From NCBI GenBank assembly GCA_015501595.1, contig JADNRX010000095.1:1-64000 (forward strand): 64,000 nt of DNA. The letters are read 5' to 3'. The notes under the pieces are model-generated. The model did no database searches. It was not told the origin of the DNA and saw only the letters and a list, made by a program, of their open reading frames with translations. Positions 1 to 64,000 of this stretch are shown here, one piece after another; within the stretch, counting starts at the first letter, position 1, and every line of letters starts with the position of its first letter. The DNA is from Hymenopellis radicata. Lineage: Eukaryota > Basidiomycota > Agaricomycetes > Agaricales > Physalacriaceae. The translations under genes and the position numbers were made by a program.

Positions 1-480
1 GGGTCTGTTGTGCCAGAGACAACGCTAGGGCTGGGATACGGGAAGGATCAACCGTGTAGTCGACGCCTAACTCTAGGGAGCACGTTCATAATCCTTTGGC
101 AACGACTGCCAATTTCGCGGATCATCAGCGCCCTTCGTGATATGTTGATACCAGCGTGATAAAGGGCCCCGAATGGTGTCGATATATTAGGTCGCCAATT
201 TGAACGCCTTCACTAAAAGGCCCGCGAATCATTAGCTTGAAGCCCATCCGGACTCATGGGCGTGTATCCGCGAGCCTTTGGATAGAACATACGCGCGTAG
301 TCATTCTGGAAGAATCCTGTGGACATACTTGGGGGGGGTATGTGAGTGGGTTCGGATGAGGTCGTCCTATCCCTCCAGAGCCCTTGTCCAGTGATGGCAT
401 AAAGGAAGACAAAAGCGTAACAATAAACATGAAGGGATGGAAGTTGCCGTCACTACCTCGGTCCCGGTGTTGTTGATTGA
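1..480. other. left-edge stretch without a supported gene
   Basis: No open frame here resembles the neighbouring families. A minus-strand frame of 125 codons (254-631) has no recognisable motif and overlaps the F-box relic on the other strand, so I treat it as chance. The 5' part of the F-box relic starting near 480 would be expected here, but I see no N-terminal family motif (MGQ...DKG). Confidence 0.5.
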
Positions 481-722
481 ACCATTCGTTCACTGCATGT
501 CGTTTGGGAGCCTCGTTCTCTCGCGCATTGCGTGGTCGAACGATCACAGCATGGCTATGGAATATCCGATAACATGCACCGATGTATCCGGGCGGGAGAC
601 CGGTTTGATATCGTCTGGATGTCGACACCACGACGCACGTCAGTGCTGCAGCAAAGATTCAAGGAAGGAACTCTGTGCGACGGATTGGGGGATGATTGGA
701 AGGACTTTGTTTGCAGCAAATA
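480..722 (+). pseudogene. relic of F-box-like family C-terminus
   Basis: The frame at 497-590 reads MSFGSLVLSRIAWSNDHSMA, nearly identical to the conserved block in the four minus-strand paralogs at 5-13 kb (MSFGSLVLARIAWS). About 45 bases later the similarity moves to another frame, which gives MHRCIRAGDRFDIV against the family's MHRGVWAGDRFDIV, followed by a degenerate match to the terminal Gly-x-x-Trp region. No N-terminal MGQ exon or F-box segment precedes it, so this is a truncated, frameshifted copy in the opposite orientation to the array. The unusual orientation suggests an old inversion or a copy moved during cluster expansion. It is unlikely to make protein. Confidence 0.75.
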
Positions 723-879
723 TTATGATGAGGAACCGTGGCCGACTTGAGAGAGGTTGAAATGAAAAGCAGGTACTGAGTCCATTGTGATATGAAAGCA
801 TTTACACAGGTGTCCTGCCGCATGATTAGACTTGTGACAAAGTAATGTAAGTAGAGATAAACAACCAAACTTACTACTC

Positions 880-2405
880 ATAGTATCAGCTAGGAACTTC
901 AGACACCCCACTGCTACCCTCCATTTTTTATCATTGTCCTTGGGTTTCTTCGGTTCCCGCTCCTGCCAGACCTTCACCGCAGCTTCATAAGCCTCCCAGA
1001 CCGCACGGCCCGTGGCCTCTCCGCCTAGCTCTCCATCATCAACCCAATTCCAAAGTCTCCTCTTCCTCTTTCCCTTTCCCTTTTATCGTCTCGTGGAGGA
1101 AGTGAGACCGGAGGTACACTCAGTCTCACAACGGCGCATTTCCGCATAGAGAGCTCCCGGCTTAAGCACTTCCTCGGGCATTCCAAGCACAGACTTGTCG
1201 ATGACCGAGCCTGCTTCTCCCTCACCTGCCGGTGGTTTCTCTTTTGAAATGACTTTGAACGGTGTAGGAAGGAAGAGGGCATGTAGGACAGTCTGCATCG
1301 CAGATGTAGGTGTTTTGATGAAGAGACGGAGGACAGGTTGTGCAAAGATGTATCTATGAAAATGAGATGCGAATTCGATATAAAGTGCTTAATGAACTTA
1401 CATCAATACCCCAAGCCAGGACCAGCCATATGAAACTCGTCCAATCCGCGTTCAGCAGAGGCGCAATGGTATCAACTCTGCTGATCCCGGGCGACACGGT
1501 TACAGCCACGATATTAGACTTTTGAGCGTTAGAACTCGCCACCGGAATAGAGCTAGCTCGTGCTTTCGGTTTTTGGGATTTGAGCGGCGGGTAGAGCATC
1601 TAGAACGCGCTGGATATGTCGTGTTAGGATGGTTGTTTTCAGTGATCTCGTCCCCTCCGAGAGAAAGATACTAGATGGAGACGGAGACGGAGACTTCTCA
1701 GGACTGAATGATGAGAAAGGGACGGAGAGCCTGGCGGTCGCAGCGGCGGCATAGAACCGATTGACAACATTGATTATACGAATGTCGCGTTCCACGGGAG
1801 CCAAGAGAAGCCCTGGCAGGAGAGTCGTGATTAGATGGAAAGTGGACAATGAATTGGTCTGTCGTTCCAGCTCTAGATCGACGTCGTTGGTAGAGAGGAA
1901 GCTGAAAGGTCCAATGTGCTTGTATTCATGCATTAGCAGAAGAGCGTCTATTCTTGTGTTGTCTCCCGACATGAATTTTGTACAAAATTCTTGGATGGCG
2001 GAGGGTGATTTCAGGTCGCAATGCTCGGCGTATATTTCCTGGTTGGAAGTCGTGGAGCGGAGCAGGTCGACAAGAATGGTAGCCTCCGACTCGGGAGATT
2101 CGACATCGCCATCGGTCAGCGCTATTATGTGGGCGCCTCGTTGAGCCAGACTTTGTATTGTCGTAAGTCCTAATGGCGAAAACGCCCCCTGCAAGCAACA
2201 TGAATAATAGAGGTTGTTGAGAGCACAGTACACCCACCGTCACCAGAATAACACGCGCATGCATATCTCTGTCTCTGCCTGTTGTCTTGCCTTGTGAAAA
2301 GGCGCGAATGGCCAGCACTCCTGCGAATCCAAGCACGATGTGGCGCACATAATTAGAAGGAAAATACGGAGAATTGACGGCTGCTTCGAGAATTGTCAAA
2401 ACCAT
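880..2405 (-). pseudogene. SDR-like membrane-anchored oxidoreductase, multiply frameshifted
   Basis: The start at 2405 gives MVLTILEAAVNSPYF, then a hydrophobic segment (VLGFAGVLAIRAF). A 49-bp intron (2189-2237) splices VILVT to GAFSPLGLTTIQSLAQRGA, a Rossmann-type glycine motif of the short-chain dehydrogenase kind. Downstream come a DLKS segment, a long helix (LERQTNSLSTFHLITTLLPG) and VAVTVSPGISRVDTIAPLL, which resembles the post-catalytic PG loop. A second intron with a GTAAGT donor lies near 1350-1400. The reading frame must change at about 1560, 1430, 1146 and 1037 to follow the homologous-looking sequence to its acidic, Trp-rich end (GGEATGRAVWEAYEAAVKVW). Either the gene is dead or the sequence has several indels. 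Substrate unknown; I do not see a clear Tyr-x3-Lys catalytic pair. Confidence 0.6.
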
Positions 2406-2642
2406 TCTGGTGGTAGTAAAGCAAGGATTGAAGGAACAATTTGATGCGTGATCTGGGCAAGTACGGCATTGACCCGGCAGGCATCTCATCTCTAGCATAG
2501 ACTATCATGTCTATGTATCAGTTACTTCAACTTGACAGCGATTGTTTCAATGTTTGAGAAACACAGTAGTCGAACGTGAGTACGGTAATAATTGATTACA
2601 CACTTCCTTAACCCGCTAATGTAGATCTATCACAGCTCCAGA

Positions 2643-3914
2643 TTAGTTTAATGTGACCAAAGAAGCGCGGCGCCCTCCACTTCGAGTGGTACGCGTCGGC
2701 AATGCCTTCAGAGGCCGAACCTCTTCCACGGTCTCCATGTCCTCGGGTTTCTCAACCGTCATCTTCGCACGCCCGGCCATCTTCCTAGTCTTTGTCGGCC
2801 TGCCTTCATCGGGTACCAGTCCATTCTCTTCGCACCACGTCCTATAGACACCTCTGCACTGGTTCCGATGCTTGTTCCAGTTCCCGGGGTAAAACTCTAC
2901 TGCATCCTTCTTCAGCGCTCTCGGGTTTCGCACTTTGGCCTCCCGATCCTTCCGCGGTCCTTCCAGCTTGATGAGTTTCGAGCAGCCGCGGCACTGGACC
3001 TCCCAACGCTGAAGGGAGCCCTTGACGATCCATTCGTCGGAATTCATGTAGGATATTCTCTCTTCCCGATTGAGATGATGGTCCAGCTCGCCGAGCATCT
3101 GCAACTGTTGAGGCCCCGGTTGCAGCGACGAATAGAACTCGTGAAGGTGTGCGCGTTTCTGTTGCATGTCGCCGACAGACGACAAGATGATGGCAAGTCG
3201 GGAATCCTTGCATTGAATTGGGGCTGACGGAGTTACGATCTTAGTACGACGCTTCGGGCTTGATTTTGGCGTTTGCTTCATGGTCAGGCTCGACGGAGGA
3301 GTTTGAGGTGCCTGCACCTCTATGGGCATCGGACTATACCTCGCGTCTATCGAATTATCGACATCGTTTACGCGACTCCTTTTCCGAGGCGTTCTGGAAC
3401 CGTTCAGTTGGTTTGAACAATACGAAGGACAGACTGAACGTACTCCGGTGGAGAGTTACGACCCCGTTTCCCCAGCTTGACGGGCTCTCCGTCCTCACTT
3501 TCCCTGTTACTTACTCTCAGCGCAAGCTTGGCAAAGAAAGGAGAAAGGCACGCACTCGTCTTCAAAATCTCCGTCGTCCGCGTTATCTTCTCGCACACTG
3601 GAGGCGTCAAGCTCGGCATCTTTACTGCTCTCCTCCATCAGACCACGATTCCCGCCATCGAACGCGTGCCTAGCGAAGTTCTGCGACTCTGACGGGACCT
3701 CTCCATAGAGCACCTCCGTTAGACGCGTCTTGAAATACTCCTTGAGCCTCATTTCGCGTTGATCGTGCACATCAGCAACCACCGGGGCTGGAACTGCACT
3801 ATGATACCTCATCGACACTGCATACCGCGAATACGCGCCAAAGGCATCGGTATCGCCACTGTCGCCGTAATAAAGGCCGGAATAGGTATCCTCGATGGTG
3901 TAAAGACCCGACAT
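2643..3914 (-). CDS. hypothetical nuclear-type protein with C2HC zinc-like motif
   Basis: Two exons, 3914-3515 and 3433-2643, separated by an 81-bp intron with a GTAAGT donor, give 396 aa and close in frame. The N-terminus (MSGLYTIEDTYSGLYYGDSG) is Tyr/Gly-rich and followed by an acidic stretch. The middle has basic, Ser/Pro-rich linkers (TPRKRSRVND, SPKRRTK). Around residues 281-326 lies C-x2-C (VQCRGCSKLIKL), then W-x2-H-x3-C (GNWNKHRNQC), a spacing that could bind one zinc. The C-terminus is rich in Arg/Lys/Thr. I have an impression of similar C-x2-C...W-x2-H-x3-C modules in other Agaricomycete hypothetical proteins but cannot name the family. A DNA- or RNA-binding role is inference from the basic linkers and the putative zinc site. 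The acceptor choice at 3433 is the least certain point. Confidence 0.65.
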
Positions 3915-4417
3915 GACACAGAAGCAAAAGAAGGAATGGTATGAATGCCACCGGGGAATTCACGAAAGAGCGTGGTCGTTGTGGAGAAACCGAAGCGGAA
4001 ATCAACGCCCTTTATAGCTCGACGGGAGCCATTTTCGCCCTTTGATCGTGAGCATTTACCGGGAGTCAACAGATACAAATTCTTTCATTGTTTGTTGAAG
4101 TATAATGCTGCATTCAAGCACGACGACTCGAGGGAGGTGGTCCGTGCGCCAGTAGACGTTGATCGTTCATTGATCTACAATGGGGTCAATCCCTTTTTGG
4201 CAGGAAGTAATTCTCGTTTGATCACCCGAGTGGCGTAAAATGTCTTTGTTCTTCAGTGGCACTCTGAGTTTCTACGATCGTATTTTCGGTAATTTGAGGG
4301 TGATGCTGTAGTAATGTGATCCTACAACGCAAGGGAGAGACGTGAACTGAGTATAGTGATTTAAGTCTGCAGTCCATTCCGATCGCGCTCATGATCAAGA
4401 AATAATAATTGAGATAC
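3915..4417. other. intergenic, promoter side of the zinc-motif gene
   Basis: About 500 bases upstream of the minus-strand start at 3914. Plus-strand frames here (for example 3945-4238) have no motif and no splice continuation. I see no clear TATA box or repeat until the transposon at 4418. Confidence 0.4.
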
Positions 4418-4933
4418 TGGACGACTTCCCGTAACATTTAGAAAGCTAGATTATCTTCTAAATGTCAGATGATTCGAACTCCGCAATTTAGGAACCAGAC
4501 ATGCAAACCGTAAGCCAATCTAGAAAAGATGGTAATTCGACACGATAAACCTCCTGCCGCCGCGGCTGCCGACGTCTTAATCCCTTAGGGAAATCTCGAA
4601 AACAGCTCGAAAACGACGTGTTCTTGACTCGGAGGTAGGTTGCTTGTCAAGATGCCTTTGGCCATGAATTTGAGCTCACGGTGTGAAGGAATGTAAGAAG
4701 TGACACACCACTGTGTGTGCCGTGCTTTCGGGCACTAACGACGACATCTAGAAAGTAAGTTTTACTCTGGAAGAGGGGGTAGGGGGGTGTCTCCAGACTA
4801 TAATCTGAAAGCAGCCCACCGCGATAGATTTGGCGCAGGGAAGCCTGGGACCCTGGCGCCGGGCTCGGCAGATTGCCTCTTTTGGCGTTTAGAAAATAAT
4901 CTACGTTTCTAAATGGTTACGGGAAGTCGTCCA
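4418..4933. mobile_element. non-autonomous TIR element (516 bp)
   Basis: The left end starts TGGACGACTTCCCGTAAC and the right end is its reverse complement (GTTACGGGAAGTCGTCCA). The two arms match over about 46 bp with a few differences (4418-4463 and 4888-4933). The interior has no long open frame, as expected for a MITE-like element. I see no convincing target-site duplication (left flank GAGATAC, right flank CTTGGGA), so the copy may be old or its ends rearranged. It lies about 50 bp beyond the 3' end of the first F-box paralog. A related terminal fragment is found at 33463-33578. Confidence 0.75.
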
Positions 4934-4982
4934 CTTGGGACCATGTCTACAAAAATGCCTATCGATATGCTGTGCTCTTGAA

Positions 4983-6139
4983 TCACAAGCCGCGTTTACG
5001 AACTGTGTCCTCCAACCGCGTCCAAACTCTGACTCCCATATCTCGCTCAGCTCCTTCATTGCGGCAGGACTTACGTCCGTCCAGTCATCGTCGTGTTTGA
5101 TTGCTTTAATGCGAACAACATCAAACCGGTCACCCGCCCAGGCCCTCGGTGCATATCATGATCTGTTGCGTACGCCATAGCCATGCCGGAATCGGTCGAC
5201 CACGCAATGCGCGCTAGGACGAGACTCCCAAATGACATGTAGTAAACCGATGCATCAGTGCCTGACTTCAGAGCGAGTGCATTCTGGCGAACGTAAACCT
5301 TCTTTGAAAGGTTGCGCAAGACATAAGGACCGCGTTTTCCGAGGTCATATATCGAGAACGCCTCTCGGAATAGGTTGAGCCAAGCGGAGAAATCGTATCT
5401 GTACAATGGTAAGGACTCCGGCAAGTCATTCAGGGGACCATCATGCTCCAAAGGGATCCCGCATTGTCTTAGCAGCCTCCGACGTTGACGAGCCAAGGGG
5501 TTCTGTATCTCGAGTTTACAGCGGCCGGAAAACTCGTATTGGGGCGGCCATCGCAGATCCCAAAGGCTTTGAGAGCATTCGTGGAACAGGCTGGAGATGT
5601 TGGGCGTCCACAAGTGGGAAAAAGGGTATGATGCCTTCAGCTTCTCGAGCTCTTCATCACTGATGAGGCCCTCGGGCCAATCCTCGGCGTTACCGCCAAC
5701 GCAAATAAGACGATCACCGCTCCAATCCCCGGCGAGACGGATGTAGTCCATGTACAGCGCTTTATAGTGAGAGAGTCCAACCCTCCAGAAGTGCGAAGCG
5801 GTCAAGCAGAACGCGACAACATCCACGGGGTCGCGTAATTCCGCAAAGATTGCATCCTGCAGCTCGCACGGTAGGTCGCATATGCCTGTTCTACTCGTAC
5901 AGTAAGCGCGCAACCAAGTTTTCAATTAGCTCTAGCACGTACTGGGAAGACTTGTACTTGCGAGCCTCTATATAGGGCATCCCCTCTAAGGGATCTTTTG
6001 GGAACTCGATACCAGCTGAGGAAACCAGCTCAGTGATTTGAACGTTTTGGTGCCCTGAGGGGAAGAATTCTCCAAATTTTCCCAACCCCCCTATACAGAC
6101 CCCCTTGTCAACGTTGACGATGATGAAGTTCTGCCCCAT
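4983..6139 (-). pseudogene. F-box-like family protein, copy A (late frameshift)
   Basis: Exon 1 (6139-5943, 197 nt) begins MGQNFIIVNVDKGVCIGGLG. A 52-bp intron (5891-5942; GTACGT donor, CTTAC branch, TAG) joins it at KSSQ to TGICDLPCELQDAIFAELRD, an F-box-like LPxEL segment. Conserved family blocks follow: GDRLICVGG, WPEGLIS, YVLRNLSKKVYVR and MSFGSLVLARIAWS. Compared with copies B-D one base is missing near 5150 (in the HRG-xWAGDRFD block), so the spliced frame stops at 5071 after 338 aa. Read in the shifted frame, the family C-terminus continues to 4983, with a second shift near 5000. F-box proteins are usually substrate adaptors of SCF ubiquitin ligases; that role is inferred here. The lesion may be a sequencing error. 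Confidence 0.7.
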
Positions 6140-6513
6140 CGTCGACAGAGATATTGACGGTGCTGGTTCGGTCAAGACTTGGTAGACCCGTTCCAAGGCG
6201 GGGACGGGGGGTCCGTTCACTGTACGTATCTTTGTTTGAAGTCCGACGTAATCCGAGTCGCGAGGGTTGGACACGGTCACAGCCGCCTCCACGTGGTCGA
6301 GTAGGGCTGATCGCGTTGTTGATCAATCATCAGCCCTTCGCTGACAGTACGACGACGTTCATCCCGGTTGGCTATGATAACGACATATAAGGGTCTTCTA
6401 CGGTGTGCGAGCGCAGTTGCGCGATGTTCATAGTATGCAATGGTGAGCGGACGGCCAGCCGGCGACGGAGGCGTTGAAGCGCGGGCTAATGAATACTTTA
6501 TCAAATGAAGCGA

Positions 6514-6987
6514 CAGGCCCCGGGAAGCTCCCCTAGACCGCCGGCGAAAAATTGAATATTTGAGGGCCAAAATGAGCAAAAATCCCGGCGAAAAATTGGA
6601 TATTTGAGGCTCTGGCAGCCAGAAGTCCAGCCACAATTTGAATATTTTACATGACGATAAAGACTCCAAGCCCCTCTTGGGAAAGCGTTATGGTCTAGAT
6701 CACCATGGCAGGGAACCTCTTGTACCATCTTGGAACTTTAAGACTGCATAGGACTGCAGTATTGAGCTTTTGGGATAGGCGACGAAATGACCTACAACGC
6801 CGCCCAGAAGCGATTTTTCGAGGCGCGTGACAGACGTGACGATGTGTGACACCCCTGGCCATTTTTGAATATTTGAGGCCCTCTGAGAGCCAAAAAATTG
6901 AATATTTGAGGCCCTCTGAGAGCCAAAAAATTGAATATTTGAGGCTCTGAGGCTGGCCGGCGGTCTAGGGGAGCTTCCCGGGGCCTG
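6514..6987. mobile_element. MITE with perfect 32-bp TIRs and 6-bp TSD
   Basis: The left arm 6514-6545 begins CAGGCCCCGGGAAGCTCCCC, and the right arm 6956-6987 is its exact reverse complement over 32 bp. The element is flanked on both sides by AAGCGA (6508-6513 and 6988-6993), a clean target-site duplication. It is 474 bp long with no transposase frame. Inside, an AT-rich motif TTGAATATTTGAGG recurs about six times with small changes. Perfect arms plus an intact duplication suggest recent insertion. The transposon superfamily is not assigned: CAGG ends resemble several, and 6 bp is not diagnostic. Confidence 0.9.
6865..6953. repeat. 33-bp tandem repeat inside the MITE
   Basis: Two perfect 33-bp units (6865-6897 and 6898-6930) and a partial third (6931-6953) start with TTGAATATTTGAGGC and end with a run of A. 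Degenerate versions of the same motif occur at 6548-6610 near the other arm in the same orientation, so the interior is built of direct repeats while the ends are inverted. Confidence 0.85.
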
Positions 6988-7119
6988 AAGCGACGTCGTC
7001 TTCTACAAGTCATAGGACATTTTGGAGAAAATACTTATGACTTTACAAAGACGTGGGACCACCACCTTCCCTGCCTGGGCTGACTAGCCCAACGGCTGCC
7101 GCCATGCTCTGCTCCTGAA

Positions 7120-8294
7120 TCACAACCGCTTTTTACGAACCCGGTCCTCCCAATGATTCCCGAACACCGACTCCCATATCTCGCTGAGCTCCTTCCGTGC
7201 TGTAGCGCTAACGTCCGTCCAACCATCATCATCCTCAACCGCGTCAATATTGACAATGTCAAACCGATCACCCGCCCAGATCCCTCGGTGCATATTGTGG
7301 CTTTCAGAATATGCCATAGCCATGCCAGAATCAGTCGACCACGCGATGCGCGATAAGACGAGGCTCCCAAACGACATGTGGTAGACCGATGAACCACCGT
7401 CCGTTGTCAGAGCAAGTGCGCTATCGCGAACGTAAACCTTCTTCGAGAGGTTGCGCAAGACACAAGGCTTCTTGGGATCATAACTGCTCGAAGCCTGTGG
7501 CAGCCTCAACCAAGCATAAAAGTCGTATTTATACCGTGGCAGCCATTGCGGCAGGTCGTTCTCGGGTTCCTCATCCTTGAACAGCTTGGCTAGATGCGCA
7601 GCAAGTATAGGATTCGTCACGGTTGGACGCATTTTAGGTGGATGGGCCAAGGGATTCCAATCTTTGAGCGTGCACCGCTCTGAGAAGTCATAGCTCGGCC
7701 AGCGTACGGTGGAAAGGCTTCGACTGTGATAGTCAAGGAGGCGCGAAATATCACGGGCCTCAAAATCGTAGTCATAACAGTATTCCTCCTTCATCGTCTC
7801 AAACTCTGTATCAGTAAGGAGACCCTCAGGACAGTCCGCGGCGTAGTCGCCCATGCATATGAGACGATCACCACGCCAATCTTGGCAGTCACCAACGTGT
7901 TCCATGTATAGCGCTTTGAAATGAGAGAGTCCAATCCTCCAGAAGTGCGAAGCGGTCAAGCAGAACGCCACGACATCCACGGGGTCGCTTAAGTGCGAAA
8001 AGATGGCATTTTGGAGCTCGCACGGTAGGTCACATAGGCCTGTTCTACTCGCATCGTAAGCGCACAACCAACGTTTAAACATAGCGCTAGCACGTACTGG
8101 GAAGGCTCAAGCTTTTCGGCGTTCTTATATGGCTGCCCGTCCAAAGGGTCTTCTGGGAAGTTAACGCCAGAGGAAGAGAGTAGTCTGACGATAGAAGCAG
8201 CTTCGCCTCCACCAGGAAAGAATTCCCCATATTTACCCAGAGACCCTATGCATATTCCCTTGTCAATGTTGAAAATGGTCCAGTACTGGCCCAT
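7120..8294 (-). CDS. F-box-like family protein, copy B (intact)
   Basis: Exon 1 8294-8098 (197 nt, MGQYWTIFNIDKGICIGSLG) and exon 2 8044-7120 flank a 53-bp intron (GTACGT...CTTAC...TAG) and give 373 aa in frame. After the N-terminal MGQ module comes an F-box-like segment (LCDLPCELQNAIFSHLSDPV, FCLTASHFWRIGLSHFKALY), then GDRLICMGDYAADCPEGL, the conserved LRNLSKKVYVR and MSFGSLVLSRIAWS blocks, and the end WEDRVRKKRL. The MGQ-x-W...DKG N-terminus is, as far as I recall, typical of an expanded uncharacterised Agaricomycete family. Role as an SCF adaptor is inference. It is one of two undamaged members of the array; the stretch 8295-8600 upstream is its promoter side, with no other gene seen. Confidence 0.82.
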
Positions 8295-8600
8295 CGTGGG
8301 CAGGATTCGTGCTGGTGTCGGTGAGAAGCAGGTAGTGCTGGAACATGCTGTCGCTGCGTGTTGGATGGAGACGGCATCTAACGTTCCAACCCTGACCAGT
8401 GGACCTTCCTCAGAGACCAAGTCTAAACAAGAGACAATACATACATACCTAGTAACCAGTACGCGATATGTGTGCCCAATGTGTGCCTCCCTTACAATGC
8501 TAATCAATCCAAAACAATAAAGAAGAACGAACTACACTGTACACACAACTTCATGATTCAGCTGCTTTTCTACTAGTTTCAATCTAAACTTCTCCTCGAA

Positions 8601-9718
8601 TCACAAGAGCCTGTTACGAACGATGGCCTGCCAATCACTCCCAAACTCCGACTCCCATATCTCAATGAGCTCCTGCCTTGCAGCAGTGCTAACATCTGTC
8701 CACTGATCCTCGTGATCAATCACATCTGCGAGGACGATGTCGAACCGGTCACCCGCCCAGACCCCTCGGTGCATATCATGATCAGCTGCGTACGCCATAG
8801 ACATGCTGGGATCGTTCGACCAAGCAATGCGTGCTAGAACGAGACTCCCAAATGACATGTAGTAAACCGATGCATCAGCGTCCGACTTCAGACTCAGAGC
8901 GAGTGCATCCCGGCGAACGTAAACCTTCTTTGAAAGATTGCGCAAGACATAACGACCTGGCTTTCCATTGTCAACGGCATATGTCATCCTCCAGGCCCTG
9001 GATTGGTCGAGCCAAGCGGAGAAATCGTACTTGTACAATGGTAAGGACTCCGGAAAGTCATTCGCGGGGTTCCATTTAGTGAGCTTGCAGCGCCGGGTGA
9101 AGTCAGATGTGGGCCAGTGGTTGAACTTCGACCTGCCGCGGATGCTTTCACTGAACATACCGAGGAGGTCGTATATGCTGTCCGGCTCACAGTCAGAGTG
9201 TGAAATGTATGACGCCTTCAGAGACTCGAAATCTTCCTCCGTGATAAGACCCTCGGGCCAATCCTCGGCGTAATCGCCCATGCAAATCAGGCGATCACCG
9301 CTCCAATCGTAGGTGTGGCGGACGTGATCCTTATACAGAGCTTTGTAGTGAGGGAGTCCAATCCTCCAGAAGTGCGAAGCGGTCAAGCAGAACGCGATGA
9401 CATCCACGGGGTCGCTTAATTCCGAAAAGATTGCATCTTGGAGCTCGCACGGTAGGTCACATAGGCCTGTTCTACTCGCATCGTAAGCGCACAACCGAGT
9501 TCAATTAGCTCTAACACGTACTGGGAAGACTTGTACTTGCGAGCCTCTATGTAGGGCTGCCCCTCCAAGGGATCTTTTGCGAACTCGACACCAGCCGAAG
9601 AGAGTAGGATAGCAAGACAAAAAGTATACCGTCCTCCAGGAAAAGCTTCACCAAATATCCCCAATGAATCTATACACATCCCCTTGTCAATGTTGAAGAT
9701 GGTCCAGAACTGTCCCAT
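8601..9718 (-). CDS. F-box-like family protein, copy C (intact)
   Basis: Exon 1 9718-9522 (197 nt, MGQFWTIFNIDKGMCIDSLG) and exon 2 9471-8601 flank a 50-bp intron with the same donor, branch and acceptor as in copies A, B and D, and give 355 aa. It keeps the F-box-like LPCELQDAIFSELSDPVDVI, GDRLICMGDYAEDWPEGLI, YVLRNLSKKVYVRRDALAL and MSFGSLVLARIAWS blocks and ends WQAIVRNRLL. The acidic/aromatic middle is the most divergent part among paralogs. The start is the Met that begins the conserved MGQ motif. The tandem position suggests unequal crossing over. Function unknown beyond the F-box-like segment. Confidence 0.82.
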
Positions 9719-10146
9719 TGTGGGCCGAGATAGTGATGGCGTTGGTTAAGAGGGTCTGGGTAAACAATGTTTTAGAACACCGAGTCACGTCTTAGATCAT
9801 TACGGTGATGCGACGTCTCAGTTATACGTAGGGAGACGCGATTGAATGACGCCGACTCTTCAGGGAGAACCCGGCATAAATGAATGCTGCGGAGGCCATT
9901 GGTTTAGCGGAGGGCCGTCGAGCACTTCTCACAACGTATAATCTTGACATCAGCCACGACGAAGGATGGGCGTCAAGTCAGGGTGCATGAGTCAAATTCC
10001 TAGCCTTCAATGGAGCATACTAGCAGAAATAGCAAAAGGAATCGAGGAAACGTGAATGAGAAAGCAAGTTGAATACAAATTTCTAGAGCAATGCAACAGT
10101 CCAGATGATGAGATACAGCAGCAGCGAAAGAACCCAGTTAGAGAAA
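9719..10146. other. intergenic between F-box copy C and the three-exon gene
   Basis: Promoter side of copy C and 3' side of the next minus-strand gene. I see no repeat, no RNA gene and no supported frame. Confidence 0.4.
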
Positions 10147-10745
10147 TCAAAGACCGAGACCAGTAAGCGCCGCCAATGCGTTCTTCATGCTGCAGACAAA
10201 GTCGTTGAGGCGCTCCCGAGTTTGTTCTAAGTGACGGTCAGTTATACGTCCGCATCAAACTAATATCGATGGGCACCAAATATGAGGGAAGGAATGGACG
10301 ATAAGGAAAAGAGAGGAGAAGTCGGAGCCAACATGCCTTGCTCTTTCTCCACCTCCATAACCTCGGATATCTTCTTTTCGAACTTTTGAACGGCAACCTG
10401 ACTTTCGTGTTTGGGCGGGCGGCGGCCCAGGCGTGTGTCTCTAGCATGACATCGAGTAGCATCGCGCTGAGTTCTAGAACAGGATGAGACGCGTCAGGAC
10501 GAGATGTAGACGCATATACCTTGGGCAAACGCGGCATCACGCGCAGATTCGTCGGCAAAGGGACGTACGACTGCAGTTTGGTGGTCGAAAGGCGTGAAGG
10601 GCTGGCCAATGATATCAGATAGCGGGCGCTCGCCGTGCGTCGGCGTTGGATTAGGCGGTGTCAACGATGTTGTCGGAGCAGTTTGCTGAGGTTGCTTGCT
10701 TGTAGGTACAGGAGTGAGTTTCTTGACTGGTACAGTTGTTGCCAT
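10147..10745 (-). CDS. unrecognised small helical protein, three exons, one GC-AG intron
   Basis: Start at 10745 (MATTVPVKKLTPVPTSKQPQ). Exons 10745-10520, 10473-10337 and 10226-10147. Intron 1 (46 bp) has GTATAT, CTGAC and TAG. Intron 2 (10227-10336, 110 bp) uses a GC donor (GCATGT) with a CTGAC branch and TTAG, and joins VMEVEKEQ to EQTRERLNDFVCSM, which strongly suggests it is real. The N-terminus is Pro/Thr-rich and probably disordered; the rest is helical and could form a coiled coil, ending ALAALTGLGL. The spliced length is one base short of a whole number of codons: a shift near 10400-10430 separates LLDVMLETHAW from HESQVAVQKFEKKISEV. About 147 residues if corrected. I do not recognise the family. 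Confidence 0.55.
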
Positions 10746-10860
10746 GATGGTGGTTCTCGACAAGAGGCGCGTCTGGCTTGACTTGTAGAAGGTCCAGCCA
10801 AATACAACCAAACTCTATCGATCATATTTATTTCCGACATTCAAATTTTTCTTTTAGCTA

Positions 10861-11430
10861 GATCTACCATTCCTGTCGGCTGAATGTCGCGATGCTCGTT
10901 CCACACAGGACTCTTCGAGTCTCTTCTTGCGAGCGGGTAAGGTCTGAGTATATCGTCTCCCTCGATTGGCTCTAGCTGTGCCTGGCTGTAACAGGCCAAG
11001 CGGTGTATCAGAAATCCTGCTTGGACACTCGAATTCCCGACGACTTTTCTTCCGAAATGAGGGAGAGTGCTTCTGGCAGTGGAATTCGCTGCGGAGACTG
11101 GGTGGAATCGTGCAGACACATGCGCCTCTGGTGTACTATCGCGTTCCTGTCGCCTTTGGGCTGTCGTGGACGACCAGTTGCTGGAGCGCTGAGCCTTTCC
11201 AAACTGCGTTGCCCATAAGGTTGAACGTACGAGGGCCGTCACTGGTGGTCTGCATGTCGTGTTAGGTTCTGCTCTTGAGTGCACTTTGCGGCGCGCCGAC
11301 GTCTAGCGTCGGCGAAAACTCGATTCAGACTATTCTTGGTCAACAGGACCAGTTAATTTTTTCCTCGTTCTACTTCCTTCGGGAAGTCTTCAAGAAGCGA
11401 AATACGATTATACGGTATGCCATTTCAACA
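10861..11430. repeat. dispersed repeat R, copy 1
   Basis: About 570 bp, closely matching 13735-14400 in the same orientation. Shared landmarks are CTGTCGGCTGAATGTCGCGA at the left, the CTCGAATTCCCGACGACTTT block in the middle and GAGTGCACTTTGCGGCGCGC at the right. Reading frames differ between copies because of indels, so the conservation looks nucleotide-level, not coding. Near the right end is a hairpin ACTTC-C(TTCG)G-GAAGT, present in both copies. I find no terminal TG/CA, TIR or duplication that would define it as an LTR or DNA element. Confidence 0.7.
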
Positions 11431-11734
11431 TTGTGCGATTGTAATGATCTCTTCATTCATTGCTTAGATCTGCGCCACTTCATTTTCCGTCCTGTACGAT
11501 CCTGGATGGATTGTTAAATGTATGTGGGGTTTTCTTAGATTATCCGCTCGCCTCTATTTAGTTTGTGTTTGTATGAATCACGTATGGAGGTTTCTTTGAC
11601 TGTTGCTACGACAGTGACTACTCTAACGGTGTAAGCTGCGCTCCTACTTATCCTTTCGTTGGTCGATGTATGCGTGTTTGAGCCTGGCTGGCTTTGAAGA
11701 GATGTCGCGGTGATAAGAAATGGTCCTTTGGACG
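11431..11734. other. stretch between repeat R copies 1 and 2, no gene seen
   Basis: No supported reading frame and no recognisable repeat. It separates repeat R copy 1 from its degenerate copy. Confidence 0.35.
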
Positions 11735-11900
11735 TCGTCTCCCTTGGTTGACTGGCCTGGCCAAGCTAGGACACTCAAATTTCCGACGACTTGTTTTGGA
11801 AATGAGGAAGAGTTTATTCTAATTGAAATCTCCTACAGAGATTGAAGCTTAGAGCGCCACTCTTTTAGTGCTCCTCAAGGTTGAACACATAAAGACCAGG
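11735..11900. repeat. dispersed repeat R, degenerate copy
   Basis: A shorter version of the central block of repeat R (GGCCAAGC, GACACTC, then TTCCGACGACTTGTTTTGGA and a GAAATGAGG stretch). It lies downstream of F-box copy D and extends the R family to three copies around that gene. Confidence 0.55.
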
Positions 11901-12104
11901 ATGCACGCGGATTATATTCTGCTTAGACAGACATACTATTTGGCGCACATATAATACTAGTCCTTAGTGTGTTGGCCAACCCTTGCATGGATTGTGTTTT
12001 GCTTGAAAGAAGTGACGATTGGGTAAAATCGACTTCGAGAAAAAATAAAGTACAAGTACATGGTATAAACACTTCTTGAAGTACACCAAGAGACCGCCCG
12101 CGAA

Positions 12105-13252
12105 TCACAACTCCCATTTACGAACCTTGTTTTCCCAACCACTCCCAAACCGATCCTCCCACATCTCATTCAGCTGCTTCCTTGCTCCAGCGCCGACGTC
12201 CGTCCAGCCATCGTCGTGTTCAATAGCTTCCATATTGACGACATCGAACCGGTCACCCGCCCAGACCCCTCGGTGCAGATCATGTTCGGTCGCGTACGCC
12301 ATAGCCATGCCGGAATCGGTCGACCACGCAATGCGCGCTAGGACGAGACTCCCAAATGACATGTAGTAAACCGATGCATCAGCGTCTGACTTCAGAGCGA
12401 GTGCATCCTGGCGAACGTAAACCTTCTGTGAAAGGTTGCGCAAGACGCAATGCCTTTCGGGGACATATTTCCTGACGGACTGGGGAGGTCGAGCCAAGCG
12501 CCGAAATCGTACTTGAACAATGGCAGGAACTCAGGCAAGTCATTCGCGGGTTCATCATCCAAAGAGACTCGGGACTTCTTCAACCTCTTTTGACGTTGGC
12601 GAGACAAGGGATTCCTTTTAGTGAGCTTGCAGCGCTGGGTGAAGTTACAAGTGTGAGGCCATTGCCTTTTGCAAAGGCTTTGGCTGAACTCGCCGAGCAG
12701 TTCGTTGATGCCGTAAGGCGCACAGTAGTGACGATAAAAGTATGCCGTAATTAGCAACTCGAAATGTTCATTGGTGATAAGACCATCCGGCCGATCCTGG
12801 GTGTCATCGCCCATGCAAATAAGACGATCACCGCTCCAATCCTCGGCGTGGCGGACGTGATCCATGTACAGCGCTTTATAATGAGAAAGTCCAATCCTCC
12901 AGAAGTGCGAGGCCGTCAAGCAGAACGCAACAACGTCCACGGGGTCGCGTAATTCAGAAAAGATTGCATCTTGGAGCTCGCACGGTAGGTCACATATGCC
13001 CGTTCTACTGGTACAATAAGCGCGTAAGAAAGATTCAGATAGCTCTAGCACGTACTGGGAAGACTTATACTTGCGAGCCTCTATGTAGGGCTGCCCCTCC
13101 AAGGGATCTTTGGGGAACTTGACAGCAGCCGAAGGCAGGAGCTTAGCAAGAGAAGCAGCTTCCCTTCCTTCAGCAAAGGCCAGACCAAATTCTTCCGTAA
13201 AACCCAGTTTCATCCCCTTGTCTATGTTGTAAATGATCCATGACTGCCCCAT
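12105..13252 (-). pseudogene. F-box-like family protein, copy D (single frameshift)
   Basis: Start at 13252 (MGQSWIIYNIDKGMKLGFTE). The family intron is 51 bp here (13005-13055), a multiple of three and without a stop, so the unspliced frame runs straight through and a naive ORF call would add 17 false residues (YVLELSESFLRAYC...). The splice signals are identical to those in copies A-C. Exon 2 has the F-box-like LPCELQDAIFSELRDPV, GDRLICMGDDTQDRPDGL and later LRNLSQKVYVRQDALALK, MSFGSLVLARIAWS and the terminal WENKVRKWEL. One base is missing near 12485, between YDFGAWLD and the LRNLS block; otherwise the gene is complete. A recent lesion or a sequencing error fits better than long decay. Confidence 0.72.
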
Positions 13253-13734
13253 CGTGGGCAGAGATAGCGATGGTGTTGGTTAAACAATAAGAGTGACACT
13301 TGGCACAGTGACACAAAGGAAAGGATCGGATCACGTGGTGAGAACGATCGCTCTTCGAATTTCGCGTTGTCGCGTCTTTTAGATCTCTGAGTCTGAGTCA
13401 TGCACATTGGAGTCCATAGCCATCCCAGTCAGGAGCTCTGCGGTAAACAGAGTTATTCTGACCTCCAATGCATCGGTGGCCCCAAATCCGACTTGGCAGA
13501 GTTTGTGTGTTGCCGCGGCGGCAAGCAGGATGGAAGCAGAAGAAACCAGCGGCCGAGCGACCTGCTTTGCTTGTCATTGTCGAGTATTGAGCGGGTAGGT
13601 ATAGAATTCAGATTCTTGATTGGTGGTGGTGGTGGAGGATAACTCTCGTCTTGCGGATAAGACGATTATCCCGAGGGCACAGGCAAACACGACCAAACTC
13701 AATGTATCAAAATTATTTTCAAGTTCGCACTTGT
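13253..13734. other. promoter side of F-box copy D
   Basis: Nothing supported apart from the regulatory side of copy D. Short plus-strand frames at 13400-13642 have no motif and no homologous partner at the other repeat. Confidence 0.35.
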
Positions 13735-14400
13735 TCATCTCCCTTCCTGTCGGCTGAATGTCGCGATGCTCGTTCCATACAGGACTCTTCGAGTCTCTTC
13801 TCACGAGCGGGTAAGGTCTGAGTATATCGTCTCCCTCGATTGGCTCTAGCTGGGCCTGGCTGTAACGGGCCAAGCAGTGTATCAGAAATCCTTCTTGGAC
13901 ACTCGAATTCCCGACGACTTTTCTTCGGAAATGAGGGAGAGTGCTCTTGGAATTGGAATTTGCTGCGGGGACTGGGTAGAACCATTCGGATACACTCGCG
14001 CCTCCGGTGTACTATCGCGTTCGTGCGGTCGCTGTGCCGCCGTGGGTGGTACTTCGGTGTGTGGCTCGCAATGTTGCACATGCTGCCGACATGCTGGATC
14101 TTCGCTCACAAGTTTCTACGTCACTGAACGATCTAAATGTAGATCGTATTGTGTCCTCTGGGTTGAACGTATGAGGAACATCGCTGGAGGATACACGCGG
14201 TGTCGGTTCTGTCCTTGAGTGCACTTTGCGGCGCGCTGACGTTCAGCTTAGTGCTAGCGTTAGCGAAACTCGATTCAGACTATTCTCGGTCGACAGACCA
14301 GTCAATTTTTGCCTTATCTTACTTCCTTCGGGAAGCTTTCGAGAGACAGGCGCGATACTCCGGTACATTTCGTACGCCCTTCCAGTCGTTTGATACTAAT
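13735..14400. repeat. dispersed repeat R, copy 3
   Basis: Direct repeat of 10861-11430 with small indels, including an inserted segment after the CGCGTTCGTGCGG point. It keeps the same landmarks and the C(TTCG)G hairpin near 14330 (ACTTC-C-TTCG-G-GAAG). With copy 1 it brackets F-box copy D, which suggests that gene and repeat were duplicated or moved together. Confidence 0.7.
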
Positions 14401-15219
14401 AGGTTTCCTTCAAGTTTCTCTCGCCGATTTTGCGTATTGTACACATCGCGGACTATGGAACATTTTTGAGGACTCCATTAACTGTTTATTGTAGTACACA
14501 TCTACCTATAGATTCTGCGCTGTCGTAGACAAGTATCTCCGAAAAGAGCAGGATTCCAAAAATTGTGCAAGCCGCACCTCGCCCACCCAAGCTACAATCC
14601 TGCCCGACATACCCCTTCCATGTGTCAAGCCCACAGATAGATCGTACTCTAGGGCGAGCTGCCTCTACAGCCGCACCCCCATCTGGGCGCACGAATGTGC
14701 ACTAGAGTCCTCGTGAATTCCGAAGAAACCAAGCAAGACTCTCGACATTGACCTGAAGGGGAGTACGAACAGGATGCTAGAACCATCGAATGTAGAGTCT
14801 GCCTGACTCTTACTCTCTACCACGCTCGATGTAAGCGCCGGTAGCCCCAAAGACTCCGTAAGATAGAGTGCGTTCATATCGCCGCATAGGTGGTGGGTGG
14901 GCATTTGAAAGAGGCGAGGATCTGACTGCTTATATATAACCCAATGTGACTCGAATGATGGTAGAAGATTCGAGTAGACTGATTAGATCACTTTCGCAAG
15001 TAGCGGAGATGACGGGTTGGCGAAGAGGCGAGTGCCGTTTTGGGAATAGGCGCTCTTACGTACGCATCATGTGACAGGCAGGTCCGCCAATCCGCACTTT
15101 CCCTCTTGCCCCCAACGTCGCACACAGCGAGCACGACAGCCGTCGACGTTCCAGAGGTCGTCCTTCTTTAAGAACATAATTAAAGCGATACCACAGCATA
15201 TTAACGACGACAACGATCC
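14401..15219. other. intergenic with a weak minus-strand small ORF
   Basis: A 79-codon minus-strand frame (14904-14665, MPTHHLCGDMNALYLTESLG) has a TATATATAA-like box about 25 bases upstream (near 14929-14937) but no recognised motif and no splice partner I can defend. Upstream of 15220 the sequence is a GC-rich promoter without an obvious TATA. I would not call a gene here without transcript data. Confidence 0.25.
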
Positions 15220-16961
15220 ATGACGATTAACGAACTATACACTCTTACGACCTTATTGCCCTCGACGTCCTTCAGTCTCGCTTACTCTCTACCTCTCTTA
15301 CTCCTCTCTTTCCTCCTCACGTTCTCCGGCACATTTTTTACCTTGGATCGCACACGACAATTTGCCCCAAAGGATGATATCGTTCCCGGTGCCTTCGATT
15401 CTCCCAAAAAGAAGCTCAGATGGCTCTTGGAGGGCGGCATTGGCGGTCTAGCTATCGGCTATTCATTCGGAGGTATGTACGAGAACACGTTGATAGGCAA
15501 GCTGCTAATTGTCTTGCAGTGCACTTTTCGACATTCCTTGCTCTCATGATCCCCCAGTTATCGTCCGCGAATGCATTATCGTCCAAGTCCTTCCTTGCGG
15601 TCTGGATTCTATCATCACTGGTCACCACGTTCCTCGCTGGGCGCTGGAAGTACTGTGCCCTTGCGCTGGCTGGTATATCGGGAGGGTATGATACTCGTTA
15701 TCACTCTGGCTTCATTCTGACGTCAAATGCAGGACTCTCTTTGCGCTTGCTCTCTCGGTTATCATCCACCCTTCGCTGCTCACCCGAGTAGTCTTCATAT
15801 CCATATGCATACCCATTCTCACCATCTTTTGCATGCTACCCCTCGCGAAATTCCAGCACGCATCTCTGCGGTTTGCCACCGCTTCAATGGGTGCCTTTGG
15901 AATCGTTCTCTCCATTGCTATTCTTGCCGACATCCCGGCCTGGGAAAATGTATGGGAGAGACTCTGGGTTAGCGCTAGCATCGAATGGGGCACTACCCAG
16001 GAGAAGGGACTCAGTGCAGGTTTCTGCCTATTCTTGTCCTTTGGCATGCTCTCCGACTTCTTCCTGCGCAAGAAATTCGGCGAATGTCCTGACGAGGTAA
16101 GCGTTCTTCAATCACGCGCGACCCTTCGCTGACATTTTGTAGAAATGGGACAGTTATCTCGCCAACTACGCAGCCAATCTTCCCAACCTTTCTGATCGCG
16201 CGGGCACATTCAAACCATTCAGTTCGGCTTGGGATCGTATCTTTAATTCCCCACAGAAAGGTCCAGCGGAGATTATCTTCCCAGATGATAAAGCGACTTT
16301 GACCTCATCATCTCCTTTGAAGCTTCACAAGTACGACTCGCGGTCTCCATCATTTGAAGTTCCCCCGAGTCCCGGGTTCTTGAAAAAGGCTCGTTCAACC
16401 AGGAATCGTGAAGCGCGATTCCAGGCACGGATTGGAAGGAAGAATCGGGAAGCAGTCAAGTTCCGACCTTTGGGCGAGTTGAGCTCGGATTCAGAGGACG
16501 ACTACTTTAAGCCTCAGCGACCTTGGCTGAGCCAGAAAGCCTCCGTGTCATCGACAACCCCGACGTTAGTGGAAGGCGAGGTGGACTATGACAGCGAGAA
16601 GGACGTTATTGTGAAGAAGCTCGGCAACGTACCAGAATACTCTGATTACGAAGAGGATTTGGGAAGCCCCAAGAAGGCGCAGCGTCGTCATGATAATAGG
16701 AAGGACGTTCCGAGCTTTATACAGCGTGGACTTTCATCGTCGAATTCCAACTCGGCGACGACTGTGGCTCCTACGGGCGCAGTGCCTTATACGCCGTCAC
16801 TAATGAAGGCTTTAGACCGGATAGCGGAGGCGCAGCAGGATGCCTTCAACCATGGGCCATCACCGACGGCGGCGGCGGCGGATGGTCTCCCGCAGGTGCG
16901 GAGAACGGAGAGTTGGGATGATTTTTGGAAAGATGTTAATGAGAAGAATGGGAAGAGTTGA
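15220..16961 (+). CDS. multi-pass membrane protein (DUF4203/TM7S3-like), 533 aa
   Basis: Four exons (15220-15472, 15520-15685, 15733-16096, 16143-16961) with introns of 46-47 bp close exactly at 533 aa. The first ~260 residues hold about seven hydrophobic segments: near the start (FSLAYSLPLLLLSFLLTF), a Gly-rich one (GGIGGLAIGYSFGG), then FLALMIPQLSS, FLAVWILSSLVTTFLAG, LFALALSVIIHPSLL, ISICIPILTIFCML and MGAFGIVLSIAILADI. The C-terminal half is hydrophilic, with basic (KKARSTRNREARFQARIGRK) and acidic Ser/Asp stretches, ending WDDFWKDVNEKNGKS, probably cytosolic. Arrangement and the Gly-rich helix fit fungal DUF4203 (TM7S3/TMEM198-like) proteins; this is a family-level impression. Molecular function unknown. 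No lesions. Confidence 0.75.
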
Positions 16962-17569
16962 GTGCTGGAGCTGGAGGTCTACATAATGGGTTTCATGACA
17001 CGTACTGTCTCGCTAGGAGCGGTACAATGGGTATTTATCTTCACGATGCTTTACGATTTATTATTTTATATCACTATTTTGTTGTAACACACAGCGTACC
17101 GGATTTGCCATGTTCCTGATTCCAAGGGAACGGCTCTTCAATTCCGCTGGCTAGCTCATGAAGCTGTATTTGCCGAGGGTGAGGACGACGATCTCTGCTG
17201 GACGAGGATGGTGCCACCCGGACGCGACGACACTGGCAGGGCGCGGACAAGCCGTAGCCACGCATACGACGCGGAAGACACATACTTACATCGAGGACGA
17301 CACTGGGCCAGGAGGACTGAGATGCCGACGCAGGACCGAGGAATACACAGGGCGCTGACGATACCTCCTGGAAGAATTCGTTGCAGCGAACTGTTAGTGC
17401 TCGCAGACATTCTTTGCGGCGTGATGGATCGATCCGCCAATCCAGATCAATGGCAAGGCGCTAATATTCTCCAACGGAGAGCTCACTGATAGACAGACAG
17501 ATAGATAGATGAGTGGTTGTTTTAGCCTAATTGGAGGGAAAATGCGTCTATTCCAGCGTAATTATCATA
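16962..17569. other. intergenic between convergent genes
   Basis: GC-rich spacer with overlapping long frames on both strands (for example 17208-17489 plus, 17440-17156 minus). Neither has a motif, and the overlap suggests stop-poor composition, not genes. The 3' UTRs of both convergent neighbours presumably end here. Confidence 0.35.
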
Positions 17570-18264
17570 TCAATCGTCCTGTGCGCGCCATTTCATGTCA
17601 GTTTTTCCTCTTCATATCTAGAAAACTCACGAGGGAATAGATCTCAAAAATGGCAGATTCATCTGCAACCTCGATGGTGAGGAGAAGAAACTTGTTGTTC
17701 AATGCGAGCCGAGAAGCTGAGTTCGTTTCAAATCGGCTAATAAAGCGTGTTCAAACAAGAGATCCCACTTCGAAAGTTACGGCAACTCACGCGTAATTCG
17801 CAGCACTGGCGCCGGCGATTCTGCTCCATATCAGCTTGAGAACACACCGGTACGATGATGGAGAAGTACACACCCCGAGCCATGGACATCCCAAAAGGCG
17901 TACGTCTGGTCATCGACCCATTGCGCCACAACGCGTACGTCGGGGTAAAATATCTCGTTGGATCCGAGGACGCCCCACTGCCCGCTGACGCCGGGGATGA
18001 TGTTGGCTACGACGTCGCCAGAGTTGGGGTCGGTGAGGTTGCCGCTGCACACACCGTAAGTTCGCGTTTATGAGTTTGAGATTGCTGAATGTAGACCCAC
18101 CCGGTAAACGCGTAGAGCGCCCGCGGCCCGAAGGGTCCCGGGACGAACCCGATGCTGTCGTTGATGAGCAAGGCGCCGTCGAAGATTTTCGTGAATGTTG
18201 GTTGGGCGAGGGAGGTGGCTGCTAGTGAGAGCATGGAGGTAAAGACGCGCTTGTTGAATATCAT
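17570..18264 (-). CDS. secreted DUF3237-like protein, 159 aa
   Basis: Five exons (18264-18101, 18044-17874, 17820-17791, 17736-17631, 17578-17570) close at 159 aa. The N-terminus MIFNKRVFTSMLSLAATSLA is a signal peptide with likely cleavage before QPTFT. Mature sequence: GGNLTDPNSGDVVANIIPG, a YPDVRVVAQWVDDQTYAFW segment and GIAGASAANYARFET. The order (Gly-Gly-x-Leu-Thr-Asp, a Val-Pro-Gly turn, Asp-x-Arg then Asp-Asp) fits the DUF3237 beta-barrel family, which in Agaricomycetes includes secreted members. Exons 3 and 5 are only 30 and 9 nt. TATAAAG lies at 18308-18314, about 44 bp upstream of the Met. Enzymatic role unknown. Confidence 0.75.
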
Positions 18265-18306
18265 AATGTTCTGGGAGTGGATACGTGATAGAAGAGCGAG
18301 AAGCGT

Positions 18307-18314
18307 CTTTATAC
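18307..18314 (-). promoter_or_regulatory. TATA box of the secreted DUF3237-like gene
   Basis: GTATAAAG on the minus strand, about 44 bases upstream of the start codon at 18264, in an otherwise GC-balanced promoter. Confidence 0.55.
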
Positions 18315-18694
18315 CCTCGCAAAACCAAATGTGCCTGTTTAACGCGCCACTTGGCCAAACGATTCGGTCATGGCGTTGAAACGCGTGAGGCCCGCGTCTT
18401 GCTAACGAACAACGTGATCTTATGTATCGACTTCAACCCGGCATTGACTGAGAAAGGCGAAAGACAGATCGGAGGCGCACAGAGTGTATAGCGATTAGTG
18501 CGGTACGACCTCAGGGTATTGGAAAGACTCGTCTATTGATAGAGAAGTAGGCGAGAGGATGACACTGATCTGATGAATCCGTGCGATGAGCTCCGACTCG
18601 GAAAGAACCTGCGTAGTGACTTTCGTCGGAACTTGTCATCTTTTCATGACCAGCCTTTCGATCCCGTTAGGCCAGGACTAGTATGCGCTCCCCT

Positions 18695-19261
18695 TCACGC
18701 TCCCTACAAAATGACCACAATGAGGACGCGTATGTGGATCTTGATAAGAGACAACACTCACCAAACGCAGCGTAGGGTAGGGCGAAATATGCGGAACCAG
18801 ATCCCTCAAAATATGACCGCGCTCAATGACCGACGTGTAGATATTACTCCACGTCACCTCTGGGGGCATATCAAACACCCCAGCCTCTTCCAAGTCGTTC
18901 AGCACGAGGAGCACCCAAGCCGCGCATGTCCACCCTCCGGACCCGCGATGAGCACCCGATCCTGTGGTTCCTGGGCGGTGTGCGTGCGCACTATGCTGTC
19001 AATCAGATCGTGATATGCCCGCTGCTCGGCTTCTGAGCTCGTCAACTCGAGAAGGTCGACGACGCCGACGAGCGTGGGCTCGACCAGGGAGGCGATGGAA
19101 AAATGCCATTGGTAGTTGGACTGTTCGCCCTGGAGCTGGTAGATCCTCACGTCGCTGGTATCCCAAATTGGTTCGGGAGATAGAGCGAGTGCCCAGTGGA
19201 AGTAAGGTGTAGGGTGGGATGGGTCTTCAGCAACCCAGTATAACGCAATGCCGAAGCGCAT
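18695..19261 (-). CDS. unrecognised Agaricomycete-type protein (MRFGIALYW), one frameshift
   Basis: Start at 19261: MRFGIALYWVAEDPSHPTPY, then FHWALALSPEPIW, a DVRIYQLQGEQSNYQWHF strand pattern and helices. The frame breaks near 18932 at a G run (GAGGGTGG). Adding one G would give EGWTCAAWVLLVLNDLEEAG. A 58-bp intron (18704-18761, GTGAGT...TAG) precedes a 9-nt last exon ending in TGA. Corrected length 169 aa. The alternating hydrophobic pattern and the central Cys-Ala-Ala-Trp-Val-Leu suggest a small globular alpha/beta enzyme or effector-like fold, but I do not recognise a family. Its upstream region is duplicated in front of the next minus-strand gene. Confidence 0.55.
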
Positions 19262-19319
19262 GCTAATTGTGTATTCCGATGACGGAGAAGCTTTTTTCCA
19301 GACGCGTGATAAGCAGGAG

Positions 19320-19440
19320 ACTCAGGAAATACAGAGTATGCTCGGACTAAGAGCCAGTTGATTCGAAGATCATGATGGTGGAAAGCCGGCCGACCGAAAG
19401 AGGAAAGCTCTTCAATCTTTTGGACTCCGACGAATCAACT
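19320..19440. repeat. duplicated upstream segment, copy 1
   Basis: About 110 bp (landmarks AAGATCATGATGG, CCGACCGAAA, CTTTTGGACTCCGA) repeated at 20735-20830 with about 80% identity by eye. Each copy lies upstream of a minus-strand gene, at similar distance from the two start codons (19261 and 20596), although the proteins are not alike. Confidence 0.65.
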
Positions 19441-19951
19441 TTCATCGCGTCTAATAAGCCTTCAAAGCTTCAAATGCGAAGTATCGCGATGCTTCGGATA
19501 TATTCCTATGCCGCTCTTAAGCGTAAACACTGCGGGTTTATGCTTTATTGTATAAGATTTCGCGAGGCTAGCGCCACAATCACGGTGATGAGTGCCATGC
19601 TTACTGTGATGTAGGTAAACATTAAAGACTAAAAAGCTCGAGACTTCACAAAAAGACGTCATCGTGTGTTAGCGCAATGCCATACAATGGGCTACGAAAT
19701 TGATGAGGAGGGATGCTGATGAGGGATGCAAATCATGATTGCGATAAATTACCGCGATGAGCAGTGCATCAAAACAAGGAAGACGTGGATGGATTGTAGT
19801 ATAATTTCATCAGAAAGCAACTGAAATGCAAGCGCTAAACTTACAGGAAGAATACGTGCGACATTTTGCTCAGTGGATAACTAAAGGCTATCTATCTATC
19901 GAGCGGATGATCAGCATCGAGTCGGCGTCGTGTAAAGAACATACAAGTCAC
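19441..19951. other. intergenic, no gene seen
   Basis: AT-richer spacer. A plus-strand frame at 19826-20236 is the antisense shadow of the next gene. No repeat or RNA gene recognised. Confidence 0.4.
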
Positions 19952-20596
19952 TTACCAGAAATCGGTTGTAGCAATGAGCTCACCATTGTCCCGCTTAAAG
20001 AACACCCTTTGACACCACTGCCAATGATGGAAATCCAGAAACCACCTCGGCTCCCTCTCCAGCCCGAAGAAGTTCTTAACCTGCTCTATAATGTCCGCAT
20101 CTGGGGTCTCATTCCCGTTGTCATAGCTGTTCGTCAACGACAAACACCCCAGGTCGTTATCCTCCCTCCGAAGAATATCCTCAAGACACAGAGTCCAAGG
20201 TTCGGGTATCTTCAACTCCTCCTGCACGCACACTAGGGTCTTCTCTTGATGGAAGGCTTCGTACACCTCACCTGTCGCCGGGTTTTTGATAGTCCCGTAA
20301 ACAAGACAGTCAGGGTGTCTGGCACGGAGCGTGGAGACGAGATCCGCTGTAAGCATCGGCCACCCGAAGTTGAACTTTGGGGGAGAGTAGTGCAAGCCAA
20401 TACGCGCTTTCCATCCGGACGGTAGCTCGTTCAGATTTTCTAACGCTACAAGGGCAGCCACAATGCCTTCCTACGAACTCTCAGTTTCGACAAGCCAATG
20501 CAGACTCTTTCATACACATACACGAAAGCCAGCGACCTTCTTTGAGACAGGGCGTAGAGCCATTGGAAAACTTTCAATTAGTTGTTTGGTGGACAT
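19952..20596 (-). CDS. unrecognised protein, about 197 aa
   Basis: Exon 1 20596-20522 (MSTKQLIESFPMALRPVSKK, 25 codons) is joined by a 51-bp intron (20471-20521; GTATGT...TAG) to exon 2 20470-19952. The upstream start is preferred over the internal Met at 20461 because the splice phase is perfect and exon 1 adds an amphipathic helix. The body has LPSGWKARIGLHYSPPKFNF, helix-rich segments and a Trp/Phe-rich end (RWFLDFHHWQWCQRVFFKRD). The stop TAA overlaps a strong GTAAGT donor (TGGTAAGT), so a short extra 3' exon is possible. I do not recognise the family. It shares its upstream repeat, but not its protein sequence, with the neighbour at 18695. Confidence 0.6.
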
Positions 20597-20734
20597 GAGA
20601 GCGATAGACGTGCTGGGTGATGGAAGCCAAGTGATGAAATCGACCGCGTCTCAGATATCAGCAAACAATGCGCCACGCACGTGCTGCTCACAATCATCAT
20701 CCTACACAGGACCTACAATCGAACAAAAGATTCT

Positions 20735-20830
20735 GAGCATGGTCGGCCTAAGAGCCAGTCGAGTCGAAGATCATGATGGCGCAAAACCGACCGAAACAGG
20801 AAGGTCTTTTGGACTCCGAATCCGTCGACG
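20735..20830. repeat. duplicated upstream segment, copy 2
   Basis: Second copy of the 19320-19440 repeat, with the same order of landmarks (AAGATCATGATGG, CCGACCGAAA, CTTTTGGACTCCGA). It lies about 140-230 bp upstream of the start at 20596. Confidence 0.65.
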
Positions 20831-21002
20831 ACAAACATCACGGCTCAAGAGGGATGCACTTAACTGCACGTTCGTTATCACGTCAGTTTTCGCATCGAGG
20901 AAATTATACTATAATCAAGTTTACAGACGCATCTTACTTGCGTGGCCAATAATCGATATGGAACAGTGTCACTCGTCCCAATACTCCCCCCATCTCCTCA
21001 GA

Positions 21003-21066
21003 CCCCTCACGTCGATGTCCCGACATACCACATACCCCTCACGTCGATGTCCCGACATACCACATA
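21003..21066. repeat. 32-bp tandem duplication at a gene's 3' end
   Basis: Two perfect copies of a 32-bp unit beginning CCCCTCACGTCGATGTCCCG, with a degenerate third start after 21066. It lies at the very end of the minus-strand gene below. Because 32 is not a multiple of three, the second copy is read in another frame and supplies that gene's stop codon (21007-21009). Confidence 0.9.
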
Positions 21067-22655
21067 CCCCTCCTCGACATGTCTCGCCACAGCAGATATC
21101 ATATGCGCTCCACGATGCATGGTCAAAACCGATGGGATATATGCGGCCTCCTTCCCCACTCCAGGGAAAGGTACGCCCTTCGGAGGTCCAGTCATAACCG
21201 TATAAATGATCTCCCCTCGGGCTTCGTAAGAGATAGGAGTACCGAGAGGGACGACTAGTTCGGGCGGAACGGGGTCTCTGTCGTTGACTGGGATGTCTGC
21301 GAAGAGGCCATCGCGACGGATATTAAAGACTGCGATTAGCAGTCGATTAATGATGGACAGGTACAGACAGTACTAGAAAGACTTACCGAAGCCACGAGAT
21401 TCTAGTTCACTGCCCGTTCCTTCTTCTCGTGGCACGAACCACCCTTGTCCATCTCGTCGCACGATCGTAGCGTCGCATTCTGCTATTAGAGAACAAAGAG
21501 AAGCTTTATCCCAGGTCACCTGGGGTTCAAGCTTTCGCTTCTTCTTTTTTCTTTCCGTTGACGTGTCTCCGGTCTCAGCCTTGTCAAATGCTCGAACAGA
21601 TACCTTGAGTCGATGGGGACATGCCTCAGGCGGAAACATAGACTCGTCCTCTTGGCAACGTCGAAGATCATACAAGACCCACACACGAATGTTCTCTTCA
21701 TGTTCCCCGGAGTGATGAATGGCTGCAGATAATAGGATATAAGTTCAAATTTCGTCAGTGAGGAAAATAGAATCACCTTGTCCTTTTCCAAACCATTTAC
21801 CGCAGTGTAGAGCAATAGACCACGAGAATGCGGGTCCTCGAGAGATCGGTATCGATTCATCCTCTGTGAGTTGAGGCAAAAGGACGGCGCCAGCTATGCC
21901 CATGTCCGTCCTAAGCTCTTCGGCAAGGCCTTGAATCAGCGTCGTGCGGATGGTCAAGGCCAGGTGCAGAAGGCCATTGGGGCCGTCTTCTGGATCGCCG
22001 AACTGAAGCATCAAGAAGTACTAAGCCCTTCGTTAACGCGTTCGTAATCAAAAGGAGCGAGCTAACCTGTCGTTGGGATGTATCTTCATCACGGTAGATG
22101 ATCGTGCAGGATCTTGAACCGCCGCGGAAGAGGTCGTGAGACGTGCGCTTAGCGAAGAGCTTCGTAGCTATTTGGACAGATCAGTACATGTTTTGGGAGG
22201 TCGTGCAGTGATAGAGATATCTACATTGCTCGTTGTTAAGATTCTTTACAGTAGCTGCGATGGCGTTCTCCGACGCAGCATACGGGCCTTCAAAGGTGAC
22301 ATCAATCGCGAAGAATACATCCGGAGGGTCCAGCGCTGTGGCGAGCGCCGTTGGTTTGTCATGGTCTCCCTCGGCCCAAGTAGACGTTCGTCGGCTATCC
22401 GTCAAAGCGTGAGTGCAGCAAAATCTATATAGAGAAGGAACACGTACCAGTCAACATGCAGAGCATCGTTACTGGTGGCGCAGAGGCGAAACTCCGCCTT
22501 ACAATGCTGTCTGTTCATGAAATAGGCTGTTAACAATTCTAGTTAGATATCCACCGTGGTTGTATCGCTGTGTGTTACTCACCGCTGCCGTTTCCTCTCC
22601 ATTCTCCTTGCACAAAAGAAAGCAAGTCCTCCGAGTCGGTCTGCGAGGTGGTCAT
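21007..22655 (-). CDS. unrecognised 441-aa protein, seven exons, intact
   Basis: Exons 22655-22583, 22526-22448, 22394-22225, 22167-22067, 22020-21777, 21722-21387 and 21329-21007, with introns of 46-57 bp, close exactly at 441 aa from Met 22655 (MTTSQTDSEDLLSFVQGEWR). Recognisable stretches: FFAIDVTFEGPYAASENAIA, LFAKRTSHDLFRGGSRS, a strand-rich YFLMLQFGDPEDGPNGLLHL, a basic KKKKRKL patch in an acidic linker that could be a nuclear signal, then a C-terminal segment ending at the 32-bp repeat. The open frame extends upstream of the Met (GRATGVHLIWEQA), and another plausible exon (GLEFNIFDNDAIARYRH) lies near 22710-22770, so the true start may be further left. Family not recognised. Confidence 0.65.
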
Positions 22656-22927
22656 GGCTTGCTCCCAAATCAGATGGACACCAGTAGCCCGACCAACACT
22701 GCTAATTAATGAGTTTTCATATGACGGTAGCGCGCGATGGCATCGTTGTCAAATATATTGAATTCTAAGCCGAAGTAACCTAGCATTCAGTTAGTGTCGT
22801 TTATGGGAAAGCGTGGTCGTCCGAAAGAGGTAATTCCACCAAAGGGATGATCGGACCGAAGTACGAGTGTCCACCGACCGACCATTTGATCTCTCTCCTC
22901 ACTTGGCGCATTCTCTTCCTGACATTC

Positions 22928-25900
22928 ATGGCGTCTCCTGCTGTCGGCACTGCTCCTTCAGAAGGGCCGTTACCCGAAGGGTCTTCTTCCGTTGTAGTCC
23001 AACCCGCCATCCCGACTTCGACTCCCATCGCTGATAAGCACGTCTTGGTCTGAGGCAGGATGGGCCTGTATACACGTCCTCCCAGCCCATTTTTAGCGAC
23101 GACCACGAGAAACGGTTCCCTGAACTACGCATCGGCCACGCCGTCAAGGCAGCCTTCAATTAGTCGGAGCTCTTATTTAAATATCGCCGACTTCGTCATG
23201 TGGTATAATGGTACCGGTATCGTAAATCCAATCTGGAACGCACATAGCTCTCTCCACGTCGCCCTTTTACTACTGCCATCCATGTCATCTCCCGCTCCTT
23301 CCCCTTCTGCCCCTCAAGAGGGAAAGTTATTGGAAGGATCTTCATCAGACTCTCCAGTCCAACCCGCCATCCCGACTCCAGCCCCATCGCTGATAAGCAC
23401 GTCTTTGGTTTGAGGCAGGATGGGCCTGCGTACACGTCCTCCCAGCCCATTTTCAGCGACGACTACGAGAAACGGTTCCCTGAAGACGCATACTGCGAGG
23501 AAAATGGCCCAAACGCCAGGGTATATCGCACGTATGTGGAGGAGGCCGCTGCGTATGACGCGAACATGGTTGGACAATCCCGCGATGGCCTCGATGTCAT
23601 GCTTGTCTTTGTAGGTTTTCTCTAGCTTTTCTACGCGCTTATCACAGATGTTCACAGGCTGGTCTGTTTCTCGCTGTGGTCACGTCATTTCTCGTCAGGT
23701 GTCGCAGAATTTGCAGGCAGATTACATGCAAATGTCTGCGGTTCTCCTTCACGACCTCGTTTTCTTACAGCTCGCTTTGGCTGACGGTGTTTCCGTCGCC
23801 AACATCACCCGTCCTTCTGTCAACCCCGCCCAGGCATACGTCGCTGATGGAATCACCGTCTGGGTCAACGGCCTTTGGGTTGTCAGCCTCCTCGCTAGCT
23901 TGACTGTTGCGCTTGTCGCCGTCCTAGCAAAGCAGTGGCTGCACCACTATGTCTCCCTCCCATCCGGGACTCCCAAGCAACGCAGTCACATCCGTCATTT
24001 TCGATTCATGGGACTCGAGCAATGGCGTGTTCTCACCATCATTGGAACGCTACCTATTGTCATGCATATTTCCCTCACCCTATTCCTTTCCGGCCTCATT
24101 CTGTTCTTCATTCCACTCCGACAATCACTTGCGTGGGCTGTTGGCATGATTACAGTCGTTATCTCTGTGCTTTATCTTGTCGCCAATGCCATGCCTATCT
24201 TCTTCCCTCGGTGTCCATACAAGACACTATTCACAGAGTCCTTTACTACATCCATCAATACCTATTGTCGGCATCAGGTTCATTACTGTGTTGGTTCGGT
24301 TCTCGTTTGATGAGAATTTTGGGCCATCGAAATTGGCGCCTACGATGGCAAGCTACTGCTCATATCCGCCACCCTCCTTGATGGCTATAGAGACTCATGC
24401 TGTTGACTCCACAAGTGACACCCTCTCCGTCGACGTGTTTGATTGGTTGTTTAAAATATCTTCAAATCCTTCAGTTCGTAGCATCGTGTTGCAGGCACTT
24501 TCGGGTCTTCCTTCTGGCGCGTCGAAGTATATTCATGCACAGTGGTCCGATGGGCGTATACGCGAGATGGATTTGGAGCGTTCTCGAGTGATGGAACAGT
24601 GTATAACACATCGTGTGCATGAGCCTAAGGGCATTGTGTGTATACCGGGTCGCGAGGCGAAGCTTGAACGGCTCTGTCGTTCACGTCTTTTTGCCGCCTG
24701 GAAAGTACTTTTCCGGAAGCCTACGCTTCAACTTCCATGTAATGTCGAGGTTTCCTTCCAGGCCACTCTTCTTCTGCCGCACACCCCATTTAAAGCCTCA
24801 GAACAATTGGATTACGTGAACTTCTTCTTGATGCACCATGATGTCAGACTACACTCACTAGTGTGGAAGGGGCTTCGTGTGGCAGGCAGTTGACGCAGGC
24901 ATATTTCGCCAGAGTGATCTGGCCATCTCCGCCTCGTACGCCAAATTGCCATGCTCCTCCTCCTTCCGGAACAGTATATACCCCCCGACATACAGGTGAC
25001 GCTGCCGGAGGCCATGCGCATTCATTCACGGCCCTCCCTTTGGGGAGCTTTCCTGGCTTGTCCAATATTTCGACGTTTCGACAGTGACGATTCCTCATTA
25101 CCGCTCCACGAGCGATTCTTGATAACTGCTGGTAAATTCGCGCTAGATGGATTGATGATATACAAACACTGGCAGTTGAGAGGAGGGAATATTTCGAGCT
25201 CCTCAATTGCGTCCTACAACATCTCGAAAAAACTGTGAATGACCGGTCCTTTCCTGACCTTCGACGTGGGCCAGTTCAAGCTCTTGTCATTGCGGTCGCA
25301 GAAAGTGACCCTCTGAGCTGAGGCCGATGCCCGAAGACGGCGCGCAGTCACTTGACAAACTCCAGAAGGAGTGTCTTCGGCTGACAGTTGGGATCTATGC
25401 ATTGAATGCGAGGAGATCGTCCTCTTATCCCTCTTTGCATAATTGTATGCATTTCTCTATGCAACTCTGGTTTCTCGATGATGTGGAGTTTGCCCATCTT
25501 GCTTGGGACCATAGCCATCTCATTACCCAGCCCCAGATTGCCTGTCAAACAATGGGTTGTGCACTTAGTCGAGGCCTCGAGGAGGCATATCGTCACTTCA
25601 TTCATGGGAACAAGTGGATGGAAGTGTTGTCCCCACTTTGGGTATTCTGGTGGGAACAGGCGTGAGGAATATCCATATATAATTGCGGACTACGTCGATG
25701 GTCTCCAGCTTTGTAACAAGCGAATCGGCCAGACAAACCTTTGTCGAGCATCTGCACACACCTCGAAACCTCATCACCTGTTTCCTCACGCTGTATTACA
25801 ACTTGAGAGACTGCAAAAGATGATTGATTTACGCCCGATCACCAGTCTTGGGTAGGATGTCGCTGTACCATGCGAGCGGTTCTCGGCTGGTTGCGAAATT

Positions 25901-26076
25901 CGACGCGCGAGGCTTCAGATTTTCCTCTTCTTGATTTCTACGGAGGGAGAAGCCTAAACTCAATGTCCTTCAACGACAGATTGATAGCAACCTTGTTGCA
26001 TAAGGAAGTTGGCATGCTTGAACAGGCAGTTCAGTTACTAGATGACAATTTAACCATGAACGAAACATCTACCTGA
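22928..26076 (+). pseudogene. DUF6535-like membrane protein, ruined, with duplicated N-terminus
   Basis: Two N-terminal copies (22928-23110 and 23282-23490, offset 354 bp) read MxSPA...PLPEGSSS...VQPAIPT, then DKHV..RQDGP.YTSSQPIF. The second continues VYRTYVEEAAAYDANMVGQS, an intron (about 23612-23658), AGLFLAVVTSFLV, QVSQNLQADYMQMSAVLLHD, FWFL-type helices (VNGLWVVSLLASLTVALVAV), LAKQWLHHY and FMGLEQWRVLTIIGTLPIVM. This order (soluble Tyr/Asp-rich start, AGLFSAV-type helix, KQWL, helix pair) matches the Agaricomycete DUF6535 family as I remember it. Downstream fragments to 26076 (DWLFKISSNPSVRSIVLQAL and others) fit its long C-terminal region. The frame changes at about 23385, 23695, 24290, 24890, 25230 and further on. 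Some shifts lie in short runs, but their number favours real decay. Confidence 0.65.
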
Positions 26077-26209
26077 TCCTGTTATGTACGATTAGAATTT
26101 ATGATCGTCGAATAATCGAGTTTTGATAAGCACAATACCAGCAAGTCGACGCGCTCGTTTCCAGGTCAATTGTCGTACTTACACCAAGAAGACACGGATT
26201 CGCTTACAA

Positions 26210-27689
26210 TCACCAACTTTTACCGACATTCCTCCCCGACTCTACACAGTCAACCAGACTGACACCGTCGACGCCTGCACCAGCAACTTCGAAGCGCCCA
26301 CCCCACTGTTCTTTGAGCGCCTTCCTTATCTCTGTCACTCGTTCCAAATGCCCCGGAGTTGGCGTCGGAATACAGTCGACATGGCGATTAACGCGCGTCA
26401 GGACGGGTTCCGGGAGCGGCTTCCCAAGGTGGCTTTCGAGATGCTTCAAGACATCACAGACATCGGCCGTCGAGGGATACGGTCCACCAAGCATGACGGT
26501 CAATTTAGTGAAATTCGCAGACGCGAAGGAGAATCCTGGGAAGACAGAGAGCAGGAATCGAATATGACGCCGAGGATACCTGGGCTTGATGATGTATAAC
26601 CTTCAAGAGGGCGGGGAATGAGGTATCCGAAACCTGGTGGATGGATGGAGGATGAAGGGACGGGGAAGACGAAGTTGATGACGGTCACGGTAGAAGATGG
26701 ATTGGCGGTCAAGTGGGGGATGTTTGGGAGCAGATGGTGCAACGACGGGAGAGGGATTGTCGAGACAACATGGGTGGCATCGTACTGTTCGCCGTTTTGC
26801 GTCGTTACATTTGTACCCTCGATGGATGCGATAGAGCTATTATATATAAACTCTACTTTTGACTGCTTGGACAGATGACTTTTGCAGGGCGTCTGTGAGA
26901 GTGGACATTCCGCCTTTGAATGAGAAAACAGACGCGTCCTTGACGAGGTTAGGTACGCCACCCAAGCTGTATTGCGGTATTGGTGGCGATGTAGTTCCGC
27001 GCAAGAGTCCGAGCACTACGCTGCCCCAGCCACGTTCCTCGATGGTCCATAACGTATCGCGCGTTGCGGCGCGGACGCTGACATTTCGCGAGTCGGCTGC
27101 GTATATCCATGGATGAGGGCGCTGCCGAACTCGCGCGCGAATTTCTCTCCGAATCTCCTCGACATAAAGCTTGCAATATCCTCGTCAACGATGCCAATGG
27201 GCCGGTTTCGTTTCCTGAATGGCTCGAATGCAACGGCGGACATTAATGTTTTGCGAAGTGGGGACCGCAAGAGAGCAGATATTCCAGCCGGAATACACTC
27301 GATGCGCCCAAGCTCAGGAGAATATATGAATCTGTTCTGCGCGGCCGGGGCAGATTTGGGCACAGTGATGAGCGAGCCTTCGAGGCCGAGCAGATGGACC
27401 TAGGTGGCCTGTCTTTTAATGGGTGAGCATGATGCCCAACGTGTCTGCCCACCAGCTCAAGTATTGCCATCGAGTGGGGTCTGATAGTTCTTGGCCCCGT
27501 TTCCAGCGTCATCTGGGCGGTGTCGCCGCGGTCATTGTTAACAGTGACGCGTTCACTGCGCACCCAGCCACCGACACGATTGCTTTTTTCAAAGACGCGT
27601 ATGGCAGCGTCAGGAAAACGACGAGAGAGGTGAAATGCAGCAGAGAGACCAGTCAGTCCGCCGCCCAGGACGGCTATCCGCTTGCTCAT
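26210..27689 (-). CDS. HEM14: protoporphyrinogen oxidase (HEM14-like), three frameshifts
   Basis: Oxidises protoporphyrinogen IX to protoporphyrin IX in mitochondrial heme synthesis. Met 27689 starts MSKRIAVLGGGLTGLSAAFH, the FAD-binding GxGxxG motif, followed by RVFEKSNRVGGWVRSE and the family signature LETGPRTIRP. A 53-bp intron (27400-27452) leads to SAPAAQNRFIYSPELGRI, VDEDIASFMSRRFGEKFARE, then in shifted frames GIYAADSRNVSVRAATRD, SLGGVPNLV, VVSTIPLPSLHHLL and the C-terminal GAGVDGVSLVDCVESGRNVG. Shifts: about 27108 (-1), 26876 (+1 or -2), 26529 (-1). With them corrected the gene closes at 475 aa, near the usual fungal length. Because heme synthesis needs this enzyme, sequencing error is more likely than loss unless a second copy exists. 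Confidence 0.85.
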
Positions 27690-27863
27690 CGTCGTGGTCG
27701 TCAAGCGACCGGCATTTGCCGCGTACTGCTGCTTTTGCTCTACCATGACGGACGGATTGTATGCTTTTCACAATTTTGACACTAAAAAGAGTGCCGACTG
27801 CCTCAAGCGCGTCAAGTTGATCTGCGTTCATACTTGGGTGTCAAATGTAGCACGCCGCGATGA

Positions 27864-27870
27864 TATAAAA
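27864..27870 (+). promoter_or_regulatory. TATA box in the divergent HEM14/ABC promoter
   Basis: TATAAAA lies about 30 bases before the ABC transporter Met (27899), inside the 209-bp spacer shared with the divergent HEM14-like gene. Confidence 0.5.
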
Positions 27871-27898
27871 TTCTGCTTCGTCTCACTGGAACCCCACA

Positions 27899-30800
27899 AT
27901 GGCGGAGAGCATCCCTCTCCAGGTCATCTGCGAAGATGGCGCCGCTGAATTTCATGCGTCGGCTTCTCACTCCAGATCTCACTTCAAAGAGCGGCTCAGT
28001 CGAAGAACTACCGTGTCATTGGACTATTTCGACCCCGTCGGCACACAAAACCTTGCTGAAAGGCTGCGACGCGTTTCGCGCAGTCATCTCGCCGACTCTC
28101 AGACCACCCTCAGTGACCAGCCAAGGGATCCGGACGCGTTTGACCTAGAAAAAGTCATGCGCGAGATGATCAGTCAGTGAGTATTCTGGGACGTTTGTGC
28201 TAACCATTGCGTTCAACTTCCTTTTAGAAGTAACCAAGCGCAGATCAAGTACCGTCAACTGGGTGTCTCATTTGAAGGCCTGCGTGTTGTCGGTCTTGGG
28301 TCAGCGTCGTCCTATCAAGAAACACTGGGCACGCTTCTGAACCCAAGCTACCTCGGAGAACGGCTGCGAAACGCCAGGAATCCTTCGTTGAGGAACATTA
28401 TATCCGGCTTTGAAGGTGTAGTCCGTCCAGGAGACATGCTTCGTCTGTACTTCTACAATATCCCAAAAGTTTGTCTAATTGCCATGTAGTTGTCTTGGGT
28501 AGTCCTGGATCAGGATGCACCACTCTTCTAAAAGCTCTGACGAATCAGCGTTCTGAGTATTATTCGGTCGAGGGCGAAGTGAACTACGACTCACTCACTC
28601 CGGACACCCTTGCCAAGCATTTCCGCGGCGACGTTCAGTACTGCCCCGAAGACGACGTGCATTTTCCTACTTTGACGGTGGATCAGACACTCAAGTTCGC
28701 TGCCAAGACTCGTGCGCCTCACAAGCGACCGCTTGCATGGAGTTCCAAGGAAGACTTCATTGATGTCACGACGGACATCTTGATGACTGTGTTTGGCCTC
28801 CGTCACGCCAAACATACATTCGTCGGAGACTCGTCTATCCGCGGAGTGTCAGGAGGCGAGAAGAAACGAGTGTCTATTGCGGAAGCATTAGCTACTCGAA
28901 GCCGAATTGCTGCATGGGACAAGTGAGCATCTGCCTCTGTTCTGAAGAGATTTCTCTGATAATTCTTCAGCTCAACGCGCGGTCTAGATTCCTCGACTGC
29001 TCTTGAATTTGGTCGTGCGTTGCGTATCGCTACAGACATGACTCACATGGCCACGATAGTTTCTATCTACCAAGCAAGCGAATCGTTGTACCAACTATTC
29101 GATAAGGTCTGTGTAGTCTATGAAGGGCGCATGGCGTACTTTGGGCCTGCGGACCAGGCTCGACAGTATTTCATCGACATGGGTTACGTGCCTGCGAACA
29201 GACAGACGACGCCAGATTTCCTTGTGGCCATCGCGGATGCACACAGCCGTATCCCCAACCCAGATGTCGCGACAAGACCGCGAACCGCTAGTGAATTCGC
29301 AGATTATTTCCTCAAATCTCCGATTGGGCAGCAGAATCGTGATGATATAGAGCTCTACAAGTCTGTTTATGTGGGGTCGACTGTCGTTGAACAGGAATAC
29401 CGCACGTCTGCCTCGGAAGAGCATGCGAGGCATTCGAGACTGTCCTCGTAAGTCGCTCTTGTGCGACGTGTTCTCTATGACACCTTTCAGGGCTTATGTC
29501 ATTTCGATACCTATGCAAGTACGGGCAGTCATGACGCGCCGCGTCCAGATTCTCAAGGGCAACAGATCCGCGACTATTGCTCAACTTCTGTACGAATGTT
29601 TACCCTACACATTCTATTACTCATATGCAATTTGATAGATCCTTCATCGTCAATGGTATTATCGTTGGAACGGTCTTCCTGCGCCTCAAGAGTGATACTT
29701 CGTCGTTCTTCAGTCGAGGAGGTGTTTTGTACTTGTAGGCATACTCATTTCCTACAGGTGGTCTTCACCTGAACATTTACTCAGTGCACTTCTGTTTGGA
29801 TCCCTTTCGAGCATGGCCGAGATACCCGCTCTCTTCAGTCAACGGACCATCGTTGCCCGCCACCAAAAAGCAGCTATGTATCACCCGATGATAGAATCTA
29901 TCGCTCTAACGTTGGTTGACATCCCGATCTCTACATTGACTATGCTGGTCTTCGGCATAATGATGTATTTTCTCGTCGGTCTACAATCTACAGCCAAGCA
30001 GTTCTCGTGAGTTGGTTTGTCTAGCACTGAAATTGGCTTAACACCTCATGGATGACCAGCGTTTTTCTGTTGTATCTAAACACGACTGCTCTGTTGATGA
30101 AGGCCATTTATCGCGCGGTTGCTGCTGCAACGACCGCCGAAGCGTCTGCTATGGCTGTCGCTGGTCAGTAAAGAACCGCTGCGTGAAATACAAGGCTGAC
30201 CGCACAACAGGCTTGACAACGTTGGCCCTCAACATCTACACGTAAGTCTCTTTTTTGTTATAGCTCACAAACTGGTATCCGAACGCTACTCATACAGGGG
30301 TTACACAATTCCCAAACTGACCATGGTCAGCGCTCTGAAATGGATTGCGGCCATAAATGTAGGTTTTCTTCGTCTTGGCTTCCGGTTTTTGTTGATAGTT
30401 CACAGCCCTTGCGGTACGCTTTTGAGGGCGTCATGGCAAACGAGCTCCACGGCTTCCAAGCGCATTGTATTTCCTTCGTGCCGTCCGGGCCAGGTTACGA
30501 GGGCGTCAGCCCATTGAACCAAGTGTGTGCCGTCGTTGGCTCTACTGCGGGCCAAATATATGTGGAAGGCGATGTGTATCTCAAGCTGGCGTTTGATTAC
30601 TCGTATGACAACCTGTGGAAGGTAAGCTCTCATTCGTTACCACGAGACCAACAACTGAACTTGTTCGGCCGCAGAACTTTGGTATTATCGTCGGGTTCCT
30701 CGGCGCTTTTTGGGTGGCACAATTCCTGTTCTCGGAGTACAATACCTCTCTCGCCTCGGATAATTCTACGGTGATGTACCGACGGGGAGGCCAGCACGCT

Positions 30801-33401
30801 GTCCGCGGTCCAGAAAAGCATGATGAAGAATTCGGTTTCTCATCTACCACCGCACAAGCAAAGCCAATCGATCACGGGACTGCACCGATAGCGAGGAGTA
30901 ATGACCTCTTTTCTTGGTTTGGACTCAACTACACTGTCTCGCTCCCTTCCGGGCAGCGCGTTCTCTTGGACAATGTAATGGGTTATGTGGCACCGGGAAA
31001 GCTGACTGCGTTGATGGGAGAATCGGGTGCCGGAAAAGTTGGTGCATACCTTTCTCTTAACTGCAATGATTTTCATTAAGTCACATAGACAACGTTGTTG
31101 AACGTACTAGCTCAGCGCGTAGCGATGGGTGTAATTCGTGGAGATCGGCTCGTCAATGGTCAACGACTTCCGAATGACTTTCAATCGCAAACGTCGGTTA
31201 TTTCCCTCCATTGTTGGACCGAGATGTTCTCAATACATCTACAGCGGATATTGTCAACAAATGGACACTCATACTCCAACAGATACTGTCCGAGAAGCCC
31301 TCCTCATCTCCGCCAAGCTTCGACAACCTGTTTCCGTGCCGTTAGCAGAAAAGGAAGCCTAGTGCGTTGAAACTACGGCCTTGTAGAACAGCGCCTAAAC
31401 CTGCCCATTAGTGTCGATCAATGTCTCAAAATGTGTGGCCTTGAAGACTATGCCGACGCGATTGTGGGTTCCTTGGGCGTAGAGCACAGGAAACGGACCA
31501 CGATTGCTGTTGAACTTGCGGCCAAGGTGCGTTAAATTGCGCCACACCCTCTCAATGCTCGATCCTGCACCACAGCCGAAATTGCTTCTGTTCCTTGATG
31601 AGCCTACATCTGGTCTCGATTCTCAGAGCGCCTGGGCAATTGTGAGGTTCCTTCAAGATTTGGCTCGTAGCGGTCAAGCTATACTGTGCACGTACGTCGG
31701 TTGGCTTCCTTTCAGGCGGCCTTGGCGACTTATGTTCATTCAGCATTCATCAGCCTTCGGCAGAGCTTTTCCAAGCATTCGATAGACTTCTGCTCTTGCA
31801 GAGGGGCGGAAAAATGGTGTACTTTGGCGACATTGGCCGAATTCGTACACGTTAATCAGCTATCTTGAGAGAAATGGTGCGCGCCGGTGCCATTATACAG
31901 AGAATCCGTGAGTGCGTGTATGAGATCAATGCAACCAACGTGAACCGGTTTCGACAGGGCCGAGTTCATGCTGGACGTCATTGGTGCCGGCGCCACAGCG
32001 CAATCTGAACACGACTGGCGAGTGTATTCATGCGTCGGGTTCCTGCGTATGGTGTTAACCGTATTGGCAGGCATCAATTATGGAACGATTCTCCTGAGCG
32101 CGCTGATCTGCAGAAAACGATCGAAGGAATCCATGCGACAGGAAAGTCGGGCGGCGCGGTGCTAACAGAAACAAGCGGAGAGTTCGCAACGCCGTGGATG
32201 AACCAGTTCAGGGTTCTATACACTCGCGAAAACATTGCCAGATGGAGGAACCCTACATATCTTACTGCCAAGTTGATGATGAACATCGCCACCGGATTAT
32301 TTGTTGGAGTGAGGGCCGGTTCTCCAATACTTCCTTCGCACTGACGACTGTTGCGTAGTTTACGTTCTACCAGAGCGATAACAGCCGCCAAGGGACGACA
32401 AACAAAATTTTCGTCAGTGCATTTTCCCAGCGTCGAGTAGTACTACCCTTTAACTTGGCGTGATGCTCAGGCCATCTTTCTCTGCCTTGTGGGGTCGGTT
32501 ACTCTGGTGAATCAACTTTCCGTCGAGACGATCAACATGCGCCACATTTACGAGACGCGCGAACGGCCGAGCCGGATGTATCACTGGTCTTCCTTTTTAG
32601 CCGCTCACTTTTTATCCGAACTATTTTGGAACGTGTTGGGCTCGTTGATTTTGGTTCTCTGCTGGTATTGGACTGTGGGCTTCCCTTCGTCTCGGGCCCC
32701 ATACACGTTCCTCTGCTTGGCGCTGATGTACCCCACATTCTACACTAGCATCGGCATCGCGGTAGCTGTCTCTTCTCCGAATGCACAAGTGGCCAACATC
32801 CTGTCGAGTTTTGTATTCGTGTTCATCCTTGTATTGTTCGTCGTTTTTTTTACAATAGCTGACTTGGATTGACTCGGGTTTTGTAGTAACGGGGTGATGC
32901 AGCCATTCCGACTTCTTGGTTGGTGGAAGTGGATGTACCACGTCACTCCGTTCACATATCTGGTCGAGGGTCTAGCGGCGAATGGTAAGCAAGGGACCTG
33001 ACCTCCAACTGTTTACTCATGTCTATATGCTAGTCATTGGTGGGGGTCTGACGATGAGTTGTTCCGAGAGAGAATTTGTTTCTCTTGATCCGCCATCTGG
33101 TCAAACTTGCGGGGCCTTTCTGCAACATTACATGGAGATGGCAGGTGGCTACCTAGTTGAATCCTGAAGATACAAGATCGTGTCATTTCTGTCCGTTCCT
33201 TGACGCGGACGTATATCTTGAGCAAGCTCTCAATATGTCGTATTCGCATCGGTGGAGGGACGTTGGGCTGTTGTGGATCTATATTGTTGTTAACGTAAGC
33301 AGCTCCTTCAGATACATCTGTTCTGCACTGAATGTTTTCTGCAGATATTGGCGATGTTCTTCCTCATGTATATCCTCCGTATTCGTAGAAGCAGTAATTA
33401 G
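27899..33401 (+). CDS. PDR-type (ABCG full-length) ABC transporter, 24 exons
   Basis: Plasma-membrane exporter of the yeast Pdr5 type, layout NBD-TMD-NBD-TMD. I placed 24 exons with introns of 43-58 bp. NBD1: Walker [13 protein letters not shown] at about residue 170, signature [13 protein letters not shown], Walker B region with the fungal WDNSTRGLD formed across a splice. TMD1 follows ([16 protein letters not shown]...). NBD2: [20 protein letters not shown], Walker A GESGAGKTTLLN (splice inside), [18 protein letters not shown], Walker [26 protein letters not shown]2 ends [20 protein letters not shown]. Two 1-nt shifts break it: near 31836 (-1) and 33158 (+1). With both corrected it closes at 1449 aa, normal for the family. 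Several donors are unusual (GTCTGT, GTCGGT, GTTGGT, GTTCGT). Substrates cannot be read from sequence. Confidence 0.88.
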
Positions 33402-33462
33402 TACACATGAAGCATCGCAATTTCGCGCGCAGGAGTGACGTCCGGAGAAGTATTGAACATCT

Positions 33463-33578
33463 TTTCTAGATTGGCTTACGGTTGGCATGTCTGGTTTCCT
33501 GAATTGCGGAGTTCGAATCATCTGACATTCAGAAGATAATCTGCCCTTCAAAATGGCTACGGGAAGTTGTTCACTGTA
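33463..33578. mobile_element. terminal fragment of the 4418-4933 element family
   Basis: Compared with the reverse complement of 4418-4520 this is about 85% identical by eye: TCTAGATTGGCTTACGGTT, GCGGAGTTCGAATCATCTGA, AGAAGATAATCT and the end ACGGGAAGT. Only one terminus is present, about 60 bp past the ABC transporter stop. The segment also contains loose matches to RNA polymerase III A and B boxes (TGGCTTACGGTTGG and GAGTTCGAATC, 37-38 bp apart), so descent from a tRNA-like sequence is possible. Confidence 0.65.
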
Positions 33579-33940
33579 CATGCATGCACAGCAGAAAGTG
33601 CAAGGTGCTCTCGAACATTCTGTACTACTAACTAGACTCTACTGTGCGAGCTCGGATGTAAGTCGGCTCTCTGACCATTCTTGTTGAATCTGCCCTTCCT
33701 CGTATCATCACGGGCATTGTATGGACGTGTACTTATGGAAAGCTTCGTTGCAACTTGCTGGACATCCATTTTGGGCACCCTTTTTGTGATTCTTGGAGCC
33801 TTGAGGGCTAACACGATTGACGACATACCCGGCCTTGGAGAATCATACAGGAACACATTGAACGCCTCAAGACACACAGTGTATAAACTCCCGAAAGTGA
33901 GTAGCCTCAGTGTAGCGAAGTCTAACGCGCACTTGGCTTG
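33579..33940. other. spacer between transposon relics
   Basis: A plus-strand frame at 33681-33947 contains a hydrophobic stretch (SFVATCWTSILGTLFVILGA) but has no start context, splice partner or known relative that I recognise. I leave it uncalled. Confidence 0.3.
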
Positions 33941-33943
33941 GTC

Positions 33944-34029
33944 CTAGCGGTAACCCTAACGAGTGCCTACTACCTAGCGGTAAGCCTAGCGAGACTAGCG
34001 GGGTAGCGGGAACTCCTAGCGGCTAGCGG
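33944..34029. repeat. CTAGCGG short-repeat tract
   Basis: CTAGCGG or close variants occur six or seven times within 86 bp at irregular spacing. The tract lies just beyond the 3' side of the minus-strand retrotransposon remnant, so on that strand it reads as a CCGCTAG-rich tail. Short irregular repeats at the 3' end are common in non-LTR elements. Confidence 0.6.
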
Positions 34030-34314
34030 TTGACCCCGCTAAGTACGCTTCCCGCCACTTTCTATGTGCCCCAGCTCAATTGACCCCATGATCATAAACC
34101 ACCAACTCGCACTACCACACTGCTAAACTATCATTTCACACAATAAATTGAATGATCAAATCACATATACTCAGTCACCGTCCCGCATAATGACCACCCA
34201 TCTTTGCTTCATCTCTTCATTCAACACCTCCAGTCTGTCTCCCCGCGTACAATCACAACGGCACGCTCATCGATCCTCACCACTATCGTGAAAAACTACA
34301 CAGACCAACAGTCA

Positions 34315-35766
34315 TCATGTCGTTTTCATTGATCCACTGGACAGGCGACAAGGCAATGCTGAAGAAGCAGCGGGAGAATAAAAAAAAGCTGGATGTACTC
34401 TGCTACTGGCGAAGATATGATGAGCTCGCACCGAGGTCGCGAACGATGCAATAACACTGCGATCGAGATCGCCGAACCACGAACTATAATGCTCGTTGTA
34501 CAAGTCTTCGGACACCTGCAGCGCGAGACGGGCGTAATGGGTGGGAGGCAGTGTGACGAGGTATTTTAAGTATGATAAGCAAAGGACAAGACGCAATGGC
34601 TGGAGTCCCAATTCTGTGAATAGAACAGATGTCGACGACCGTGTCCCCAGACCTAGAACCCGGCGCAGGGTTGACACCTGAACGGCCTCCAAAAGTGAGA
34701 GTGCGGCGTCGTCAACATCTGGGGATATGGCCGCACCATGGACAAGGCGGCAATCGAGCAAAGCGGTGTACACGTTGGACGGCTGTTTCTGGTGGAATGT
34801 TTCCGCGTCCGACGTGGAGTTCGAGGGCGAAGAGACCTCCGAAAGCACATGACTGTGCAACATGTGCCTTATTCTTATAATGCTTCGCGAAGACGTTCCG
34901 TTCCGTGGAGTTGAACGTGACGCCGACATAAACTTCTTCGCGCTTGAAGGGGACTCTGGGAATGTCATTGAAAGAAAAGTGGGGCATAGTCTTGTCGAAG
35001 GGCCCGAAGACCATGATTGATGATTTACCTGCGCTGAGCTCCAAATAATTTCCCCGGCACCAGATGGACAAAGAGTCCAGATGTGTCTGCAGCCCGACGC
35101 GCGACTGGGACAGGACAATGAGATCGTCGGCGTGCTCGAGGTGGGTTACGTGATTCCCACCCAAACAGGCGTCGTCGGGATGAGGTGGCAAGAAGAGTGT
35201 GGACAGGAAGATATTCCAAATTTTGGATCGCCCATGAGAACGCCACACAATGATTTGAAATCTTCGGAAATGTACCCGCCAGCCTTTACGACATAAGTCA
35301 TCTTTGCGTAGAGCATGCGCACCCAATCAAAGTAGCGCGCAGTCAAACCGGCATCAGCCAGCTTCAACCAAAGAGATGCATAGTTCATTGATGCGAAAGC
35401 ATTTGAGATGTCCACGAACGCGACGTACAGCGTCTTCCCGTGAGCGCGCGCCTGCTCGACAAGTGTGCGCAGGATGAAGATGTTATTATTGGTGCGGTAC
35501 GTGGGACGAAAGCCGTTTTGCGATGGTGCCAGTGGCAAAATATTGGCTTCCTCAACCGCGCGTGTCAGCTTTGCGTTGAATATGATTGACGCGAAACGGA
35601 GCAGGCAGCTCTGCAAACCAATTCCATGGTATTCCTCTGGATCATGGAGGTCGCGTTTTGGCCCTGTCTTTGGAGAATGCCTGCGGTGAACGTTAACAGC
35701 CTGGCTACGTCGCAACGTCATCCAAACAAAGGACCAAACACTGAGACGATCACTCTTGTCGCTCAT
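34315..35766 (-). mobile_element. non-LTR retrotransposon remnant (reverse transcriptase)
   Basis: Minus-strand fragments in more than one frame form a reverse transcriptase: EEYHGIGLQSCLLRFASIIF and SQNGFRPTYRTNNNIFILRT (fingers), FVDISNAFASMNYASLWLKL (the first catalytic Asp in FVD), CGVLMGDP, then HLEHADDLIVLSQS (the YADD box, here HADD). A thumb-like region follows, and a C-terminal segment DVDDAALSLLEAVQ, RVLGLGTRSSTSVLFTELGL, PPTHYARLALQ. No endonuclease domain is seen at the 5' side, so it is 5'-truncated, and frameshifts make it inactive. The clade is uncertain. Its 5' end lies within about 30-100 bp of the start codon of the oppositely oriented gene at 35796. Confidence 0.8.
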
Positions 35767-35795
35767 AGCGCCACGAAATTACCTTCCTTCCAACG

Positions 35796-38630
35796 ATGCC
35801 AAAGGGCGAGGGATCGCGTACTTCGCCAATATATCTTTCGGATGACGATGACGACTACGAGCCCGCTGTCGTCGTCGTCGTTCCCAGCCAGAAGAAACCG
35901 GTGACCAATCATGCTGGTACCCAAAAGAATGCCAAGTCAGAGCCTTCTGGTACACAGCCTAACGATGGTGCGTCGTTAGCCTCATTAAATATGTCCCATA
36001 AATCGTCGCCACAGGTCGTCTTAGCCGCAAACGCAAGCCCAAGAACCCTCCGCATGTTGATCAGCCCGTAGCGGGCCCTAGCAAAGTACCCAAAGCAAAC
36101 GGCGACCACGGACCGTCCAGCGATGCCAAGAAGCGTAAGAAATACCATAGCAAGACGACGTCTCGTAGGGGCGAGCGGAAATCAACTCGCCTTGGGGACA
36201 ATCGGGACACGGCCTACAGTCATCCAGCGACATCGACCCTCCATACGCCTCTTCGAGCAACGGCTTTCATGGTCTTCCAGACTTGCCCTTTTCCTCCGAA
36301 CATTTCGGGGCCGCTATGCTACAACCGCAATTCATGATACCCCACCCTTTTCATATGCATTTTCCACCATTTCCTTTCGATAATCCCCTCAATGTTCCTC
36401 ACTCTAATTGGGTCGGCCCTGCTGCTGGTATGCCGTGGGATGCATCGCTTTGGAATACACCCGTACACCATCCTTCCGATACACCTTCGCTCCTCGGTAA
36501 CAGTCCTGACAATCCCATGCTGGTCGATGACAATCCTCCGAAACAATCTCGGCGGGCAAAGGCTGTCACTGCGAGCACAGATATTCCTTGTCCTCCTTCC
36601 AAACCACTGAAACGTATCATCGGTATGCCTTCCGACCGTGACCCAACCGGTCAGAGACGAGCATTCAAAGTCACGCCCACAACAATCATCGAAGCAGAGC
36701 CCCCAATTACGGGTCAATATATCCCCAATCCTTCTCGCTGTCTCATCATGGAACAGATACCCAAAATTCATCGCAATCCTGATTATATTCGTTCCTGGTG
36801 TCGGAACGTATCGCAATGCTCTCCTCTCTTCCTTGCAATCGAAAGTTGCACCGCCAGCGCCATTATCGAATTCCCGTCGAGATCCCTCGCTGAGAAGGCA
36901 TGGTCAAGTCCAAAGATCGGGAACACTCAGATCATGCAGTCCACAAAGGGCGCACCTCGCGAAGACTTGATCCGTGTCTGGTGGTACAAGGCTAGTGATC
37001 CTCCTACCGAGTTTCTTGTCAAGGAGTTTGAAGATGGCGAGATAGAGGATGAGGAGGCAGTGAAAGAAGCGGTGAAAGAGGCCAAGAAATCAGAGGCGAA
37101 GGAGAAGAAGGCTAAGAAAACAAAAGAACCCGCGCCCAAAGTTTTGGAAGCGAGTCATGAGCTCATTCCAGCATCTTCCAACTCGTCACCGACATCCCCG
37201 TTAATCACTTCGAATCTTTATTCTATGATATCTCCTCCTCTTCCACCATTACCGTCCCATCCCATACTTCCTGCCATATCACCTTACCGAGCGCCGCAAC
37301 TTGCATCCGCTTCTTTCACATCAGAGCACCCGCCACCGCCTCCGGTCATTCCCCCACGCAGTGCACCTTCGACTCCCGCAGTGCCCGATTCATCACGTGT
37401 AAGGGCACCTCTACCTCCACAGGCTGAGCTCGCTTCGAATTGGCGCCCGCCCCCTCTTTCCGTGAAGACCAGTCGCAAAGATCTATCTTTGATGGTTCGT
37501 ACAGACTCGGAGCCTTCCGACAACCGTCACTTGTTAGATACTCCTCCTTCTCCGACATCTAGCGTTATGATCATCGACGAACCTTTTGCTTCTCATCCTC
37601 AATCGCATCGCGTGGAAGCCGATCGTGATGTTGATATGGAGATCGAAACCCCCATCTCAGCGGGACTGAGGCAAGACGACAACATTGGTAGCCTCCAGCA
37701 GTCGGGCGACTCGATATCTCACGGCGATGAAGTGCCGATAGTCTCTGTCAGTTCCATCGACGCATCGGTATCTCCCATCGTTGTGGATTCCCGAGAAGGA
37801 TCTGGAACACCACCTTCTGAGCCGCGAGCTATGAAGAATGCTCCGAAAGGACCCAGTTTTGCTATGCGGAAGGAACTTGAGGTTCGGCTTGCTCGACAGA
37901 GACTGGAGTTGGCGATGTCGGTTCCTTCTACACCTGCTCTAGCCTCGTCGGAGCTATCAGAGGTCGAGAAGCTCAGACTCAAGGTACTGGAGAGCAGGAA
38001 GAAACGGTCATTGCCACTACCACTGCCAACCGCTGAGTTTGGGTCTGTCATAAGTACACCTTCCGTCTTGCCGACAGCGGGCATATCGTATTTCTCATCT
38101 GAAGTCGCGTCTTCAATATCCACAGAATCTCCTGTACTCCGATCCACGTCACCGACAGTGGCCGACGAATGTATCTCCCCACTCCAAGAACAAGTTTCGG
38201 AACCGGGCCCTGCACCGGTGGACTCTGCGATGCAGGAACTTAATGATCTTGCGGTTTCACTGATCAACGAGACGATACAGACCGCGACGCTCAAACCTCT
38301 ATCTCTGAAAGAGAAATTGGCGGCCAAGGAGCGTCTTTTACAGCAGCAGATAGCTGGGTTGAAGGCTCAATTGACCGCGAAACAAGGAAAGTCTGTGAAG
38401 GAGGCTCCGAAGGACAAGAGTCGGTGCGTGTCTGTTTTCTTCTTCATTGTGGGGAGTCGAGGTTGCGGGAGGAACTGAGAGTTCGTACCAGGGTCGATGC
38501 CAAGGAAAACAAGCAACCGGTTATCCATACTCCAGTGCAAGAAATGAGGGTGCAGTGGCCGGAACATGCGTATAGTGGGATTCTTGTAGTGAGCGACGAT
38601 GAGGATGACGACGACGAAGATGATGCTTAA
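35796..38630 (+). CDS. RRM-like, Pro/Ser-rich acidic protein, about 906 aa
   Basis: Exons 35796-35967, 36015-38423 and 38492-38630; one base must be added at a G4 run (36194-36197) to close at 906 aa. The N-terminus has an acidic patch (YLSDDDDDYEPAV) and basic linkers (KKRKKYHSK). At about residues 300-380 a single fold resembling an RRM reads SRCLIMEQIPKIHRNPDYIR...SWCRNV...AIIEFPSRSLAEKAWSSPK. Then come a charged helix (DGEIEDEEAVKEAVKEAKKS), a long Pro-rich region, and a predicted coiled coil LSLKEKLAAKERLLQQQIAG before a very acidic C-terminus (DDEDDDDEDDA). Probably nuclear and RNA-binding; that is inference from composition and the RRM-like block. The retrotransposon remnant lies directly upstream. 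Confidence 0.7.
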
Positions 38631-39480
38631 AGTGAAGTATGCGGGTTTGTGTTTCTACTTTTGTATCGTTCTGGGCTTCGACTCGGTGTGGTGTCTCGAT
38701 CACCGCAATCGAGTTACCAAGGTGGCACTAATTCAGACGGCGGGAGTGGATGACGTTGACTGTAAATTTTCGCGACTACTACCTGCAATTGTTCTGACTA
38801 CGTGCAGGTGAACTGTTTACGTTGTTGTCCCTTCACGCCTGAAAGGTAAGCAAACACATTTACTGTTCCGCCTGCTGATCTAGATGGTATTAGAACACAC
38901 TATTACGCGGTTAATGATGAGAGATGGAGGTTTGTATGGGCGTTGGATAGGCGAGACAATCTTGAAAGTCCTCTAGACTTTTTGCATGCGCGTAGCGACT
39001 GTGACTTGTTCCATTGCGCTGCAATGACAGCCCAAGGTCTGCGACGCGTAGAAGCAATTATGAGTTATAGCGCATTTGTTCGAATTTCAGCCGATTCTGT
39101 TGTCGTCGACGCGTGAATTTAATGAGAATATTGGGCTTGAATTCGAATTGGAACGAGGTCAATTATTCGACCGCCTTCGAAAGGAGGCACGGCCGTGTTA
39201 GCTAAGCAAACATGCCGTGTCAGCCTGACACACAGCCCGAGATTACAAAAGGCCGCCACTTTCGCTCTTAGCCCTGTACTACTCTCACCCTCGAGCGTCC
39301 TCAAAACTCATCGTAAGTGGCTATCCCGCTCATCGTCGCCGACAGCGAGCTCATCGTGTATCGTATCCTTCTCCATTGCTGCGCAACCTGCCCTCTTTCA
39401 CAATCCCTGTCATCATTGTGATCTTGTGCGATTTCGACCGATTCAACAGCCTTTCACCTCAAGTCTTTTATCGACCGTAA
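38631..39480. other. intergenic, promoter side of UBC4
   Basis: No supported gene. Plus-strand frames (39195-39500 and others) run into the UBC4 start without a motif. The last 150 bases are pyrimidine-rich, as is common near fungal transcription starts. No clear TATA. Confidence 0.4.
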
Positions 39481-40173
<693 letters not shown>

Positions 40174-40394
40174 TAGATTGGTCTCATACGCGCATATGTA
40201 TATCTTCTTGTTGGTTTTCTCGTGTCGCTTTCCATGCTGTTTTAGTACTCACATCCCATCTCCTTTGCGACAATCAACAACCAGCTGTTTAACTGTAATT
40301 TGTGCCTGTGAACGTTAAGCTTGTGAATCATTTCGAGCGCTTGTCTGCATCCGTGCGTAGCGGGCTACTGAGGAACAGAATACGTTAGCATGTC

Positions 40395-40725
40395 GTAGCA
40401 GTGAAGTAAACGGGCGCGATAGCAACTGAGCTCTCTCTCGAGCATGCGCACGGTGGTGCAGGTTGGGAGCCACATAACACGTTACTGTGTAGTCGCAGCA
40501 GTAAGTAAATAGATATCTGGGAGCAACTGAGCTATGTCTCGAGCATGGTGCAGGTTAATTGGAAGGAACATAATACGTTAACATGCGCATTGAGTAAATA
40601 GATATCTGGGAGCAACTGAGCTATGTCTCGAGCATGGTGCAGGTTAACGTTGGAAGGAACATAATACATGCGCATTGTTGCAGCAGTGAAGCAAATAGAT
40701 CTTCGAGCAACTGAGCCACGTCTCG
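40395..40725. repeat. minisatellite, about 3.7 units of 85-97 bp
   Basis: Units share GCAACTGAGCTATGTCTCGAG, GTGCAGGTTAA and AACATAATACGTTA-type blocks. They start near 40395, 40493, 40589 and 40677, with the two middle units almost identical and the outer ones diverged. This gradient is typical of unequal exchange. It lies in the 3' intergenic region of UBC4. Confidence 0.8.
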
Positions 40726-41967
40726 TATATGCACGCGAGGCAGCACACTATAGTCGATCTGCAGACTCAAAATAGCTACGCAAACAAGCTCTTGGCTCTT
40801 CTGGTCTGCATATCTTATGCCTTGCTACTGTTCCGTGTGTTTGATCCACAACTTTCTAAGGGAGGCGCAGGTACCGGGAATGTATAGTACACAAGCACCT
40901 ACTACTCGAGTTCATAGACCCTTGGAACTTGTACACGGCGGTGTGAGCCACGAGACACACGAAGAACTTGGGCTCTCCCGGGAGATACTGAGCCTCTAGG
41001 CCACAGACTGGTCTGTATATCGAGATACTGCGGGTAGGAGGACTGGCGCTTACCTGACCTCCGCATTGATGGATTTTCCCACGGCCTTGTTTCTGCATCT
41101 CCTTCAACCCCGAGACGAAGATGAGTCGCTCATGCTTGACAACCCAATCCATACGAACCCGAAAGCGGCCATCAAACCCGTCCTGAGAACGCTCCCTGCC
41201 CAAGGCTGTTTATTACTTTGATCTATCTTGTTCGTCAAGCTTCGCGATCTTCCTTTTTGGGACAGCGTCTCAGGCTGCTGCTGGGCAGTGCTTCGTATCT
41301 CTCTTCATGACTCTCCAGTCAAGGCCAAAAGTATCGGCCCGTGACGTGCTGCAGCTCTGTGCAAGGTCCAAGGGCGATCAAACGTACTTTCGCGATTTCG
41401 CAGCCTGAGCTGTGCTGAGCGCTATTCGCTTGTTTGCGCAGTTCAACAAAGAAGGCGCCAAGCGTCTATCACACTTCTCCAGCGCGTCGAACAGATGGAG
41501 TCAGCGCCACAGGTGAAATCAGCGCAGGTCAACGGAAGCACATCGGCTTCCGACCTGGATTTGGAAACCGACTACTATGGGATCGGTGTGAAACGTGGCA
41601 CCGCCCTCAGATGATTCGGTGTGCGCCTCAAATTTTGCCGGGCGTGCTCTGAGCCCAAGATTTGGTGCCTCCAGATACGCGACCCGAAACGGAAACGGCT
41701 CCGAGCGAGCCTAGGATTGCTCTAAGCTCTAACTGTTGCATCACACACAAACATAGTACTCAGCCCTTGCGCTAAACGCGTTCCGATCTGGGTTATCAAG
41801 TCCCTCGATGAGCTCTACGACATATAAAAGGTACGTCGGTGCTTCCTCTCATGCTCATCTTCACTTCTCATTCCATCTCTTCAGCGCCTTCCTCCTCCTC
41901 TCTTCTTCTTTTTTCGTTCCTCTTCTTCTTCTTCATTTTTCTTCATTAACCCCCCGTCTTCTTCCCA
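40726..41967. other. intergenic, promoter side of the DUF6593-like gene
   Basis: A minus-strand frame of 115 codons (41203-40856) has CAG|GTAAGC inside but no motif or convincing second exon. The last 90 bases before 41968 are a strong polypyrimidine tract (CTTCTTCTTC repeats), likely at the transcription start of the gene below. Confidence 0.35.
41823..41830 (+). promoter_or_regulatory. TATA box of the DUF6593-like gene
   Basis: TATAAAAG lies 138 bases before the start codon and about 45 bases before the polypyrimidine tract, a common fungal core-promoter layout. Confidence 0.5.
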
Positions 41968-42643
41968 ATGGCGTACAACAACATTTATGGCGGCTGGGGC
42001 CAAGGCCCTACGCCCTCCGTCTTTGGCGCCCTTCCGTATCCCACTCCCCCTGCCCCCGCCAACTTCACCACGTTCTATCTCACATCGTTCAACCCTTCGG
42101 TCCTCAACTGCACAGTCATTGGACCGCAGCAGATGACCTACTTCACGATTGTGACGGACCCGCAGATGCCGACATACACTGTGATCAAGGACGCAAAGTC
42201 GCGCAACATTGGACTCATGGAGTGGCAAGCCTCGCCCCTGGTCGAACTGCGAGGCGTCTTGAGCAAGCAAAAGGTCAAGCACTGGCTCAAGCTCTCCCAT
42301 GACAAAGCGTGCGCGATTCTTCCTTCACTCTGGTCATCATCGCATATTGACCTGATTTCCAGGTCGCGCACGATGGATGTTCGGGGAACGCGATATCTGT
42401 GGGCACCGCAAGAGCAGTATATAAATGTCGGTGATTGTGCACGTTGATCGCGTACATAGTGTTTGACTGATCCTCGATATGTAGCTTTACTCCAGTGGAT
42501 CGTCCCCGCGTTTGTTAGGGCGTATCTGCCGCGGCCAGGGCACTATCACCGTTGACATCGCCTCTGAAGCGATGCAGCTTGGCCTCCTCGACACCTTGAT
42601 TACGGCGACTGTTCTCCTTCAATCCGGGAAGAATATTGATTAA
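41968..42643 (+). CDS. DUF6593-like protein, 187 aa
   Basis: Exons 41968-42308, 42363-42426 and 42485-42643 close at 187 aa with no lesion. The N-terminus MAYNNIYGGWGQGPTPSVFG is disordered. Then a single beta-rich domain: FYLTSFNPSVLNCTVIGPQQ, TYFTIVTDPQMPTYTVIKD, IGLMEWQASPLVELRGVLSK, WLKLSHD, MDVRGTRYLWAPQEQYINLY, and the C-terminal TVDIASEAMQLGLLDTLIT. This order of strands and the Val-Ile-Lys-Asp / Glu-Trp signatures match the Agaricomycete-expanded DUF6593 family, of unknown function, sometimes compared with scramblase/tubby-like folds. The last donor is GTCGGT. Likely cytosolic; no signal peptide. Confidence 0.8.
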
Positions 42644-43482
42644 ATCCCCTCTGGCGTCCTCTTTTGCCCAGAGGACCTCACGAAGTTGACACTCATGATC
42701 TTATTATTATTCGCTTTGCTTTGTAGACGCTATCCATCTTCACTTTGCTTTCAGTCGCAGAACTTGGGACTTTACCTATTTGCTTTAGAATTCTAACTAT
42801 CATGGATACACGGCAGTTGTAGTTTACCACCACGTATTTCAAGTTATCCAGCATCGATTGTATTATAAGGGAATGGCATAGACGAATCGATTAACATATG
42901 TATCTGCATTTGAGTTGCTCTTGGATGAATCGTGTAACAAGTACTTCCCTGGTCCTGCGTACACCGTGCGGCGGGTGACTCAGACGCGAGCTCGAAACGC
43001 AGGACTGGAAGGAAGTGGCGCCAGCACATCGCCTGCTGACAATGTAAGTGAACACCGCGGTCTCGTTCTTGAGAATTAACACAGTGTCAGATCAGCAGAG
43101 TACAGGACAGGACCAAGGACAGGACAGTAATACGGCTCCGGCGGATTAATATCATTGTCGTTGGGCGCTCGGTCCACGAGCCTAAGTCTGCTATACCCGT
43201 AGCACCGCCTGGAGACTAGAATGTGACCTCGAGCTGGTCCCCAATTTGATTGTAGAGCAAGTGTTTTTTTTTCCTGTGTCTGGGTTGATGCGAGCCTCCT
43301 AGATGCGCACGCAAAACCGCATTGCGGTACATAGAGCTTATGTATACAACTAGATTCATATCAGATATTAGAGCTCGCAGGCAGCCCGTGCACGCAGCAA
43401 GGCTAGTTGGTACAAGGCTCACGGCTGAGAGGATGGGGTTGAGGAAACATGAGTGGAATTGAAAGCTTGGCACAGATCGTGA
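42644..43482. other. intergenic, no gene seen
   Basis: AT-rich then GC-balanced spacer up to the left boundary of the segmental duplication. Short frames on the minus strand (43029-42844 and others) show no motif. No repeat recognised. Confidence 0.4.
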
Positions 43483-44454
43483 TACACACGTGGGTGGCCG
43501 GTCCGTGCGGCGTGCGTTGTCCCTCTCTTCCTCCACCTTCATTGACGTTGACGTTCACAAGACGTTCAAGATCAACAAAGTCGTACACTCGGGTTGACTG
43601 ATGGCTTTCTCTCAATGCGTGTATCGAGTATCATTCTTAGCTCGTCATGCATTTCCACGGCTCCATCATTACGCGTCTGTTTGGACTGAACTCAAATACT
43701 TTTCCAATAGTGGCAATCAAAGGTGTGTATCTACTACCTCTTCTGTCGTGACATATACTTCTGCTAGATAATTTTGTCTTCGTTGCCATCGTCGGGAGGC
43801 GTGTCTTTCAAATTTCTACACCAAACGTATGAGATGTGGCGCCTTGTAACGAATACGACGAACTCAGTAGCCACGAGGCCCCCTCCATTGTTCCTAGAAC
43901 AAAATCGGGTTATCTTGTGGCAATCGAGGCTACGAGACGCATGGTTTATATCCCGAAGGTCTGCGTTTTATGCGACTAGAAATCTGCATTTGTCTGCTCG
44001 ACGACAGACAGCCTTATTCACCGCCTGAAACTTCAGCTTGAGTCCCCTATATTTTTGGGAACAGGGAGCAGCTGCCTCGAATTACGTCAAGTCGTGTAAC
44101 TGCGTACGCCCATCTTCTTCTCAGAACATCAAACGTACTGACTAGAACGGACAGATTGAGGCAAAAGAGCACTTTTTCGTGACCCATATAGAAACATTAA
44201 GCTCTGTTTTCTGCTCTCCTGTCTAGATGCCTTGATATCATGTGCTATCTTTTGTGAGAATGAAAACCACCCCCGTTCGTCGTTGGCCTCATGCGAACTT
44301 ATGCTGAAACACGTTGGTCAGACTGCGCCTTGTGGGGTAAGATTTCGTAACTGTTGTGGGGACCAAATTCAGCGCAAGGCGGTTTATCGGCAGCTGGATT
44401 TCCTCGGGGTAGCATTCTCTGGCCACGCAGCATCCCCCTGATATTTCCTCAGCG

Positions 44455-44463
44455 TATAAAAAG
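44455..44463 (+). promoter_or_regulatory. TATA box of GH16 copy 1
   Basis: TATAAAAAG, conserved at 52841-52849 in the duplicate. It is 117 bp before the Met here and 72 bp before it in copy 2; copy 1 has an extra CCTTCC-rich insert in between. Confidence 0.6.
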
Positions 44464-44571
44464 ACTTGCGATGGCTCCGTAAAAACTCCAGATCTGTGGG
44501 ACCGTGCCCTGTATCGACTTCCTTCCTTCCTTCCACATTCCTTGTTTTATCTTCGGTATCACTGGGTCGTC

Positions 44572-46037
44572 ATGTTGCCTTCATCATCCAGTGCTGTTGC
44601 TCTCTGTTGCTGGCATCCCTGGCCTCCCCAGTTGTCGGTGTTTCTTATGTTCTTACCGACAGCTATGTTGGCTCTAGCTTTCTTTACGGCTTCGCCTACG
44701 ATGCCATTGCGGACCCAACTAGCGGTAGAGTGTATGTTGATGTCCGTCACAACCAATTCTCTTGCTTATGCTCAACAGTGTCTACGTCGACGCCGCCACC
44801 GCTGCCGCTCAGAACTTGACCTACGCGTCGAACGACACCTTCATTTTACGCGCTGATGACACCACTGTTTTGAGCGCATCTGGTCCTGGACGTAACTCTG
44901 TACGACTCAAGTCGACCAAAACATTCAGCAATGGAGTCACAGTGTACGAACTTGACATTCGGAGTAATCACTCTGCTTAACATCGCTTCAGTTTCAACAT
45001 TCGACACATGCCGCAAGGATGCGGGTTCGTCCTTCCTTCCCTTTTTCTCTGGGAGGACGCCTAACAAATTGTAGGACCTGGCCGGCAGTTTGGTCGTACG
45101 CTGAACCTTGGCCGAGTTTGGGTGAGATCGATATTCTTGAGGGCGTAAACGATCAAGCGTATAACCAAGCGACACTGCACACGTCGACTGGTGAATATCT
45201 TTTCGTATTTTCAGAAAAGCTCGAACGTTGATAAGAATTTCGTACCAGGTTGCACGATGCCCGCATCCCGGGACGAGACTGGGTACCTCCATTTTGACTG
45301 TGTGTTTGATCCATGCTAAGAGGTTTCAAGCGTTCCGCAACAAAACGACTGTGATGTGGCAGTTGACGGCAATCCTGGATGCGGTGTTCAGCTACAGAAC
45401 ACAGCAAGCTATGGTCCTCCTTTCAATGCTAACGGTGGAGGATGGTGAGTTGTTGACTTCGTAGACATAGAGCGTACCGCTGAATGCTTTGTGAAAAGGT
45501 ATGCTGTGGAGAGAACCGATACTTACATCAAGTTTTGGTTCTGGGCAAGGAATGATGCAAGCGTTCCCGTTGGTGTACGTGATGGTAATGGCGATGTTGA
45601 TACAGCAAACTGGGTACGTTGGACTTTCGCTCCTTACGTGCGACCACTCACGCCACACAGGGTACCCCGTTCGCCTACTTCCCCAATACCTCATGTGCTA
45701 TCCCGCAATTCTTTGGCGCACATAACATCGTCATAAATCGTAAGGAAGCTCAGTTTATTTGCGCCGCATCCGCGAACTAACACTACCGTTAGTGACGTTC
45801 TGTGGGGACTGGGGTCAGTCGTACATTCCTTCTCGAGAGTAATTTTAACAACTAACCACCACGCAGCCGGCAGCGTCTACGGAAACTCCAGCTGTCCATC
45901 CACTTGTATCGGTCAGTCGCGCAGAAACCTTTGACATCTCTGCATATGCTCATTCTTTGTCAGACTACGTGAACAACAATCCTGCGGCGTTCACCGATGC
46001 CTACTTCGACTTTGCTTGGATTAAGCAATATGCATAG
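44572..46037 (+). CDS. secreted GH16 beta-glucanase, copy 1 (signal peptide frameshifted)
   Basis: Eleven exons placed (44572-44731, 44779-44943, 44992-45024, 45075-45190, 45249-45282, 45331-45444, 45499-45613, 45661-45739, 45793-45813, 45867-45911, 45964-46037). One G is missing at about 44600 compared with copy 2, inside the signal peptide (SSSSAVA|LLLASLASPVVG); restoring it gives 318 aa. The catalytic motif GEIDILEGVN (E-x-D-x2-E) is intact, with flanking GTWPAVWSYAEPWPSLG. Later parts: DVAVDGNPGCGVQLQNTASY, YIKFWFWARNDASVPVGV, SCAIPQFFGAHNIVIN, DFAWIKQYA. GH16 enzymes of this type cleave beta-1,3(4)-glucans, in wall remodelling or nutrition. It differs from copy 2 at scattered residues. 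Whether it is functional depends on that one base. Confidence 0.83.
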
Positions 46038-46589
46038 AAAAGAGAGAAATCGAGCAGCACCGTTCGTAGGCTCGCAGGCGTGTCTACCAATTGTAGTTTG
46101 AACTCTGCGTGGTGAAATATATCATTCATTATACCCTCTACGCCTGAGCCTGAAGCTTTGAGCCTGGCCTGAAGCTTGAACCGTCTATTCTTGGAGGTGT
46201 CGGCATCTCGGCTAGTTCTCTTCCTTCTACCACCAACACCTAACGCGTTGGACATCTGTTATTCATCCCCTGTCGTAGGAATCTACCGATGCGATAGCTT
46301 GTTTACGACTCGAGTTGAGGAACGGGTCATGGTGTAACGAATGCTCCTGTATCGGCGGCTACGCGCCCGGCTGGTAGCGGTGCGCATCAACTTGACTTAG
46401 CCGTATTGTGTTCGTCGTATCCGGCCATCTTCTCTTCTCTGACACTCTTAGCTTCGCATCAAGATGGAATAGCCATTTTGGTTATGTCAATTCGCAAACT
46501 AGAGGCTAAAATCCAACTCTCTTTTCACTCTTGGCATGACATCGGACTGCGGTGTTCGCAAGACACGCGCCATTGACGCCAAGTAAACG

Positions 46590-47400
46590 GTACTACATGT
46601 GCAGTGGATGATGGGCTGTGTTCCGGCCAGGTGTGCCTATACGTGCTTTCTTCTGTCTGTCATATACACGCGTCGAGATGGGGAAGACTTATACCGTCTT
46701 GGTCGATGATAAGTTCCTCACCTGGAAGGGCAACTCGGAGCTCTTCATCAACAGCAGCACCCACGACGCCGGCAGCGATGGACTTTCTTTCTTGTACTCC
46801 TTCTACGGTGCAGTGTTTTGTTCCAAGTCGAATACACGAGGCTGATAAATCGCCTTGGCAGGAAAGTCGATGGCATGGACTGGTGTGCTGTGGGAGACAG
46901 GTAATGTCCAATTTTCAATCTCTGTCCGGAAGCCGTCAATATGTTCTTCTTCCAGTGGAGATGAGGACGCCAACGTCTACGCGCAACTCTGTCAGACCTC
47001 TTTCGACGACAATGGACAACATACTGTAAACGTGACGGTCCTCGTCGCAAAGCCGGAAAGAGGACGAGTGCGTTGCCATTATCCACAATGAGACGACAAA
47101 AGAATTTGTGTCCAAATACTGCTCGTAGGACCCTAAGTGTCTCTTCCACGATCGATACTCGAATAGATACGCGTTTCGGGTGGAAGGTCACGGCCGGAAG
47201 CAAGATTGGCAGCGACAAGCTAAGTCTTTTCCAGATCAAAGTTCGTGTCCTCGAGCGGAATATTCTCTGCTGTAGATGCAGGCCTCTCAACAAACAACAC
47301 CATCCCAGTAACGTTGACGCGCGAAGGAAAATGGACGATATCACAACGGACGACTCATGGGAATAACCACCTGCATAAATACACGAAGGAGAGGAAGGCC
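46590..47400 (+). pseudogene. truncated start of single-pass membrane protein (ectodomain)
   Basis: Fragments: VEMGKTYTVLVDDKFLTWKG in one frame, and after an apparent acceptor (TTCTTCCAG) GDEDANVYAQLCQTSFDDNG, QHTVNVTVLVAKP. The same text opens the membrane-protein gene in copy 2, after which copy 1 departs from it near 47036. No transmembrane helix or coiled coil follows, so the gene is cut by the boundary of the duplication. The frame is broken several times. Confidence 0.55.
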
Positions 47401-47689
47401 AGTCGCGTTCTAACTTGAACATCCGCCCTTCGTCGTCGGCACAATCTTATCGCCTCCTACTCATCGTTGTCCAGCATCCATTTCCTAGAAGCCCGAGGTC
47501 GCGGTTGTTGACAGTGGGCTGACAGCGTTCGAAGGTCGTGGCCAGGGTGGATTAGAAATAACGAATCCCAGCACTACAGATATCGCGACTGCAGCATAAC
47601 GAGTTTCAGAGACAACACCCTAGAAACGACCGTGTGGCAAAGAGGGTGATGGATTAGTCATATTAAATATAGCTAGATCCTTTAGTTTG

Positions 47690-47742
47690 GCGAGAGAGCT
47701 ACAAGCTTCATCTCGCTCGTGGAAAGGGAGCTGGAAGCTCCA
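47690..47742. repeat. nested-palindrome cluster 1 (2 hairpins)
   Basis: Hairpin 1 (47690-47716): outer arms GCGAGA / TCTCGC around GAGCT-ACA-AGCTTCA. Hairpin 2 (47720-47742): GGAGCT-GGA-AGCTCC with outer TGGA / TCCA. They are direct neighbours. Confidence 0.8.
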
Positions 47743-48584
47743 TCGTGAAATTGATGTTCATTGTCAACAACGCGTGTAAGTACATAGCACACATTTGAAT
47801 GATATTGAAGACGATACAAGTCGCCGGGGCGCAATCTGACTGAATAGGTTTGAGATGCGTGAACTCTCGCGATGCCCGCTAAGGATGAAGCAAGGCCAGG
47901 TATGAGTCACGCTAGGCTGCAGGTCCGACGATGGAGAAGAAAGCAGGTCAGGTCTGTGTTTCGCAACCATGAGTTACGTCGAGGGTCGTACGAGATTGAT
48001 AGCGGCAATTCAGACAGCATAAGGCTATCCTCAAGAGCTGAACAGCAGGCGGACTTCAGGCATCGTCCCACCACAGGCACTGCGCGCGCGTCTCTGGCGG
48101 TAATTCAGACTCATTCGATCAGTTTCCAGTCTTCGACCGACGACTTGTATAACCTTGACTTGCGTACTAACGGAGTCACGTCAAGCTACATCCTCGCTTC
48201 AAGCCAATACAGGCTCTATCAGCGCGCACTTCGAAAGAATGTTAACCGTCTTCCAGCGGTCGTCGTTCTGTACGAACTACAGACCCAGCCCACGAGTACA
48301 ACCCACGGGTACACGCCACGCTACGCAGTGCTCCAAGCAGTACGCGTCGCGATCGAAGAAGCCTGCCAAGCATGATGCATGATGTTTCGATTCAAGAATC
48401 CGAGTTGGCTCCATCAGCGGGGGTGGCCGAAAGGCAAGACGAAGCCATTGCTGCAGTCCGATGCCGGACGGGTCCGTTTCGCAAAGATGTCAAGAGGAAA
48501 GAGAAGGACTTTGGTACAGACTCCGGGTTGGCACCAGCAATTTATGGTGCAAGCGTGAGAGTCAGTTACTCTGCTATAAGCAGA

Positions 48585-48674
48585 TGCAAGAGAGCTAGAG
48601 CTCTATCTTGCAGTAAGGCAAAGGAGCTACAAGCTCGACTAAGCCTGTGTGTAAAGAGAGCTAAAGCTCATCTT
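48585..48674. repeat. nested-palindrome cluster 2 (3 hairpins)
   Basis: 48585-48612: outer TGCAAGA / TCTTGCA (7 bp) around GAGCTAGAGCTCTA. 48616-48646: outer AGGC / GCCT around GAGCT-ACA-AGCTC. 48654-48674: outer AAGA / TCTT around GAGCTAAAGCTCA. A weaker fourth (GGAGC-CGGA-GCACC) follows at 48687-48700. Confidence 0.85.
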
Positions 48675-49484
48675 CGGAGGTACAAAGGAGCCGGAGCACC
48701 ATTATGCGAAAGTCGAGGAATCTTTCACATGCTTCAAGAGCGCCCAAGACCGCCATCCATACGTTACACGTAGCACGTCGCGATTTGACTCGTCGGATCC
48801 CAAAGGCGTGCGTCGAGAGGTAGAGTCCAAATTGTTGCAGTGCCGAAGTCGTCAGGCATCAACGATTCACTGCGAAAGTTCCTGGGAATGTTGACGACGG
48901 TAAACCCACTGGCCCTCGTCCTATCGGTCCTCGAGGAGGCAACAACCACAGTGATGTGCCAAGTGCTTGATCCCAAGAGCCAGCATCAAGTTCATAAAAT
49001 AGAAAGGTCGATGTTGCTGAACGGATGATGATGTCGTCCGAAACTCGTTACCCTCGTCCTGCTAGTCCTAGAAAATGCGACGGCCAATTGAAAAGAGCCA
49101 AAACCTTGATCCTAATGGCGGCGTCAAGGCTCGTCAAGTCAGGACAGTGTCAGACACGGTATCGAAGAACGTTTGATGCTAAGGACCGAAATCTTGGGCA
49201 GCAGAACACATCCAAATAGGACGTCAGTCGCGACGACAGTGGACGAAGAGTGGAAGGTGCCTGGTGAACGAGTCCAGGTTGACGCCGACCGTGGGCTTGC
49301 GGATCGCGATAATGGGTAAAGGACACTTGGCGGCGAATCGAACTCTGTACTGACGAATGATGAGTCTGTGTGGTTCAAGGTTGACGGCGACGCGGGTCGC
49401 ACGAGCAGTTGATAATGTCGCATAAAAGTCAGAGGCTGCATCCCAACCGAATGAGTCTGAGATGCGTAGATGTCCATTAAGTGG

Positions 49485-49560
49485 CACGAGAGCTACAAGC
49501 TGCATCGTGCTAGGCTCAAGAGAGCTAAAGCTCAATCTTGATTGGATGCATCGGAGCATC
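49485..49560. repeat. nested-palindrome cluster 3 (2 hairpins plus one simple)
   Basis: 49485-49511: outer GCACGA / TCGTGC around GAGCT-ACA-AGCTGCA. 49517-49542: outer TCAAGA / TCTTGA around GAGCT-AA-AGCTCAA. Immediately after, a simple hairpin GGATGC-ATCGGA-GCATCC (about 49545-49562) without the shared core. Confidence 0.85.
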
Positions 49561-51017
49561 CATGAGCAGCCGGACTGAGTTATTAGATCACCAGATGCGT
49601 GTCATGCTGTCGAGATCAACCGTTATCATCGTCCAAGTTGTCGTACATCACTGGAAATTCCTCAGACGGCGACCAGCTCCTTCGTCCAAAGATTATTGAT
49701 GCCGGCGTACTACGGTACCGATCCATCGTGGCAGCACATTAGAAGCAGCATCGGCAGAAGGCTAGTGTTGAGGCCAGACGTGAGACGTAAACTGGAAAGA
49801 CATCCTCCAGAATTGTGAGATCCCTTTCTTGCACAAACACAGTGACCAGATACGAAAAGCGCTGGATTCCTTATTACACTGCGGTGATCGGGGGAGAGCA
49901 ACATTGAATTCGAGCGTATCTAACACATCTTCCAAAGAACCCCAAAACCCATCCTCTTCGAATAATAGCACTGTTAGTTGGGCATCGGGAGCGACAGATG
50001 GGTCCAGATATCCTGGTAAGTCGTCCTCAACATGGTTACATGCTAGGGCAAGCGAGCATGAATGCGCTATAAGGCGGCAGCCAAGAGAGTCGGAGACTGG
50101 TTATCCAAGTAGTCGGGCGCGAAGCGCATCATTAAGGCCAGGTGCCACATAATACAGCTGGTAAGGGCAGTGTTGGATCGACGCCGTGAGCGGTACAAAA
50201 CGTCGCGCCGACAATGATGGGACAGCTTGCAGCACGACACCGTCCACCACGAGACTGTAGGTTAACAGCGACGCAGGATACAAGAGCGCGATGATGATCC
50301 TGCGGAATGAGCGGGAAAATGAAGGTGCTGGCAGCATAATTTGCGTCGGAGGTTGGGTCAAGTTGATAGCAATTCCGACAGCATGACCCTGCGAATACCA
50401 TGAGAGGAGTCTGGTACGAGACTCCGTGTAGACATCGCCAGCTTCGGTAGGCGGATGACGGAGTATACGAGCCTGCAGTGCTGATGCGCCCACCAGAATC
50501 GGAAGGGTTTGAACTCGAAGCTTGAATGCGAAGGCGCCTGAACCGGCGATGCAAGCAGCACGACCTGCGCCAGTCGATGAAGGAGACTGGGAGGCAACAA
50601 TCCAGTGAGTATCCGTCTGCGGATGGTATTGATGTCGCGACGGCCCCGAGACGGTAACGAAAGTGTCGATTGAAGCGGCATGGGATTGAAGTGCGAGGTC
50701 GCTGAATAGCGGGGATATGAAGGCACCGGTAGGACGCTTGACGAGAGGCCTGGAGCCAACGTGCAAGTGGGATGCGTAAGGACAGGCCATGTTGAGGTCG
50801 CGACAGATACACACGATGGTGCAGACGGATAGTGGACGTGGAGATTCCGAGCTAATCCTGGCAGTTGGTAGGCGAATCCGGATGACTATAGGGAGACACT
50901 CGAGGTAAGCGTGCACGGGGATGCGAAGACGCGCACGGAGACTTGAGTGGAGACCGTAGGTGATTCATGGGTTGTGATGGCCGTGGTCACCACACTCGTA
51001 ACAGTCGTGGTGCGCAT

Positions 51018-51221
51018 ATGGGAGCGACATGCTCAACCATGCAAGTATACAAGAGAGCTAGAGCTCATCTTTAAGGGTACAAGGGAGCGACACGCTCGAC
51101 CATGCAAGGTGGGAGAGAGCTAGAGCTTCATCTCCAAGAGGGCTAGAGCTCATCTTTTAAGAGCGCAAGGGAACTGGAAGCTCCATGATGCAAATAGTCG
51201 GGAGCTAGCAGCTCAACCGAC
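51018..51221. repeat. nested-palindrome cluster 4 (6 hairpins)
   Basis: 51018-51040: ATGG / CCAT around GAGC-GACAT-GCTC. 51051-51071: AAGA / TCTT around GAGCTAGAGCTCA. 51083-51100: GAGCG-ACA-CGCTC, where both core arms have changed together. 51112-51135: GGAGA / TCTCC around GAGCTAGAGCTTCA. 51136-51156: AAGA / TCTT around GGGCTAGAGCTCA. 51197-51221: GTCGG / CCGAC around GAGCT-AGC-AGCTCAA. They are spaced only 10-40 bp apart. Confidence 0.85.
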
Positions 51222-52840
51222 ATGATATCCTCCGGGAAGCGGTGAAGTCCTGGGTGTCCCCACCACTGTGAATCGAGCGTCCGATTCCACCCAGTTCTAG
51301 GACCTCTCCGCTCGGAGGATACGTGTATGACCTGTCGGAAGGTCGCGTGGCCGTAGGCGAGGCGCGTCGGCGCGTAAGACGGGGCGTACGGCGGACATGA
51401 GAATGGTCGTAAAGGTCGTACATAAGGGTGCACACTGTAACCCAGAGGCTGGGAGCTTGTCACCCGAGCTCGGGGAGCCGTTCACACGAGTGCTCAGCGG
51501 GCCTGGCGTGTCGATTATCGAAATACAACGTAAAAGGAATCAAAGGATTAATCCATCAACGGGAACAAGACGTGAGAGAAACAGACTGAAGACAACGACG
51601 ATGATAATTCTAACTAACTACTGTGACACGAACAAACGTATATGGAAGATATTACTAATCTACCTTCCCACGATTCCGACCATATCACCTACACACGTGG
51701 GTGGCCGGTCCGTGCGGCCGAGCTCGTTGTCCCTTGATTCTCTCTCTTCCTCGGACCTCCACAACTCGTTCATTGACGTTCAACTTCAAGCAAAGGTAGA
51801 TCAACAGAGTCGTACACTGTTGACTGATGGCTTTCTCTCAAATACGCGTATCGAGTATCATTCTTAGCTCGTCATGGCGGTAATTGATGTCGCCATTTCC
51901 ACGGATCCATCATTACGCGTCTGTTTGGACTGAACTCAATACTTTTCCAATAGTGGCAATCAAAGGTGTGTATCTACTACCTCTTCTGTCGCCCTCATGA
52001 CGTGTACTTCTGCTAGATATAATTGTGTCTTTGTTGCGTCGTCGGGATGCATGTCTTTCCTACACCAAACGGGATATGAGATGTGGCGCCCTGTAACGAA
52101 TACGACGGACTCAGTAGCCACGAGGCCCCCCTCCATTGTTCCTGGAACAAAAGTTATCTTGTGGCAATCTTGAATCGAGGCTACGAGACGCATGGGTTAT
52201 ATCCGCAAGGTCTGCGTTTTATGCGAGCATTTGTCTGCTCGACGATTATTATCATGTGGTTTAGTATCGGCGAGTCTAGTATTCTTCCGTTCGCGTGGCC
52301 ACGTTCGGAAGTCGGATCTACGCGCGACATTTAAGCACATACGTTCATGGTTCTATCATGTGAAGATACGTACATGCGGGACGAAGCCTATTCACCGCCT
52401 GAACTTCAGCTTGAGTCCCCTGTATTTTTGGGAACACGGATCAGCTGCCTCGAATCACGTCAAGTCGCGTAACTGCGTACGCCCATCTTCATCTCAGAAC
52501 ATCAAACGTACTGACTAGAACGGACAGATTGAGGCAAAAGAGCACTTTTATATAGGAACATTAAGCTCTGTTTTCTGCTCTCATGTCGAGATGCCTTGAT
52601 ATCATGCGCCATCTTTGTGGGAATGAAAACAACCCCCGTTCGTCATTGGCCTCATGCGAACAGCCTGGTTGTTATGTTGGCAGCTATCACCTGGAACACG
52701 TTGATCAGACTGCGCCTTGTGGGCTAAGATTTCGTACCTGTCGTGGGGACCAATTCAGCGCAAGGCGGTTTATCGGCAGCTGGATTTCCTCGCGGTAGCA
52801 TTCTCTGGCCACGCAGCATCCCGCTGATATTTCCTCAGCG

Positions 52841-52849
52841 TATAAAAAG
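52841..52849 (+). promoter_or_regulatory. TATA box of GH16 copy 2
   Basis: TATAAAAAG, identical to the copy 1 box and 72 bp before the Met at 52913. Confidence 0.6.
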
Positions 52850-52912
52850 ACTCGGGATGGCTCCGTAAAAACTCCAGATTCCTTGCTTTGTCTTCGGTAT
52901 CACTTGGTCGCC

Positions 52913-54379
52913 ATGTTCCCTTCATCATCCAGTGCTGTTGCTGCTCTGTTGCTTGCATCTCTGGCCTCCCCGGTTGTCGGTGTTTCTTATGTTCTTACCG
53001 ACAGCTATGTTGGCTCTAGCTTTCTTTCCGGCTTCGCCTACGATGCCATTGCGGACCCAACTAGCGGTAGAGTGTATGTTGATGTCCGTCACAACCAATG
53101 CTCTTGCTTATGCTCAACAGTGTCTACGTCGACGCCGCCACCGCGGCCGCTCAGAACTTGACCTACGCGTCGAGCGACACCTTCATTTTACGCGCTGATC
53201 ACACCACTGTTTTGAGCGCATCTGGTCCTGGACGTAACTCTGTGCGACTCAAGTCAACCAAAACATTCAGCAATGGAGTCACAGTGTACGAACTTGACAT
53301 TCGGAGTAATCACCCTGCTTAACATCGCTTCAGTTTCAACATCCGACACATGCCGCAAGGATGCGGGTTCGTCCTTCGTTCCGTTTTTCTCTGGGAGGAC
53401 GCCTAACGAATTGTAGAACCTGGCCGGCAGTTTGGTCATTTGCTGAACCTTGGCCGGGGTTGGGTGAGATCGATATTCTTGAGGGCGTGAACGATCAAGC
53501 ATATAACCAAGCGACACTGCACACGTCGACTGGTAAACATCTTTTCGTATTCTCAGAACAACTCGGACGCTGATAAGAATTTCGTACCAGGTTGCACGAT
53601 GCCCGCATCCCGGGACGAGACTGGGTACCTCCATTTTGACTGTGTGTTTGATCCATGCTAAGAGGTTTCAAGCGTTCCGCTCCAAAACGACTGTGATGTG
53701 GCAGTTAACGGCAATGCGGGATGCGGTGTTCAGATACAGAACACAGCAAGCTATGGCCCTCCTTTCAATGCTAACGGTGGAGGATGGTGAGTTGTTGACT
53801 TCATAGACATGAAGTGTACCGCTGAATACTTTGTGAAAAGGTATGTTGTGGAGAGGACCGATACTTACATCAAGGTTTGGTTCTGGGCAAGGAATGATGC
53901 AAGCGTTCCCGTTGGTGTAAGTGATGGTAATGGCGATGTTGATACAGCAAACTGGGTATGTTGGACTTTCGCTCCTTAGGTGCGACCACTAATGCCACAC
54001 AGGGTACCCCGTCCGCCTACTTCCCCAATACCTCATGTGCTATCCCGCAATTCTTTGGCGCACATAACATCATCATAAATTGTAAGGAAGCTCAGTTTAT
54101 TTGCGCCGCATCCGCCAGCTAACACTACCGTTAGTGACGTTCTGTGGGGACTGGGGTTAGTTGTACCTTCCTTCTCGAGAGTAATTTTCACAACTAACCA
54201 CCACGCAGCCGGCAGCGTCTACGGAAACTTCAACTGTCCATCCACTTGTATCGGTCAGTCGCGCAGAAACCTTTGACATCTCTGCATATCCTCATTCTTT
54301 GTCAGACTACGTGAACAACAATCCTGCGGCGTTCACCGATGCCTACTTCGACTTTGCTTGGATTAAGCACTATGCATAA
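52913..54379 (+). CDS. secreted GH16 beta-glucanase, copy 2 (intact), 318 aa
   Basis: Eleven exons (52913-53073, 53121-53285, 53334-53366, 53417-53532, 53591-53624, 53673-53786, 53841-53955, 54003-54081, 54135-54155, 54209-54253, 54306-54379) close exactly at 318 aa. A signal peptide MFPSSSSAVAALLLASLASP is followed by SYVLTDSYVGSSF and a jelly-roll typical of GH16 laminarinase-like enzymes. The catalytic nucleophile and acid/base are expected at Glu137 and Glu142 with Asp139 between, in GEIDILEGVN. A Cys-containing loop (CDVAVNGNAGCGVQ) and the C-terminal DFAWIKHYA follow. Likely substrate beta-1,3(4)-glucan, at the cell wall or outside the cell. It is the undamaged member of the duplicated pair. 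Confidence 0.9.
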
Positions 54380-54939
54380 AAAAAGAGAGAAATCGAGCAG
54401 CACCGTTCGTAGGCTCGCAGGCGTGCCATGACATGTATACCAATTGTTGTTTTATCTCTCCGTGGTGACATAGTGGTGGAATATATAATTCATTATACCC
54501 TCTACGCCTGAAGCCTCAAGGCCTGAACCGTGAGCGCCATTCGTCAGTATCTATTGGTGTCGGCATCTCGGCTAGTTCTCTTCCTTCTACCACCAACACC
54601 CAACGCGTTGGACATCTGTTATTCATCCCCTGTCGTAGGAATCTACCGATACGATAGCTTGTTTACGACTCGAGTTGAGTACCGGGTCATGGTGTAACGA
54701 ATGCTCCTGTATCGGCGGCTACGCGCCCGGCTGGTAGCGGTGCGCATCAACTTGACTTAGCCGTATTGTGTTCGTCGTATCCGGCCATCTTCTCTTAGCT
54801 TCGCATCAAGATGGAATGGCCATTTTGGTCATCTCAATTCGCAAACTAGAAGCTAAAATCCAATTCTCTTTGGACTTTTGGCATGACATCGGACTGCGGC
54901 GTTCGCAAGACACGCGCCATTGACGCCAAGTAAATGGTA

Positions 54940-56393
54940 CATGTTCAATATGTTCTTCTTCCAGTGGAGATGAGGACGCCAACGTCTACGCGCAACTCTG
55001 TCAGACCTCTTTCGACGACAATGGACAACATACTGTAAACGTGAACGTCCAGCACGACGAGGACGATAGCGTCCCTTGATTACATCGTCTTCACGGTCGA
55101 GACCGATGACGCTGTCCCTCGAGTGTCTCTCCGGGCATGTATATCTTTAATCGACGCGCTTCTTATGCTCCACATTGCAGGACCAAGCGTTTCGCTTTAT
55201 GGTGTTCAATTACTCACCGACGGGTCTCTCACGGCGACAGTGGACATCGACGGGACGTCCCACCGGAATATGTCTATCAGTAACCAGAGTGCCGATGGAG
55301 GCACGAATAGACTGTTGGCTTCTGCATCTGGTCTCTCTTCCACTACGCATGAGATGGTCGTTACCGTCACTGACATCTCTGGAAACCATTGATAGTAGAC
55401 TATCTCCTGCACGAACAAGGCTGGTGTGCATGCATCATTGAAATCAGTACTCGACAGACTGCCTCTGATATCAGTCCCTTTAGGGTCCGGAGGATCCAAA
55501 GGATGGGTTGCAGGGGTCGTGATCGGCGTGCTGGCTGCGCTGGCTCTCGTAGCGACTTTTGTCTGGTGGTTCTGGAAGCGAAACACAGACACCGTGGTGG
55601 ACCGCTAGAAATATACCGATCCGGTGAGATATTAATCCTCCATTAACAAGTTTCACAGCGCTATACTTCGGAGCCTGCCAATCCCGAATCAGCACTGGTG
55701 TCCCTTCTTCACTGGATCATCGCTCTTGGTACGTGCCAACACACAGAGAGTCTCGATGGTGATTCGAGGCAATTCTCCTCTACAAGAGATTATGATTGTA
55801 TACTTTGCCCCGCCCTCTCAAGACCATCAGCGGATACATTCGCCTCAACTGCTCCCCTCGGGGCAGACAGTATGGCGGAGACTTCAATGCCCGCATCTTC
55901 CAGGCTGTTCACAAATGTTTTCACCGTCGGTTACTGCTATCTCGCCTCCAGTGCCACTCAAAAGAAGGACCCGATCAACTCAGACTTTCAATGTATCCTG
56001 TCGAATTGAAATTTGCCATAGGCTTGAAGCTCATGCTTCGGCTTCACCTCCGCGCATTAAGGACGCCATGACAATCGTCGTACTAGTTTAACTTCAATCG
56101 TTTCCTCTCATGCTTCAGACGCAGCTGCTCAATTGGATGCCCTTCTTTCTCAGAATAGGAAAATGGAGGTTATCGCAGCGGCACGGCGCAGATCTAGTGA
56201 TAGCTTCGTGGGTCATGGAAACTCAGAAAGTTCGAGACGGACAACTAGTGATTCCGTTTCGGATACGTTGCCTAGTCCCAGAGCAACATCCCAATCCGCA
56301 GAGCAGACGGAAGACCAATTTGAAGAGCTTCGACGGCGGAATGAGATGCTAGCAAAGGAAGTGGCGCGATTATCCAGTTGCCTCCCATCGTAA
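54940..56393 (+). pseudogene. single-pass membrane protein with coiled-coil tail, several frameshifts
   Basis: Reading across exons: GDEDANVYAQLCQTSFDDNG, QHTVNVNVQHDEDDS, LDYIVFTVETDD, intron, GPSVSLYGVQLLTDGSLTAT, ASGLSSTTHEMVVTVTDISG, IVDYLLHEQ, intron, then SGGSKGWVAGVVIGVLAALA with the helix ending TFVWWFWKRN. The C-terminus is QLDALLSQNRKMEVIAAARR, a Ser-rich stretch and a coiled coil EDQFEELRRRNEMLAKEVAR. This layout (beta-sandwich ectodomain, one helix, basic stop-transfer, coiled coil at the end) is frequent in Agaricomycete surface proteins of unknown function. Single-base shifts are needed near 55078, 55390 and 55608. The 5' end is missing about 350 bp relative to copy 1, so this copy is probably non-functional even if the shifts are errors. 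Confidence 0.6.
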
Positions 56394-57124
56394 AACTTTC
56401 AATAGGTATGTTGGCCATTGGACAAAGTTGTAAACTGTTACCATCTCGGCATTCGTATATATCAGCTGTTTCTGTGCGGACTGTCTCTCATACTTAGAAG
56501 TTAGCATCACTGTTGTCGCGAAAGTATAGTTTAATCATTATGATTATCGCAGAACATTCCAAAGATTTCATCAATTTCGGAGGCCAGGCTTCAGGGACTT
56601 CCCCATCAGATTTCGCCGCTTTGTACATCATTCAATCATGTACAGTTCATTAATCATTTCCTTGATTCTCCTACGTGTCCTTCCCACCCTCCTGGTTGAT
56701 GCTGACCGTCATGTCGCGGGCCACCAACGACCTGAAGCTGCCTATGCCCCACCGGCTCAGTGATTCACGTTTGCTAGCAGCAGGGCTGCTCCCCAATCAT
56801 TTCCAAAAGGTCCGCCCACCCGGCACGAAAGGAAGGCGCAGTGCGACCGAATACGAGGAGAGACAGCTGGGAGTTTTGGCGAACGAATTATCGCACCAGC
56901 CAGGAAGTCCAGCCAAATATAGCGTAGCCAATGTAAGCGCGCGTCCAGTCCGTGGCACGCGTATTTATCACTCGATATAGCACCGGGCTGTGAACATGTG
57001 GTTGACCTTTGCATTCGAATGCGATGCAGAGCACGAAAAGACCCCGAGTGTTTCCCTCAAGACGGCCACGATATTCGTCAATTATTTCTGGAAAATGTGG
57101 ACTTCTGCTGCGACCGTCGACAAA
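56394..57124. other. intergenic with a very short signal-peptide-like ORF
   Basis: 56638-56763 encodes 41 residues beginning MYSSLIISLILLRVLPTLLV, a plausible secretion signal, followed by DADRHVAGHQRP and a Pro-rich end. The stop lies in a possible donor context (CA|GTGATT), so a longer spliced gene could exist, but I cannot close one. The rest is the promoter side of the AlkB-like gene. Confidence 0.25.
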
Positions 57125-60100
57125 ATGACGCCGCGCGATGCGGTGGTGTATCTCAAAAGACAGCGTCTGGATTATGGATACCAGACGCTGATTGAGGACG
57201 ACGATGTGGTCATGGTAGACTCTGAAGACTCTGATAACGCGTCCGCGTCTGAAGACGCGCCAAAAAGCCCATTCCTCTCGCCCTCTGGCCATGACTCGGC
57301 GTCCATCATTCCCAAAGTGGAGGATTTGCCTTCTTCGCCTCTTTCCTTTAACGTACCGACGGGTACGCCACGCAAACGAAAACGTTCTAGCCTAAAAGAA
57401 GCCGAAAAAACTCCTAAACCCCCACTCCCCACGCCAGCCGCCAGCGCAAAGAAGCCAAAGGTAGAGCCGACGGAGGTAGGAATTCGCGCCCGAGTGAAGA
57501 AGCGCAAGCGTGTCACTGCTCTTCCGGACTTGGAGGGAAAACCTGCCAAGCGAGTCAAAGTCAAGACTGCGCTGACACCCATAACACCGTCCCGGACAAG
57601 ACGCGCCAAGATAAATGTTCCTGTGTCCTCTGCCAAAACAGCCGTAGAATCTACATCCCCGATCGCGCAGGCTCCCATTTGTGATGTAGTATCGGCTGAA
57701 CAAGTAATGTCACCCCTCACACCTACACCTCCTACGCCTCCTGGCCTCGTTGAACATGCCCCTTGTGGGAAGGACGTCCCACCAGGCGACGATGTTATGT
57801 TACCTATCGAAACAGAGCCTACTTCTTCGAGCTCTCATCAAACAGAGCCTCAGTGTGGCGTGTCCGACCTTACCCCCGCCACCGACTTGCCTGCGTCGGA
57901 GTCTTCCCCCGCTCTGATCCAATGCTGTAACACCACTGTTGTCCCAGCCGGTGATGCGTCCACAACGAATATCGTCGATTCTCTTCTGGAGGATGTTAAT
58001 GCTGAACAGAAACCGGACCTGCACGCCTCTCAATCTGTCCTGCCCGACATCAGCGCCTATACGCTGTGTTCCTCCAGCCGTATCCTCATGGCACTCAAAT
58101 CTGACTGTGAGCCACCTGCAGACCGTCCGAAGTATGAACACCTTCCGCCAATATGGGCAATGGTGCGGTCACATCGTCTTTTGCGATAGATAATTGACTC
58201 ACCGGTTGTCCAGTCTCGTCAAGAAGTTTGTGAAGCGTACCCACGCTTCCAGAGCTACCAAGGCGGTGTGTACCATAACAAAAACGTCGTAAAAGGGTAT
58301 TTTCTCTCCAAGTTTTCTGCTCTGTAAGTCTCCCGTAGGCGTAAGTGTTGTCTGATTTCTGATTCCCTTTCTTAGGCGTGACGGATGGTTCCAGAACGGA
58401 AGAATTATCATCTCGCATGGGTATGTTGGGCCTCTTTCCGATTATCTGATATGAGGGCTCATTGATGCTTCAGCGGTGGAAAGGCTGAGAGCGTGTCCCA
58501 TGCAAAGGGGCATACAACTCGGAGAGCTGCGAACGATCAAGAAGAGAACGACCATTCCGTCAGCGCGCTGCTGAACACCTATAGAACGAAGGAGCCTTTA
58601 GTGCTTCTAATTGACGAAGGGTACCGACATTTCCCTTTTGACCTCAAGCAGAGCAATTTCCCATACGTCGTCCTCGGATTTTATTTTATATCCCATGTTT
58701 GGAGTGAGTCCAACGATTGTGCACACTACATTTAATCTCATCTTACTGCTCACAGCCGAATACCAACCCGCGAGTAATACGCAAGGATATGTGGTCCGGT
58801 ACAAGTTCGCTTTTCAGTGGTGTGCGAATCAGGTATCTCCTCCGTCTAGCCATTTCATCATTTTTTTCTCACTCTAGCTACAGGACGAACCTTGGTGGAT
58901 TAAACCATTCGAGACGATCCCGCAAGACGTCACTTTGCCCTCAGAATCTTGGCCGACGAAGAAAAAAGCAAAGAGGAAAACGTCAGTAACTCTTGGCTGT
59001 CGAAATGCATCAAGCTCACTTTTTTATAGCTCAACAGAAACGCGTAACCGAGATCAAACGCGACGACGGTTCTCTGTCAGTCGTCCCTTCTACCTATGTA
59101 CAGCGCAACTTTCTGAACGCATTCACAGAGTCTTCACATCTCCCGATGTATGCCGCCGCTGCGCCGTGTGCGGTAAGGAGTCGCCACAGGTCTACAGCCT
59201 TGCCTGGATGTGCTTGCAATCGACGTGTTCCCAGTTCTGGCGATGCACCCTCGGCGATCCTCTGCCAACCCAACTTGTATACAATCCAAAGTTCCTAGAG
59301 TTGTCGGCGGAGCCGGTTCGTGTGCCCTCGACAATGTCCATCTTCCCGCCGTTGCCGGTCCGCGAGCACAAGGAAGGAGACGAGTATGTCGCGACGCACT
59401 ACATTTTCAGTCGGGGATGGCACTGCAAAAAGTGCGGACGACTCTCATGCCGGTGAGTACTTGTGCCGCCGCTACTACGAACGCTGAGCTAACTCGAATA
59501 CAGGTATAGATGGCTGCGCTGGGAGTGCGCCAATTCCAATTGCAACGTGCGTCGAGATCCTTTTTGTGAAGGCCATTCCTTTCATTGACAGCTCCGGCAG
59601 AACACGTTCTCGGTCCCCATCAAGATTCAATCACGACAGGAAGTCCACAAGACGACGGGTCTGAGTCGGGACAACTTCGTCGTGGCGTCCTCTGGTATCA
59701 AGAATGAGGGCGTACGAGTGTTCATGGCCGAGAGTTGGATCCACACGTGGGTTCTTCCACATGCGTGCGTTCACACCTGTGTTTCAAGGACGAGAGGGAC
59801 TCATCGTCATTCCAGTGGTCGTATTCATCGTATTCGGGCTAAATCATTGGCTGAAGCGGACACCATTTTTGCACTGTATCAACGTAATGCCAAAGACGGC
59901 AGTTTGGATTTTCGTCGCTGGCCAATGCGGAGGGTAAGTAGACTATAATTGATGTTCTTAACGCCCTGACGGAATAACTATAGCATATGTGTATGCTTTC
60001 TCGTCACAGATTACTACCGCACGTCCACTAATCCATTTTCTGCAGGTAAAGGTCAGCTGTTGACTCACTATTTTTCGCACAATTGTAAGTCCCCCCCTGG

Positions 60101-60881
60101 ATTTGTCGTCACTCATGAACTGACATAATGGCGCAGGTGGCGTTCCATACCATGTACGACATCCCTTTTTTTAGTCGCGTTTCGTCTAATTCCGACTCTG
60201 ATGAGCGCAGTACGTCGGTGGTACTGAGAACACTGTACCTTGGGACAAGGCGCCGGAGGCAGTGGCGCAAGCACGCGACCTAATCCATCTCCGTCTAAAG
60301 AAAGCGCTCCCCGATTACGGCGATTATCACTTCAACGAGGTCCTGAGGTAACGTACCGTCCACCCCAAAGCCACGCGCATCTCTCCTCAACTCTTTTTTT
60401 AAAAAAGCGCGGCGTACATGGAGGATCAAAGCATGGCCGTGAGTGGCGCCGCATCCTACATAGCTCATCCTAAGCCGTGCACAGTTTCACAGCGACGCCG
60501 AGGACGGCCTCGACAGGATCGTCGCGGGCCTATCGATGGGATCCCCCGCCAAGATGCAGTTCAGATCCGTCAAGAAATTTCTAGCGCCGAACCAGAAGCA
60601 GGAAACTCTGCTGACTATCGTTCTGGAACATGTGAGGCACCCCGACTTTTTTTCCTCAACTGGAAATTGAAGCCCTGTAGGGCGATGTCCTGGTTATGGA
60701 AGGCGCAGGTATCCAAGAACGTTACGAGTATGTCGCCTTGGTACCTGTGGATCCCGTCACTGACAGGCTTGCTGGTAGGCACAAAGTTATACCCGAAGGC
60801 TTTAGAATCGCTGCCACAGCAAGAAAGATTGATATTCCAACGCTTAAAGTCAAAGCTGAAGTCCACACTCAAGTTCTGTAG
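57125..60881 (+). CDS. AlkB-like 2OG-Fe(II) dioxygenase with zinc-type Cys cluster
   Basis: About 16 exons. N-terminal part (57125-58162): MTPRDAVVYLKRQRLDYGYQ, acidic then basic low-complexity with nuclear-signal-like PRKRKRSS and PAKRVKVK. Middle: GYFLSKFSALRDGWFQNGRI, then Cys pairs CRRCAVCGKE, CLQSTCSQFW, WHCKKCGRLSCRYRWLRWEC, a likely zinc-binding region. C-terminus: YVGGTENTVPWDKAPEAVAQ, NEVLSAAYMEDQSMA, FHSDAEDGLD with the HxD iron ligands, LEHGDVLVMEGAG and HKVIPEGFRIAATARKI with the second His and the RxxxTxR oxoglutarate-binding motif of AlkB. This implies oxidative demethylation of nucleic acid or protein in the nucleus; the substrate is inference. The start could be the upstream in-frame Met at 56996. 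The junction between 59933 and about 60046 does not close in frame in my reading. Confidence 0.8.
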
Positions 60882-61242
60882 TGTACTGTACATTCTATTC
60901 GTTATAATTTTTGACGCACAAGGCGCGAGTAATTAAGTATGCAAAGTCGTACTGTCGTAAATCTGTATGCTAAGTATGAAGATCGAAAAATCAAAGTCAA
61001 AGAGGCTCCTATTGGCGCCAAGTCACTCCCCATCCTACAGTTATCGCGCGATCCTAACGTTGTGTACAACTAGCATTCGATGTGGTATGATAGCGGATTA
61101 AAAAATGCAAGGAGGTCTAATGGATGTGCAATGAGATACCAGAAAAACACAGTAAATTACAAGGATCGACGATAGTGTGCAGCGAGGAATGACGGGAAGG
61201 CTAACAGGTATAAGGTCCTCCTCTTCATGACGAACTCGTTAT
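60882..61242. other. intergenic between convergent genes
   Basis: 3' regions of the AlkB-like gene and PMA1. AT-rich. No feature recognised. Confidence 0.5.
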
Positions 61243-64000
61243 TTAAGCCGTGCGACTGGGATTCCGAGCCAGTGTCGCGCCGACCCGCTGCGCCTGGATA
61301 CTGCTGAAGCGTTGCAACTCCTCCGGCTTCATCGAGATCTTGCCACCAAAGCCGACCTTGCGGGCAGCACGCTTGATGAACGACACACGGTTGGAGTACA
61401 GGGATTCATGGATCGAAGCAGCGCGGGACTGTGTGCGGGTCATCGGAACACCTTCAGCAGCATCGTGTTGAGCGGCGGCGGCGGCGGCCTTGGCGTGACG
61501 GTCACGGAGGTATTTGATAACAGTGGCCTTCATTCCGAACTTGATGAAGTCAAGAGGGAAGAACCAGATGATGTTCTGCACAAACCATTAGAAGGTAGCA
61601 ACAGGAGATGAGAAGATGCAAAACGTACCCAAACCCAAACAATACCGATCCAACCACCAGAGATAGCCCTGATGTTAGTGAAGCCCCAGTCACCGTACGC
61701 GGCGATGATGGAAGACACGAGTTGGGCCAAGCAGAAGGCACAGAAGAGAGCGGCGGAAGGACGCTCCATGAAGAAGAAGCTGTGCGACCGAGTAACGAAA
61801 ATCAAAGCTTGCGAGATAATGGCAACTTGGAGGTAGACGACCATGTGGAGTTGAGGGTCGTTGGCCACGACGGGGGAAGTCTCGAGCGCGACGCCGAACT
61901 TGTCCTGGAAGAAGGTGGTCTCCATAATGATGATGACAAGGGCGATCCTGTCGGAGTTCAGCAAAAGAAGGAGCGAAACTGGAGGAAATACTCACGTCGA
62001 CAGGGTAAGGTACAAACCATAGGCAACAGCGTAGGCGAAAATCTCAGCAAGATCCCAACTGTCTGGTGTCATCGAGGGGAGCACGCGGTCAACAGACAAG
62101 GTCATGATGGTACCGTCGTTAAGGAGGGCGATAATCAGAACCATGAACGGAGGGAAGTCGAATTGGTAGGCGAAAGCAAGGATGGCGAAGCAGACGACAA
62201 TACGAATAGTGACAGCGCAGGCGTAGATGGAGTAGTTCCTCATACGTTGGAAGATGATACGAGAACCACGAATGGCGTGGACGATGGTAGAGAGACCGGG
62301 CTCAGTCAAGACGATGTCGGCGGCACCACGGGCAGCATCAGTAGCACCCTCGACGGCAATACCGACGTTGGCACGAGACAAGGCGGGAGCGTCGTTGGCA
62401 CCATCACCAGTCATGGCGCACAAGTGACCCAAACCCTGCAGACGCTTGACGATCTCGTACTTGTGCTCGGGGAAGACACCAGCAAAGCCATCGGCATCCA
62501 TGATCATCTCGTCCAAAGAGCGGTGCTTGGAACCGGGAGCAGGTCCGTCCTTGAGAACTTTGGCGGGGTACATGTGGTCACCAAGACCAAGACGACGACC
62601 AGTTTCCTTTGCGATGGCGAGCTGATCACCGGTAACCATCTTGACCTTGACACCAAGAGCCATAGCGTCGTCGATAGTCTGCTTGGTGTCCTCACGGGGG
62701 GATCGAAGATGGCAAGCAGACCAATAAGCTCAAAGCCGTTACCCTCAGCCTCGAAATCATCGCCGTCAACCTCTTCGTAAGCGACGGCGAGAGCACGGAG
62801 ACCACGGGTGGCGTACTCCTCGACATCAGCCTCCAACTTGTTCTCGAGTTCCTCGGTCTTGTTACGGGTGCAGAGCTCAATGATGATACCAGTCATACCC
62901 TTGGTGACGCGCTTGAGTTTGCCAGTGGCTTCCTCACGGTAGGTGATTTCCGTGCGCTTGTCAACAGGGTTGAAGGGCTTGAAGTCGAGGAGTTTGATAC
63001 CGGCACGGGCGCGGGCAGTGTCTCCGATGGCCTGAACAACGGACATGTCGATGGCATCCTGATTCTCGGTACGGGAAGCGTAGGCAGCGAGGAGGATGAC
63101 GTCGTCGGGGGAGAAGGAAGAGTAGGTGCGAATAGTGTCCTTGTCAATGGTAAGCTTATTGGTGGTAAGAGTACCGGTCTTGTCAGAGCACAAGATGGTG
63201 ACACCGGCCAACTCCTCGATAGCAGTGATACGAGTGACGATAGCCTTGTGTTTAGCGAGCTGCTGAGCACCGACAGCGAGAGTGACGGAAAGGACAGTAG
63301 GCATAGCAATGGGGATACCACCGATCAAAAGGACGAGGATGTTATCAAGACCACGACGGTAGGTGTAGTGGAACTTGGGGTACAAGATAACGATCTCGAG
63401 GAAGACGAAGAGACCAATGGCGATCAAGCAGAAAGACCCGATTTGAGCCAAAATCTTCTGCAAATGACCGGTGGTGTCGTCGTCCTGGCCGACGAGGGAG
63501 GCGGCACGACCGAAGAAAGTGTTGGCACCGGTAGAGATGACAACACCCTCCGCTTCACCCTGCTTGCAAGTGGAGCCACTGAAAATGATTATGAGCAATC
63601 GACACGATCACGGGAACGAGAGAAAACTTACGAGAAACACTGGTCTCCGCTCTTCTTGGATTGAGGCAGGGATTCACCCGTCAAAGCGGCCTGGTCGATA
63701 GACACGTTGATGGCCTCAGTGAGACGGCAATCGGCGGGTACAATGTCACCAATTTTGAAAGACACCATATCACCGGGAACGAGTTCGGAAGATTCGATTT
63801 CAGACCAGGTGCCAGCACGCTTGACCTTTGCTTTGGGTGCAAGGGAGTCCATGAGGGCCTTGACGGCATTACCAGCGTTACGCTCCTCGTAGAAACCAAT
63901 GGCAGAGTTGATGAAGAGCAGGAGGACAATGCCGACGAAATCTTGCCAGTCAGGAGCGCGACCTTCACCGTTGGAAAGGGCGATAGCGACAAGGGCGGCA
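61243..64000 (-). CDS. PMA1: plasma-membrane H+-ATPase (P3A-type), 5' part outside window
   Basis: Pumps protons out of the cell using ATP and sets the membrane potential. Exons read: edge-63632, 63578-61996, 61947-61629, 61575-61243, with introns of 48-53 bp. Motifs in order: [28 protein letters not shown] (actuator TGES), [17 protein letters not shown], the phosphorylated Asp in [51 protein letters not shown] (hinge), and the C-terminal tail with [20 protein letters not shown], the autoinhibitory region of fungal pumps. A C6 run at 62696-62701 (FDPP|REDT) is one base short and breaks the frame. In an essential pump this is most simply a homopolymer sequencing error. The N-terminal residues lie beyond 64000. 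Confidence 0.95.

What the first reader, a model, noticed from the sequence alone, without database searches (positions are those of the whole stretch)
47690..51221. Clusters of nested palindromes with a fixed GAGCT...AGCTC core and outer stems that vary but stay complementary
At least eleven short hairpins lie in four clusters. Seen directly: the core GAGCT-(1-3 nt)-AGCTC, often followed by A, is nearly constant, while the outer arms differ and still pair: GCGAGA/TCTCGC, TGCAAGA/TCTTGCA, AGGC/GCCT, AAGA/TCTT, GCACGA/TCGTGC, TCAAGA/TCTTGA, GGAGA/TCTCC, GTCGG/CCGAC. In one case both core arms changed together (GAGCG-ACA-CGCTC). Such covariation suggests either selection for structure in DNA or RNA, or a copying mechanism that regenerates palindromes, such as insertion of the core into pre-existing palindromic sites of NNNNGA|TCNNNN type. 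I know no named nuclear fungal element with this pattern. Possible readings are a hairpin-type miniature mobile element, a series of structured small RNAs, or processing sites in one long transcript. The function is unknown.
Basis: seen in the sequence. Interest (0 to 1): 0.78.

Follow-up and report, generated by a model that had tools for sequence, protein, structure and literature searches.

The report
Hairpin arrays in a mushroom retrotransposon
The nested palindromes are RNA hairpins repeated along the RNA of a jumping element that seems to carry no genes of its own, in a mushroom genome; evolution has kept them folded, and they may be tags by which a helper element's shell protein picks up that RNA.

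Summary
The hairpins are real. A covariance model finds 12 in the window (E <= 2.3e-4), all on the minus strand at 47689-51223; nothing else is below E = 0.66. 1000 dinucleotide shuffles gave no full hairpin. They belong to a truncated LTR retrotransposon (about 47036-51689), very probably of the mushroom Hymenopellis radicata. No gag or integrase was found in them: large non-autonomous (LARD-like) elements with 9-24 hairpins each. In aligned hairpins 43 pairs changed on both sides yet still pair, ~2 expected. A sister LTR lineage, with gag and integrase in two members, has the same architecture with another core (GCTATGAGC). Three gag-bearing relatives hold two hairpins each between LTR/PBS and gag, the retroviral packaging-signal position. 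Best reading: lineage-specific packaging/Gag-binding signals, amplified in non-coding parasites. Selection on structure is well supported; packaging is inferred (about 50%).

The parts
47036..51689 (-). Truncated non-autonomous LTR retrotransposon remnant; left boundary somewhere in 47036-47208, 5' LTR at the right
   Evidence: Similarity to 11 other elements; homology of the flanking gene copy ends at 47035
51267..51689 (-). 5' LTR (sense orientation); right end read by eye (CACC instead of CACA)
   Evidence: 71-91% identical to LTRs on 12 other contigs, in pairs on 11 of them; for termini
51248..51265 (-). Primer binding site TGGTGGGGACACCCAGGA, perfect 18-nt match to the 3' end (+CCA) of a tRNA gene (Phe by my reading of the anticodon); one spacer base 51266
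51195..51223 (-). Leader hairpin 1; core starts 64 nt from the LTR junction
   Evidence: CM hit E 6.4e-6; spacing
51164..51192 (-). Degenerate leader hairpin
   Evidence: E 1.9 only; seen in sequence
51110..51137 (-). Leader hairpin
   Evidence: E 7.6e-7
51078..51106 (-). Leader hairpin with GAGCG/CGCTC core
   Evidence: E 4.3e-6; GAGCT/AGCTC at the aligned place in C537
51048..51074 (-). Leader hairpin
   Evidence: E 4e-6
51015..51043 (-). Leader hairpin
   Evidence: E 1.8e-5
49515..49542 (-). Internal hairpin
   Evidence: E 8.9e-8
49483..49511 (-). Internal hairpin (not among the sequences that built the model)
   Evidence: E 1.1e-4
48651..48677 (-). Internal hairpin
   Evidence: E 2.3e-4
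48617..48645 (-). Internal hairpin
   Evidence: E 3.7e-6
48585..48612 (-). Internal hairpin, TGCAAGA/TCTTGCA stem
   Evidence: E 8.2e-8
47721..47749 (-). Internal hairpin
   Evidence: E 1.1e-4
47689..47717 (-). Internal hairpin, GCGAGA/TCTCGC stem
   Evidence: E 9.6e-8

Best explanation
The palindromes are RNA stem-loops carried in many copies by the genomic RNA of a large, apparently non-coding LTR retrotransposon family (LARD-like) of Hymenopellis radicata. Each has a near-constant apical stem-loop, a 1-2 nt bulge on one side and a freely varying but complementary basal stem. Shown by computation: element identity, transcript strand, conservation and compensatory change. Inferred: a Gag (or other element-encoded RNA-binding protein) of a related autonomous Ty3/gypsy-like element recognises the constant apical core plus bulge, and the basal stem only has to be paired. 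A few such hairpins in the 5' leader mark the RNA for packaging in autonomous elements; the non-coding parasites carry arrays of 9-24, the first core 64-65 nt from the LTR junction, which would raise their capture by the helper's Gag. Different LTR lineages use different cores, as a lineage-specific recognition code would.
For: Identity: paired ~400-bp TGTG..CACA LTRs; 5-bp TSDs read by eye in 6 of 9 elements with both flanks in view; PPT-like and PBS junctions. No coding seen: longest stop-to-stop frame 339 aa in 12 elements; gag tblastn over the 12 elements gives one chance-level match (E 0.70); genome-wide gag and Integrase_H2C2 searches list no class-1 contig (only best candidates are scored there). 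Density: 254 cores, 142 full hairpins in 109 kb of element against 21 and 0 in 220 kb of flanking strands. Selection: 43 two-sided changes kept against ~2.3 expected, 9 pairs broken; hairpins half as divergent as their surroundings (5.1% against 9.9% in HSPs >= 300 bp, 39 of 49). LTR pairs are 100% identical in 6 of 11 elements, two of these over partial LTRs, although LTRs differ by 9-29% from the window's: divergent lineages kept hairpins while still moving. Position: first core 64-65 nt from the LTR junction in 12 of 12 elements. Gag-bearing C225, C672 and C607 hold two hairpins each in the leader. Lineage code: 46 of 51 GCGCTATGAGCAGC sites lie on five contigs with related LTRs and the same PBS, two with gag and integrase.
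Against: No binding, expression or particle data. No gag-bearing element with the class-1 leader was found: GGGAAGCGGTGAAGTCC has 14 hits, 12 in class-1 elements and 2 one-mismatch hits elsewhere. Leader hairpins were seen in 3 of the 10 contigs with a gag match, plus C686/C707 by class-2 sites; the other gag-bearing leaders were not read. Whole-segment folding is only modestly better than shuffles (z -1.8, -1.3, -1.9), and the RNAalifold covariation term is small (-1.61). The strand test is mixed: wobble-type single changes at basal pairs 1-4 favour the sense RNA 61:11, pair 5 goes 8:20, the apical closing pair is G-T on the other strand in 32 of 152 unique hairpins, the shuffle test of the difference is not significant, and mean MFE hardly differs by strand. 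The gag-position protein has no Pfam match, only chance-level PDB matches (E 1.2) and no usable fold. Element pairs are not independent.
Confidence: 0.52

Rival explanations
1. The hairpins bind a host protein and act in RNA export, stability or translation control of the retroelement RNA (like constitutive transport elements), not in packaging.
For: Dispersed structured repeats fit stability or export too; conservation and compensation do not tell which protein binds.
Against: Two lineages in the same host use different cores, which fits an element-encoded partner better than one host factor. Non-coding RNAs need no translation.
Confidence: 0.17
2. The hairpins are RNA dimerisation or genome-compaction elements: self-complementary GAGCU..AGCUC arms let any hairpin pair with any other.
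For: Near-palindromic cores, leader position, 32-nt spacing mode.
Against: Class-2 cores GCTATGAGC have only a 3-bp arm and an ATG loop; the recurrent bulge and loop suggest a protein. Dimerisation and packaging may be one function.
Confidence: 0.13
3. DNA-level palindromes, as transcription-factor sites (like Sirevirus RM boxes) or cruciforms.
For: Sirevirus LTRs hold palindromic repeats read as regulatory (PMC2829016, abstract and passages). A cruciform would covary too, and the strand test is mixed.
Against: Hairpins lie in the internal region; no model match up to E 2 in the window LTR. The outer arms vary freely but pair, unlike half-sites. Wobble-type changes at basal pairs 1-4 are asymmetric between strands, 61:11.
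Confidence: 0.07
4. Self-copying miniature hairpins or neutral duplication without function.
For: A 34-nt hairpin unit is tandemly repeated in the leaders of C537 and C712; 28 of 179 spacings are 32 nt.
Against: Neutral copies would break their stems: 43 two-sided changes kept, 72 wobble-type, 9 broken. 70 of 71 pattern sites lie on LTR-bearing contigs and share one orientation per contig.
Confidence: 0.05
5. Small-RNA or Dicer processing sites of a long non-coding RNA.
For: Tandem short hairpins in a long transcript.
Against: Stems of about 11 interrupted pairs are short for Dicer (recalled); no Rfam family at gathering level in 46000-52500 (one match, E 0.46, 20.9 bits against 48).
Confidence: 0.06

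Closest known systems
LARDs (large retrotransposon derivatives), e.g. barley Sukkula; LARDs annotated in Laccaria bicolor
   Same: LTRs, long internal region without gag-pol, presumed helper dependence; [quoted passage not shown] PMC3411680 passages for Laccaria)
   Different: No repeated small hairpin family with lineage-specific cores in the passages seen; 'hairpin' and 'secondary structure' occur 0 times in the Laccaria text. The original 2004 LARD paper is not held
Sirevirus repeated motifs (RM boxes)
   Same: Many copies of a palindrome with a conserved core in LTR retrotransposons (PMC2829016, abstract and passages)
   Different: Ty1/copia of plants, located in LTRs and upstream of env, read as DNA regulatory boxes; 'hairpin' and 'compensat' occur 0 times in that text
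BARE2 parasitising BARE1
   Same: Gag-less element packaged by a relative's particles, keeping packaging and dimerisation signals (PMC3735527 passages)
   Different: Its signals are not described in the passages seen as an array of repeated hairpins
Dispersed packaging signals of MS2 / STNV
   Same: Multiple hairpins along one RNA bound by coat protein (PMC8384211 passages)
   Different: Small ssRNA viruses; not retroelements

Membership tests
LTR retrotransposon | Direct LTRs with TG..CA ends | tested here: met
   (the window copy keeps one LTR, ending CACC)
LTR retrotransposon | 4-6 bp target-site duplication | tested here: met
   5 bp, read by eye in 6 of 9 elements with both flanks; C463 and C794 have exchanged ends, C567 shows none; not testable in the truncated window copy
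LTR retrotransposon | tRNA PBS next to 5' LTR and PPT next to 3' LTR | tested here: met
   18-nt PBS to a tRNA gene (C818 and C88 deviate by a base or two); CCACGATTGGGGGGCAC next to the other LTR in 10 of 11 elements, absent in C774 and in the truncated window copy
Autonomous LTR retrotransposon | gag-pol in the internal region of class-1 elements | tested here: not met
   no gag or Integrase_H2C2 seen. A Pfam scan of translated frames was rejected because of stops; reverse transcriptase itself was not searched
LARD | Large internal region without proteins, recent mobility, structured RNA | tested here: met
   Elements of 4.3-14.4 kb, LTR pairs up to 100% identical, compensatory stems
LARD | Mobilised by an identified autonomous helper | tested here: inconclusive
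   Related gag-bearing elements share the PBS, an LTR block or similar hairpins; no helper with the class-1 leader
Sirevirus RM boxes | Palindromes located in LTRs of Ty1/copia Sireviruses | tested here: not met
   No model match up to E 2 in the window LTR; relatives C686 and C707 carry Integrase_H2C2, a gypsy-type domain by my recollection
Miniature hairpin/MITE element | Occurs alone, outside a larger element, in either orientation | tested here: not met
   70 of 71 pattern sites on 13 LTR-bearing contigs, one orientation per contig. Target duplications of single hairpins were not tested
Dispersed packaging signal | Binding of coat/Gag to the hairpins | not testable with these tools
   Needs biochemistry

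The most novel reading that the evidence does not exclude
LTR retrotransposons of this mushroom use a lineage-specific RNA hairpin code (constant apical core plus bulge on a free basal stem) for recognition by their own Gag, and non-coding parasitic elements have amplified the code to as many as two dozen copies along their RNA, an arms-race-like cheating strategy that I found in none of the listings and passages of ten paper searches.
Probability: 0.42. Interest if true: 0.86.

Novelty: new variant of a known kind. Interest (0 to 1): 0.73.

Why it matters
Packaging signals of most LTR retrotransposons are unknown (my recollection), and how elements without genes hijack a helper is a long-standing question. 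Here many covarying copies per element, and two lineages in one genome with different cores but the same architecture, make a recognition code directly testable with short RNAs and two Gag proteins. It also warns that covarying hairpin arrays in fungal genomes need not be host non-coding RNA genes.

Tried and rejected
Considered and dropped: independent miniature element; DNA-level palindromes; a host lncRNA or small-RNA cluster; Rfam families (one match, E 0.46, below its gathering score). Self-priming of reverse transcription through CCACGATT/AATCGTGG was considered before the tRNA match at the other LTR showed that junction to be the PPT side. The strand wobble test gave mixed results. The gag structure prediction was unusable (mean pLDDT 35). 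Pfam on the gag-position ORF, on its public gene model and on two exon ORFs of the flanking gene gave nothing. Ten paper searches listed no title or abstract describing these elements in Hymenopellis or covarying hairpin arrays in LTR elements; beyond listings I saw only passages of five papers (PMC3411680, PMC3735527, PMC8384211, PMC2829016 with its abstract, PMC7215508), and only an open-licence library was searched. The 2004 LARD paper is not held. Dropped before counts: 18 of 256 cores without a callable bulge; near-identical element pairs C463/C794 and C567/C1162; C42; one truncated class-2 copy.
Full report
WHAT WAS CHECKED. Unfiltered covariance-model scoring of the whole window gives 12 matches with E <= 2.3e-4, all at 47689-51223 and all on the minus strand; the next match has E 0.66. 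Eleven of these 12 were among the 65 sequences from which the model was built. Core plus bulge plus four perfect basal pairs occurs 8 times in the window element and never in 1000 dinucleotide shuffles.

FURTHER COPIES. The asymmetric pattern AAGAGAGCT-N(1-5)-AGCTC occurs 71 times in the 75.5-Mb assembly and its reversed control 0 times. Seventy of the 71 (all but one on C486) lie on 13 contigs, the window's included, that also hold an LTR related to the window's; where a contig has several they share one orientation. One search lists 24 such LTR places on those 13 contigs, in pairs on 11 of them.

THE ELEMENT. Self-comparison shows direct repeats of about 400 bp with TGTG..CACA ends; outer lengths are 4.3-14.4 kb, of which C88 and C1079 are cut by a contig or fetch end. 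Five-bp target duplications were read by eye in 6 of 9 elements with both flanks in view. Two elements (C463, C794) have exchanged ends, as after recombination; C567 shows none. One junction reads CCACGATTGGGGGGCAC|TGTG, a G-rich PPT, in 10 of 11 elements with that end (absent in C774). The other reads TCCTGGGTGTCCCCACCA-C|TGTG, of which TCCTGGGTGTCCCCACCA equals the 3' end plus CCA of a tRNA gene: one search found 24 matches to the tRNA-end pattern, and of three genes fetched Rfam scores two at 55 bits and the third, cut one at 39. The anticodon GAA (Phe) is my own reading; ARAGORN left it undetermined. The window copy keeps the 5' LTR (51267-51689), the PBS and about 4.2 kb of internal sequence, and is cut off at its 3' side next to a duplicated gene.

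NON-CODING. The longest stop-to-stop frame in the 12 elements is 339 aa. A gag tblastn against them gave one chance-level match (E 0.70), and the genome-wide gag and Integrase_H2C2 searches list no class-1 contig (those searches score only the best candidates). Reverse transcriptase was not searched, and a Pfam scan of translated frames was rejected because of stops.

ORGANISM. The 364-aa gag-position ORF of C225 is 99% identical, over 82% of its length, to a Hymenopellis radicata protein whose contig has 141,103 bases, the length of C225. Taxonomy: Agaricales, Physalacriaceae.

STRUCTURE AND SELECTION. In the 12 elements 254 cores and 142 full hairpins lie in 109 kb (hairpin strand), against 21 and 0 in 220 kb of flank (both strands); near-duplicate elements are included. 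Among 65 non-redundant hairpins 94 cells changed on both sides against 46 in shuffles, 0 of 500 reaching it, and 77.8% of cells pair against at most 56.2% when partners are slid; the count of pairs with any two-sided change (7 against 6.7) is no better than shuffles. Eight rows of that alignment carry a leading gap and most are out of register by one column, which counts against pairing. In 245 non-identical aligned hairpin pairs, orthologous or module-related, with near-identical element pairs dropped, 1024 basal pairs were Watson-Crick in one member: 900 were unchanged, 43 changed on both sides and kept, 72 became wobble-type (on one strand or the other), 8 broke on one side and 1 on both; about 2.3 kept double changes are expected if sides were independent. 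Comparisons share elements, so counts are not independent. Hairpin columns are half as divergent as their surroundings: 6.3% against 12.1% in all HSPs (149 of 174), 5.1% against 9.9% in HSPs >= 300 bp (39 of 49); HSPs may be seeded by the hairpins themselves. The leader alignment shows 8 of 58 predicted pairs with a two-sided change, with a small covariation energy (-1.61); its column register between the two leader types is uncertain. Minimum free energies of whole segments are only moderately below shuffles (z -1.8, -1.3, -1.9). Wobble-type single changes at basal pairs 1-4 favour pairing in the sense RNA 61 to 11, but pair 5 gives 8 to 20. Among 152 unique hairpins the four inner basal pairs show 44 sense-type against 13 antisense-type wobbles, where shuffles expect 92 and 66 (difference not significant), and the apical closing pair is G-T on the other strand in 32. 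The strand test is therefore not decisive; the strand rests on the PBS, the PPT and the genes of relatives.

RELATIVES. A second core, GCGCTATGAGCAGC, occurs 51 times in the genome (control 1), 46 of them on C158, C224, C686, C707 and C824, all five with the related LTR block and the same PBS. In C158 (17 copies in 4.1 kb read, 16 usable) the basal stems again vary and pair beyond shuffles at pairs 4-6. C686 and C707 encode gag-like sequence (31% identity to the C225 gag) and Integrase_H2C2 on the predicted sense strand between their LTRs; three hairpins of each fall inside the gag-homologous stretch. C225, C672 and C607, which match gag (10 contigs match), hold two hairpins each between PBS (C225, C672) or LTR block (C607) and gag, such as GGCGGAGCTAGAGCTACACGCC and GGCAGAGCTATAGCTGCATGCC in C225, which differ by a two-sided change of one basal pair. 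Nine places have at most one mismatch to that pattern and six are these leaders; with two mismatches the search is at control level (25 hits in all, 19 in the control). Leaders of the other gag-bearing contigs were not read.

INTERPRETATION. In all 12 class-1 elements the first core starts 64-65 nt from the LTR junction and four or more lie within about 250 nt, which is where retroviral packaging and dimerisation signals lie (established knowledge). Leader position, lineage-specific cores with a shared architecture, freely varying basal stems, and amplification in elements without genes together favour recognition by an element-encoded protein such as Gag. Multiplication by local tandem duplication is visible: a 34-nt unit present once in the leaders of the window, C463, C794, C1079 and C88 is present twice in C537 and at least three times in C712, and 28 of 179 successive spacings equal 32 nt, 72 being at most 45. 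What is not shown: binding, packaging, expression, or an autonomous helper with the class-1 leader (one search found that leader in 12 class-1 elements plus two one-mismatch places of unknown nature).

KNOWN KINDS. It meets the tested features of a large non-autonomous LTR retrotransposon. The nearest published motif system met here is the palindromic RM boxes of plant Sireviruses (PMC2829016, abstract and passages), which sit in LTRs and are read as DNA elements. Multiple packaging hairpins are known in MS2 and STNV (PMC8384211, passages). Gag-less BARE2 is packaged by BARE1 (PMC3735527, passages).

Noticed in passing
43538-47035 and 51769-55044: Tandemly duplicated gene (93% over 2089 bp, 100% over the last 100 bp) flanking the element remnant; a GEIDILEG motif by eye suggests GH16, but Pfam on two exon ORFs was negative.
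   Followed up: partly
C463 81.7-90.9 kb and C794 6.8-16.2 kb (L024, L025, L034, L035): Two elements with exchanged target duplications and 89% LTR pairs: likely recombination between two copies, or an assembly chimera.
   Followed up: partly
C1162 135.8-140.7 kb (L041, L042): About 4.9 kb extra sequence relative to C567, holding a TPR-like ORF (by eye).
   Followed up: no
L043 464-1102: C158 element contains sequence 85-93% identical to DNA outside the element on C818 (95.2-96.0 kb): possible capture of host sequence.
   Followed up: no
C25:114386, C158:20483, C823:14138: Hairpins of the form GGCAGAGCTAGAGCTCGATGC[CT] outside the elements studied: perhaps a third hairpin lineage.
   Followed up: no
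61992-63607, minus strand: P-type cation ATPase gene (E1-E2 ATPase and hydrolase domains).
   Followed up: no
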